Shown here piece by piece: positions 1 to 42,276 of a stretch of DNA of 42,276 nucleotides. Position 1 is the stretch's first letter. Each line of letters starts with the position of its first letter. Source of the stretch: an uncultured Deferribacteraceae bacterium (lineage in GTDB: Bacteria > Chrysiogenota > Deferribacteres > Deferribacterales > Mucispirillaceae). A model generated the notes under the pieces. The model had not been told where the DNA came from. It saw only the letters and a program-made list of their open reading frames with translations, and searched no databases. Position numbers and translations under genes: made by a program. Where the stretch lies: contig CAMRCY010000018.1 of the NCBI GenBank assembly GCA_947041165.1, positions 1-42,276 on the forward strand, given 5' to 3'.

Positions 1-2
1 CT

Positions 3-1343
3 AATTTAACCGACAAAACCAAAGTAACTACATTGGCGTTATATTTGTATACAGACACATCACTTGATATATCCGAATTTACGAACCTTACGGAGCTTAC
101 GTTAATTAATCTAAGAGAATTAACAGGACTTGATCTATCTGCACTCACGAACCTTACGAACATTACGGTAAGTAGTCTAGCTAAATTAAATACACTTGAT
201 CTAGCTAAACAGACGAACCTTACGGAACTTACGGTAGGTTGGCTTGGTAGCGTATCAACACTTGATCTATCTAAACAGACGAACCTGACGGAGCTTACGT
301 TAAAAAGTATGCGTAATTTAACAACACTTACTCTACCAACTAATACACCGAACCTTACGAAACTTACGGTATATGATCTAGGTATAGCAACACTTGATCT
401 AACTAAACTCAAGAACCTTACGAAACTTGATGTACGTCGTCTACACCAGTTAAAAGCAACAACACTTGATCTATCTGCACTCAAGAACCTTACGTACCTT
501 TATGTAAATCATCTCGATATAGCAACACTTGGTCTATCTAAACTCACGAAACTTACGGAACTTCATGTAAATAATCTAGCCACATTAACAACACTTATTC
601 TACCAACTAATGCACCGAACCTTACGAGCCTTAATCTAGTTCATCTAGAGGTATTACAAACACTTGATCTATCTGCACTCACGAACATTACGTACCTTGA
701 TGTATGGAATCTAGATATAGCAACACTTGACCTATCTAAACTCACGAACATTACGAACCTCAATGTAAGTTATCTGGGTATACCAACACTTGATCTATCT
801 AAACTTACGAACCTGACGAAACTCTATGTAGGTGATCTAAGTGGATTAACAACACTTGATCTATCTGCACTCAAGAAACTTACAACACTTAATGTATATG
901 ATCTAGCCAAATTAACAACACTTACTCTACCAACAAATGCACCAAACCTTACGGGACTTGATGTACGTAATCTAGCTAAATTAACAACACTTGATCTATC
1001 TGCACAGACGAACCTTACGAAACTTCAGGTAGATAATCTAAATCAACTAACAACACTTACTCTACCAACCAAGACAAAGAACCTTACGAACCTTATTGTA
1101 AATGATCTAGGTATAGATGAGCTTGATCTATCTAAATTCACTGCGAGTTTAACAACTTTAGATTTAAATATTAACACTGCCCTTAATCAATTAAATCTAG
1201 GAACTAAACCATTTGCAAATAAATTAACCGTAACAGGATTTGGAAATTCAGCGTTGGACAGTATTAATAAAATCACTCACCCTACCAGTAAAATAGAGAT
1301 AACTTTAAAATCTCCAGATATTAATTATTCTCCTAAACCGTAA
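3..1343 (+). CDS. Leucine-rich-repeat protein, C-terminal part (5' end outside window)
   Basis: The frame is open to the left edge of the window: codons before the first possible internal start (TTG at 33) read NLTDKTKVTTL, a block also present in the N-terminal parts of the two following genes. The gene therefore starts upstream and this is only its C-terminal ~446 residues. Visible are about 18 repeats of 21-22 residues of the type LTxLxVxxLxx-LTTLDLSxLTN, with a variant half reading TLTLPTNAPN. A non-repetitive C-terminal cap follows (FANKLTVTGFGN... to INYSPKP) that matches the caps of the next two proteins. By analogy it should be a surface or periplasmic lipoprotein acting by protein binding; no ligand can be named. 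A hairpin terminator follows at 1365. Confidence 0.85.
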   Translation, partial: NLTDKTKVTTLALYLYTDTSLDISEFTNLTELTLINLRELTGLDLSALTNLTNITVSSLAKLNTLDLAKQTNLTELTVGWLGSVSTLDLSKQTNLTELTLKSMRNLTTLTLPTNTPNLTKLTVYDLGIATLDLTKLKNLTKLDVRRLHQLKATTLDLSALKNLTYLYVNHLDIATLGLSKLTKLTELHVNNLATLTTLILPTNAPNLTSLNLVHLEVLQTLDLSALTNITYLDVWNLDIATLDLSKLTNITNLNVSYLGIPTLDLSKLTNLTKLYVGDLSGLTTLDLSALKKLTTLNVYDLAKLTTLTLPTNAPNLTGLDVRNLAKLTTLDLSAQTNLTKLQVDNLNQLTTLTLPTKTKNLTNLIVNDLGIDELDLSKFTASLTTLDLNINTALNQLNLGTKPFANKLTVTGFGNSALDSINKITHPTSKIEITLKSPDINYSPKP

Positions 1344-1364
1344 TAATTTTTTAACCTATATACC

Positions 1365-1394
1365 GAACGCTCTGAAAATGGGCGTTCTTTTTTA
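1365..1394 (+). terminator. Rho-independent terminator after first LRR gene
   Basis: Inverted repeat GAACGC (1365-1370) / GCGTTC (1382-1387) followed directly by a run of T. The same stem recurs after the next two LRR genes. Confidence 0.75.
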
Positions 1395-1460
1395 TTTATT
1401 TTTCATGTAATTTTCATATATTTTTCCATCTATTTTTTATATATTTTTTTATACGATTAA

Positions 1461-1469
1461 TGATATAAT
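1461..1469 (+). promoter_or_regulatory. Extended -10 promoter of second LRR gene
   Basis: TGATATAAT is a perfect -10 (1464-1469) with the TGn extension. No good -35 is visible. The predicted start near 1476 gives a leader of about 85 nt to the ATG at 1561. The third LRR gene has the same 9-mer. Confidence 0.55.
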
Positions 1470-1560
1470 AAATATTACATTATATGAGTTATAATTTTAG
1501 TAGAGATCTGTTTGTTGCGAATACACATATTTTTACAACATTTAATTGGAGAATTATTTT

Positions 1561-4500
1561 ATGAAGTTTCATACGTTCAAATCATTTATATTACTAACTT
1601 TCACAGCGATTATTTTCACAGCGTGTGTTGATGAAAAAACACCACCTCCACCACCAAGCACTAATTGTGCAATAACAGAAACAGATATTAAATGCACAAA
1701 CACTTTAGTAGATGATGATATTGACTTTATTAATATTCATAAAGCAACTATCACATCACTTGATTTAACAGCGATACGAAATATGATAATACAGAAACAG
1801 TTAGATAAGATTACATCAACAGATTTCCCTCTGTTAGATAATCTATCTATCACTGGCAATTATAATCTCACAAGCTTAAACCTAGCAAAATTTCCTGCTC
1901 TTACAAAACTAAGTGCAATAGATGTAACTGGTATTACTGGGTTTAATGATATTAAAAACAAACTAACAACTATAGAGGCATCTAAGGAAAGTGGAATACT
2001 TCTTGCCGATATAATAGGTGTAACTGACAAAACCAAAGTAACAACATTGGGGTTGAGTGGCTATGAAGAGACATCACTTAATATATCTGAATTTACGAAC
2101 CTTACGAACCTTAATTTAGATTCTATGAACTTAATAACACTTGATATATCTAAACTCAAGAAACTTACAAAACTAAGTGAAGACGGTATAGAGAAGATTA
2201 CTGGGTTTGATGATATTAAAAACAATCTCACAACTATAGACATATCTAGTGGAAGTGGAATAAAACTTGCCGATATAATGGGTATAGCCGACAAAACCAA
2301 AGTAACTACATTGCAACTAATTGGTTATGAAGAGGTTACACTTGATCTATCTGGATTTACGAACCTTACGAGCCTTACATTATATCATATACCTATAACA
2401 ACACTTACTCTACCAACTGAGGCAAATAACCTTACGAACCTTGAGTTATATAATATATCTATAAGGACACTTGATCTGTCGGCACTCACGAACCTTAGGA
2501 AACTTAAGGTATGGAATCTAGATATAGCAACACTTGATCTTTCAGCACTCAAGAGACTTACGAACCTTAGGGTAGATTATCAAGATATAGCAACACTTAC
2601 TCTACCAACTGAGGGAAATAACCTTAAAACACTTATTGTAAAACAACTACCCAAATTAACCAAACTTGATCTGTCGGCACTCGCGAAACTTACGGAGCTT
2701 CATGTAGAGAGTATGACTGGCTTAACAGGACTTGATCTGTCTAAACTCAAGAGCCTTACGAAACTTGAGATAACGTATATGGGTAACTTAACAACACTTG
2801 ATCTATCTGCACTCAAGAACCTTACGAACCTTAGGGTACATGACCTAGGTATACAAACACTTGATATATCTGCACTCACGAACCTTGCGAAACTTACGGT
2901 ATGGAGTATCGATAAGTTGACAACACTTGATCTGTCGAAACTCACGAACCTTACGAAACTTGAGGTAGAGTATATGAGTAACTTACCAACACTTGATCTA
3001 TCTGCACAGACGAACCTTACAACACTTAATGTATATGATATAGCCAACTTAACAACACTTGATCTGTCGGCACTCACGAACCTTACGAAGCTTTATGCAA
3101 GTCGTCTACCCGTGTTAACCAAACTTGATCTGTCTAAACTCACAAACATTACGGAGCTTACTGCAAGTGATCTACCCGAGTTAACAACACTTGATCTACC
3201 AGCTAATGCAAAAAACCTTACGGATATTGATGTACATGATATACCCAAATTAATAACACTTGATCTACCAACTAATGCACCGAACCTTACGGAGCTTACG
3301 TTAATTAATCTAGGTAAATTAACAACACTGACTCTACCAACTAATGCACCGAACCTTACGAACCTTACGGTAGAGAATACGTATAGTTTAATAACACTTA
3401 CTCTACCAACTAATGCACCGAACCTTACGAACCTTAATATAGTTTATCTAGATCAATTAAAAACACTTGATCTACCAACTAATGCAAAAAACCTTACAAG
3501 ACTTAAGATATATAGTCTAGATCGATTAAAAACACTTGATCTATCTGGATTTACGAACCTTACGAGCCTTGAGGTAGATACTCTACCTATAAACGAGCTT
3601 AATCTATCTGCACTTACGAACCTTACGAACCTTAAGGTAACTAGCCTATCTCTAAGAACATTTGATCTATCGAAACTCACGAACCTTACGAACCTTAATA
3701 TATATAATCTAGATATACACACACTTAATTTATCTAAACTTACGAACCTTACGAAACTTAGTGTAAGTACTCTATTCATGTTAAGGACACTTGATCTTTC
3801 TGCGCTCACGAACCTTACGGAGCTTAATGTAGAGTATATCGGGGACTTAATAACACTTACTCTACCAACTAATACACCGAACCTTACGAACCTTAGGGTA
3901 TATAAGCTAGGTATACAAACACTTGATCTGTCGACACTCACGAACCTTACGGAGCTTAAGGTAGGGTATATGGGTAAGTTAACAACACTTGATCTGTCGG
4001 CACTCAAGAACCTTACGAACCTTATTGTAAAAGATATGACTGTACTAAATACACTTGATCTACCTGCACTCAAGAAACTTACGAACCTTGAGATAACTGA
4101 CTTATCTATACAAACACTTGATCTATCAAAACTCACGAACCTTACGGAGCTTATGGTATGGAATATGAATAAGTTAACAACACTTGATCTATCTGAACTC
4201 AAGAACCTTACGTTCCTTAATGTAAATGATCTACCCGAGTTAACAACACTTGATCTATCTGCACTCACGAACCTTACAACACTACTTAAGGTAAAGGTAA
4301 GTGATCTAAGAGGATTAACAACACTTACTCTACCAGCTGAGGCAAATAACCTTACGGAACTTGAGCTAAGTAGTATGACTGCACTAAATACACTTGATCT
4401 GTCTAAACTCACGAACCTTACGAGCCTTTATTTATATGAACTAAATAATTTATCAGCACTTACTCTACCAACTGAGGCAAAGAACCTTACGGAGCTTAGT

Positions 4501-4812
4501 GTAAATAATCTAAGTATAGATGAGCTTGATCTATCTAAATTCACGAACCTTACGAGCCTTCAGGTAGATAATCTAAATAAACTAACAACACTTGATATAT
4601 CTAAATTCACTGCGAGTTTAACAACTTTAGAATTAGATAGTAATGAGAAACTTACAACATTAAATTTAGGAGATAAATCATTTGTAAATAAATTAATAGT
4701 AAGAGGAAGTGGAAATACGGCGTTAGACAATATTAATAAAATCACTTTCAAGCAAGATAAAAACATAACGATAACTTTAAGAAATCCAAATATTAATTAT
4801 CCTGCACCTTAA
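1561..4812 (+). CDS. Giant leucine-rich-repeat lipoprotein (1083 aa)
   Basis: The ATG at 1561 is chosen because GGAGA (1548-1552) lies 8 nt before it; an in-frame TTG at 1546 would overlap that ribosome binding site. The protein starts with a lipoprotein signal: a short basic start, hydrophobic core LLTFTAIIFTA, and lipobox F19-T20-A21-C22. A proline-rich spacer follows, then a Cys-containing N-terminal region (TNCAI...IKCTN). Next come two copies of a block beginning GFNDIKN/GFDDIKN and ending DKTKVTTL, then roughly 40 LRR units of 21-22 residues. Each unit divides into two similar halves, LTxLxVxxLxx and LTTLDLSxLTN, and many units carry NLT. The C-terminal cap ends NPNINYPAP. It is probably anchored in the outer membrane as a binding or adhesion protein. 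The function is inferred from fold only. Long open frames on the opposite strand are by-products of the repeats. Confidence 0.9.
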   Translation: MKFHTFKSFILLTFTAIIFTACVDEKTPPPPPSTNCAITETDIKCTNTLVDDDIDFINIHKATITSLDLTAIRNMIIQKQLDKITSTDFPLLDNLSITGNYNLTSLNLAKFPALTKLSAIDVTGITGFNDIKNKLTTIEASKESGILLADIIGVTDKTKVTTLGLSGYEETSLNISEFTNLTNLNLDSMNLITLDISKLKKLTKLSEDGIEKITGFDDIKNNLTTIDISSGSGIKLADIMGIADKTKVTTLQLIGYEEVTLDLSGFTNLTSLTLYHIPITTLTLPTEANNLTNLELYNISIRTLDLSALTNLRKLKVWNLDIATLDLSALKRLTNLRVDYQDIATLTLPTEGNNLKTLIVKQLPKLTKLDLSALAKLTELHVESMTGLTGLDLSKLKSLTKLEITYMGNLTTLDLSALKNLTNLRVHDLGIQTLDISALTNLAKLTVWSIDKLTTLDLSKLTNLTKLEVEYMSNLPTLDLSAQTNLTTLNVYDIANLTTLDLSALTNLTKLYASRLPVLTKLDLSKLTNITELTASDLPELTTLDLPANAKNLTDIDVHDIPKLITLDLPTNAPNLTELTLINLGKLTTLTLPTNAPNLTNLTVENTYSLITLTLPTNAPNLTNLNIVYLDQLKTLDLPTNAKNLTRLKIYSLDRLKTLDLSGFTNLTSLEVDTLPINELNLSALTNLTNLKVTSLSLRTFDLSKLTNLTNLNIYNLDIHTLNLSKLTNLTKLSVSTLFMLRTLDLSALTNLTELNVEYIGDLITLTLPTNTPNLTNLRVYKLGIQTLDLSTLTNLTELKVGYMGKLTTLDLSALKNLTNLIVKDMTVLNTLDLPALKKLTNLEITDLSIQTLDLSKLTNLTELMVWNMNKLTTLDLSELKNLTFLNVNDLPELTTLDLSALTNLTTLLKVKVSDLRGLTTLTLPAEANNLTELELSSMTALNTLDLSKLTNLTSLYLYELNNLSALTLPTEAKNLTELSVNNLSIDELDLSKFTNLTSLQVDNLNKLTTLDISKFTASLTTLELDSNEKLTTLNLGDKSFVNKLIVRGSGNTALDNINKITFKQDKNITITLRNPNINYPAP

Positions 4813-4842
4813 TATTTTTTTTAAAAGATAGAGAATTATAAT

Positions 4843-4873
4843 GAACGCTGAATTTATCGGCGTTCTTTTTTTA
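4843..4873 (+). terminator. Rho-independent terminator after second LRR gene
   Basis: GAACGC (4843-4848) and GCGTTC (4860-4865) form the stem, followed by eight T. The sequence from the end of the coding region (4801) to here is essentially identical to 7080-7152 after the third LRR gene. Confidence 0.8.
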
Positions 4874-4961
4874 TAAAAATTTAAACATAATTAATCCAAT
4901 CTAGTTGCGAATAACTATTCTTTTTTACATAAACATATCTATATGTTTTTACTAATACTTA

Positions 4962-4970
4962 TGATATAAT
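4962..4970 (+). promoter_or_regulatory. Extended -10 promoter of third LRR gene
   Basis: TGATATAAT, identical to the 9-mer at 1461-1469. The predicted start near 4977 gives a leader of about 95 nt. No strong -35 is visible. Confidence 0.55.
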
Positions 4971-5072
4971 ATAGAGTATATCTGTGCTTGATAAAATACT
5001 TAAGTCTGTATATATTTATAGAAATACATTTACATCTATTTATATCACAACATTTAATCGGAGATTTATTTT

Positions 5073-7091
5073 ATGAAATTCAACACGTTCAAATCATTTA
5101 TGTTACTAACTTTCACAGCGATTATTTTCACAGCATGTGCTGATGAGAAAACTAGTGGAGGCGATACTCCACCACCCATAATACCAATCATATCAAGCAC
5201 GAATTGTACAATGACAGGCACAGACACTAAATGCACAAACATTTTAGTAGATGATGATATTGACTTTATTAATATTCATAAAGCAACTATCACATCACTT
5301 GATTTAACAGCGACACAAAATATGATAACACAGAAACAGTTAGATAATATCACATCAATACCTTTCCCTCTGTTAAATAATCTATCTATATCGAATAATA
5401 CGCAACTAACAAGCTTAAACCTAGTGGAATTTCCTGCTCTTACAAAACTAAGTGCAATGTTTGTAAGTAATATTACTGGGTTTAATGATATTAAAAACAA
5501 CCTCACAACTATAGAAGTATCTAAGGAAAGTGGAATACCTCTTGCCGATATAACTGGAATAAAGGACAAAACTAAAGTAACAAAATTAGAGTTGCATGAT
5601 TATATAGATACAACACTTGATATATCTGGATTTACAAACCTTACGAGCCTTAATGTACAAAATCTAGCAAAACTTGAAGCACTTGATCTATCTAAACTCA
5701 CGAAACTTACGAAACTTAATGTACAAAATCTAGCAAAACTTGAAGCACTTGATCTATCTGCACAGACGAACCTTACGTACCTTATGGTAACTTTGCTTAG
5801 TAGCGTACCAACACTTGAGCTAGCTAAACTCACGAACCTTACGTACCTTGAGATAGGTGATCTAAATCAATTAAATACACTTGATCTATCTAAACTCACG
5901 AACCTTACGAGCCTTAAGGTACAGGGTCTATATAAACTAACAACACTTGATCTATCTGCACTCACGAACCTTACGGAGCTTTATTTAAGTAGTCTTGGTA
6001 CATTAAGTACGCTTGAACTATCTAAACTCACGAACCTTACGGAGCTTAAGGTAGAGTATATGGGTAACTTAACAACACTTGATCTATCTAAACTCACGAA
6101 CCTTACGAAACTTAGTGTAAGTAGTCTAGGTATAACAACACTTGATCTATCTAAACTCACGAACCTTACGAACCTTAATATAGAGGGTCTAACTATAAGC
6201 GAGTTTGATCTAGCTAAACTCACGAACCTTACGAGCATTGCGGTAAATAGTCTAGCTGAAATAAAAACACTTAATTTATCTGCACAGACGAACCTTACGA
6301 AACTTAGTGTAAGTGGGCTTGATAAATTAGATACACTTGATCTATCTGCACAGACGAACCTTACGAGCCTTACGGTAGAGAGTCTACCTAAACCAGATAC
6401 ACTTGATCTATCTAAACTCACGAATCTTACGGAGCTTTATCTAGAGAATCTAATTTTACTAACAACACTTACTCTACCAACTGGGGCAACGAATCTTACG
6501 AGCCTTACGGTAAATGATCTAGGTCTATTAGCCAAACTTAATCTAGCTAAACTCACGAACCTTACAAAACTAAGTGCAATCGATACAACGAATATTACTG
6601 GGTTTAATGATATTAAAAACAACCTCACAACTATAGCGGTGTCACTTAAATCTGTAACAAACCTTGCCGATATAACTGGCATGGTGGACAAAACTAAAGT
6701 AACAGAATTAGAGTTGCGTAATTATAAAATTACAGCACTTGATATATCTGGATTTACGAACCTTACGAGCCTTACGGTAAATGCTCTAGAGGAACTAACC
6801 AAACTTGATCTATCTAAACTCACGAACCTTACGAACCTTACGGTAAGTAATCTAGCTGAAATAAAAACACTTGATCTATCTAAACTCACTGCTAGTTTAA
6901 CAACTTTAGGATTATATTCTAACACTGCCCTTGCAACATTAAATCTAGGAACTACATCATTTGTAAATAAATTAAAAGTGACAGGAGTGAGTAATACGAA
7001 GTTAACGGAAATTGGACAAATCACCTTCTTGAAAGATGAAAACATAAAGATCAGTTTTAGAAATCCACCACTTACTTATCCTGCACCTTAA
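5073..7091 (+). CDS. Leucine-rich-repeat lipoprotein (672 aa)
   Basis: ATG at 5073 with GGAG at 5060-5063. The last ~35 nt before the ATG closely match those of the second LRR gene. The signal peptide is almost the same (LLTFTAIIFTAC, lipidated Cys22), with a Pro/Ser-rich spacer and the same two-Cys N-terminal region (TNCTM...TKCTN). The GFNDIKN...DKTKVT block occurs twice: near residues 135-175 and again at about residues 509-550, after some 16 LRR units. A few more repeats and the shared cap (NPPLTYPAP) close the protein. The repeats have the same half-unit pattern as in the upstream paralogues. It is likely a cell-envelope binding protein sitting in the outer membrane. Duplication of a common ancestor is clear; the ligand is unknown. 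Confidence 0.9.
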   Translation: MKFNTFKSFMLLTFTAIIFTACADEKTSGGDTPPPIIPIISSTNCTMTGTDTKCTNILVDDDIDFINIHKATITSLDLTATQNMITQKQLDNITSIPFPLLNNLSISNNTQLTSLNLVEFPALTKLSAMFVSNITGFNDIKNNLTTIEVSKESGIPLADITGIKDKTKVTKLELHDYIDTTLDISGFTNLTSLNVQNLAKLEALDLSKLTKLTKLNVQNLAKLEALDLSAQTNLTYLMVTLLSSVPTLELAKLTNLTYLEIGDLNQLNTLDLSKLTNLTSLKVQGLYKLTTLDLSALTNLTELYLSSLGTLSTLELSKLTNLTELKVEYMGNLTTLDLSKLTNLTKLSVSSLGITTLDLSKLTNLTNLNIEGLTISEFDLAKLTNLTSIAVNSLAEIKTLNLSAQTNLTKLSVSGLDKLDTLDLSAQTNLTSLTVESLPKPDTLDLSKLTNLTELYLENLILLTTLTLPTGATNLTSLTVNDLGLLAKLNLAKLTNLTKLSAIDTTNITGFNDIKNNLTTIAVSLKSVTNLADITGMVDKTKVTELELRNYKITALDISGFTNLTSLTVNALEELTKLDLSKLTNLTNLTVSNLAEIKTLDLSKLTASLTTLGLYSNTALATLNLGTTSFVNKLKVTGVSNTKLTEIGQITFLKDENIKISFRNPPLTYPAP

Positions 7092-7121
7092 TATTTTTTT
7101 TAAAAGATAGAGAATTATAAT

Positions 7122-7152
7122 GAACGCTGAATTTATCGGCGTTCTTTTTTTA
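7122..7152 (+). terminator. Rho-independent terminator after third LRR gene
   Basis: Same GAACGC/GCGTTC stem (7122-7127 and 7139-7144) plus T-run as after the other two LRR genes. Confidence 0.8.
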
Positions 7153-7433
7153 TCTATAAAACTAGTCCTACAACTCCCTTATCGGCATTCTTTTTTTATC
7201 TATAAATAAACTTAATCTATCTCTCATATCATTCTTTTTTTTTACATAAAAATACATATAAAATTAATCCGATCGCTCCCTTATCCTTATCCTTCTACTT
7301 TTTCATTATTTTTTATCTATATATTTTGACTGATATTTAGCATATATTTGAGACTATATACGTCTACCTAAACCAATAGCAGAAGTAATTATGAACCGAT
7401 AATTAAAATATAAAACCGTAAAATAGCACAACA

Positions 7434-7464
7434 AAAAAAGGATAGATTTAACTCTATCCTTTTA
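7434..7464 (-). terminator. Terminator of trxA
   Basis: Read on the minus strand, AAAGGATAGA and TCTATCCTTT form a 10-bp stem with a 6-nt loop followed by a run of T, about 33 nt after the trxA stop codon. Confidence 0.85.
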
Positions 7465-7496
7465 TGTATAATCTACAAATTAGTTAAAACTAATTA

Positions 7497-7814
7497 TTAT
7501 AAATGTTTATTGATCGCATCAACGTAAGCTGTACGTGGTTGAACTGCTATAAACTGCTCAACAACTGCACCATCTTTAAACAGTAAAACAGTTGGTATAG
7601 TCATAATGTTGTACTCAGCAGCTAGCTCCTGATTATCATCAACATTAATCTTAACAACTTTAGCTTTGCCATCAAACTCTTTCTGTAACTCGTCTATAAC
7701 TGGAGTTAACATCTTGCATGGCATACACCAATCAGCCCAAAAATCTACTAAAACAGGTACTGATGATTTCAGTACTTCTGACTCAAAATTACTTGCGTTT
7801 ATCTCTAATGCCAT
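7497..7814 (-). CDS. trxA: Thioredoxin with WCMPC active site
   Basis: A 105-residue single-domain thioredoxin, the normal length. It is a cytoplasmic protein-disulfide reductase that passes electrons from thioredoxin reductase to targets such as ribonucleotide reductase. Visible features are the strand VLVDFWADW, the redox pair Cys30/Cys33 in WCMPC, and the cis-proline Pro74 in MTIPT. The usual motif is WCGPC; Met in the second position is a variant that can shift redox potential or partner choice. The usual C-terminal VGAxP is VQP here. The start is fixed by AGGAG (7822-7826) with 7-nt spacing. It is monocistronic, with its own promoter at 7868-7896 and terminator at 7434-7464. Confidence 0.93.
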   Translation of the reverse strand: MALEINASNFESEVLKSSVPVLVDFWADWCMPCKMLTPVIDELQKEFDGKAKVVKINVDDNQELAAEYNIMTIPTVLLFKDGAVVEQFIAVQPRTAYVDAINKHL

Positions 7815-7867
7815 ATCTAATCTCCTCTATCACTTTTTTTTAATTATTAATTAATTAATCAATTCGC

Positions 7868-7896
7868 ATTATCTATTCATTTCTGATAATTGTCAA
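7868..7896 (-). promoter_or_regulatory. Vegetative promoter of trxA
   Basis: On the minus strand: TTGACA (7891-7896), 17-nt spacer, GATAAT (7868-7873). The predicted start near 7861 leaves a leader of about 47 nt before the ATG. Confidence 0.75.
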
Positions 7897-7994
7897 TCAA
7901 AATTGATTAAGTATATTATTCTCTAAACTATAACTCTCATACAATTATAAACATATCTCAACTTATAATTAACACAACTCTAAATATATAGTAA

Positions 7995-8801
7995 CTAACT
8001 AATTATAAATATACAAGTCTTCTTATCTATACACGAAACACAAGTTTCTGAAAACGAATACTTGCACCCCATAGATATGCCAAGCCTTGATATCGCAAAA
8101 TCATACTTAGCTGGATCTCTCGGATTTAACTCTCTAAAATAACCGCTGATCTTATCAAGAGATACTTTAGGCGACGCACTACTCGATACTATGCCCATAT
8201 TAACTGCCGCTCGTTTTATATGAGTGTCAACGGGCATATACAACATGCTCGGTTGAAAAATTTTACCCTTCCATAAACCTAAATCAATCTCATCTTTGCG
8301 AATCATCCATCGCAAAAACATCATAAGTCGCTTTGATGCAGATTTGCCTGGTATCGGAAATAAAAAATTCACACCGTTCGTCATCTCTTTAAACTCATTA
8401 CGAATATCTGCTATAGAGAAACTTAAACAATCATCAATTCCTTTATCTGCATGACGCTCAAATATAGATCTAACCGATCCATATCTATCATATAACCTAT
8501 TTATCATAAGTGAGTAACTTGCAACATCTGCGACTGTCTGAAAACGATAGTAAAGAGTGTCATTACTAAAACTGTTCAGCTTGATCGGATCTGTTCCTGC
8601 ATAAGCAAAATAATTTGTTAAAAAATTCTTAATAGCTTTTACATTACCATATGCAAAAAGTGCAGATGTGAATGCTATAAACTCTGTGTTGCCATCAACT
8701 ACATGAGGGAAATGTATCGGATCAGTTTCTATAAAATCCTTAGAGTTATATCGCTTATAGATCTCTTCAAAATAATCTTTACGCTTATCTTCACTCATCA
8801 T
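7995..8801 (-). CDS. TIGR02757/DUF2400 protein with endonuclease III-like features
   Basis: A 268-residue protein that I recognise as the TIGR02757 (DUF2400) family, function not established. Two features recall the HhH-GPD DNA glycosylases. The first is VDTHIKRAA at 191-199, matching the EndoIII segment VDTHIFR that carries the catalytic aspartate. The second is four C-terminal cysteines at 246, 254, 257 and 263 (C-x7-C-x2-C-x5-C), close to the C-x6-C-x2-C-x5-C cluster of EndoIII. A short PGK-containing segment at 151-160 sits where the helix-hairpin-helix would be, but the EndoIII catalytic lysine is not clearly retained. The start codon overlaps the stop of the upstream radical SAM gene (TAATG), so the two are translationally coupled. 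A DNA-binding Fe-S role is inference. Confidence 0.8.
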   Translation of the reverse strand: MMSEDKRKDYFEEIYKRYNSKDFIETDPIHFPHVVDGNTEFIAFTSALFAYGNVKAIKNFLTNYFAYAGTDPIKLNSFSNDTLYYRFQTVADVASYSLMINRLYDRYGSVRSIFERHADKGIDDCLSFSIADIRNEFKEMTNGVNFLFPIPGKSASKRLMMFLRWMIRKDEIDLGLWKGKIFQPSMLYMPVDTHIKRAAVNMGIVSSSASPKVSLDKISGYFRELNPRDPAKYDFAISRLGISMGCKYSFSETCVSCIDKKTCIFIIS

Positions 8802-11272
8802 TAAGCTTCTTCCTTAAACTCTTCAATAATCTCTTCATTCAGCTCTTCAATATCTAGTCGATTAATTCCTATCTCACTACTTTTAAGTCCTGCCGATCTA
8901 AAAAATTTCAACATATTAAATGCACCCTGCGAAGTTACTTTCATCTCTAACACTTTATCAGAGTGAGATATAAGATATTCATCAATATACACTTTTTTAA
9001 GTCTTCCTTTTTTATCTTCAACTTCATAGAAATTTGTTCCACTATCAAGCAACTTAATAAATAGATCGTAGTTACTACTAGTTAGTTCTAATTTAATTTT
9101 CAATGAACTATTTAATTTCAAAGATTGTATCTTCTCAATGTTTTTAAGCTCGATACCTTCAACCATACTTTTATTAACAACTTTAACAAAATTATCAATA
9201 TCTGCGATCTCTGCCCTGATAAGTAATATTTCATTATCGCCAGAAACACCAACTTGTAACGGTTGAATTAATATTATTCTAGGCTGTGGATTAAACCCTT
9301 CTGTATAGGCAAGATTAACTTTACATATATCAAGCGAGTGATTAATTAATCGTACCGTATCAAGTGTTGATAAAAATTTCGCAGCCTTATCTTTCTTGTA
9401 CCTTATAAGATAATTGAAATAATCTTTATCATCTTTTTTAACATCAGTATCTTGAATATCATTTGCATCTAAATTATTTGCAGATAAAAAATCATCATCA
9501 ACTGGTTCAGCATTCGTAACTTTTATCTCTTTAAAATCACACACGCCACAACCAAAACATTTCTCACGTCTACAATCATCTATCATAGATTCATTTTTTG
9601 CAGCTTCAAATTCTTTCAACTTAAATTTTTTGGTAACACCAGTATCTATATTGTCCCACGGAAGAACATCATTTGCATCATAATTTTTCTCGGCTATATC
9701 TAACATATCAACACCTAATTCGTTAGCTGTTTCTGTCCACATATCGTAATTGAAAAACTCATGCCACGGATCTAAATATCCACCCTTCTCAACAATCTTC
9801 TCAAGCAGATTACCTATTGATAAATTTCCTCTTGATAGAAGAGCTTCAATCTTAGAAGTTTTAATATCATGATATTTAAGTTTAAATCTTGTTGGTGCAA
9901 TCTCTCTTTTTAGTAATTGTATTTTTCTATGAAACTCATCAATACTATTCTGTCCTAAAAACTCAAAAATTGTATGAGCTTTAGGAACAAAGTTTGATAC
10001 AGATATCGTAACATTAAATGATCGTTTATTTGCAGCATGATATATCTTTCTTGCAAGTTCAATAATATCTTTTATATCATCATCAGTTTCAAACGGTAGA
10101 CCTATCATAAAATATAATTTAACAGATGTAACACCACACTCTGATGCTAATTTAACAGAATCAAGTATCTGCTCTTCTGAAAGATTTTTATTAATAACCT
10201 TTCGCATTCTTTCAGATCCAGCTTCAGGTGCGATCGTGAATGATGAACGACGAACACCTGTGATCTCTTTAAACAACTCTTTACTCACAGAATCAGCTCT
10301 AAGTGAAGGCGTTGATAATGATGTGTGTTTAGAGTCTAAACCTCTATGTAGATTTTCGATAAGTGGCGTTATTTGAGAGTAATCACCTGTCGATAATGAT
10401 AGTAATGAAACCTCTTTATATCCAGAATTTGCAGCTTGATTTATAGCTTCTTTAGTGATATTTTCAACCGATCTCTCTCTAACAGGACGATATATCATCC
10501 CTGCTTGACAGAACCTACAACCTGCTGTGCAACCTCGTGCGATCTCAACAGTTATCCTATCTTGAACAGCTTCAAGCATAGTGATTAATGGTTTCTCTAC
10601 ACCCTTACTTTCTGCAAATGTTTTTGAAACATCTCTAAGCGGTCTTTTATCTGGATCTATTAACGGTATATAAAGGAATGGATATTTATCGTTAAGATAT
10701 ATTAAAATATCTTTTTTAGATTTTGATTGTGATTTTAAATCACCGATCTCTTCAACAATTTTTGTGATATGATCATCAGCTTCACCGATATAAAATACAT
10801 CCATAAACGTTGACATCGGTGCTGGATTAAATGTTGCACCACCACCTGCTATAACGATAGGTGAGCTATTATCACTCAATCTATCTTTTGATCGTAAACT
10901 TATATTTGAGTTTTTAAGGATAGCAAGAATTGTCGTGTAACTTAATTCATAAGGTATCGAAAAACCTAAAACATCAAAATCTTTCAAACTTTTAGAGTGT
11001 TCAATTGAACTAAAAATTTCACTCCCAAACATCTCTACTGCATCTATCCACGGTGCAAAAAATCTCTCACAAGATATTTTGTCCGACCTGTTTAAAATAT
11101 CATACAACAATCTGTAACCCATATGTGACGAACCGATCTCGTATATATCTGGGAATATTAAACAGAATGATATAAGCTCATTATGATTCTCTTTTTTAAT
11201 ACTATTTATCTCACTACCAACATATCTTCCTGGTTTTGAGATGTCTAACAACCTATTATTTATATCTAACAT
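8801..11272 (-). CDS. TIGR03960-type radical SAM protein fused to DUF2344
   Basis: 823 residues. The N-terminal part resembles a B12-binding-like domain (about 30-190). The radical SAM core follows with its cluster motif C248-x3-C252-x2-C255 and the later segments typical of TIGR03960 (TIAPEAGSERMR, FMIGLPFE). A second cysteine cluster (Cys567, 572, 575, 578) lies in a linker. From about 617 the protein is a TIGR03936/DUF2344 domain (LIRYKKDKAAKFLSTLD, YTEGFNPQPRI). The two parts are separate genes in some bacteria and fused in others. The substrate is not established; the family is often found near RNase E/G and ribosomal genes, suggesting RNA or translation-linked chemistry, which is inference. 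It lies 6 nt downstream of rodA and is coupled to the DUF2400 gene, so it is probably the tail of the rod operon. Confidence 0.88.
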   Translation of the reverse strand: MLDINNRLLDISKPGRYVGSEINSIKKENHNELISFCLIFPDIYEIGSSHMGYRLLYDILNRSDKISCERFFAPWIDAVEMFGSEIFSSIEHSKSLKDFDVLGFSIPYELSYTTILAILKNSNISLRSKDRLSDNSSPIVIAGGGATFNPAPMSTFMDVFYIGEADDHITKIVEEIGDLKSQSKSKKDILIYLNDKYPFLYIPLIDPDKRPLRDVSKTFAESKGVEKPLITMLEAVQDRITVEIARGCTAGCRFCQAGMIYRPVRERSVENITKEAINQAANSGYKEVSLLSLSTGDYSQITPLIENLHRGLDSKHTSLSTPSLRADSVSKELFKEITGVRRSSFTIAPEAGSERMRKVINKNLSEEQILDSVKLASECGVTSVKLYFMIGLPFETDDDIKDIIELARKIYHAANKRSFNVTISVSNFVPKAHTIFEFLGQNSIDEFHRKIQLLKREIAPTRFKLKYHDIKTSKIEALLSRGNLSIGNLLEKIVEKGGYLDPWHEFFNYDMWTETANELGVDMLDIAEKNYDANDVLPWDNIDTGVTKKFKLKEFEAAKNESMIDDCRREKCFGCGVCDFKEIKVTNAEPVDDDFLSANNLDANDIQDTDVKKDDKDYFNYLIRYKKDKAAKFLSTLDTVRLINHSLDICKVNLAYTEGFNPQPRIILIQPLQVGVSGDNEILLIRAEIADIDNFVKVVNKSMVEGIELKNIEKIQSLKLNSSLKIKLELTSSNYDLFIKLLDSGTNFYEVEDKKGRLKKVYIDEYLISHSDKVLEMKVTSQGAFNMLKFFRSAGLKSSEIGINRLDIEELNEEIIEEFKEEA

Positions 11273-11278
11273 ATTTCC

Positions 11279-12388
11279 TTAATCTATACCTCTCCATTTT
11301 CTTATATGAATGGAATTAACTATCCCAAGCATAGAGAAAAATGAGAGCAAAGATGAACCTCCGTAACTTATAAACGGCATCGGTATACCCACAATTGGCA
11401 TCATACCTACCGTCATATATGAATTTATCATAAACTGAAAAAATATATACGACGCAACAGCAAACGCAATGACTTTACCACCTGCATCCTTCTGTTGGGA
11501 CGATATACTCAAAATCCGTATTAGTAACAAAAAGAAAAGCACAACTACGCAAAATCCACCGATTAAACCGAACTCTTCATTTATTACAGAATATATAAAA
11601 TCTGTGTGTCTCTCTGGTATAAAACGTAAATGAGATTGAGTACCTTTTAAATACCCTTTACCACTTATACCACCTGAACCTATCGCAATTTTAGATTGGA
11701 TAACATGATACCCTCTACCAAATGGATCGTTCTCAGGATTTAAAAATGTCAAAACTCTATCTTTCTGATAATCTCGTAAACTACCCCACCCAAGCGGTGC
11801 AATAAATAGTAGAGATACAAAAATTATTATTAATGTTTTTCTCTTTACTCCAAAAAATAGAATTATCGACGACCATACAATAAAATATGTCATCGCTGTT
11901 CCTAAATCTGGTTGTAAAAACACTAAGAAAAATGGTGGAATAAGTAAAAATGATTTCTTTACAATATTGATAATACCAAACGGTTTTCCATCAAAATCCA
12001 TAAATATTTTACCTAATGTAATAACCCAAATAATCTTAAAAACTTCAGATGGTTGTATCGTAAGTGGCCCTATTGATAACCAACGCTGGGCTCCCATACC
12101 GATAAAACCCGTGATCTCAACGATCAGTAAAAGAATAATCCCAAGACCATATATATATAGTGAGTAAAGAATTAGTTTACTATAGTTTATTGAAGAAAAA
12201 ACAAAAAACGAAACAACACTTATCGCTAGCCACATCGTTTGTCTTTCATAATATGGCTCAACCTCACCTAATGATGGATCGTAGCCTGCTGAATATATCG
12301 ACACAACTCCTAGCGTAGATAGTGAGAATACTAAAAGAAATAGTTTATAATCTGTACGACTAAAAATATTTTTAATTCTTTTTAACAT
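11279..12388 (-). CDS. rodA: Rod-shape peptidoglycan polymerase RodA
   Basis: 369 residues with about ten hydrophobic segments: a SEDS-family glycosyltransferase that polymerises lipid II during elongation, working with PBP2. Family signatures present are AQRWLSIGPLTIQPSE (100-115) and FIPERHTDFIYSVINEEFG, in which Asp263 corresponds to the essential catalytic-region aspartate of E. coli RodA (Asp262). The C-terminal GIPMPFISYGGSS is intact. The start is supported by AAGGA 8 nt upstream and overlaps the 3' end of mrdA by 17 nt, the usual arrangement for the polymerase-transpeptidase pair. Confidence 0.95.
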   Translation of the reverse strand: MLKRIKNIFSRTDYKLFLLVFSLSTLGVVSIYSAGYDPSLGEVEPYYERQTMWLAISVVSFFVFSSINYSKLILYSLYIYGLGIILLLIVEITGFIGMGAQRWLSIGPLTIQPSEVFKIIWVITLGKIFMDFDGKPFGIINIVKKSFLLIPPFFLVFLQPDLGTAMTYFIVWSSIILFFGVKRKTLIIIFVSLLFIAPLGWGSLRDYQKDRVLTFLNPENDPFGRGYHVIQSKIAIGSGGISGKGYLKGTQSHLRFIPERHTDFIYSVINEEFGLIGGFCVVVLFFLLLIRILSISSQQKDAGGKVIAFAVASYIFFQFMINSYMTVGMMPIVGIPMPFISYGGSSLLSFFSMLGIVNSIHIRKWRGID

Positions 12389-14210
12389 AGCCTAATTCCT
12401 TCATTTTCTTAACTATCTGTCCACCAAGCGGTGCTGATGTTTTACCACCTGAACCACCATTTTCAACCATTACTACAATCACATATTTAGGATTATCTGC
12501 TGGGAAAACTGCCGTGAACCAAGAGTGATCTCGCCATAATTCTGGTATCTCGCTATCCTTCATGCCTTCTGTTTTCTTAAGCGACACAACCTGTGCTGTA
12601 CTTGTTTTACCTGCAATATCTTGATTTCTATAATTTATGGCAGCTCGTCTTGATGTACCACCAGCTTTATAAACTGAGTCAACTAGCCCTGCTGTGATTA
12701 TCTTAATAAATTTATCTGGAATTTCAATAGAGTCGATCTTCTCAGGCATTAAAAACGTGGTTTTGTTATCAATATTAGATAAAATTCTATCAACAACTCT
12801 AGGTTTATAAACCTTTCCACCGTTAAAAATACTTCCCATCATAACCGCTACTTGCATAGGAGTTGTTATGGTGTACCCTTGACCGATAGATGTGATTATT
12901 GTTTCACCTGGAAACCATACTTCATTTTTTCTCCTCTTCTTCCACTCTCTAGAAGGGAAAAAACCTTGTTTCTCATTTGGAATATCTATACCTGTTAATC
13001 TACCTAATGAAAACAGATTTGAATATTTTTGCATAATATCTATATCTAACAATCTACCTAAATTATAGAAATAAACATCGCAAGAAACAGCTAATGCTCT
13101 CTGTAAATTAATCTCACCATGTCCACTACGTTTCCAACAATGATAATTAAAATTTCTATTTAAAATATAGTTACCTGTACACTTAAACTTAGTGTCCTCC
13201 GTTATAACCCCTTCCATTAAACCAGTTAACGCCATTAACACTTTATAGATTGAACCTGGAGGATACGCACCAGCGATCGCTCTATTTAATAGAGGTTTAT
13301 CTGGATTGGTTAACAGATTGTTCCAATCAGCTTTAAGTATAAATGGTGAAAAAAATCGTAGATCGTACGATGGTGATGAAACGAGTGATAATACAGAAAA
13401 ATCCTCTATATCCATTACAACTACAGAGCCTCTTCTGCCAACAAGACTATCTGAAATAAATTTCTGTAGTTCGTAATCAATTGTTAAATATAAATTACTA
13501 CCCGGTACTGGGTCTTTAGTTACTAATATTTTTGTTAGACGTCCAAAACTGTCCACCTGAACCTGTCTTGCACCATCGAAACCTCTTAAATTATCTTCAT
13601 ACAGTTTCTCGATACCATTTTTGCCGATCGTCTCGCCGTATCTTGATTTATTCTTAATATCAATATCTATATCAGCATTTGTTACTTCACCAAGATAGCC
13701 TATTAATTGTGATAATGACACTCCATCGTAATACTCTCGCATAGATCTAAGATCAATTCCTAATCCTATAAAGTCTGCAGAATGCTCTAGAAAATATGCC
13801 GTCTGCTCAAACGTTAAACCTCTGCTAATAACCGTTGGTTGATAAAAATAACTCTTACGTATTATCTCTTTTGTGCTTGCAACATCAAGATAAACCTGCT
13901 TACTTATATTATCTAATAAGCCATCAAGATCAACAACATCTTCCTTAGTTATAACTAATTCATAAGTTGGAGCATTCTTAACAAGTATCTTTCCGTTTCT
14001 ATCAAGTATAAAGCCTCGCTCTGCTAATACTTTAGAGATACGTATTCTATTTGTGTCTGATAACTCTAGAAAAGAACTGTAACCTATAACTTGTAGATAA
14101 AATAATCTAGAAAGTAGACCGACTAAAATTATAAAAATTACGATTATTGTTAAAGATATTTTTCTTTGAAAATAATTAGATAACTCTTCTTTTACGGCTC
14201 TAAACGACAT
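12372..14210 (-). CDS. mrdA: Penicillin-binding protein 2 (elongasome transpeptidase)
   Basis: 612 residues, normal size for a class B PBP. There is one N-terminal membrane helix (about 18-40), a pedestal/dimerisation domain, and a transpeptidase domain with S320-IY-K323 (nucleophile Ser320) and S376-C-D378 as the SxD/SxN motif. The third motif is K535-T-S537 where KTG or KSG is usual. It cross-links glycan strands made by RodA in the periplasm. The gene sits between mreD (11-nt overlap) and rodA (17-nt overlap). The KTS variant keeps the lysine and hydroxyl residue but replaces the glycine; this could affect beta-lactam affinity. The identification is firm. Confidence 0.95.
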   Translation of the reverse strand: MSFRAVKEELSNYFQRKISLTIIVIFIILVGLLSRLFYLQVIGYSSFLELSDTNRIRISKVLAERGFILDRNGKILVKNAPTYELVITKEDVVDLDGLLDNISKQVYLDVASTKEIIRKSYFYQPTVISRGLTFEQTAYFLEHSADFIGLGIDLRSMREYYDGVSLSQLIGYLGEVTNADIDIDIKNKSRYGETIGKNGIEKLYEDNLRGFDGARQVQVDSFGRLTKILVTKDPVPGSNLYLTIDYELQKFISDSLVGRRGSVVVMDIEDFSVLSLVSSPSYDLRFFSPFILKADWNNLLTNPDKPLLNRAIAGAYPPGSIYKVLMALTGLMEGVITEDTKFKCTGNYILNRNFNYHCWKRSGHGEINLQRALAVSCDVYFYNLGRLLDIDIMQKYSNLFSLGRLTGIDIPNEKQGFFPSREWKKRRKNEVWFPGETIITSIGQGYTITTPMQVAVMMGSIFNGGKVYKPRVVDRILSNIDNKTTFLMPEKIDSIEIPDKFIKIITAGLVDSVYKAGGTSRRAAINYRNQDIAGKTSTAQVVSLKKTEGMKDSEIPELWRDHSWFTAVFPADNPKYVIVVMVENGGSGGKTSAPLGGQIVKKMKELGYVKKN

Positions 14211-14679
14211 CCATTAACTCCGCAATATAATGTATAATGAGATAAATAATAAAATCCCTTACTACAAATGTAGTTAGAACTAAAATGTAATCATTTGACA
14301 CTAAACCTATAACAAATATATTGTACATATTGAAAATGATTAACGCACCTAACGCCCTGCCAACCTTAACCAATACACTGTTTGCCGAGATAAGAATATC
14401 AAATCTAAATTTTATTAAACTCAGAAAAATAAAGAATAAGACATTGATCCCTATCATAGAATCGATAAGGAAATCATAGAAAATACCGAAAATTATAGAA
14501 AACTGTACTATCGTATCTTCATTTATTCTATCCATATAAAATAAATACAATATCATAATATAGTTAACTCTACTAATTGATGCAAACGTAGTATACGAAA
14601 CAACGTAACAAAGCGAAAGCAGAATTATTAGCGATATATAATCATTCTTTAAAATCTTTAATAATGAATACGTTTTCAA
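14200..14679 (-). CDS. mreD: Rod-shape-determining protein MreD
   Basis: A 159-residue, strongly hydrophobic protein with about five membrane segments. MreD is poorly conserved, so the call rests on size, topology and position between mreC and mrdA. It is an inner-membrane partner of MreC in the elongasome. The reading frame overlaps the end of mreC by 38 nt and the start of mrdA by 11 nt, indicating tight translational coupling. No independent promoter is visible. Confidence 0.85.
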   Translation of the reverse strand: MKTYSLLKILKNDYISLIILLSLCYVVSYTTFASISRVNYIMILYLFYMDRINEDTIVQFSIIFGIFYDFLIDSMIGINVLFFIFLSLIKFRFDILISANSVLVKVGRALGALIIFNMYNIFVIGLVSNDYILVLTTFVVRDFIIYLIIHYIAELMDVV

Positions 14680-15439
14680 GTTTATAAAAGTCCTCGAACT
14701 GTTTTATAGTTACCTTCTTAAATAGACCTTTGTTACTAATCTCTATCTCTGACACCTGACCTATAGGAATTCCTTTTGGAAAAAGTTTTCCTAGTCCTGA
14801 TGTTATAAAGTTATCCCCAATAGAAACATTATCTAATCTATCGTAAAAATCTACCCAGATCCCGCCAGCTCCATCTCCACGAACAATACCAAACGCTCTC
14901 GTTTTACTGTTTATGACTGAAACATTTGATGATGCTGCAAGTATTAATTCCACCTTACTGCTCTTCATATATACATCGGTTACCTTACCAACAAGACCGT
15001 TAAACCCTATCACAGGATCGTTCTTCAATACGCCATCTATCGAGCCTCTATCTATAATAATACTTTTAAGAAAGCCATCACCAATTCCTATCACATTTGC
15101 AGGAACTGTTGAGAAATCAAAAACTTTATTGAATTTTAAGAACGACTCAAGATGCTCGGTAACGATAAGACGCTCCCTAAGTAAGGAGTTCTCAAGATTG
15201 ATTCTATCTAGTTCTTTCTTCATCTCTTCATTTTCTTTCTGTACTGCAATTAAATGAACATATGAATCCCATACCGATGATGCTGAAGATAAAATATTAG
15301 ATGCAAAATACACCACTGGATTTAACACATTACCTATTAAACCCTTAAATGGAGTAGATAATTCTTTATTTCTCGATTGAAGAATTATTAGAAGTAAACA
15401 GAAAAAGATAACAAAAACTATTCTTTGCCATTTAAACAT
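14642..15439 (-). CDS. mreC: Rod-shape-determining protein MreC
   Basis: 265 residues. There is an N-terminal membrane anchor (IVFVIFFCLLLIIL, about 7-20), then a coiled-coil (about 70-100, rich in E/K/L: ENEEMKKELDRINLENSLLRE), then the beta-barrel pair typical of MreC (VIGIGDGFLKSIIIDRGS..., NDPVIGFNGLVGKV). It forms periplasmic filaments that activate PBP2/RodA. It follows mreB by 12 nt. There is no obvious ribosome binding site, so it probably depends on translation of mreB. Confidence 0.93.
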   Translation of the reverse strand: MFKWQRIVFVIFFCLLLIILQSRNKELSTPFKGLIGNVLNPVVYFASNILSSASSVWDSYVHLIAVQKENEEMKKELDRINLENSLLRERLIVTEHLESFLKFNKVFDFSTVPANVIGIGDGFLKSIIIDRGSIDGVLKNDPVIGFNGLVGKVTDVYMKSSKVELILAASSNVSVINSKTRAFGIVRGDGAGGIWVDFYDRLDNVSIGDNFITSGLGKLFPKGIPIGQVSEIEISNKGLFKKVTIKQFEDFYKLENVFIIKDFKE

Positions 15440-15451
15440 TTATTAATATAC

Positions 15452-16477
15452 TTATTCTATCGTAACTTTTTTAAGCAATTCATGGTCATCTAAAACATAA
15501 CCCGTTCCTAACACAACCGCTTTTAATGGATCATCAGATACAATTATAGGCAATCCAGTTTCGTGTGATAAACGCTTATCAAGATTTCTAAGTAACGCAC
15601 CACCACCTGTTAAAACAATTCCTCTATCAACAATATCTGCTGAAAGTTCTGGTGGAGTTTTCTCTAAGGCTAAACATACAGCCTCAACAATTTTAGCTAT
15701 TGAATCTTTTAACGACTCCCTAACCTCTTCTTCTGAAATATTAATAGTTTTAGGGATACCTGTTACAATATCTCTACCTTTTATCTCAACCGATCCACCT
15801 TCACTAGTTGGAAACGCTGAACCTAATTTTATCTTTAAATCTTCTGCCACACTATAACCTACTAATAAGTTATATTGACGCTTGATATAGCTTACGATAC
15901 TTTCATCCATTTCATCGCCACCAACTCTAACTGAGTTAGCGTAAACTATTCCTGATAAAGAGATAATCGCAACTTCTGTTGTTCCACCACCGATATCCAC
16001 AACCATATTTCCTGATGGTTCTTGAATAGGTAATCCCGCACCAATTGCAGCAGCCATAGGTTCTTCAATTAGAAAAACTTCACGAGCACCCGCTTGAATT
16101 GCTGAATCTTTTACCGCACGTTTCTCAACTTGCGTTACGCCTGATGGAATACAAATAACCATTCTTGGACGAACTAAAGTCTTACGGTTATGAACTTTTA
16201 ATATAAAGTGCCTAAGCATCTTCTCTGTGATATCATAATCTGCTATAACGCCGTCTTTCATCGGACGAATAGCAATAATGTTTGCAGGGGTTCTACCCAA
16301 CATACTTTTTGCTTCTTGGCCAACAGCTATTATTGCACCAGTGTCTCTATTAATTGCCACAACAGATGGCTCGCTCGCAACGACCCCTTTACCTCTGACA
16401 TATATCAACGTGTTCGCAGTACCTAAATCTACTGCTATATCACTTGAAAAATAGTTATAAAAATGACTCAAAAACAT
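15452..16477 (-). CDS. mreB: Actin-like cytoskeletal protein MreB
   Basis: 341 residues from the ATG at 16477. An in-frame TTG further upstream (16501) overlaps the strong Shine-Dalgarno GGAGGGGC (16485-16492), so the ATG is preferred. Actin-fold signatures are present: phosphate-1 DLGTANT, phosphate-2 VVDIGGGTTE, and the adenosine loop VLTGGGALLRNLDKRL. The N-terminus MFLSHFYNYF may act as a membrane-binding segment. MreB filaments under the inner membrane orient the elongasome. It is the first gene of the rod operon, with a recognisable promoter at 16548-16576. Confidence 0.96.
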   Translation of the reverse strand: MFLSHFYNYFSSDIAVDLGTANTLIYVRGKGVVASEPSVVAINRDTGAIIAVGQEAKSMLGRTPANIIAIRPMKDGVIADYDITEKMLRHFILKVHNRKTLVRPRMVICIPSGVTQVEKRAVKDSAIQAGAREVFLIEEPMAAAIGAGLPIQEPSGNMVVDIGGGTTEVAIISLSGIVYANSVRVGGDEMDESIVSYIKRQYNLLVGYSVAEDLKIKLGSAFPTSEGGSVEIKGRDIVTGIPKTINISEEEVRESLKDSIAKIVEAVCLALEKTPPELSADIVDRGIVLTGGGALLRNLDKRLSHETGLPIIVSDDPLKAVVLGTGYVLDDHELLKKVTIE

Positions 16478-16547
16478 GATGCTGGCCCCTCCGAATATCA
16501 ACTAAAACTAACATACTTATAAAATATTTGCAATACTTAAAATATTT

Positions 16548-16576
16548 ACAATATATAGATCATCTATAACAGTCAA
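16548..16576 (-). promoter_or_regulatory. Promoter of the mreB rod operon
   Basis: On the minus strand: TTGACT (16571-16576), 17-nt spacer, TATTGT (16548-16553). The predicted start near 16541 gives a ~64-nt leader to mreB. Confidence 0.55.
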
Positions 16577-16704
16577 AATATTTATAAACACATATGCCTC
16601 ATATAATATATTGAATGTTTACAATATAAATCTATTCCTAACATAGAGAGTGCTTAAATATATACCATATTTATAAAATATAAATTATTTCAATTTTAAA
16701 ATCA

Positions 16705-16750
16705 TCAAAAATACACAGCTTTTGAACGTTGATACTGTTCGCTGTGTATT
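16705..16750 (-). terminator. Terminator after rpoD
   Basis: AATACACAGC (16710-16719) and GCTGTGTATT (16741-16750) form a 10-bp stem with an inner GAAC/GTTC stem. On the minus strand a short T-run follows. Confidence 0.75.
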
Positions 16751-16809
16751 ATCTGATATCATATTTATAATGTAAAATTAGTTAGATTAAATTTAAATTA
16801 TTTTAACTC

Positions 16810-18633
16810 TTAATCAGTAAATGTTTCCATTATCTTTCTTCTTATAGGATGACGTAGTTTGCGTAAAGCTTTTGCCTCTATCTGTCTTATACGTTCTCTT
16901 GTAACATTAAACTTTTTACCAACTTCTTCTAATGTATGATCTGACTCACAATTGATACCAAAACGAAGTCTTAGCACCGATGCTTCTCTTGGACTTAACG
17001 TATCTAGTAACACATGAGTATGTTCTCTTAGTTTTAAATAAATAACTTCATCTGATGGATTTCTTGATGATTTATCCTCAATAAAGTTACCTAAACTTGA
17101 ATCTTCATCTTCACCTATCGGAGTTTCCAACGATACAGGCTCTTTAGCTATTTTCATAACTTTTTTAATCTTTTCAACAGGAATATCCATCTGTTTAGAG
17201 ATCTCTTCAGGAGTCGGTTCTCTACCTAAATCTTGATGAAGATTACGTGTAACTTTCATCATTTTGTTAATAGTTTCGATCATATGAACAGGTATACGAA
17301 TTGTTCTTGCTTGATCAGCAATAGCTCTTGTTATCGCTTGACGTATCCACCATGTTGCATAAGTAGAAAATTTATATCCACGTCTATACTCAAATTTCTC
17401 AACAGCTTTCATCAAGCCGATGTTCCCTTCTTGAATAAGATCTAGAAATTGTAACCCTCTATTAGTGTATTTCTTAGCGATTGATACAACTAAACGAAGA
17501 TTTGCTTCAATCAATTTAGATTTAGCACGCTCTGTTGCTCTTTCACCTTCAGATAGATTTGCATATATAACTTCAAACTCTGCTCTATCAATTCCTATTG
17601 ATTTATATACTTTTTCACAGTTAGATGCAGCTGTTGTATATTTTTTAGCGATTAAATCAGACTCTTTAACATCAAATTTAGCTTTTTTACATATTGCTAA
17701 AACTTCATCTTTTGTTAGAAAAGCTGTTTTCTCATCATATTTATACCTGATTAGATTACATATTTTTTTAATATCTGCTCTTGCAGAATTGATAAATGCA
17801 TAGATCGATTTAATATCTTCAGCTATCTGACAGATTTTATTAAAATTCAATTTTATCTCTAATAATCTATCAGTTGCTTCGTTAATATTTGCTCTAATAG
17901 ACTCTTTGATAGCCTCAACTTTAGTAGCAGACATACTCTTGCGAGGTGTACGGATTTTTTTAGTTAATACAGTGTCAGCTCTTAACTTTTTAGTTATATC
18001 TTCAATAGTTTCAATAAATTGCATCTTTAAAGCATGCTCTTTATTTAGTTTATGTTCGTTTTCAAGCTCTTCGTCAACTTCATCAATATCAGTCTTTAGA
18101 TCGTCATCCATATAGGTTTCTTCTTCTATATCTATTACATCTTTTAACTTAATCTCTTCATTTTTGACATCTTCACCCATCTGCATAATCTTTTCAGCTG
18201 TTGTTGGAAATGATAGTACTGAACAGATAACTTTACGTTGTCCCTCTTCGATATTTTTGGCAACAACGATCTCTTCCTCTCTTGAAAGAAGTGGAATATT
18301 ACCCATCTCTTTAAGATATAATCTAACAGGATCATCTGTTGGAAGACCTTCATCAATCTCGTCACTACTATAGCCAGTATCAATTGCTAAATCTTCATCA
18401 ACTGGCTCTTCATCAATTACTATCGCAGTCGCAAACAATGTGTCCTTTTTTGATTTATTATCGATTACATCAATCTTTAACTGAGAAAGAAGTACTAATA
18501 TCTCATCCATTAAATCAACCGATTGCATCTCTTCTGGCAACCCTTCATTGATCTCATCAAATGATAGAAAACCTTTCTCTTTACCTAAAGCCACTAACTG
18601 TTTTACTTCTGCACTTTTAATTTTTTTAGACAT
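16810..18633 (-). CDS. rpoD: Primary sigma factor RpoD (sigma-70)
   Basis: 607 residues from the ATG at 18633 (MSKKIK...). An earlier in-frame ATG at 18675 has no ribosome binding site and adds 14 unusual residues, so the later start is preferred. All sigma-70 regions are present in order: 1.1 (acidic N-terminus), 1.2 ([22 protein letters not shown]), a long charged non-conserved insert, region 2 ([17 protein letters not shown], then [18 protein letters not shown] and [14 protein letters not shown]), region 3, and region 4 (LRLRFG...[20 protein letters not shown]). It is the housekeeping sigma factor that would read the TTGACA/TATAAT-type promoters seen here. It lies 146 nt downstream of dnaG, in the conserved dnaG-rpoD arrangement, with its own terminator. 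Confidence 0.96.
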
Positions 18634-18678
18634 ACTCGCCCCAAACTTATTTATATCATAATCTACGAAATTCATGAA

Positions 18679-18783
18679 ACTAAACTACTGTGTGCAAAAC
18701 TGCACTTATATTAAAGCAAACTAAATCGTGCTAAATATTATATATATACTAAACTAATCTACTGTGTGCAAAATTGCACCTAC
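18679..18783 (-). repeat. Duplicated hairpin element between dnaG and rpoD
   Basis: Two direct copies (18679-18709 and 18749-18783), about 70 bp apart, share the core CTACTGTGTGCAAAA. Each contains GTGCA-loop-TGCAC, a 5-bp stem with a 4-nt loop. The second copy overlaps the dnaG stop codon. It could act in RNA processing between the two genes; it has no T-run on either strand. Confidence 0.5.
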
Positions 18784-20510
18784 TCATCAATATCTATAAT
18801 GTTTTGCTGAGTGTTCTTACTCTTTATATTATCAAAAACTTTTATTAGCGATTCAATAATATCATCTTCATTATTACTTTTTCTACTACTCTCTAACTCT
18901 AATGACATCTGATAGTCGGAAATAATTCTATCTTTATTTTCTACAGCCATTCTATAAACATCACCATTTATCTTTCTTGACTTTAAATCATAGAAGAAGT
19001 TATTATCGTCCATATTCACTAATACTAAATCATCCATTACAAATAGATTTGGTAATTCCTTATTTATTAAGGTGAAAAACGATTTACAATCTTCATCTTG
19101 AAACATATCTGCCTCAATATCCATAAGTAACGAATCAACAACATCTATATCTAAACAGATTAATGCAGTTAGAAAATCTCTCTCGCAAAGGCGAACAGCA
19201 TTACTGTTACTATCCTTTCTTCGCTCCTTACTTCCAGCACCACGACTTGATGATATAGCGTTCTCATTTAACTCAAGCTCCACTATCTCACGTACTCTAT
19301 CTTTATTAAATCCAAATATATCTGCTGCGTGATTAATATAATAATCTCTCATCAACAGATCGTTAATTCCTAGTAACATCTTATGTATCGACTTAAATCG
19401 TCTAGACTTCACTGAAAAATCATCTCTACATCCAAAAAATGCACGTTTTATCATATAAATAAAAAGATCTTCACGTTTTTCATACATCGCATTAAAATGA
19501 TCCACACCTTTATTTAATATCATAGAGTCGGGATCATCTTCTTTATTCAATAAAACAATTTTTGGAGAAACTGATGCCGATATAAATAACGGTAAAGATT
19601 TTTGTGCAGCTTTTAAACCTGCCTCATCTCCATCAAATATAACCACAACATCATCTGCGTAACGCTTAACTAACGCTACTTGATTTTTTGTGAGCGCTGT
19701 ACCCATCGGAGCTACAACATTCTTATGTCCTGAAAGATATAAACGCATAACATCAAAATAGCCTTCAACCAATATCGCAGTCTTGCTACTTCTAATGCTA
19801 TCTTTTGCTTTATCTATATTAAACAGCAACTCCCCTTTATGGAAAACTTCACTATCTGCCGAGTTTAAATATTTAGGTTCAGACCCATCAATTGAACGTC
19901 CTGCAAATGCCGATATAGAACCTGTTACAGATCTGATCGGAAGTGATAACCTATTAAAAAATCTACTGTTTATATATTTGCCATCTTTACTCTCTTTAAA
20001 GAACCCTGATGCTAATAATATCTCTTTATCATACTTCTTAAATATCGTTGAAAAATTAAATCGTGGAGGAATATATCCTACTCCAAAAAGTTCTAACGCT
20101 GACTCATTAAACGATCTATTTAAAATATAGTTCTTTGCATCAAGCCCACCTTCTTCATAAAGACTTGCCCTAAACCCTAACTGTAGATCGTTATGTAATG
20201 ACAAAATATCCTTTGTGGACTCAAAACCTTTGTTATCATAGACAACGTCAATATTATACTTCTCTGCTATAAATAAGAGTGCATCTAAATATGCAAACCC
20301 TAGATATCTCATAACAAACGTTATTCCATCGCCTTTAGCATCACAACCAAAACATTTATAAAACCCACGATCTGGATCAACTTTAAATGATGGTGATTTC
20401 TCGCCGTGAAATGGACATAGTCCCCAATAATCTCGACCGCCACCCTTAGGTGCAAGTTCAACATAATCGCCAACTACCCTTAACACACCGATAGAGCGAA
20501 TCTCACTCAT
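18780..20510 (-). CDS. dnaG: DNA primase DnaG
   Basis: 576 residues. The N-terminal CHC2-type zinc site is C32-x2-H35 with C53-x2-C56. The TOPRIM core follows with Glu249 (LVEGYFDVMRLY) and Asp293/Asp295 (VIFDGDEAG). The poorly conserved C-terminal helicase-binding region is present. It makes RNA primers for replication. The ATG at 20510 lacks a ribosome binding site; the frame stays open upstream for eight residues to an ATA with a weak TAGG 8 nt before it, so the true start could be slightly earlier. It is first in the dnaG-rpoD operon. Confidence 0.95.
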   Translation of the reverse strand: MSEIRSIGVLRVVGDYVELAPKGGGRDYWGLCPFHGEKSPSFKVDPDRGFYKCFGCDAKGDGITFVMRYLGFAYLDALLFIAEKYNIDVVYDNKGFESTKDILSLHNDLQLGFRASLYEEGGLDAKNYILNRSFNESALELFGVGYIPPRFNFSTIFKKYDKEILLASGFFKESKDGKYINSRFFNRLSLPIRSVTGSISAFAGRSIDGSEPKYLNSADSEVFHKGELLFNIDKAKDSIRSSKTAILVEGYFDVMRLYLSGHKNVVAPMGTALTKNQVALVKRYADDVVVIFDGDEAGLKAAQKSLPLFISASVSPKIVLLNKEDDPDSMILNKGVDHFNAMYEKREDLFIYMIKRAFFGCRDDFSVKSRRFKSIHKMLLGINDLLMRDYYINHAADIFGFNKDRVREIVELELNENAISSSRGAGSKERRKDSNSNAVRLCERDFLTALICLDIDVVDSLLMDIEADMFQDEDCKSFFTLINKELPNLFVMDDLVLVNMDDNNFFYDLKSRKINGDVYRMAVENKDRIISDYQMSLELESSRKSNNEDDIIESLIKVFDNIKSKNTQQNIIDIDE

Positions 20511-20572
20511 ACTATGTTCAGATATCTTATCTATAACCGTAACCTACTTATTTAACGATAATTTAATCCGTT

Positions 20573-20601
20573 ATCCTATAACAATATATATCGCTTGTCA
20601 A
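20573..20601 (-). promoter_or_regulatory. Promoter of dnaG-rpoD
   Basis: On the minus strand: TTGACA (20596-20601), 17-nt spacer, TAGGAT (20573-20578). The predicted start is near 20566, about 55 nt before dnaG. Confidence 0.65.
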
Positions 20602-20717
20602 TATTCGCAAGTGACAATTTTATAGCTTATTAAATATTTATTGGCTATAATGAAGATATATAGAGTGACAACTAAGCTACATTTAAAAAAATAACAGATT
20701 TGCTAGGTGTTAAACAA

Positions 20718-20740
20718 TATGTTAATTATACATTAACATA
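20718..20740. promoter_or_regulatory. Perfect 9-bp dyad in divergent intergenic region
   Basis: TATGTTAAT and ATTAACATA flank a 5-nt centre. It lies between divergent dnaG and the 20818 gene, about 80 nt before the latter. It could be an operator or an untranslated hairpin; there is no T-run. The rest of 20511-20817 shows no gene. Confidence 0.35.
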
Positions 20741-20817
20741 CACACTGAACATATTAATTATGTATTAAACAATACATAAAACCGTGTATTTTCAATAGAA
20801 TAACTGAGGATATTAGT

Positions 20818-21771
20818 ATATTAATTAAACGCATAATTTTCTTTGCACTTCTTACAATAATATTAACCACCATCTTTACGCTTATATTTATGGATACGAA
20901 CTCTCCCTTTATAAATATTGATAATGTTTCTAAAAATTTCAACCCTAAAAAGCCTGAAACGTATAATTTGATAGTAAAAAATGATAATTGGATCGTAAAA
21001 ACTGCGATAGATGACATCACAAATAAATGCGAAAATGATCTTGTGTGTGCGATATTTAATATACATGATTTTCTTCAAACCGATATATTATTAGATAATA
21101 AACTTAAAACAACCTACTCTCCTGAGAGAACTTTAAAGGCAAAAACCGCTAACAGTATTGATAAAAATATTCTAGCGTCAAACCTATTATCATCGCTAGG
21201 CGTTGAATCATATCTTCTATTTCTTAAAAGAAAAGATGAACCGATACCTGCGTTCTGTAATTTTGACACAGTGGACATATACTCAAGATTAAAGAAAAGA
21301 GCTCAAGAAAATCTTCTAGTAGAAAAAAGTGTAACTTTAAGGAATAATCAAACATGGGCTGTTGATAACGGTGAAAATGTAGAGTATAAAACAGTTGTTG
21401 CAAACATAAATGTTACTGCTACACAAAAAGTGGATATGAGGCTATTTCATAGTAGATACGAACTTGATCAATATGTAAATAATTTTAATGCAGTCTTTGC
21501 AACTGACTGTTACGCTGACTCGGCTACATCAATAAATAAAAACTGTGTTATCGCTAAAGGTGCTATACTCGCATTCTTCTCTAAAGGTGATAACAATATA
21601 TTCAACGCTAAAATTAGTAAGGCAGGAACATTATTAAGTGATGTTCATCCTGTACATATTAACAACAAAACATGTTTCGTGCTTGATGCATCTGTAACTA
21701 ATAACAATACCTACCCTGGATATCTTAAAATTATTGAGAAAAATGTTAAAAATATAGTTAAAATAGATTAA
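20818..21771 (+). CDS. Unknown membrane-anchored protein, probable ATA start
   Basis: The first ATG in this frame (20890) has no ribosome binding site, but the 24 codons before it encode a basic-plus-hydrophobic anchor (LIKRIIFFALLTIILTTIFTL). GAGGA at 20806-20810 lies 7 nt before an in-frame ATA at 20818, and no ATG, GTG or TTG occurs between the previous stop (20755) and 20890. I therefore place the start at 20818 (317 aa). The remaining ~290 residues are presumably periplasmic and contain five cysteines (KCENDLVC, FCNFD, TDCYA, KNCVI, KTCFV counted as sites), but show no domain I recognise. A segment LASNLLSSLGVESYLLFLKRKDEP resembles the core of transglutaminase-like folds, but no Cys-His-Asp triad can be assigned. 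It is convergent with radC. Confidence 0.7.
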   Translation: MLIKRIIFFALLTIILTTIFTLIFMDTNSPFINIDNVSKNFNPKKPETYNLIVKNDNWIVKTAIDDITNKCENDLVCAIFNIHDFLQTDILLDNKLKTTYSPERTLKAKTANSIDKNILASNLLSSLGVESYLLFLKRKDEPIPAFCNFDTVDIYSRLKKRAQENLLVEKSVTLRNNQTWAVDNGENVEYKTVVANINVTATQKVDMRLFHSRYELDQYVNNFNAVFATDCYADSATSINKNCVIAKGAILAFFSKGDNNIFNAKISKAGTLLSDVHPVHINNKTCFVLDASVTNNNTYPGYLKIIEKNVKNIVKID

Positions 21772-21908
21772 TATTCTCTCGCAAAAATAATAACATTAAA
21801 ACTTATTAATGCTTTTAATATTCTCTCGCAAAAACAATAACATTAAAACTTATTAATGCTTTTAATATTCTTTCGCAAAAACAATAACATTAAAACTTAT
21901 TAATACTT
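21768..21908. repeat. Three tandem 47-bp repeats between convergent genes
   Basis: Copies start at 21768, 21815 and 21862. Each holds CATTAA-AACTTA-TTAATG, a 6-bp inverted repeat with a 6-nt loop. The last copy contains the final codons and stop of the radC-family gene (21890), and the first touches the stop of the + strand gene (21771). The hairpins could act as weak bidirectional terminators. Confidence 0.85.
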
Positions 21909-22576
21909 TCGGTTGTTGACTGAAGAAATGAGTAATAACTTTCACTTGTTATAATAAGATGATCAACTAACTCTATTTCAACCGTACTTAAACCGTGTGC
22001 AATCCTCTCTGTTAACATCATATCTTCCTTTGATGGAGAAAGTGTACCTGATGGATGATTGTGAGCTATTATAACTTTTGACGCCTCTGCATTCATAGCG
22101 TTTTTAACAACCTCTCGCACAAATACCTGCACCTTATCTACCGTTCCTTTTGATAGAGTGTCGATATTTTTAACTCCAAATTTAAGATCTAAAGATATTA
22201 CAATAAACATCTCCTTATCCTCTAAGCCGATCTTCTTCTGTAAATATGAACATATCTTTTGTGGAGTATCAACAACCATCTTAGTAGCTGTGCTATGCTC
22301 AATCCTAATATTAAACTCGTGAATTAACTTAAAGAAAATCTCGGTTTCGCTACCTACACCTTCAATATGTTTCAAACTGTTACCAAATATATTCTTAAGC
22401 GGTGTAATATTACTTATCATATCCTTCGCCATAGGTTTTACATCTTTATATTTTATCACATAACAAAGCAGTAACTCTAAAATCTCATAATCTTGAAGCG
22501 ATTCTGCAGATTCTTGAAATCTCTTTTTAAGCCTTGATCTGTGTCCCAAATAATGCTTCTTCGTGTCAGAAGACAT
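21890..22576 (-). CDS. radC: RadC-family JAMM-domain protein
   Basis: 228 residues from the ATG at 22576, which has GAGGTG 6-7 nt upstream; an earlier in-frame ATG (22600) lies before that ribosome binding site. The N-terminal helical half resembles the helix-hairpin-helix-like part of RadC (GHRSRLKKRF, HIEGVGSETEIFFKL). The C-terminal JAMM/MPN+ domain keeps the metal site: Glu in VREVV, HNHPSG, and SPSKED with the terminal Asp. The cellular role of RadC is unsettled despite its old link to DNA repair. The extreme C-terminus lies within a 47-bp tandem repeat, so its last residues may have been rewritten by repeat expansion. Confidence 0.9.
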   Translation of the reverse strand: MSSDTKKHYLGHRSRLKKRFQESAESLQDYEILELLLCYVIKYKDVKPMAKDMISNITPLKNIFGNSLKHIEGVGSETEIFFKLIHEFNIRIEHSTATKMVVDTPQKICSYLQKKIGLEDKEMFIVISLDLKFGVKNIDTLSKGTVDKVQVFVREVVKNAMNAEASKVIIAHNHPSGTLSPSKEDMMLTERIAHGLSTVEIELVDHLIITSESYYSFLQSTTESINKF

Positions 22577-22600
22577 ACTATACACCTCACATAAAATCAT

Positions 22601-22934
22601 ATCTTATACTAAATATTATTTTAAGCATATAGTTTTATATATCAATACTAGGTTTTACTCAATAGCATTCTTAATTACCTATGTAATTACTGTAAAATAC
22701 TACCATATATATAGAAATGTATATATGTAAAAAACTACCAATACTGCTCTATTTATATGATGATACTTACTTTTAACGGTAACCTATCAGCAACATAAAA
22801 CGATATCTACTAGACTTTTAAATAAATTATTTCTTATATATTAACAATTAACCTTTTGATGCAATAATTTCTTATATATCAATAATTAACTTTACTTGAT
22901 GTGGAAATATAAGACTTGAAATTATTGTTATAAA
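22601..22934. other. Divergent intergenic region before metal-transport genes
   Basis: The region is AT-rich, with an imperfect two-copy repeat at 22824-22902 and no gene. It should hold the promoters of radC (-) and the transporter operon (+), but I cannot place a convincing -35/-10 or metal-regulator operator. Confidence 0.5.
22824..22902. repeat. Imperfect 38-bp tandem repeat upstream of metal transporter
   Basis: Two copies share TTTCTTATATAT followed by AATTAAC and TTGATG. It lies 30-110 nt before the binding-protein gene and could be an operator region. Confidence 0.45.
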
Positions 22935-23888
22935 ATGGTAATGTATCAGACTATGTTTGACTATAAATACGTGTACAAAAAAATAATTTGCATAACATTT
23001 TTTGTGTTTATAATAAGTTGCAACACAAATAGCACGGCAACAAAAAAACACAAAATAGCTGTAACTAACGATATCACAAAATCTATTGTGATCAATATCG
23101 GTGGTGATTTCGTGGACATTGCGTCTACTATAGCACCTGGATACGATCCCCATACATATAAAACAAATGAAAATGACATCATAAGAATTGCTGGTTCATC
23201 TATATTTTTTTATAATGGAAGTTTTCTTGAAGGACAGTTAGCTGAACTGCTTTACAACGGTGATACTGCTGGATACCTAGTTTCTACGATGGGATCTATG
23301 GACGATAAAGATCTTATAAAATCTGATTATAAAAAAGCTAAATATGATCCTCATTTTTGGCATGACACCAATCTATATATGATTGCAGTAAACAACATCA
23401 CTAACAATATGATAGCTAAAGCACCTATCAACGAAAGGCTTTATGCTAAAAATGAAGATATGTATATAACTAAATTAACTAAATTTACTAAAGATATCGA
23501 CCTGCTCTATGCAAGTATACCTATAGAGAAAAGGAAACTTGCAACTATACATAAAGGTTTTGAATATTTAGCTAGAAAATATGATTTTGAAACAGTATAC
23601 CTTCAAGATGTTACAACAGCAGATCTTATTACTAGTGAAAGTATTTTAAATTTTGTAAATAGTGTTAAAGATAAAGGCATTAAACATATATTTATAGAGA
23701 GTACTACAAGTGTTGAACTTAAAAATAAACTTAAAGATATTGTTGATCGACTAGAGCTTGATATAGAACTTGTTGAATCAATCTACTCAGATACACTGAT
23801 TATAGATAAATACGATAACCCAGATTATAATGCTACTATACTTCATAATGCAAATTTGATTAGTAGCACATTAAACAAAGTGGAATAA
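22935..23888 (+). CDS. TroA/ZnuA-type metal-binding lipoprotein
   Basis: 317 residues in the cluster A-I solute-binding family that captures Zn(II) or Mn(II) for an ABC importer. A signal with lipobox I-I-S-C (Cys29) predicts lipid anchoring. Ligands can be read off: His73 (GYDPHTYK), His140 (YDPHFWHD), His206 (ATIHKGFEYLARKYDF) and Asp286 (SIYSDTL). Three His plus one Asp is the TroA-like, often zinc, set; manganese-type proteins usually have Glu in place of the third His. There is no His-rich loop like that of ZnuA. Start choice between the Met codons at 22935, 22941 and 22953 is open, since none has a clear ribosome binding site. It is first gene of the transporter run. Confidence 0.9.
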   Translation: MVMYQTMFDYKYVYKKIICITFFVFIISCNTNSTATKKHKIAVTNDITKSIVINIGGDFVDIASTIAPGYDPHTYKTNENDIIRIAGSSIFFYNGSFLEGQLAELLYNGDTAGYLVSTMGSMDDKDLIKSDYKKAKYDPHFWHDTNLYMIAVNNITNNMIAKAPINERLYAKNEDMYITKLTKFTKDIDLLYASIPIEKRKLATIHKGFEYLARKYDFETVYLQDVTTADLITSESILNFVNSVKDKGIKHIFIESTTSVELKNKLKDIVDRLELDIELVESIYSDTLIIDKYDNPDYNATILHNANLISSTLNKVE

Positions 23889-23891
23889 TAA

Positions 23892-24677
23892 ATGATAAAA
23901 AGAGCTAATACTCAAAAAGACCATATCGAACAACTTGGTAGGGCTGTCCATCTTGAAAATGTAACAATAGCATACGATAGCTATAATGTTATATTACAAA
24001 ACACTAGCCTTGAAGTGAACGGTGGTGCAATGGTTGCTGTGATGTCTCCTATTGGAAGTGGTAAGTCTACCCTGCTTAAAACAATCTTAGGATTGGTTAA
24101 GCCGATCTCTGGTTATGTGTACGTCTACTCTAGACCTGTTGACGTTCTTGAAAAAAATGTCGTTGCGCTTGTACCCTTAAAAAAAGAGATCAGTTGGAAT
24201 TTTCCTATAACTGTGAATGAACTTGTTCTGCTTGGTAGATATGAGTATCTAAAATACAAACTGTTTGTTTCGCAAAATGATAAAGATCTCGTTGCTGATA
24301 TCTTAGAAAGAATGAATTTAACAAATAAAAAAAACACTATCATATCTGAGTTATCAGAAAACGATAAACAGAAAGTTATAATAGCAAGAGCTGTCGCTCA
24401 AGATGCAAGAATTATATTACTTGATGAACCATTTGCGATAAGTAATATTGATGATAAAAAACTTATAATCAAAATATTAAAAGAAGAGAATAAAAAAGGT
24501 AAAACAATTATTTTAGCACATCATGATGTTATGAATATACCCGATATGTTCTCTCAAATTATTGTTATAAAAGATAAGAAATTAGTAACTGCTAAAAGTA
24601 AAAGTAATTCAGCTTCAAAAAATATACCCTTTATAAGTGATTCCATATCACTAAAGGATGTAGATCTCGGTATATAA
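23892..24677 (+). CDS. Metal ABC transporter ATPase with degenerate Q-loop and signature
   Basis: 261 residues placed 3 nt after the binding protein, so it is the ATPase of this importer. Walker A is SPIGSGKST (52-60), Walker B IILLDEP (174-180) and the H-loop His is in LAHHD (209-212). The family sequence FPITVNELVLLGRY is clear. Two normally invariant elements are changed: the Q-loop reads VPLKK where VPQ is usual (Leu96 for Gln), and the signature reads LSEND (154-158) instead of LSGGQ. The catalytic Glu179 is present. The protein may be a slow ATPase. A ~35-residue tail after the core is rich in Ser/Lys. Confidence 0.88.
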   Translation: MIKRANTQKDHIEQLGRAVHLENVTIAYDSYNVILQNTSLEVNGGAMVAVMSPIGSGKSTLLKTILGLVKPISGYVYVYSRPVDVLEKNVVALVPLKKEISWNFPITVNELVLLGRYEYLKYKLFVSQNDKDLVADILERMNLTNKKNTIISELSENDKQKVIIARAVAQDARIILLDEPFAISNIDDKKLIIKILKEENKKGKTIILAHHDVMNIPDMFSQIIVIKDKKLVTAKSKSNSASKNIPFISDSISLKDVDLGI

Positions 24678-24679
24678 CT

Positions 24680-25549
24680 ATGATAAATATTTTAACAACA
24701 GCAGATGTGATATTAGTAATACAACTCTCAGTTGCTCTAGGAATTGCAACAGCTATCAATGGAGTTATATTTTCACTTAGGGAAGAAACAAGAGTCATCA
24801 CACTTGTTACATACTCATCATCAATCGGAAATGCATTAGCATTATTTTTTGTGGGTGCAACTGCCTTTTATGTAAATATATTATTAGCGATCCCTACTGT
24901 ATTGTTTGTGTTAGCTATCACTAAAGCTATTACATATACTAAAAAAGTTTCTAAAAGCATTGTTACAACAACGATGACAACTGTATCGTTTGCAACAGTG
25001 ATTGTGCTTCTATCATATATTGACAGAAACTTTGAAACACATCAAGTCAACTTCACTATGTATCTACTTGGAAATATTAGACTTTTTGAAAGTAAAGAAA
25101 TTAACCTAATATTCTACATAGCTATGGTTATCGCAATTATATCAATCATAAACATTAACAGAATTAAACAAAACATTTTTGATAAACAATATCTTGTCAC
25201 GAATAACTTAAAATATAATATATTCAATCTTATGTTGATTATTCAACTTATTATAACGGTTATTGCAAGCAGTCAAATTGTTGGAATAGTCTTTGCACCA
25301 GGATTCATAATCTTACCTGTAATTATTGTTAAATATTTTGTGAAAAGTTTATTACAACTATTTATATTCTCATCACTTCTATCATCACTCTCTCTATTTG
25401 TTGGGATATATGGATCGTTACTAATGCCACTTTTTTCAACAGGTGTTGTTATCATCTTAACCCTTACAATTTTTGCTCTAATTTTGTTAGGATGTAAATT
25501 GCTTATGAATAAAAAAACTATTAAAAAAAATATATTGAAGGTGACATAA
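24680..25549 (+). CDS. Metal ABC transporter permease (first of two)
   Basis: 289 residues, about eight hydrophobic segments, of the ABC-3 (ZnuB/TroC) family. Typical features are the early SLREETRVI-like cytoplasmic loop and the late SQIVGIVFAPGFIILPVIIVKYF, matching the conserved VGxxLVxAxLxxPAAxA segment. It starts 2 nt after the ATPase and is followed 3 nt later by a second permease, so the channel is probably a heterodimer. Confidence 0.87.
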   Translation: MINILTTADVILVIQLSVALGIATAINGVIFSLREETRVITLVTYSSSIGNALALFFVGATAFYVNILLAIPTVLFVLAITKAITYTKKVSKSIVTTTMTTVSFATVIVLLSYIDRNFETHQVNFTMYLLGNIRLFESKEINLIFYIAMVIAIISIININRIKQNIFDKQYLVTNNLKYNIFNLMLIIQLIITVIASSQIVGIVFAPGFIILPVIIVKYFVKSLLQLFIFSSLLSSLSLFVGIYGSLLMPLFSTGVVIILTLTIFALILLGCKLLMNKKTIKKNILKVT

Positions 25550-25552
25550 ACT

Positions 25553-26671
25553 ATGTTCCTATTAGGTCAGCTTGAAATAATATTAATAATAACATTGGCT
25601 TTATCTGCTTGCTCTATCGTTGGATCAATACTTGTTTTTCAAGGAGCACCCTACTCGCCGTCATCAATAGGTAGAATATCTACATTTGGATTTTCAATAG
25701 GTTTTCTATATTCATCAACATTATCATCTGTACCGATCATATTATTCTCTATCATAACTATCTTAGTTGTTCAAAAAATAATTAAAAAAATATGCGAAAA
25801 AACAGATATATCTGAAGGGGTATTATACGTACTTGTATCTATTATATTATTTGCTATAGGTATTGTTATTATGCATATTCAAACTGTGAACAACTTTATA
25901 ACTACTGATAAAATATTCACTGGTGAACTTGTGTACACTATTATAAATAGAATAACAATTAACGGTTATGATTTCGGATCAGTATCACTATATCTATTTA
26001 GTATCTTACTCCTTATAAATATCGTACTGTTCACTATCAATAACAACGGTTTAAAAATGCTTTTTGTAGATAAAACATATTATTTAAGTGTAAATAAAAA
26101 CACCGATCTGTTAGAGCTTGTTATATCAGTTATGGTATCTATCACTGTTGCATCAACTATACAAGTCGCTGGATCATTTATCGTATCATTATTCATATTA
26201 GGTATTCCGATGATTACGGTATATTTTGTTAAAAGAATATCTACACTTGCGATATCTGCAATAACTATATCAACATCGGTTAGTTTTGCAGGATATTCTA
26301 TTGCAAAAATATTAAATATATCAATTGTTTCTGTAACTGCTGCGATCATCTCATCACTACTTGTCTTATCAGCCTTCCTAGCACCTGAAAGAGGAGTTAT
26401 CGCTTTATTTTTAAGTAATCGTAATGATAGAAAAAACATAATGCTAGATGATCTATTAAATTATATTTACGAAGCAGAACAGGTTAATCAACCTAACCAA
26501 TATCAAGCAATTCCTCATGATATATCTGATTATCTTAATTGGAGTATCAACTATACAACAAAAATAATTAAACTAGCTTATATAAGAGAGCTGATTTCTA
26601 AAGATAATGATGGCTTTCTACAACTTACAAAACAAGGCATTAAACACGTTAATCTTATTAATAACGCATAG
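25553..26671 (+). CDS. Metal ABC transporter permease with C-terminal winged-helix-like tail
   Basis: 372 residues. Residues 1 to about 285 form the ABC-3 permease (QVAGSFIVSLFILGIPMITVYFVKR is the conserved late segment). From about 289 a soluble tail of 84 residues (MLDDLLNYIYEAEQ..., SINYTTKIIKLAYIRELIS, LQLTKQGIKHV) has the pattern of a small winged-helix domain like that of DtxR/MntR proteins. Fusions of this kind are known, for example the chlamydial YtgCR protein. The tail could sense cytoplasmic metal or simply support dimerisation; the metal ligands of a true DtxR are not evident. Confidence 0.85.
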   Translation: MFLLGQLEIILIITLALSACSIVGSILVFQGAPYSPSSIGRISTFGFSIGFLYSSTLSSVPIILFSIITILVVQKIIKKICEKTDISEGVLYVLVSIILFAIGIVIMHIQTVNNFITTDKIFTGELVYTIINRITINGYDFGSVSLYLFSILLLINIVLFTINNNGLKMLFVDKTYYLSVNKNTDLLELVISVMVSITVASTIQVAGSFIVSLFILGIPMITVYFVKRISTLAISAITISTSVSFAGYSIAKILNISIVSVTAAIISSLLVLSAFLAPERGVIALFLSNRNDRKNIMLDDLLNYIYEAEQVNQPNQYQAIPHDISDYLNWSINYTTKIIKLAYIRELISKDNDGFLQLTKQGIKHVNLINNA

Positions 26672-26679
26672 AGGATAAA

Positions 26680-26982
26680 ATGGATAATTTAAAATTAGTC
26701 AAAATGGTATCAGGAGAGTTCATGCTAGGTGAAGAAGAAAATGGCAACCTTAAAGATGTTGCTGTGTTACAAGTTATACCTCAACAAGGTGGATCTGTAT
26801 CACTAACTCTAATTCCAATAGGCTTTCCTTTTGAACAACAATTAACAGCCACAACTATCGCTTGCAGTATGATAATGTATGAAGTAAAAGATATACCTGC
26901 TGAATTAAAAGATAGATACATAGAGCTTAAATCAAATATAAAAATTGCAAGACCTGATTCAAGTGGGAAAGTAATACTGTGA
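26680..26982 (+). CDS. Small Sm-like hypothetical protein
   Basis: A 100-residue soluble protein with a strong ribosome binding site (AGAGG, 5 nt before the ATG). LVKMVSGEFMLGEEENGNLKDVAVLQV resembles the first strands of Sm-like small proteins in which a GE-x2-x-G turn is followed by an acidic loop. No cysteines other than one in the middle and no membrane segment. Function is unknown. The stop overlaps the GTG start of the Nudix gene (GTGA), so they are co-translated. Confidence 0.7.
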   Translation: MDNLKLVKMVSGEFMLGEEENGNLKDVAVLQVIPQQGGSVSLTLIPIGFPFEQQLTATTIACSMIMYEVKDIPAELKDRYIELKSNIKIARPDSSGKVIL

Positions 26983-27521
26983 AATCATTTTGGAAATTAA
27001 TAGATAGCACTGTAGCATTTAAAGATAAAATTTTATCTATTCATCATAATAAATATCACTTTAGCAAACTTGATGAGTCGATGGTTTTTACAGCAATCAC
27101 TCTTAATGATTGGGTAATGATAGTGCCTGTTACAACGGACGGAAAATTTATTATAGCTAAACAGTTCAGAGCTGGAACTGATAAAGTTGTGCTAGAGTTT
27201 CCAGGTGGTGCAATCGATCGTAACGAACATCCAGACACTGCTGCAAAAAGAGAGTTATTAGAAGAAACTGGTGCAACATTTAAAGATATTTTTAAAGCAT
27301 CAACTATAGAGCCGAACCCTGCACTATTAAGTAATCAGTGCCATATATATATAGCAACTGATTGTGTTATAGATCAGAAACAAAGCTTAGATAAATTTGA
27401 AGATATAGAGTTAGAATTTTATAGTAAAGATGAATTAGAAGATATGATTAGAAGTGGTGAGTTTCATCAAGGAATATCATTAGCTGCATATTCATTATAC
27501 TTGCTAACCCCTGCTCGTTAG
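26979..27521 (+). CDS. Nudix hydrolase, ADP-ribose pyrophosphatase-like
   Basis: 180 residues with a complete Nudix box, G-x5-E-x7-RE-x2-EE-x-G, beginning at GAIDRNE and ending REL LEETGA. The preceding FRAGTDKVVLEFPGG is the pattern of ADP-ribose pyrophosphatases (FRxG...LExPAG), so hydrolysis of ADP-ribose or a related NDP-sugar is the best guess. The GTG start overlaps the stop of the Sm-like gene. The stop abuts hemW. Confidence 0.88.
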   Translation: MKSFWKLIDSTVAFKDKILSIHHNKYHFSKLDESMVFTAITLNDWVMIVPVTTDGKFIIAKQFRAGTDKVVLEFPGGAIDRNEHPDTAAKRELLEETGATFKDIFKASTIEPNPALLSNQCHIYIATDCVIDQKQSLDKFEDIELEFYSKDELEDMIRSGEFHQGISLAAYSLYLLTPAR

Positions 27522-28628
27522 TTGGTTACGGTGCGAGGATTATATATTCATATCCCATTTTGCGAATCAAAATGTCCGTACTGTAGTTTCTATTCGTATG
27601 TTGAGAAAGATGAAACCGTTATTGAAAAATATTTTAATACGTTAATAAAAGAGATAAAAACTTACAACAACTTATCTTTTAACACTATCTATATCGGTGG
27701 TGGAACGCCCTCTTCTGTTAACCCTAAAATATTAGACACATTTTTTAACTCGCTGTTTAAACTTATTAAATATAGCGGTGAAGAGTTTACGATTGAAGTC
27801 AATCCTGGCTCATTTAATCAAGAGTTTATAGATGTGATTGATAGATATAATATAAACAGAATTTCAATGGGTGTGCAATCATTCGATAATAATGTGCTAA
27901 AACTGTTAGGCAGAGATCATCAGGCAAATGATATATATAAATCATTAGAACTGATGGATTTAGATAAATATAGATTGAATTTAGATATGATATACGATAT
28001 CCCAACAGTTGAGGATAATATCATTTTTGATACTTTAGAGAGTATAGTGAAAATCAATCCGTCACATATTTCTGCATATTCGTATCAACATGAAGATACT
28101 GGATATCTTGCAAATAATATTAATTTAGATAAAACTCTTTTCAATGATGTTGAAAATAAACTGCGTGAAAACGGATACGAAAAATACGAAGTGTCAAATT
28201 TTTCAAAAAAAAGAATGGAATCTAAGCATAATATGATATACTGGAATATGAATGAATATATCGGGATCGGAAGTTCTGCATCATCTATGTATCATACGGA
28301 TAATAAAATTCGTATAAGATATACAAATACAGCTGATATTGAAAAATATATAAACGGTGTTGAAAACTTAGAAAAAGTTTTCAGCGACTACGAAGAGTTG
28401 GATATTAATAAACAGATATCCGAATCACTTATCTTTGGGTTACGCTTAAAAGATGGTATAGATCTAGGTGATGTTGAAGTAAAATATGGTACAACAATTC
28501 CTGAAAGCTTTATGAAAAATATAGATATATTAATATCTAAAGGATTATTAACATGTCAAAAGAAAAAATTGATAGCAACAGAAAGAGGAACAGAGGTTTT
28601 GGATACTTTATCGCTATATCTGTTATGA
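27522..28628 (+). CDS. hemW: HemW-like radical SAM heme chaperone
   Basis: 368 residues. The N-terminal LYIHIPFCESKCPYCSFYSY holds the radical SAM cluster motif C-x3-C-x2-C, followed by IYIGGGTPS, FTIEVNPG, RISMGVQSFD and LNLDMIYDIPT, all standard HemW blocks. HemW (formerly called anaerobic coproporphyrinogen oxidase-like) binds haem and delivers it to respiratory proteins. The start may be TTG at 27522, directly after the Nudix stop, or GTG at 27531; neither has a good ribosome binding site. The 3' end overlaps the cytochrome gene by 76 nt, which couples a haem chaperone to a multihaem protein. Confidence 0.92.
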   Translation: MVTVRGLYIHIPFCESKCPYCSFYSYVEKDETVIEKYFNTLIKEIKTYNNLSFNTIYIGGGTPSSVNPKILDTFFNSLFKLIKYSGEEFTIEVNPGSFNQEFIDVIDRYNINRISMGVQSFDNNVLKLLGRDHQANDIYKSLELMDLDKYRLNLDMIYDIPTVEDNIIFDTLESIVKINPSHISAYSYQHEDTGYLANNINLDKTLFNDVENKLRENGYEKYEVSNFSKKRMESKHNMIYWNMNEYIGIGSSASSMYHTDNKIRIRYTNTADIEKYINGVENLEKVFSDYEELDINKQISESLIFGLRLKDGIDLGDVEVKYGTTIPESFMKNIDILISKGLLTCQKKKLIATERGTEVLDTLSLYLL

Positions 28629-28906
28629 CGCTTATTTTTATTAATTTAAGCACAACAACAGCGATATCTGGATGTGAAGGTGATTGTATGACTTGCCATG
28701 TTGATCTAACAGATAGTAGCGATCACCAATCATTGAAAACATGTGTTCATTGTCATGCTGAAACAAATAAGAAACCATTAGATTTATTTACTGGTGCATC
28801 GGTTGAAGGTGGCTGTGGTGCAAGATGTTTTACATGTCATGCTGAGTGGCCTCAAGATTCTGCACACGTATCACTTGATACATGTTTAAACTGTCATGAA
28901 AAATAA
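28553..28906 (+). CDS. Small tetrahaem c-type cytochrome
   Basis: 117 residues. The start at 28553 has AAAGGA 8 nt upstream and gives a proper export signal: a basic N-terminus, then GYFIAISVMTLIFINLS. Four haem-binding CxxCH motifs lie at 45-49, 64-68, 92-96 and 111-115. The exported part is two copies of a ~28-residue two-haem unit (GCEGDCMTCH...TCVHCH and GCGARCFTCH...TCLNCH). Each first motif is preceded by an extra Cys (41 and 88). ISGC at 38-41 also fits a lipobox, so the protein may be lipid-anchored. It is likely a periplasmic electron carrier. It overlaps the end of hemW in another frame; a second possible start at 28625 gives too short a signal. Confidence 0.88.
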   Translation: MSKEKIDSNRKRNRGFGYFIAISVMTLIFINLSTTTAISGCEGDCMTCHVDLTDSSDHQSLKTCVHCHAETNKKPLDLFTGASVEGGCGARCFTCHAEWPQDSAHVSLDTCLNCHEK

Positions 28907-28929
28907 TATTATTAGAAAGAGGTACTATC

Positions 28930-30651
28930 ATTCTTAAACGATTATGGACATATTTTAGACAATATAAAAAAATAATGACAATTGCAATTATTGCATCTCT
29001 TGGAACAGCTGGAACGGAGGCGTTATTAGCGTACTTAGTTAAGCCGTTACTAGATGGAATATTTATAGACAAAAATATGTCATTACTGAAATTAATGCCT
29101 GCACTGATTATTGGGGTATATTTTGTGAAAGGAGTTTTTAGGTTCTTGCAAGTATATATCATGAGATATATAGGTCAAAAAGTTGTTGAAATGCTTCGAA
29201 ATGATTTATTTGAAAAGATAATAAACCTACCATTAAACTTCTTTAACACAACATCAACGGGCGTATTGATGTCAAGAATAACTAACGATGTGAACCTTGT
29301 ACAACAATCTATGCAAACAATAATATCTATTTTAAGAGAAACATTAACTGTTATCGGTTTAGCCGCTGTAATCTTATATATGGATTGGAAATTAGCATTA
29401 ATAACTATACTTTGCTACCCTTTTCTTGTTCATCCACTCATAACAATAAGTCGCAGACTTAGACGACTTAGTAGGAAAGATCAAGAGATGATGGGTGGAT
29501 TATCATCTATATTACAAGAAGCATTTTCAGGTATTCGTATCGTTAAAGCTTTTACTTCTGAGAAAAAAGAGATAGATAAATTTGCAGAAACTAATGCTAT
29601 GGCAGTAAAATATGTAATTAAATCTATAAAAACAGCTGAGCTATCATCACCACTTATGGAGTTTATATCTTCATTAGGTTTCGCAGCTATTATTTATTTT
29701 GGTGGAGTACAAGTTATAAATGGAACAAGTACGCCAGGTACATTCTTCTCATTTTTAGCTGCTGCATTATTAGTGTATCGTCCGATTAAATCAATCGGAA
29801 ACTCAAACAATACAATACAACAAGCGATAGCTGCTTCTGAAAGAATATTCGGTATTCTTGATGTTGAGAATAGTATTGTAGCCAATAACGGCAATATTAT
29901 ATGTGATGCAAAAAATAAAGATATAAAGTTTCATAATGTATGTTTTAAATATGAAGGCACTGAAAAACTTGTTCTAAATGAGATTAATCTAAATATTAAA
30001 GCAGGACAACAAGTAGCTTTTGTAGGCTCATCAGGTGCTGGAAAAACAACCATTGCAAACCTTATGCCGAGATTTTTTGATATAACCTCTGGATCAATAA
30101 TGATAGATGGAACTGATATAAGAGAGTTTGATTTAAAATCATTACGAACAGAGATAAGTATTGTATCGCAAGAACCATTCTTATTTAATGACACTATTGC
30201 AAACAATATCGCATACGGTAAAAATATAGACGTGCCTAAAGAAGATATGATAGAAGCTTCAAAAGCTGCATTTGCTGATGATTTTATAAACGAGATGCCT
30301 CAAGGCTACGATACAGAGATCGGGGAAAGAGGAATAATCTTATCTGGTGGACAGAAACAACGTCTAACCATCGCTAGAGCGTTACTTAAAAACTCTCCTA
30401 TATTAATTCTTGATGAAGCGACTAGCTCCCTTGACACAGAGAGTGAACGTATCGTACAAAAAGCATTAGATAACCTCATGAAAGGAAGAACATCACTTAT
30501 CATAGCTCATAGGTTATCAACTATTTTAGATGCAGATATGATAGTTGTTTTAAATGAAAATAAAATCGAAGCAACTGGTAAACACGAAGAATTACTTAAA
30601 ACATCAAAAACTTATAGCAGATTATATAAGATGCAATTTAATATGGAATAA
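28930..30651 (+). CDS. msbA: Lipid A-core flippase MsbA, probable ATT start
   Basis: An ABC half-transporter with fused membrane and ATPase domains, 573 residues from ATT at 28930. GAGG (28919-28922) lies exactly 7 nt before that ATT. The 15 codons up to the first ATG (28975) encode LKRLWTYFRQYKK, the usual cytoplasmic lead-in to helix 1, and there is no ATG, GTG or TTG between the previous gene and 28975. Six membrane helices, Walker A GSSGAGKTT, signature LSGGQKQR, Walker B ILILDEATSSLD and the H-loop HRLS are intact. Followed by two glycosyltransferases and lpxK, it should flip lipid A-core across the inner membrane. Confidence 0.92.
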   Translation: MLKRLWTYFRQYKKIMTIAIIASLGTAGTEALLAYLVKPLLDGIFIDKNMSLLKLMPALIIGVYFVKGVFRFLQVYIMRYIGQKVVEMLRNDLFEKIINLPLNFFNTTSTGVLMSRITNDVNLVQQSMQTIISILRETLTVIGLAAVILYMDWKLALITILCYPFLVHPLITISRRLRRLSRKDQEMMGGLSSILQEAFSGIRIVKAFTSEKKEIDKFAETNAMAVKYVIKSIKTAELSSPLMEFISSLGFAAIIYFGGVQVINGTSTPGTFFSFLAAALLVYRPIKSIGNSNNTIQQAIAASERIFGILDVENSIVANNGNIICDAKNKDIKFHNVCFKYEGTEKLVLNEINLNIKAGQQVAFVGSSGAGKTTIANLMPRFFDITSGSIMIDGTDIREFDLKSLRTEISIVSQEPFLFNDTIANNIAYGKNIDVPKEDMIEASKAAFADDFINEMPQGYDTEIGERGIILSGGQKQRLTIARALLKNSPILILDEATSSLDTESERIVQKALDNLMKGRTSLIIAHRLSTILDADMIVVLNENKIEATGKHEELLKTSKTYSRLYKMQFNME

Positions 30652-30656
30652 TAAAT

Positions 30657-31676
30657 ATGATACCTTCATCTATTGCGATATCAAGAACAGATAAAATTGG
30701 TGATCTAATACTCTCGATCCCATCTATTTTTATGACCAGAATTCTCTATCCTGATGCGTATATTACATTACTTGTAAATTCGTACAACTATCCAATAGTA
30801 AGATATCTTGATATCGTAAATGAGATCATAAAAATAGATGAAGTAGACGAAAAAGAAGTAATTAAAAAATTGCGACTAAATAAAACAGATACATTTATAG
30901 CTCTATATACCGATAGCACGATCGGACGAATAGCAAAAAAATCAGGTGCTAAAAAACGTGTTGCACCGTTATCAAAATTGCATTCATACATTGCATATAA
31001 TCACGGCGTTAAACAATCTCGTTCTGAGTCTATCAAAAACGAAGCTGAATATAATCTCGATCTTATAATGAGTTTAGATAAAGCAGAATTTAAATATAAG
31101 TATAATATTGATAAAAAAATTATATACTCAGAAAGTAATAAAAAAAATATTGAAGCATTTCTAACTAAAGCTGATATCAATAATGATTTTATAATTATAT
31201 CGCCATTTACTGGTGGCAGTTGCAAAAATCTATCTATTGATGAGTACGCTCAACTTATAAATAAAATATCTACTGGCTTAAAAAATAATGTGAAAATAGT
31301 GATCGCTGCATCTCAAGATAATAAACAATATCTTAATAGTTTCGATCAAAGAAAGATAACAATTTTTATTAACGATAACGATATATTAAATCTTGCAGCG
31401 TTGATTGATAAATCATCATTATTCATCGGTGGTTCAACTGGCACAACGCATATCGCTGGCAACCTTAGGAAAAGATGTGTTGCAATTTATCCTGCTAAAC
31501 CTACTCAATCTAAAACTAGATGGGGACTCTTTGGAAATGATGATAACACATTATATATTGTGCCTGATGAGATTGAAAAAAATGAAGATTACTCAAATAA
31601 CTTATTCCAAAATATCACAGAAGAAGATATAAATAATTATGCAAAATTAATTACGGACTATTATAATGAAAGATAA
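30657..31676 (+). CDS. Glycosyltransferase family 9, heptosyltransferase-like
   Basis: 339 residues. The N-terminal RTDKIGDLILSIP and C-terminal FIGGSTGTTHIAGNLRK-CVAIYP are the two hallmarks of the ADP-heptose:LPS heptosyltransferase family (GT9), which extends the LPS inner core in the cytoplasm. The usual Asp or Pro-Ser before TGxxH is Gly-Ser here. It starts 6 nt after msbA and overlaps the next glycosyltransferase by 11 nt. The exact sugar and position cannot be told. Confidence 0.87.
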   Translation: MIPSSIAISRTDKIGDLILSIPSIFMTRILYPDAYITLLVNSYNYPIVRYLDIVNEIIKIDEVDEKEVIKKLRLNKTDTFIALYTDSTIGRIAKKSGAKKRVAPLSKLHSYIAYNHGVKQSRSESIKNEAEYNLDLIMSLDKAEFKYKYNIDKKIIYSESNKKNIEAFLTKADINNDFIIISPFTGGSCKNLSIDEYAQLINKISTGLKNNVKIVIAASQDNKQYLNSFDQRKITIFINDNDILNLAALIDKSSLFIGGSTGTTHIAGNLRKRCVAIYPAKPTQSKTRWGLFGNDDNTLYIVPDEIEKNEDYSNNLFQNITEEDINNYAKLITDYYNER

Positions 31677-32448
31677 AAAAACTTTATCAATATGTATTAT
31701 AACTTTTAATGAAGAGAGAAATATTGAAAACACATTACTGCATATTAAAGATATTGCTGATGAGATAGTAATCGTAGACAGTTATTCAACTGATCAAACG
31801 GTTGAGATATGTAAAAAATATACTTCCAATATTTACTCGCATAAATGGGAAGGCTTCATTGCTCAAAAAAATATAGCATTAGATCATTGTAGTTCTGATT
31901 TTATCTTATCAATCGACGCTGATGAAGAAATTACTAAAGAATTAGCTGATGAGATAATTGATAAAATTAACAACCTAAATCTTGATGGATATAGAGTAAA
32001 TAGAAAAACTAAATATTTAGGTAAAATATTAAAACACTCTTGGCAACCCGATAATAAACTGCGTCTTGTCAAAAAAGATGCTTGTCCTAGTTGGCACGGT
32101 GAGATCGTTCATGAGAGTTTGGTTATTCAAAGTTCTATGATTTCAATTTTAGATAACCATCTAGTTCATCACTCTTATGAAGATATCGAAGATCATAATA
32201 GAAAGACTTTAAAATATGCAAAACTATCAGCAGAAAGCTATCATAAAATGGGAAAACAATCTTCTATATTTAAATTGATCTTCTCCCCTGCTTTCAATTT
32301 TATAAAAATGTACTTTTTTAGATTAGGGATTTTAGATGGTGTTGAAGGACTTATCGCTGCAAGAAGTGGATACATATATACATATCTAAAATATTTATAT
32401 CTATATGAACTTGATAGAAACCCTACAAAAAATGAGGATACAAAATAA
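31666..32448 (+). CDS. Glycosyltransferase family 2, WaaE/KdtX-like
   Basis: 260 residues with the GT2 nucleotide-binding start LSICIITFNEERNIENTL, DEIVIVDSYSTDQT, a DxD-type SIDADEEI, and KLRLVKK/WHGEIVHE, which recall the LPS core beta-1,4-glucosyltransferases of the WaaE group. It probably adds a hexose to the inner core. Its stop overlaps the ATG of lpxK (TAATG). Confidence 0.87.
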   Translation: MKDKKTLSICIITFNEERNIENTLLHIKDIADEIVIVDSYSTDQTVEICKKYTSNIYSHKWEGFIAQKNIALDHCSSDFILSIDADEEITKELADEIIDKINNLNLDGYRVNRKTKYLGKILKHSWQPDNKLRLVKKDACPSWHGEIVHESLVIQSSMISILDNHLVHHSYEDIEDHNRKTLKYAKLSAESYHKMGKQSSIFKLIFSPAFNFIKMYFFRLGILDGVEGLIAARSGYIYTYLKYLYLYELDRNPTKNEDTK

Positions 32449-33356
32449 TGAAAGTTATATCAATAGGCAATCTAAGTATGGGTGGCACTGGTAAAACGCC
32501 TCATGCAATACATTTAGCAAAACTATTCAGTGCAGAAGGAAGAGTTGTAACAATTTTATCAAGAGGATATAAAGGCTTAGTTGGTAACGCATTAAATGTT
32601 ATATCTGATGGACATCAAATATTCTACTCGCCTCCTCAAGCAAGTGATGAAGCTTTTATGATGGCACTCAACTGTAACGGTGTATCTGTTATCACTGGAG
32701 TTGATAGAAAAGCTTCTCTAAAATATGCAGCGAAAAATTTCAACTCAGATTTAGCGATATTAGACGACGCTTATCAATATAAAAAAATAGATAAAAATAT
32801 TGAGATACTGTTGCTTGATGCAAAAAATCCGATCTCAACTGGTTTTATATTTCCGTTTGGCTATCTAAGAGAGATGCCATCAAATATTAAAAGAGCAGAT
32901 ATTATTATTTTCACAAACTCTATTGATAATATTATTCCTGAAAAAGTAAGAAAATATATTAAACCTGATCAGAAAGTATTTTTCTCAAGGTACACTAAAC
33001 CTGTGCTAATTAAAGAAGGTATCGCTCACGCAATATCAGATCTAAAAGGTAAAAAAGTTACTGCATATTCAGCACTCGCAAATAATCGTTCGTTTTATGA
33101 TCTGCTCACTTCAAACTCTATTGATGTTGTGTCTTTCAAAACATTTCTCGATCATAAAAAACTATCACAATCAACACTCGATAAAATAATAGACAACGGT
33201 TTAACTCTTGAAAGCACAGAGTTTATCACAACTGAAAAAGATTATGTAAAACTAGAAGACACCTACTCTCGCATATTCTCATATATAAAAGTAGATCTAG
33301 AAATAGATAATGAAAAAGAACTTATAAAACTTATAAGAGATAAAATTAAACAATAA
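32448..33356 (+). CDS. lpxK: Tetraacyldisaccharide 4'-kinase LpxK, short N-terminus
   Basis: 302 residues. LpxK phosphorylates the lipid A disaccharide at the 4' position. The P-loop GGTGKT (12-17) is preceded by only eleven residues (VISIGNLSM), whereas known LpxK proteins begin with a membrane-associated helix of some 25-50 residues. The frame before the ATG belongs to the upstream gene with which it overlaps by 1 nt, so no longer start is apparent. Other family parts are present: LSRGYKG, SDEAFMMA, AILDDAYQYKKIDKNIEILLLDA, PFGYLRE, and TTEKDYVKL near the end. It may reach its membrane substrate through a partner. It closes the long operon. Confidence 0.9.
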   Translation: MKVISIGNLSMGGTGKTPHAIHLAKLFSAEGRVVTILSRGYKGLVGNALNVISDGHQIFYSPPQASDEAFMMALNCNGVSVITGVDRKASLKYAAKNFNSDLAILDDAYQYKKIDKNIEILLLDAKNPISTGFIFPFGYLREMPSNIKRADIIIFTNSIDNIIPEKVRKYIKPDQKVFFSRYTKPVLIKEGIAHAISDLKGKKVTAYSALANNRSFYDLLTSNSIDVVSFKTFLDHKKLSQSTLDKIIDNGLTLESTEFITTEKDYVKLEDTYSRIFSYIKVDLEIDNEKELIKLIRDKIKQ

Positions 33357-33357
33357 G

Positions 33358-33380
33358 CACAGTTACATTATAAGACTGTG
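33358..33380 (+). terminator. Possible terminator after lpxK
   Basis: CACAGT and ACTGTG form a 6-bp stem just after the lpxK stop. No T-run follows, so termination is uncertain. Confidence 0.35.
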
Positions 33381-33523
33381 AATACATATACATATCAATA
33401 TTTTGGCAAAATAGAAGAATATATGTATTAAAATTCTAATAATATAAAGTAAATATATAAAAAAACTTGATATTTTTTAAATAATCATGTAAAAGTAGAA
33501 GATCAATTTATTGGGGAAAAGTA

Positions 33524-34834
33524 ATGCACGAGATAGCAAAGAGATTAAATGACGATATTCAAAAAGTAAATCCATCGGTTTACGAAATGCTTTCAGAGAT
33601 TGGTAGAGAGATTTATATGCCTGAGGGGATTGTAACGCAAGGTAATGAGGCGAAACAAAAAGCGACAAAATTTAATGCAACAATAGGTATTTCGACAGCC
33701 AACAAGCGTCCTATGTATCTTGAGTCTATATATAAAAACTTTACTGGACTAACTCCTGAAGAGGTTTTTCCATATGCGAACACTCCAGGTGTTGCAGAGC
33801 TTAGAACTTTATGGAAAGAGAAAATCTATAAAGAAGGTCCAACACTTAATGGTGCACAACTATCGAACCCGATAGTTACATCTGCATTAACACATGGGAT
33901 ATCATTGTTATCGGAACTGTTCTGTAATCGAGGAGATTTTGTTGTTCTGCCTGATATGTATTGGGAAAATTATACATTAACTTTTGGAGTAAAACTGAAA
34001 GCTAATATTGTTACATATAAAACTTTTGATGAAGACAATAAACTTTTTAATGTTAACGGATTACTAGATGAAACAAAGAAAGCAGTTGCTGAAAAAGGCA
34101 AAGCGATTGTGATTTTAAACTTTCCTAACAACCCATCTGGCTATACCCCTTCTGTAAAAGAGATGGTTGAAATTTCAGATGGTTTAGCAGAAATAGCGAA
34201 CGGTGGCGGAAAGATTTTAGTTATAATCGACGATGCATATTTTGGATTATTTTTCACTGATCATTGTGCAAAAGAATCGATGTTTTCATACTTAGCAAAA
34301 AAATCACCTAACCTGCTCGCTGTCAAATTAGATGGTATAACTAAAGAAGGTTTTGCATGGGGACTTCGTGTTGGGTTTATGACTTTTGCACAAACTTGCG
34401 ATAAAGACGAGCAACTTCTGCTGTCAACACTTGAAGCTAAAGTTACTGGATTAATTAGAGCCACAGTATCTAACTCTCCTCACCCATCACAATCGGCAGT
34501 TCTGCATGCTCTTAAATCTCCTGATTTTGAAAAGGAACGTGAGGCTTGTAATCAGATAATAAAAGAACGTGCGTTAAAGATAGATGGTATGTTTAAATCT
34601 CACAAATATGATGATGAATTTATACATTACCCATTTAACTCTGGTTATTTTATGTGTGTTAAACTTAAAAACTGTAACTCTGAAGAGCTTAGAGTATATC
34701 TATTAAATACATATCAGATAGGTGTGATAAGTACATCTAAAACAGATATACGAGTAGCATTTTCATCTGTTGATATTGAACATATTGAAGAACTTTATGA
34801 CACAATATATAAAGCATGTAAAGAGATTAAATAA
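33524..34834 (+). CDS. PLP-dependent class I/II aminotransferase
   Basis: 436 residues of fold-type I. NFPNNPSGYTP, IDDAYFGLFF and KLDGITKEGFAWGLRVGF give the PLP phosphate, Asp-Ala-Tyr and Schiff-base lysine regions. The Thr-Lys-Glu-Gly-Phe arrangement around the lysine is characteristic of a subgroup related to aspartate/aromatic aminotransferases. The amino acid used cannot be told from sequence. ATG at 33524 is preceded by GGGGAA about 8 nt upstream. It is probably a single-gene unit. Confidence 0.88.
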   Translation: MHEIAKRLNDDIQKVNPSVYEMLSEIGREIYMPEGIVTQGNEAKQKATKFNATIGISTANKRPMYLESIYKNFTGLTPEEVFPYANTPGVAELRTLWKEKIYKEGPTLNGAQLSNPIVTSALTHGISLLSELFCNRGDFVVLPDMYWENYTLTFGVKLKANIVTYKTFDEDNKLFNVNGLLDETKKAVAEKGKAIVILNFPNNPSGYTPSVKEMVEISDGLAEIANGGGKILVIIDDAYFGLFFTDHCAKESMFSYLAKKSPNLLAVKLDGITKEGFAWGLRVGFMTFAQTCDKDEQLLLSTLEAKVTGLIRATVSNSPHPSQSAVLHALKSPDFEKEREACNQIIKERALKIDGMFKSHKYDDEFIHYPFNSGYFMCVKLKNCNSEELRVYLLNTYQIGVISTSKTDIRVAFSSVDIEHIEELYDTIYKACKEIK

Positions 34835-34893
34835 AGAAACAAACCCTCTTTATCGCTGATAAATATTATGACGTGTGCAAACATACCTTGTTG

Positions 34894-35272
34894 TTTTAAT
34901 CACTTGGTATGTGTGCTTGTGTTACTCACATAACTTGATATCTATTTTAATCACATGGTATCTGTGCTTGTGTTACTCACATAATTTTGATATCTATTTT
35001 AATCACTTGGCATGTGTGCTTGCGTTACTAACATAATTTTATATCTATTTTCATCACTTGGCATCTGTGCTTGTGTTACTCACATAACTTGATATCTATT
35101 TTAATCACTTGGCATGCGTGCTTGCGTTACTCACATAACTTGATATCTATTTTAATCACTTGGCATCTGTGCTTGCGTTACTCACATAACTTTGATATCT
35201 ATTTTCATCACTAGACATGTGTGCTTGCGTTATTCACATAACTTTGATATCTATTTTCACAACTTGATACAT
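34894..35272. repeat. Seven or more tandem 51-53-bp repeats
   Basis: Repeats of about 51-53 bp built on TTTTAATCACTTGGCATGTG, then TGCTTGCGTTACTCACATAA, then CTTGATATCTA. Seven copies plus a partial eighth show small substitutions (AAT/CAT, TGT/CTG, GCG/GTG). There are no unique spacers. The first copy's GGTATGTGTGC can pair with GCAAACATACC just upstream (34877-34887). Confidence 0.9.
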
Positions 35273-35448
35273 ATAGTTTGTATTCCTAAAATAATTTAAT
35301 ACCAACATGCTTGTATAATTATAAACAATGACTGAATATTTTTTTATTAAAAACTCCTATCAATCATAATTTTTACGCATCAATAACTGTCTAACAACTA
35401 TAAAAGTATTCATCCATCATAAATCTATATTGTTCTTTTTTGTTTTTA

Positions 35449-35457
35449 TGATATAAT
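35449..35457 (+). promoter_or_regulatory. Extended -10 promoter abutting a start codon
   Basis: TGATATAAT, the same 9-mer as the two LRR promoters, with TTGTTC (35430-35435) as a weak -35 at 16 nt. The -10 ends 6 nt before the ATG at 35464, so transcription should begin at or next to the start codon. Confidence 0.6.
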
Positions 35458-35463
35458 TAATCA

Positions 35464-36513
35464 ATGTTAGAACTATCACATATATCCGATTTAAGCTTAA
35501 ATATAAATTTTCCAATATTTCTTTATAATAAAGATTTCGGAAACTTATTTATATATACTTTAGGAAGCAGTAAAGAAATTGAAACTCCACCTGTCATTGA
35601 TAAAATGATAAGTGAAGAACTGTCAAAATTTGTTACTGGGAAAAATGATAATCAAAAAATCTTTAGGTCAATAAACATAGATCAAACATATTCCATCTTT
35701 TTTCAAGATCTGCAAGATGAAAGTCGACTCAATCAGCTTTTAAGTGAATTGCTTAAAATCAATTATTCAAAAACATCTTATAGCTCGAAAGATACTTTAG
35801 AAACAAATGAACCTGATGAACAAACACAACATCAAATCAAAACACAAAACATTCAAATATCTACATTACATACCAAAGTTGAATATCTTAAAAATGATAT
35901 AACTTTACTTAAAACTGAGGTAGAAAAAAAGAATAAAACTATCGCTATACTAAATCATAATATCGAAAAATATGATAAAGAATTATTAAAAATTAAATCA
36001 CTAACAGAAACTCTGAACTTCAATAAATTGCAAAAAATTAATAAAGAGCTGAGAGAGGAATCTACTTTAGCTAAATATTCATTAACTAAAGCTGAAGATA
36101 ATCTTAAAAAAACTAAAGAAAAATCTGTGCAAGCAATATTAAAATGTAATCTTATGTTAAGAAGAAATCCAGCAAATATGGCGGACATATCAGATATTAT
36201 TAGTATCTTAACAGTGCAACAACCTGCCGCAACATCGCAATTTGCGACAACTACCAAAGGTGGTGTTAGTAGCCCAGACATTACTAAAATTGTAGACAAA
36301 TTGAATTTTGTAATAAAAAGAAATGATTACAAAAATATCGATGTGCTAAGAGTATGCGCTATCGCAGGAATAAGTAATACTGCATTGGTCATGGCACAAC
36401 CTTCGATACACTTTAAAGAGGCTATACCTAAATTGATCGGTATGGCAAGATCAAATAACATTAGCTATAGAGATTTACTCTCATTATACAGTGCATTAAA
36501 TATTGAGGTGTAA
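35464..36513 (+). CDS. Coiled-coil protein of unknown function
   Basis: 349 residues, not recognised. The N-terminal ~110 residues are mixed alpha/beta (LSLNINFPIFLYNKDFGNLFIYTLG). Residues ~120-225 form a long coiled coil rich in K/E/L/N. A short low-complexity Ala/Thr/Gln stretch (about 250-268) follows, then a helical C-terminal domain (IVDKLNFVIKRNDYKNIDVLRVCAIAG...). There is no signal peptide or membrane helix. There is no Shine-Dalgarno sequence, and the -10 element ends 6 nt before the ATG, suggesting a leaderless mRNA. Both flanks are repeat arrays, so it stands alone. Confidence 0.72.
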   Translation: MLELSHISDLSLNINFPIFLYNKDFGNLFIYTLGSSKEIETPPVIDKMISEELSKFVTGKNDNQKIFRSINIDQTYSIFFQDLQDESRLNQLLSELLKINYSKTSYSSKDTLETNEPDEQTQHQIKTQNIQISTLHTKVEYLKNDITLLKTEVEKKNKTIAILNHNIEKYDKELLKIKSLTETLNFNKLQKINKELREESTLAKYSLTKAEDNLKKTKEKSVQAILKCNLMLRRNPANMADISDIISILTVQQPAATSQFATTTKGGVSSPDITKIVDKLNFVIKRNDYKNIDVLRVCAIAGISNTALVMAQPSIHFKEAIPKLIGMARSNNISYRDLLSLYSALNIEV

Positions 36514-36990
36514 AGCGATAACAGTTAACTGTAAATCGTGATTAATAACCGTAATAGAAGCAAAACTAACAACATAAATTTTATTTACAACTCTATAACT
36601 GTAACTTATACCAAGTAATCAATACAAACTACATACCATAAATCTATCAACAGTAAATAATTATAATCAACAACGTGCGAATACAAAAACTACATACCAT
36701 AAATCTATCAACAGTAAATAGTTATAATCAACAACGTGCGAATACAAAAACTACATACCATAAATCTATCAACAGCAAATAATTATAATCACATAATAAT
36801 AATCGTAATAAAATAATCTATACGATCTGCTACAACAACTCTTGCAATCAATAATTGTATTTAGATAGTTATAAATTGGTATATTTAATAAATTATTCTA
36901 ACATTTAGATTTATTCTAGCTATGCTTGATAACGACATAGTTTTACATATTATAGTGGTTTTCGATATTTAAATTAAATGATTAGTTCGT
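36514..36990. other. Intergenic region with repeats
   Basis: The region contains a 12-bp palindrome ACAGTTAACTGT (36521-36532) and the 61-bp array. I see no gene. Confidence 0.65.
36624..36791. repeat. Three tandem 61-bp repeats
   Basis: The shared start CTACATACCATAAA falls at 36629, 36690 and 36751, spaced exactly 61 bp. Two junctions carry CAACAACGTGCGAATACAAA. The copies are nearly identical; the last is cut short. Confidence 0.88.
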
Positions 36991-37455
36991 TTAAGGGATA
37001 TCTGTAAATCCATTTCTTGACAATAGATGATATGTAACTATTGCAACAGATGATGCTAGATTTAGACTTCTTGCACCTTTTTTCATTGGGATTGTATATA
37101 AATGATCGGTATATTTGCTGTAAAACTCTTGAGGTAAACCATCTGTTTCTGAACCAAAAACTATATCAAAAGGCTCTATGTTTTTAGGGATACTTGTATA
37201 GATCTGACTGCATTTAGTAGTTAGAAAACATCTATTTCTACTATCTTCTAAATATTCGTCAATAGTAGTTATAATCTGTAAATCGACATCATTAATATAA
37301 TCCATGCCTGCACGTTTTAGATGTTTTTCAGATAGAGAAAATCCGAGCTTGCCAACAAGAACCAACGGCACAGATGTAACCGCAGCCAAACGCATTATAT
37401 TTCCAGTATTTTGAGGAATATCTGGCTCAATTAAAACTATTCTAAGTTTACTCAA
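36991..37455 (-). CDS. trmL: tRNA wobble 2'-O-methyltransferase, TrmL/SPOUT family
   Basis: 154 residues, the normal length for TrmL, which methylates the ribose of the wobble base in certain tRNA-Leu species with SAM. Family motifs are in order: IVLIEPDIPQNTGNIMRLAA, KLGFSLSEKHLKRAGMDY, FGSETDGLP, and IPMKKGARSLNLASSVAIVTYHL (the SPOUT trefoil-knot SAM site). A TTG start at 37455 is used, with TGGAT about 7 nt upstream. Confidence 0.9.
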   Translation of the reverse strand: MSKLRIVLIEPDIPQNTGNIMRLAAVTSVPLVLVGKLGFSLSEKHLKRAGMDYINDVDLQIITTIDEYLEDSRNRCFLTTKCSQIYTSIPKNIEPFDIVFGSETDGLPQEFYSKYTDHLYTIPMKKGARSLNLASSVAIVTYHLLSRNGFTDIP

Positions 37456-37507
37456 TTTTTAATCCAATGATTTTTTTATATTGACAATTTCTTGCCATTT
37501 TTATACA

Positions 37508-37670
37508 AACTCATAACAATTATACTAACTCATAACAATTATACTAACTCATAACAATTATACTAACTCATAACAATTATACTAACTCATAACAATTATG
37601 CTAAGTTCACAACAACTATAAAAACTCGCAATAATTATGCTAACTCATAATAATTATGCTAAGTTCACAA
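37508..37670. repeat. 19-bp tandem repeats, partly degenerate
   Basis: AACTCATAACAATTATACT repeats with exact 19-bp period from 37508 (37508, 37527, 37546, 37565, 37584), then decays into variants containing TTATGCTAAGTTCACAA up to about 37670. It fills the gap between trmL and the IorB-like gene. Confidence 0.88.
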
Positions 37671-37726
37671 AAATCTTATTCTACCAATAGTAATATTTTT
37701 AGATTAATAACGAGCGTTGAATGCTA

Positions 37727-38194
37727 TTAGATATCTCTTCCGAAAATCTCATTAACAGCTATTCTTAAAGCAAATGATAGATGAGATGAATAACTAGAAA
37801 ATACTTCTAATTCTTGTTTCATCTTATTTTCAAGAAGATAACCTGTAACATATGCAGAGGAAATATCCTCTATTATATGGTATAAAGTGCCTAAAACAGC
37901 CCAATAACGATACTTATATATATTTTCAGGTAATTCTAATGTATGTGGAGTTATATGAATAACTTTATTTGACATAACCATATCGCCATCAAAATCTACG
38001 AATAGATCGTAATGAGCGTTTTTTTGTGAACCTTTAAGATAAATACTATTACTCATAGGTGAAAATGGTGTTGGTCTTCCATTCGCATAAAGATCAATTA
38101 AATAATCAGAATGTTCTGTAGAGTATATAAAAAATTTGACAGCAGTATCATACATAGCATACTCTCTACCAGCAAATTGAATAAGATAATTCAT
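37727..38194 (-). CDS. Divergent IorB-like subunit
   Basis: 155 residues. The product has the outline of the beta subunit of indolepyruvate:ferredoxin oxidoreductase: a short first strand with Gly (NYLIQFAGREYAMYDTAVKFFI), a middle SPMSNSIYLKG where RGGSVVSHVRIG is usual, a DLFVDFDGDMVMSNKVIHI strand, and a helical end (YWAVLGTLYHII). IorB usually has about 190 residues with the GVGGQG glycine motif, which is missing. Its ATG overlaps the TGA of the IorA-like gene, supporting the pairing. The call rests mainly on that partnership, so confidence is modest. Confidence 0.5.
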   Translation of the reverse strand: MNYLIQFAGREYAMYDTAVKFFIYSTEHSDYLIDLYANGRPTPFSPMSNSIYLKGSQKNAHYDLFVDFDGDMVMSNKVIHITPHTLELPENIYKYRYWAVLGTLYHIIEDISSAYVTGYLLENKMKQELEVFSSYSSHLSFALRIAVNEIFGRDI

Positions 38195-39495
38195 CTTATG
38201 GCCGCCTTTCTACAAACAGTTACACAAGCTTTACACCCTGTACATAACTCTTTATTTACTAATATTTTTTCATATCTATATGACAAAGCTACACAACTCG
38301 TTTCAGTTATACATAAAGGATATTCTAAATCAGCACATTTATCACATTTGCTATATTTAAGTGAAGCAGGTTTATAGCTTTTGATATTATTACAACTATA
38401 AGGCAGAAGAAGAAACTTATTCTCAACAAAAGGTTTTTGGATATTTTTAATCTTTTTAAAACCATTAACAGATTTATAATCAGCATCGTTCAATAATACG
38501 ACTGAACCTGATCTAATCATTGGAAAATATGATGCATTAAATGATGATGCTTTACCTATAAAAACGGTATTAACATTTAATTGTGAAGAATTAATCCCAA
38601 CAAAATATTCAAATGGAACATAGTTAATTTCATATTTTTTCAACATTCCTTCACAATTTATATCAGTAAAATATAAAATTGATTTATCACGATGCATAGT
38701 GAAATAAACTAAAAATGGACAGCCAGGACAGAGATACTCTTTCAATTCTACTTCAATATTACTATCTATATCTGCTTTTTCACTTACTTTAACATTGTAT
38801 CTAACTGATAATGTTTTATAAAGACTATCATACTCTTTCTTACTAACTTCAATATCTATAAGAGCAGAATGATCATTACCATATAAAGGTAATATATAGT
38901 TTAGAAAAGGTTTATGCGGTTCTTTAAAAGATATTTCTTTATAATTATCTCTATTCGGCATTAACTCATTTAAAAGTTGATCAGCCAAAACCATCTTATC
39001 TGCAAATTGTTCAATAGTTAATTTGTTAGAAAAAGATTGTTTATATATATAACCTGATATTCGATTATGGTCGTAACTATTATTTCCTGATTTAACAAAA
39101 TTGTTAAATATATTGTCAGAAACAACCACGATTACAGGCAATGAAATCTCATTAGAAACTCTTAAAGCTGTAGCTAAAAGATTAGGAAAAACATCTAAAC
39201 TTTTACAAAATAACACAGGAGTAGACACAATCACTGGAAGGGTTTTTGTGATTAATATACACCCACCTTTTGTTGCGTACTCAGGAATAAATGGAGGCAA
39301 TGTTTCAAAAAAACCTATAACTCTATTTGCAGCTATTGCTGATGAGTAAAGAATATCTAACGATTTCTCTGCATCAACACCTAAAAATTCATCACCTGCA
39401 CCGAATAAGCCAAAACTATAATCAGAATAGATCTGAACAAAGTTACATCTGCTTATAAATTCGGTTATTATTTCATTACTATTTTTAACATCCAT
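38191..39495 (-). CDS. Degenerate IorA-like protein with C-terminal ferredoxin domain
   Basis: 434 residues from the ATG at 39495; a TTG at 39531 lies inside the predicted -35. It resembles the alpha subunit of indolepyruvate:ferredoxin oxidoreductase (about 580-600 aa), which decarboxylates aryl pyruvates with TPP and reduces ferredoxin. Traces are LPVIVVVSDNI (pyrimidine-domain end), YLCPGCPFLVYF (256-260 CPGCP), TDINCEGML for GDIGCYTL, and FIGKASSFNASYFPMI for FIGDSTFFHSGIPGLI. At the C-terminus are Cys384, 387, 395, 401 and a complete ferredoxin motif Cys418-x2-421-x2-424-x3-428. The Asp that binds Mg-TPP is Lys and the GDIG glycine is lost, so TPP catalysis is doubtful. A leaderless promoter abuts the start. 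Confidence 0.7.
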   Translation of the reverse strand: MDVKNSNEIITEFISRCNFVQIYSDYSFGLFGAGDEFLGVDAEKSLDILYSSAIAANRVIGFFETLPPFIPEYATKGGCILITKTLPVIVSTPVLFCKSLDVFPNLLATALRVSNEISLPVIVVVSDNIFNNFVKSGNNSYDHNRISGYIYKQSFSNKLTIEQFADKMVLADQLLNELMPNRDNYKEISFKEPHKPFLNYILPLYGNDHSALIDIEVSKKEYDSLYKTLSVRYNVKVSEKADIDSNIEVELKEYLCPGCPFLVYFTMHRDKSILYFTDINCEGMLKKYEINYVPFEYFVGINSSQLNVNTVFIGKASSFNASYFPMIRSGSVVLLNDADYKSVNGFKKIKNIQKPFVENKFLLLPYSCNNIKSYKPASLKYSKCDKCADLEYPLCITETSCVALSYRYEKILVNKELCTGCKACVTVCRKAAIR

Positions 39496-39502
39496 ATATG
39501 AG

Positions 39503-39531
39503 ATAATAGCAAATAAATATTTTTTTAACAA
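39503..39531 (-). promoter_or_regulatory. Promoter abutting the IorA-like start codon
   Basis: On the minus strand: TTGTTA (39526-39531), 17-nt spacer, TATTAT (39503-39508), then 7 nt to the ATG at 39495. The transcript would begin at or next to the start codon. Confidence 0.6.
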
Positions 39532-39711
39532 GTATTTTATTTTTTTATAAACTTATTTTATTTCTATTTGACCTTATGAATGATATATTAGTTAATAATA
39601 TATACCTTTAGAGAATATTACACTACAATAATTAGAATAATTTGTTTTGCATTTTAAAGTTTAATGTACTAAAATAAAAGTGTATATATAACAATTAATT
39701 TAGGGGAAATC

Positions 39712-40887
39712 TTGAAGTATATGAGCAATCTAATTAACAATTACGCAAGAAACAATATCGAATTTATAAGTGGCGAAGGATCTTATTTAACTAGTACTGA
39801 TGGTGTAAAATATCTTGATTTTGGATCAGGTATATCTGTAACAAATTTAGGACATAACCATAAAGAAGTAACAGACACAATTGTCACAGAAGCAGCTAAA
39901 CTTTTGCATGTTTCAAATCTATATCTAAGTACTAATCAAGAAGAGCTTGCTGAGATTATTATTAGAGAGAGTTTTATAGGTAAACTGTTTTTCTGCAACT
40001 CTGGTGCTGAAGCTAATGAAGCTGCAATAAAATTAGCAAGGTTGTATGGAAATAAAAAATTTAACGGTAAGAAAGATAAGATATTATCGTTTCATAACTC
40101 ATTTCACGGCAGAACATATGCAACCCTTTCTGCGACTGCTCAAGATAAAATACAGAACGGCTTCACCCCTATCGCACAATATAATCGTTTCGCACCTTTC
40201 AACGATATTGATGCTGTTCTTAATATAGTTAAAAATGGAGATGTTGTTGCTATAATATTAGAACTATATCAAGGTGAAAGTGGTATTTTACCAATTAACC
40301 CGATATTTTTAAAACAACTTAGAGAGATCTGCGACCAAGAAGATATACTGCTTATATTTGATGAGATCCAAACAGGAATGGGTAGAACTGGAGAAGTTTT
40401 TGCCTATAAACATTTCGGTGTTGTTCCTGACATAATGAGTATGGCAAAAGCTATGGCTAACGGATTACCTATCGGTGCTATTATTGCAAAAGATCATATC
40501 GCAAGTTTATTTACACATGGGACACACGGAACAACTTTTGGTGGTGGTGCTATGATTACTAAAGTTGCTAAAAAAGTTCTTGAAATTATATCAGAAAAAG
40601 AGTTTTTACATGATGTTACTATTAAAGGTGAACTGCTTAAATCAACAATTGAAAATGAGTTAAAAGATCAAGTCACTTTTAACGGTAAAGGTTTATTAAT
40701 AGGTGTTGAAACTCGTTTTGCTCCAACAACTGTTGTTAATCAATGTTTAGAGAATGGATTAGTTGTGATCCCTGCTGGTAATAATACAGTACGATTATTT
40801 CCTCCGTTAAATATCAGTAAAGAGGATATCCTCATAGGTGCAAAAATATTCATAAAAAGTATTAATGAACTAGATAATAAAGGGTAA
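39712..40887 (+). CDS. argD: Acetylornithine aminotransferase
   Basis: 391 residues of the class III PLP aminotransferases. FFCNSGAEANEAAIKLAR, FHNSFHGRTYATLSAT, LLIFDEIQTGMGRTG (Asp for PLP N1) and MSMAKAMANGLPIGAI (Schiff-base Lys) are intact, and TTFGGGA follows. It converts N-acetylglutamate semialdehyde to N-acetylornithine in arginine synthesis. AGGGG (39702-39706) sits 5 nt before a TTG at 39712; the ATG at 39721 would be 14 nt away, so TTG is preferred. The pairing with argF 53 nt downstream supports the assignment over other class III enzymes. Confidence 0.92.
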   Translation: MKYMSNLINNYARNNIEFISGEGSYLTSTDGVKYLDFGSGISVTNLGHNHKEVTDTIVTEAAKLLHVSNLYLSTNQEELAEIIIRESFIGKLFFCNSGAEANEAAIKLARLYGNKKFNGKKDKILSFHNSFHGRTYATLSATAQDKIQNGFTPIAQYNRFAPFNDIDAVLNIVKNGDVVAIILELYQGESGILPINPIFLKQLREICDQEDILLIFDEIQTGMGRTGEVFAYKHFGVVPDIMSMAKAMANGLPIGAIIAKDHIASLFTHGTHGTTFGGGAMITKVAKKVLEIISEKEFLHDVTIKGELLKSTIENELKDQVTFNGKGLLIGVETRFAPTTVVNQCLENGLVVIPAGNNTVRLFPPLNISKEDILIGAKIFIKSINELDNKG

Positions 40888-40940
40888 TTTTATGTTACAG
40901 TACCCTACTCTATTCAATAAATTATATAAGGAAAATATTA

Positions 40941-41864
40941 ATGAGCAGAAATTTTTTAACATTATTAGATAGAAGCCCTAGCGAACTTATTAATCTAATT
41001 GAAGAAGCTATCAAATTAAAGAAAAAACGTAGTAAAAGTATCTTTACAACACCATTAAGAGATAAGTCTATCGCTATGATATTTGAAAAATCATCAACGA
41101 GAACAAGAATATCATTTGAAGTTGGTATTAAAGAATTAGGAGCTTATCCACTATTTTTATCATCTGCTGATATACAGATAAAAAGAGGTGAGTCAATTAG
41201 TGATACTGCAAAAGTTTTATCTCGCTACGTTGATATGATAATGATTAGAACATCTGAACATGCTAAGATTATTGATCTTGTTGAAAACTCAACTATACCT
41301 GTGATAAACGGATTAACTGACGATTATCATCCATGTCAGATTTTAGCAGATATAATGACTATCTATGAAAAATTAGGTAAGATAAAAGGTGTTAAAGTTG
41401 CATTCATCGGAGATGGTAACAATGTTGCAAACTCTTGGATGAACGGTGCTGCACAGCTTGGTATGAAACTATCAATCGCATCTCCTAAAGAGTATACTGT
41501 TAATCAAGATATATACAAAAAAGCTGTAGAGATTGCTAAACAGAACGGTGGCGAAATCACTCTTACAACCGATCCTTATGAAGCTGTAAAAGATGCAGAC
41601 ATTATATATACTGATGTCTGGGCAAGCATGGGAATGGAGAGCGAACAGGCAAAACGTGTGAAAGATTTTGAAGGGTTTATCGTTGATAGCAAACTTATGA
41701 AATCAACTGGTAGAGAAACTTTTTTCATGCACTGTCTACCTGCTCATAGAGGCGAGGAAGTTACAGCTGAAGTAATCGACGGCAAAAACTCTATTGTGTT
41801 TGATGAAGCCGAAAATAGATTGCATATCCAAAAAGCTATAATGCTTGATTGTTTTGAAGTATAA
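40941..41864 (+). CDS. argF: Ornithine carbamoyltransferase
   Basis: 307 residues, normal size. The carbamoyl-phosphate site FEKSSTRTRISFEVG, MIRTSEH, DDYHPCQILAD and the ornithine-side MHCLPAHRGEEV are all present. It makes citrulline from ornithine and carbamoyl phosphate, the step after ArgD (via ArgJ/ArgE) in arginine synthesis. AAGGA lies 8 nt before the ATG. A repeat array begins about 8 nt after the stop. Confidence 0.96.
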   Translation: MSRNFLTLLDRSPSELINLIEEAIKLKKKRSKSIFTTPLRDKSIAMIFEKSSTRTRISFEVGIKELGAYPLFLSSADIQIKRGESISDTAKVLSRYVDMIMIRTSEHAKIIDLVENSTIPVINGLTDDYHPCQILADIMTIYEKLGKIKGVKVAFIGDGNNVANSWMNGAAQLGMKLSIASPKEYTVNQDIYKKAVEIAKQNGGEITLTTDPYEAVKDADIIYTDVWASMGMESEQAKRVKDFEGFIVDSKLMKSTGRETFFMHCLPAHRGEEVTAEVIDGKNSIVFDEAENRLHIQKAIMLDCFEV

Positions 41865-41871
41865 CTAATCT

Positions 41872-42276
41872 GAACATGCGATTATGCGAACAATGTGAAC
41901 GTGTGCGATAGTACAACAGTTTGAATATGTGCGATAGTTGCAATATGCGTGTGTGTGAATAGTTTAGGTATGTAATAGTTTGAACATGCGAACAATGTGA
42001 ACGTGTGCGATAGTACAACAGTTTGAATATGTGCGATAATTGCAACATGCGTGCGTGTGAATAGTTTAGGTATGCAACGTGTTTTGAACATGCGAACAAT
42101 ATGAACGTGTGCGATAGTCAACAGTTTGAATATGTGCGATAATTGCAACATGCGTGCGTGTGAATAGTTTAAGTACGCAACGTGTTTGAACATGCGAACA
42201 ATGTGAACGTGTGCGATAGTACAACAGTTTGAATATGTGCGATAATTGCAACATGCGTGCGTGTGAATAGTTTAAG
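41872..42276. repeat. 102-104-bp tandem repeats running off the window
   Basis: GCGAACAAT marks each unit at 41886, 41988, 42092 and 42194, spaced 102, 104 and 102 bp. Shared blocks are GAACGTGTGCGATAGT, CAGTTTGAATATGTGCGATA and CATGCGTGCGTGTGAATAG. The last copy is cut by the window end. The array is richer in G and CG than its surroundings and has G/C strand bias (G-rich on +). Confidence 0.92.

Follow-up and report, generated by a model that had tools for sequence, protein, structure and literature searches.

LRR genes at the start of the contig

The window, meaning the whole stretch of DNA analyzed here, is 42,276 nucleotides long, constitutes the entire contig C18, and has a G+C content of about 31%, close to the 31.1% of the 2.35-Mb M. 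schaedleri genome (PMC12887300). The host genus is probably an uncultured member of the Deferribacterota from the vertebrate gut, belonging to the Mucispirillum family (Mucispirillaceae). An earlier note, made from the letters alone, had described three adjacent leucine-rich repeat (LRR) genes at the beginning of the window, and all three open reading frames were found there. The features of the region are as follows.

3-1343, + strand: LRR gene 1, without a start and open at its 5' end; repeats at about 87-1214
1365-1393, + strand: intrinsic terminator after gene 1 (GAACGCT...GGGCGTTC followed by a T run)
1561-4812, + strand: LRR gene 2, a lipoprotein of 1083 amino acids with about 71 half-units recognized
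1561-1626, + strand: gene 2 signal peptide and lipobox (...IIFTAC), from the translation by eye
4843-4871, + strand: intrinsic terminator after gene 2, with the same stem as the gene 3 terminator
5073-7091, + strand: LRR gene 3, a lipoprotein of 672 amino acids with about 37 half-units recognized
5073-5138, + strand: gene 3 signal peptide and lipobox (...IIFTAC), from the translation by eye
5187-5627, + strand: gene 3 N-terminal cap with an invariant Cys-x8-Cys and degenerate helical LRRs, from alignment and AlphaFold model
5640-6593, + strand: gene 3 main repeat block (LTxLxVxxLxx / LTTLDLSxLTN), from segmentation and profile
7122-7150, + strand: intrinsic terminator after gene 3, from a scan for terminator-like sites
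5606-7496, no strand assigned: tract nearly identical to sister species G002 (contig C29), its upstream limit cut off by the end of the sister contig

The N terminus of gene 1 lies off the contig because the window starts at base 1 of C18. Gene 2 begins at ATG 1561, with a possible earlier start at TTG 1546. The signal-lipobox sequences of the two complete genes are MKFHTFKSFILLTFTAIIFTAC and MKFNTFKSFMLLTFTAIIFTAC, which bears out the lipoprotein signals that had been noted in two of the three genes; inspection by eye likewise found an n/h region followed by a lipobox Cys in the paralogues. After the IIFTAC signal, both proteins have a Pro-containing linker and then the same two-Cys cap, the cysteines of which are invariant in 7 of 7 aligned sequences. 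Gene 3 additionally encodes a helical island around residues 500-545. The leader common to the LRR genes ends ATTTAATyGGAGAwTTATTTTATG, and the region has 7 terminator-like sites against 2.7 expected.

Elsewhere the window contains tandem repeats that are not of the LRR type. These are apparently intergenic (21768-21909, 47 bp x 3; 34894-35257, 51 bp x 7; 36626-36791, 61 bp x 2.7; 37501-37670, 19 bp x 8.5; 41884-42274, 102 bp x 3.8), and the one at 41884-42274 reaches the contig end.

Repeat unit and fold

Segmentation of the three window genes and a paralogue on contig C22 gave 164 half-units. Among 71 paired halves, units of 22 residues prevailed (37/71), followed by units of 23 (17/71) and 21 (17/71) residues; by composition these were 11+11 (33), 11+12 (17, the LPTNAPN type), 10+11 (17), and 10+12 (4). 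The first half reads L-T-x-L-x-V-x-x-L-x-x and is variable at positions 3, 5, 7, 8, 10, and 11. The second half is a nearly invariant L-T-T-L-D-L-S-[K/A]-L-T-N or the 12-residue LTTLTLPTNAPN, and the consensus array of the unit is LTNLTVSNLAKLTTLDLSKLTN. Entropy was about 2.9-3.6 bits at first-half positions 3, 5, 7, and 8 and near 1 bit at most second-half positions. The LxxLDL pattern of the second half is evident: of 62 cases, 51 have Asp at position 5 and 55 have Leu at position 6.

The highest autocorrelation peak relative to shuffled sequences was at a lag of 22 residues (z = 13.0, 16.0, and 7.5 for genes 2, 3, and 1, respectively), and the second was at a lag of 11 (z = 7.6, 7.2, and 6.1). 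The anchoring used for segmentation itself imposes hydrophobic residues at positions 1, 4, and 6, and so the likeness of the two halves was retested with the hydrophobic positions masked and the remaining residues shuffled among themselves. The lag of 22 stayed strong in this test (z = 7.2, 7.8, and 11.1), and the lag of 11 was not significant (z = 1.5, 2.0, and -0.4), showing that the nested 11-residue period consists of a shared hydrophobic grid together with a frequent Thr at position 2. The halves are thus alike in their leucine grid (positions 1, 4, 6, and 9) and not in their polar residues. The unit of 21-22 residues in two similar halves proposed in the earlier note therefore stands as regards nesting and the symmetry of the hydrophobic skeleton; the symmetry does not extend to polar residues, and 22 rather than 21 residues is the prevailing length. 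The lack of polar similarity at lag 11 also ruled out that either half arose recently as a copy of its partner.

AlphaFold was run with 12 sequences of the family. The models of gene 3 (pLDDT 89.9, pTM 0.82) and gene 2 (pLDDT 87.8, pTM 0.61) are LRR solenoids with strands every 21-23 residues that form a parallel sheet. The LRR fold is further indicated by matches of the window proteins to Pfam LRR_4 and to the NCBIfam internalin J and A families. The best PDB match was internalin J (InlJ, 3bz5) both by sequence with phmmer (E = 4e-13) and by fold with Foldseek for gene 3 (E = 1e-11), and among the 50 PDB fold matches listed all were LRR proteins or complexes containing them. The models and the fold search ruled out a different solenoid such as a β-helix or pentapeptide repeat. 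As to whether both halves form parallel strands, a check proposed in the earlier note, the gene 3 model has a strand in 21 of 21 first halves, but stretches of at least three strand residues in just 2 of 16 second halves; in the gene 2 model some second halves form 3-residue strands. Each 22-residue unit would accordingly contribute its first half to a concave parallel β-sheet with variable aromatic and polar residues at the outward positions, and its second half, LTTLDLSxLTN, to a nearly invariant structural back.

Relationship to known LRR classes

At position 9, 70 of 85 first halves have Leu (57), Met (7), or Ile (6), 4 have Asn, and about 8 have Asn, Thr, or Ser, in agreement with the earlier suggestion that Leu takes the place of an asparagine ladder. 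Throughout the genus, hydrophobic residues prevail there in almost every member of the family. From LRR geometry, Leu 9 is expected to point into the core, and the inward-facing Leu at position 9 of each half would then form a hydrophobic ladder that replaces the asparagine ladder. Some Toll-like receptors (TLRs) lose the asparagine ladder in part, and so resemble the present proteins in being LRR solenoids that can be without some of it. However, TLRs have eukaryotic typical LRRs of ~24 residues with local ladder loss, whereas here the loss runs along the whole solenoid. The asparagine ladder of TLR ectodomains is the subject of PMC4877655. The FNIP/FGxxFN LRR (Crov588, PDB 6nyr; PMC9525666) is similar in having a residue other than Asn at position 9, with packed hydrophobic spines in place of the ladder there; its asparagine ladder, however, shifts to position 12, and it is unrelated in sequence class and taxon.

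The consensus of the published IRREKO class has Asn, Thr, or Ser at position 9, allows Leu at position 19, and tolerates units of 20 or 22 residues (PMC2946307, Matsushima et al. 2010). The family shares with IRREKO the LxxLxL first half, the LxxLDL second half, Leu 19 as a published variant, and the nested 10/11 periodicity, which is carried here (lag 11, z = 6.1-7.6) by the hydrophobic grid only. It differs in having Leu, Ile, or Met at position 9, a predominant unit of 11+11, and a second half that is mostly non-strand in the models; the IRREKO authors predict strands on both faces (PMC2946307). The IRREKO membership raised by the earlier note thus holds for periodicity and LxxLDL and fails at position 9. 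Because the defining Asn is absent we call the repeat IRREKO/InlJ-like rather than IRREKO and, judged by sequence, consider it a variant lying outside that class by the published consensus.

InlJ of Listeria monocytogenes (3bz5, NF033187) is the nearest protein of solved structure by sequence and fold; it has a similar nested repeat with an xLDVS/xLDLS second half, and its LRR domain likewise belongs to a surface protein. Nevertheless, InlJ has mostly 21-residue units, Asn at position 9, Cys at position 6, an LPXTG anchor, and MucBP domains, whereas the proteins described here have mostly 22-residue units, Leu at position 9, Val or Leu at position 6, and a lipoprotein anchor. No LPXTG was present in the translations of the window LRR genes, and no domain other than LRR families was found with Pfam. 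The comparison with internalin models that had been suggested did yield internalin J and A matches, with NF033187 scoring 99 bits against a curated cut-off of 1700 bits, and the proteins are not class 1 internalins by either measure. InlJ binds MUC2, a mucin, and has been linked to adhesion (PMC7291126). Any mucin parallel would draw on fold class rather than on a homologous binding face.

Distribution, exchange, and probable role

A query with the N-terminal cap matched 4 of 100 genomes, these being all four of the genus, and none of the 96 others. The family was not found outside the genus among the 290-385 genomes sampled. Outside the genus, the matches to a repeat query that were examined proved to be LRRs, in most cases SDS22-like; they had Asn (in one case Thr) at position 9 and no Leu-ladder array, and were rejected as relatives. 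Spread by phage or plasmid was also rejected, protein searches having returned weak LRR matches only (one Mollicutes plasmid with Asn at position 9 and two phage-labelled Listeria records). The termite-gut Deferribacterota paper (2026, PMC12887300) does not mention leucine, LRR, surface protein, or lipoprotein.

The locus is syntenic between species. One contig of sister species G003 carries two LRR genes and a truncated LRR open reading frame, bounded by genes that we take to be those of a nitroreductase on one side and, on the other, of thioredoxin, a TIGR02757-like protein, and a TIGR03960-like protein, and the gene order in the window flank is the same. Contig C22 carries the nitroreductase gene, one LRR gene, and a terminator, and it breaks off 23 codons into a further LRR gene. 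This contig end and the gene order make it most likely that C22 and C18 adjoin and that the array comprises at least four LRR copies here. The C22 gene and gene 1 are nearly identical at their ends where both are present but contain unequal numbers of repeats in the middle, a pattern that by sequence points to expansion or contraction of the repeat block. A further LRR gene lies on contig C34 of G000; the survey of paralogues called for by the earlier note thus had a positive outcome.

On C34 (L017:2-976, 3593-4351, 4664-8998) this LRR gene lies among open reading frames with repeated GGLVG (GLUG-like) motifs and a lipoprotein of over 1445 amino acids in which a domain of about 110 residues is repeated at least eight times, a second repeat-rich region of putative surface proteins. 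In G003 two LRR paralogues (L055:7249-8484 and 8727-10952) have a common in-frame deletion of the signal peptide and lipobox (MKFNTSKSLSS..NC), and so either some copies can do without export or these two are in decay. The third, truncated frame is at L055:11287-11850, and a broken copy with several stop codons lies away from the array (G003:C20:27828-28468, L053).

Gene 3 is unusually similar to its counterpart in G002, the contig of which ends inside the gene and so hides the upstream limit of the shared tract. Over amino acids 179-672 dN was 0.047 and dS 0.032, a dN/dS of about 1.5 from few changes, against a dS of 0.42-0.46 for five flanking genes on the same G002 contig. Third positions were identical at 480 of 496 sites in the LRR gene and at 209 of 269 (78%) in the TIGR02757-like gene (Fisher p = 2e-16). 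The spacer at 7092-7496 was 98.3% identical (398/405) and the next spacer 71% (123/173), the identity dropping abruptly at the thioredoxin gene. Codon constraint alone is insufficient to explain a dS of 0.03, as the G003 and G001 copies differ from gene 3 with a dS of 0.29-0.39. A mis-binned contig was ruled out as the source of the 98% tract because the tract shares a single G002 contig with 7 kb of flanking sequence at the ordinary 90% identity. Gene 3 has apparently undergone recent recombination between the two species, the remaining doubt being a chimeric assembly at the repeats. At 6206-6405 identity with G002 is 89% inside an otherwise 94-100% identical tract, and this block suggests a mosaic within gene 3.

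Aromatic residues occupy 49 of 340 exposed first-half (concave) positions against 2 of 474 exposed second-half positions. Changes relative to G002 showed no significant excess at exposed first-half (15/144) over second-half (7/114) positions (p = 0.27), and the variable positions of gene 3 could drift neutrally. The concave aromatics together with the lipid anchor, the lineage restriction, the copy-number change, and the exchange make it most likely that these lipoproteins act at the surface as ligand binders or adhesins, through a concave face that varies and bears aromatics. Our preferred explanation, which we hold to be somewhat better than an even chance, is that these are cell-envelope LRR lipoproteins with a Leu-ladder solenoid, encoded in a recombining array. 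Specifically, an N-terminal lipid would hold the Cys-capped solenoid to the membrane. At one conserved site, separately terminated copies would gain or lose repeats, duplicate, and be exchanged between species by homologous recombination, and the products would likely bind a ligand that changes, whether on the gut host, in its mucus, or on neighboring cells.

A distinctly less probable explanation is an array for antigenic variation or phage decoy, in which the changing surface matters rather than one ligand and the tandem copies serve as recombination donors and recipients. The several copies at one site, the paralogues with nearly identical ends and different repeat numbers, the recent inter-species tract, and a dN at or above dS are all consistent with it. 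However, leaders and terminators are individual to the copies, so that the locus shows no sign of one expression site served by silent donors. It is improbable, more so than an antigenic or decoy array, that these lipoproteins face the periplasm in a structural or scaffold role and have no extracellular partner. The Deferribacterota have two membranes and a lipobox alone is silent on the membrane face, so the proteins may face the periplasm; yet restriction to one lineage, exchange between species, and a concave face that is variable and bears aromatics are features seen more typically in exposed proteins. Largely neutral repeat expansion by unequal crossing-over in leucine-rich sequence, giving long proteins of little function, is very improbable: it would fit the closeness of dN to dS and the truncated, signal-less, or broken G003 copies, but long open frames are kept in all four genomes, the Cys cap, C-terminal cap, and hydrophobic grid are conserved, and the fold is confident.

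With surface-binding lipoproteins as the preferred reading, we put forward tentatively, as a possibility well short of even, that the family constitutes a new LRR subclass. Its 11+11 unit would be homogeneous, its asparagine ladder would be replaced by a double ladder of leucines running without a break, and within the one gut Deferribacterota genus to which it is confined it would serve as a fast-changing surface-binding repertoire traded between species. An LRR solenoid with a leucine ladder over its full length, as suggested here, would offer a clean test of the importance of the asparagine ladder. For the uncultured gut Deferribacterota, the array provides candidate attachment proteins in which the exchange of genes among related species leaves a signal that can be measured.
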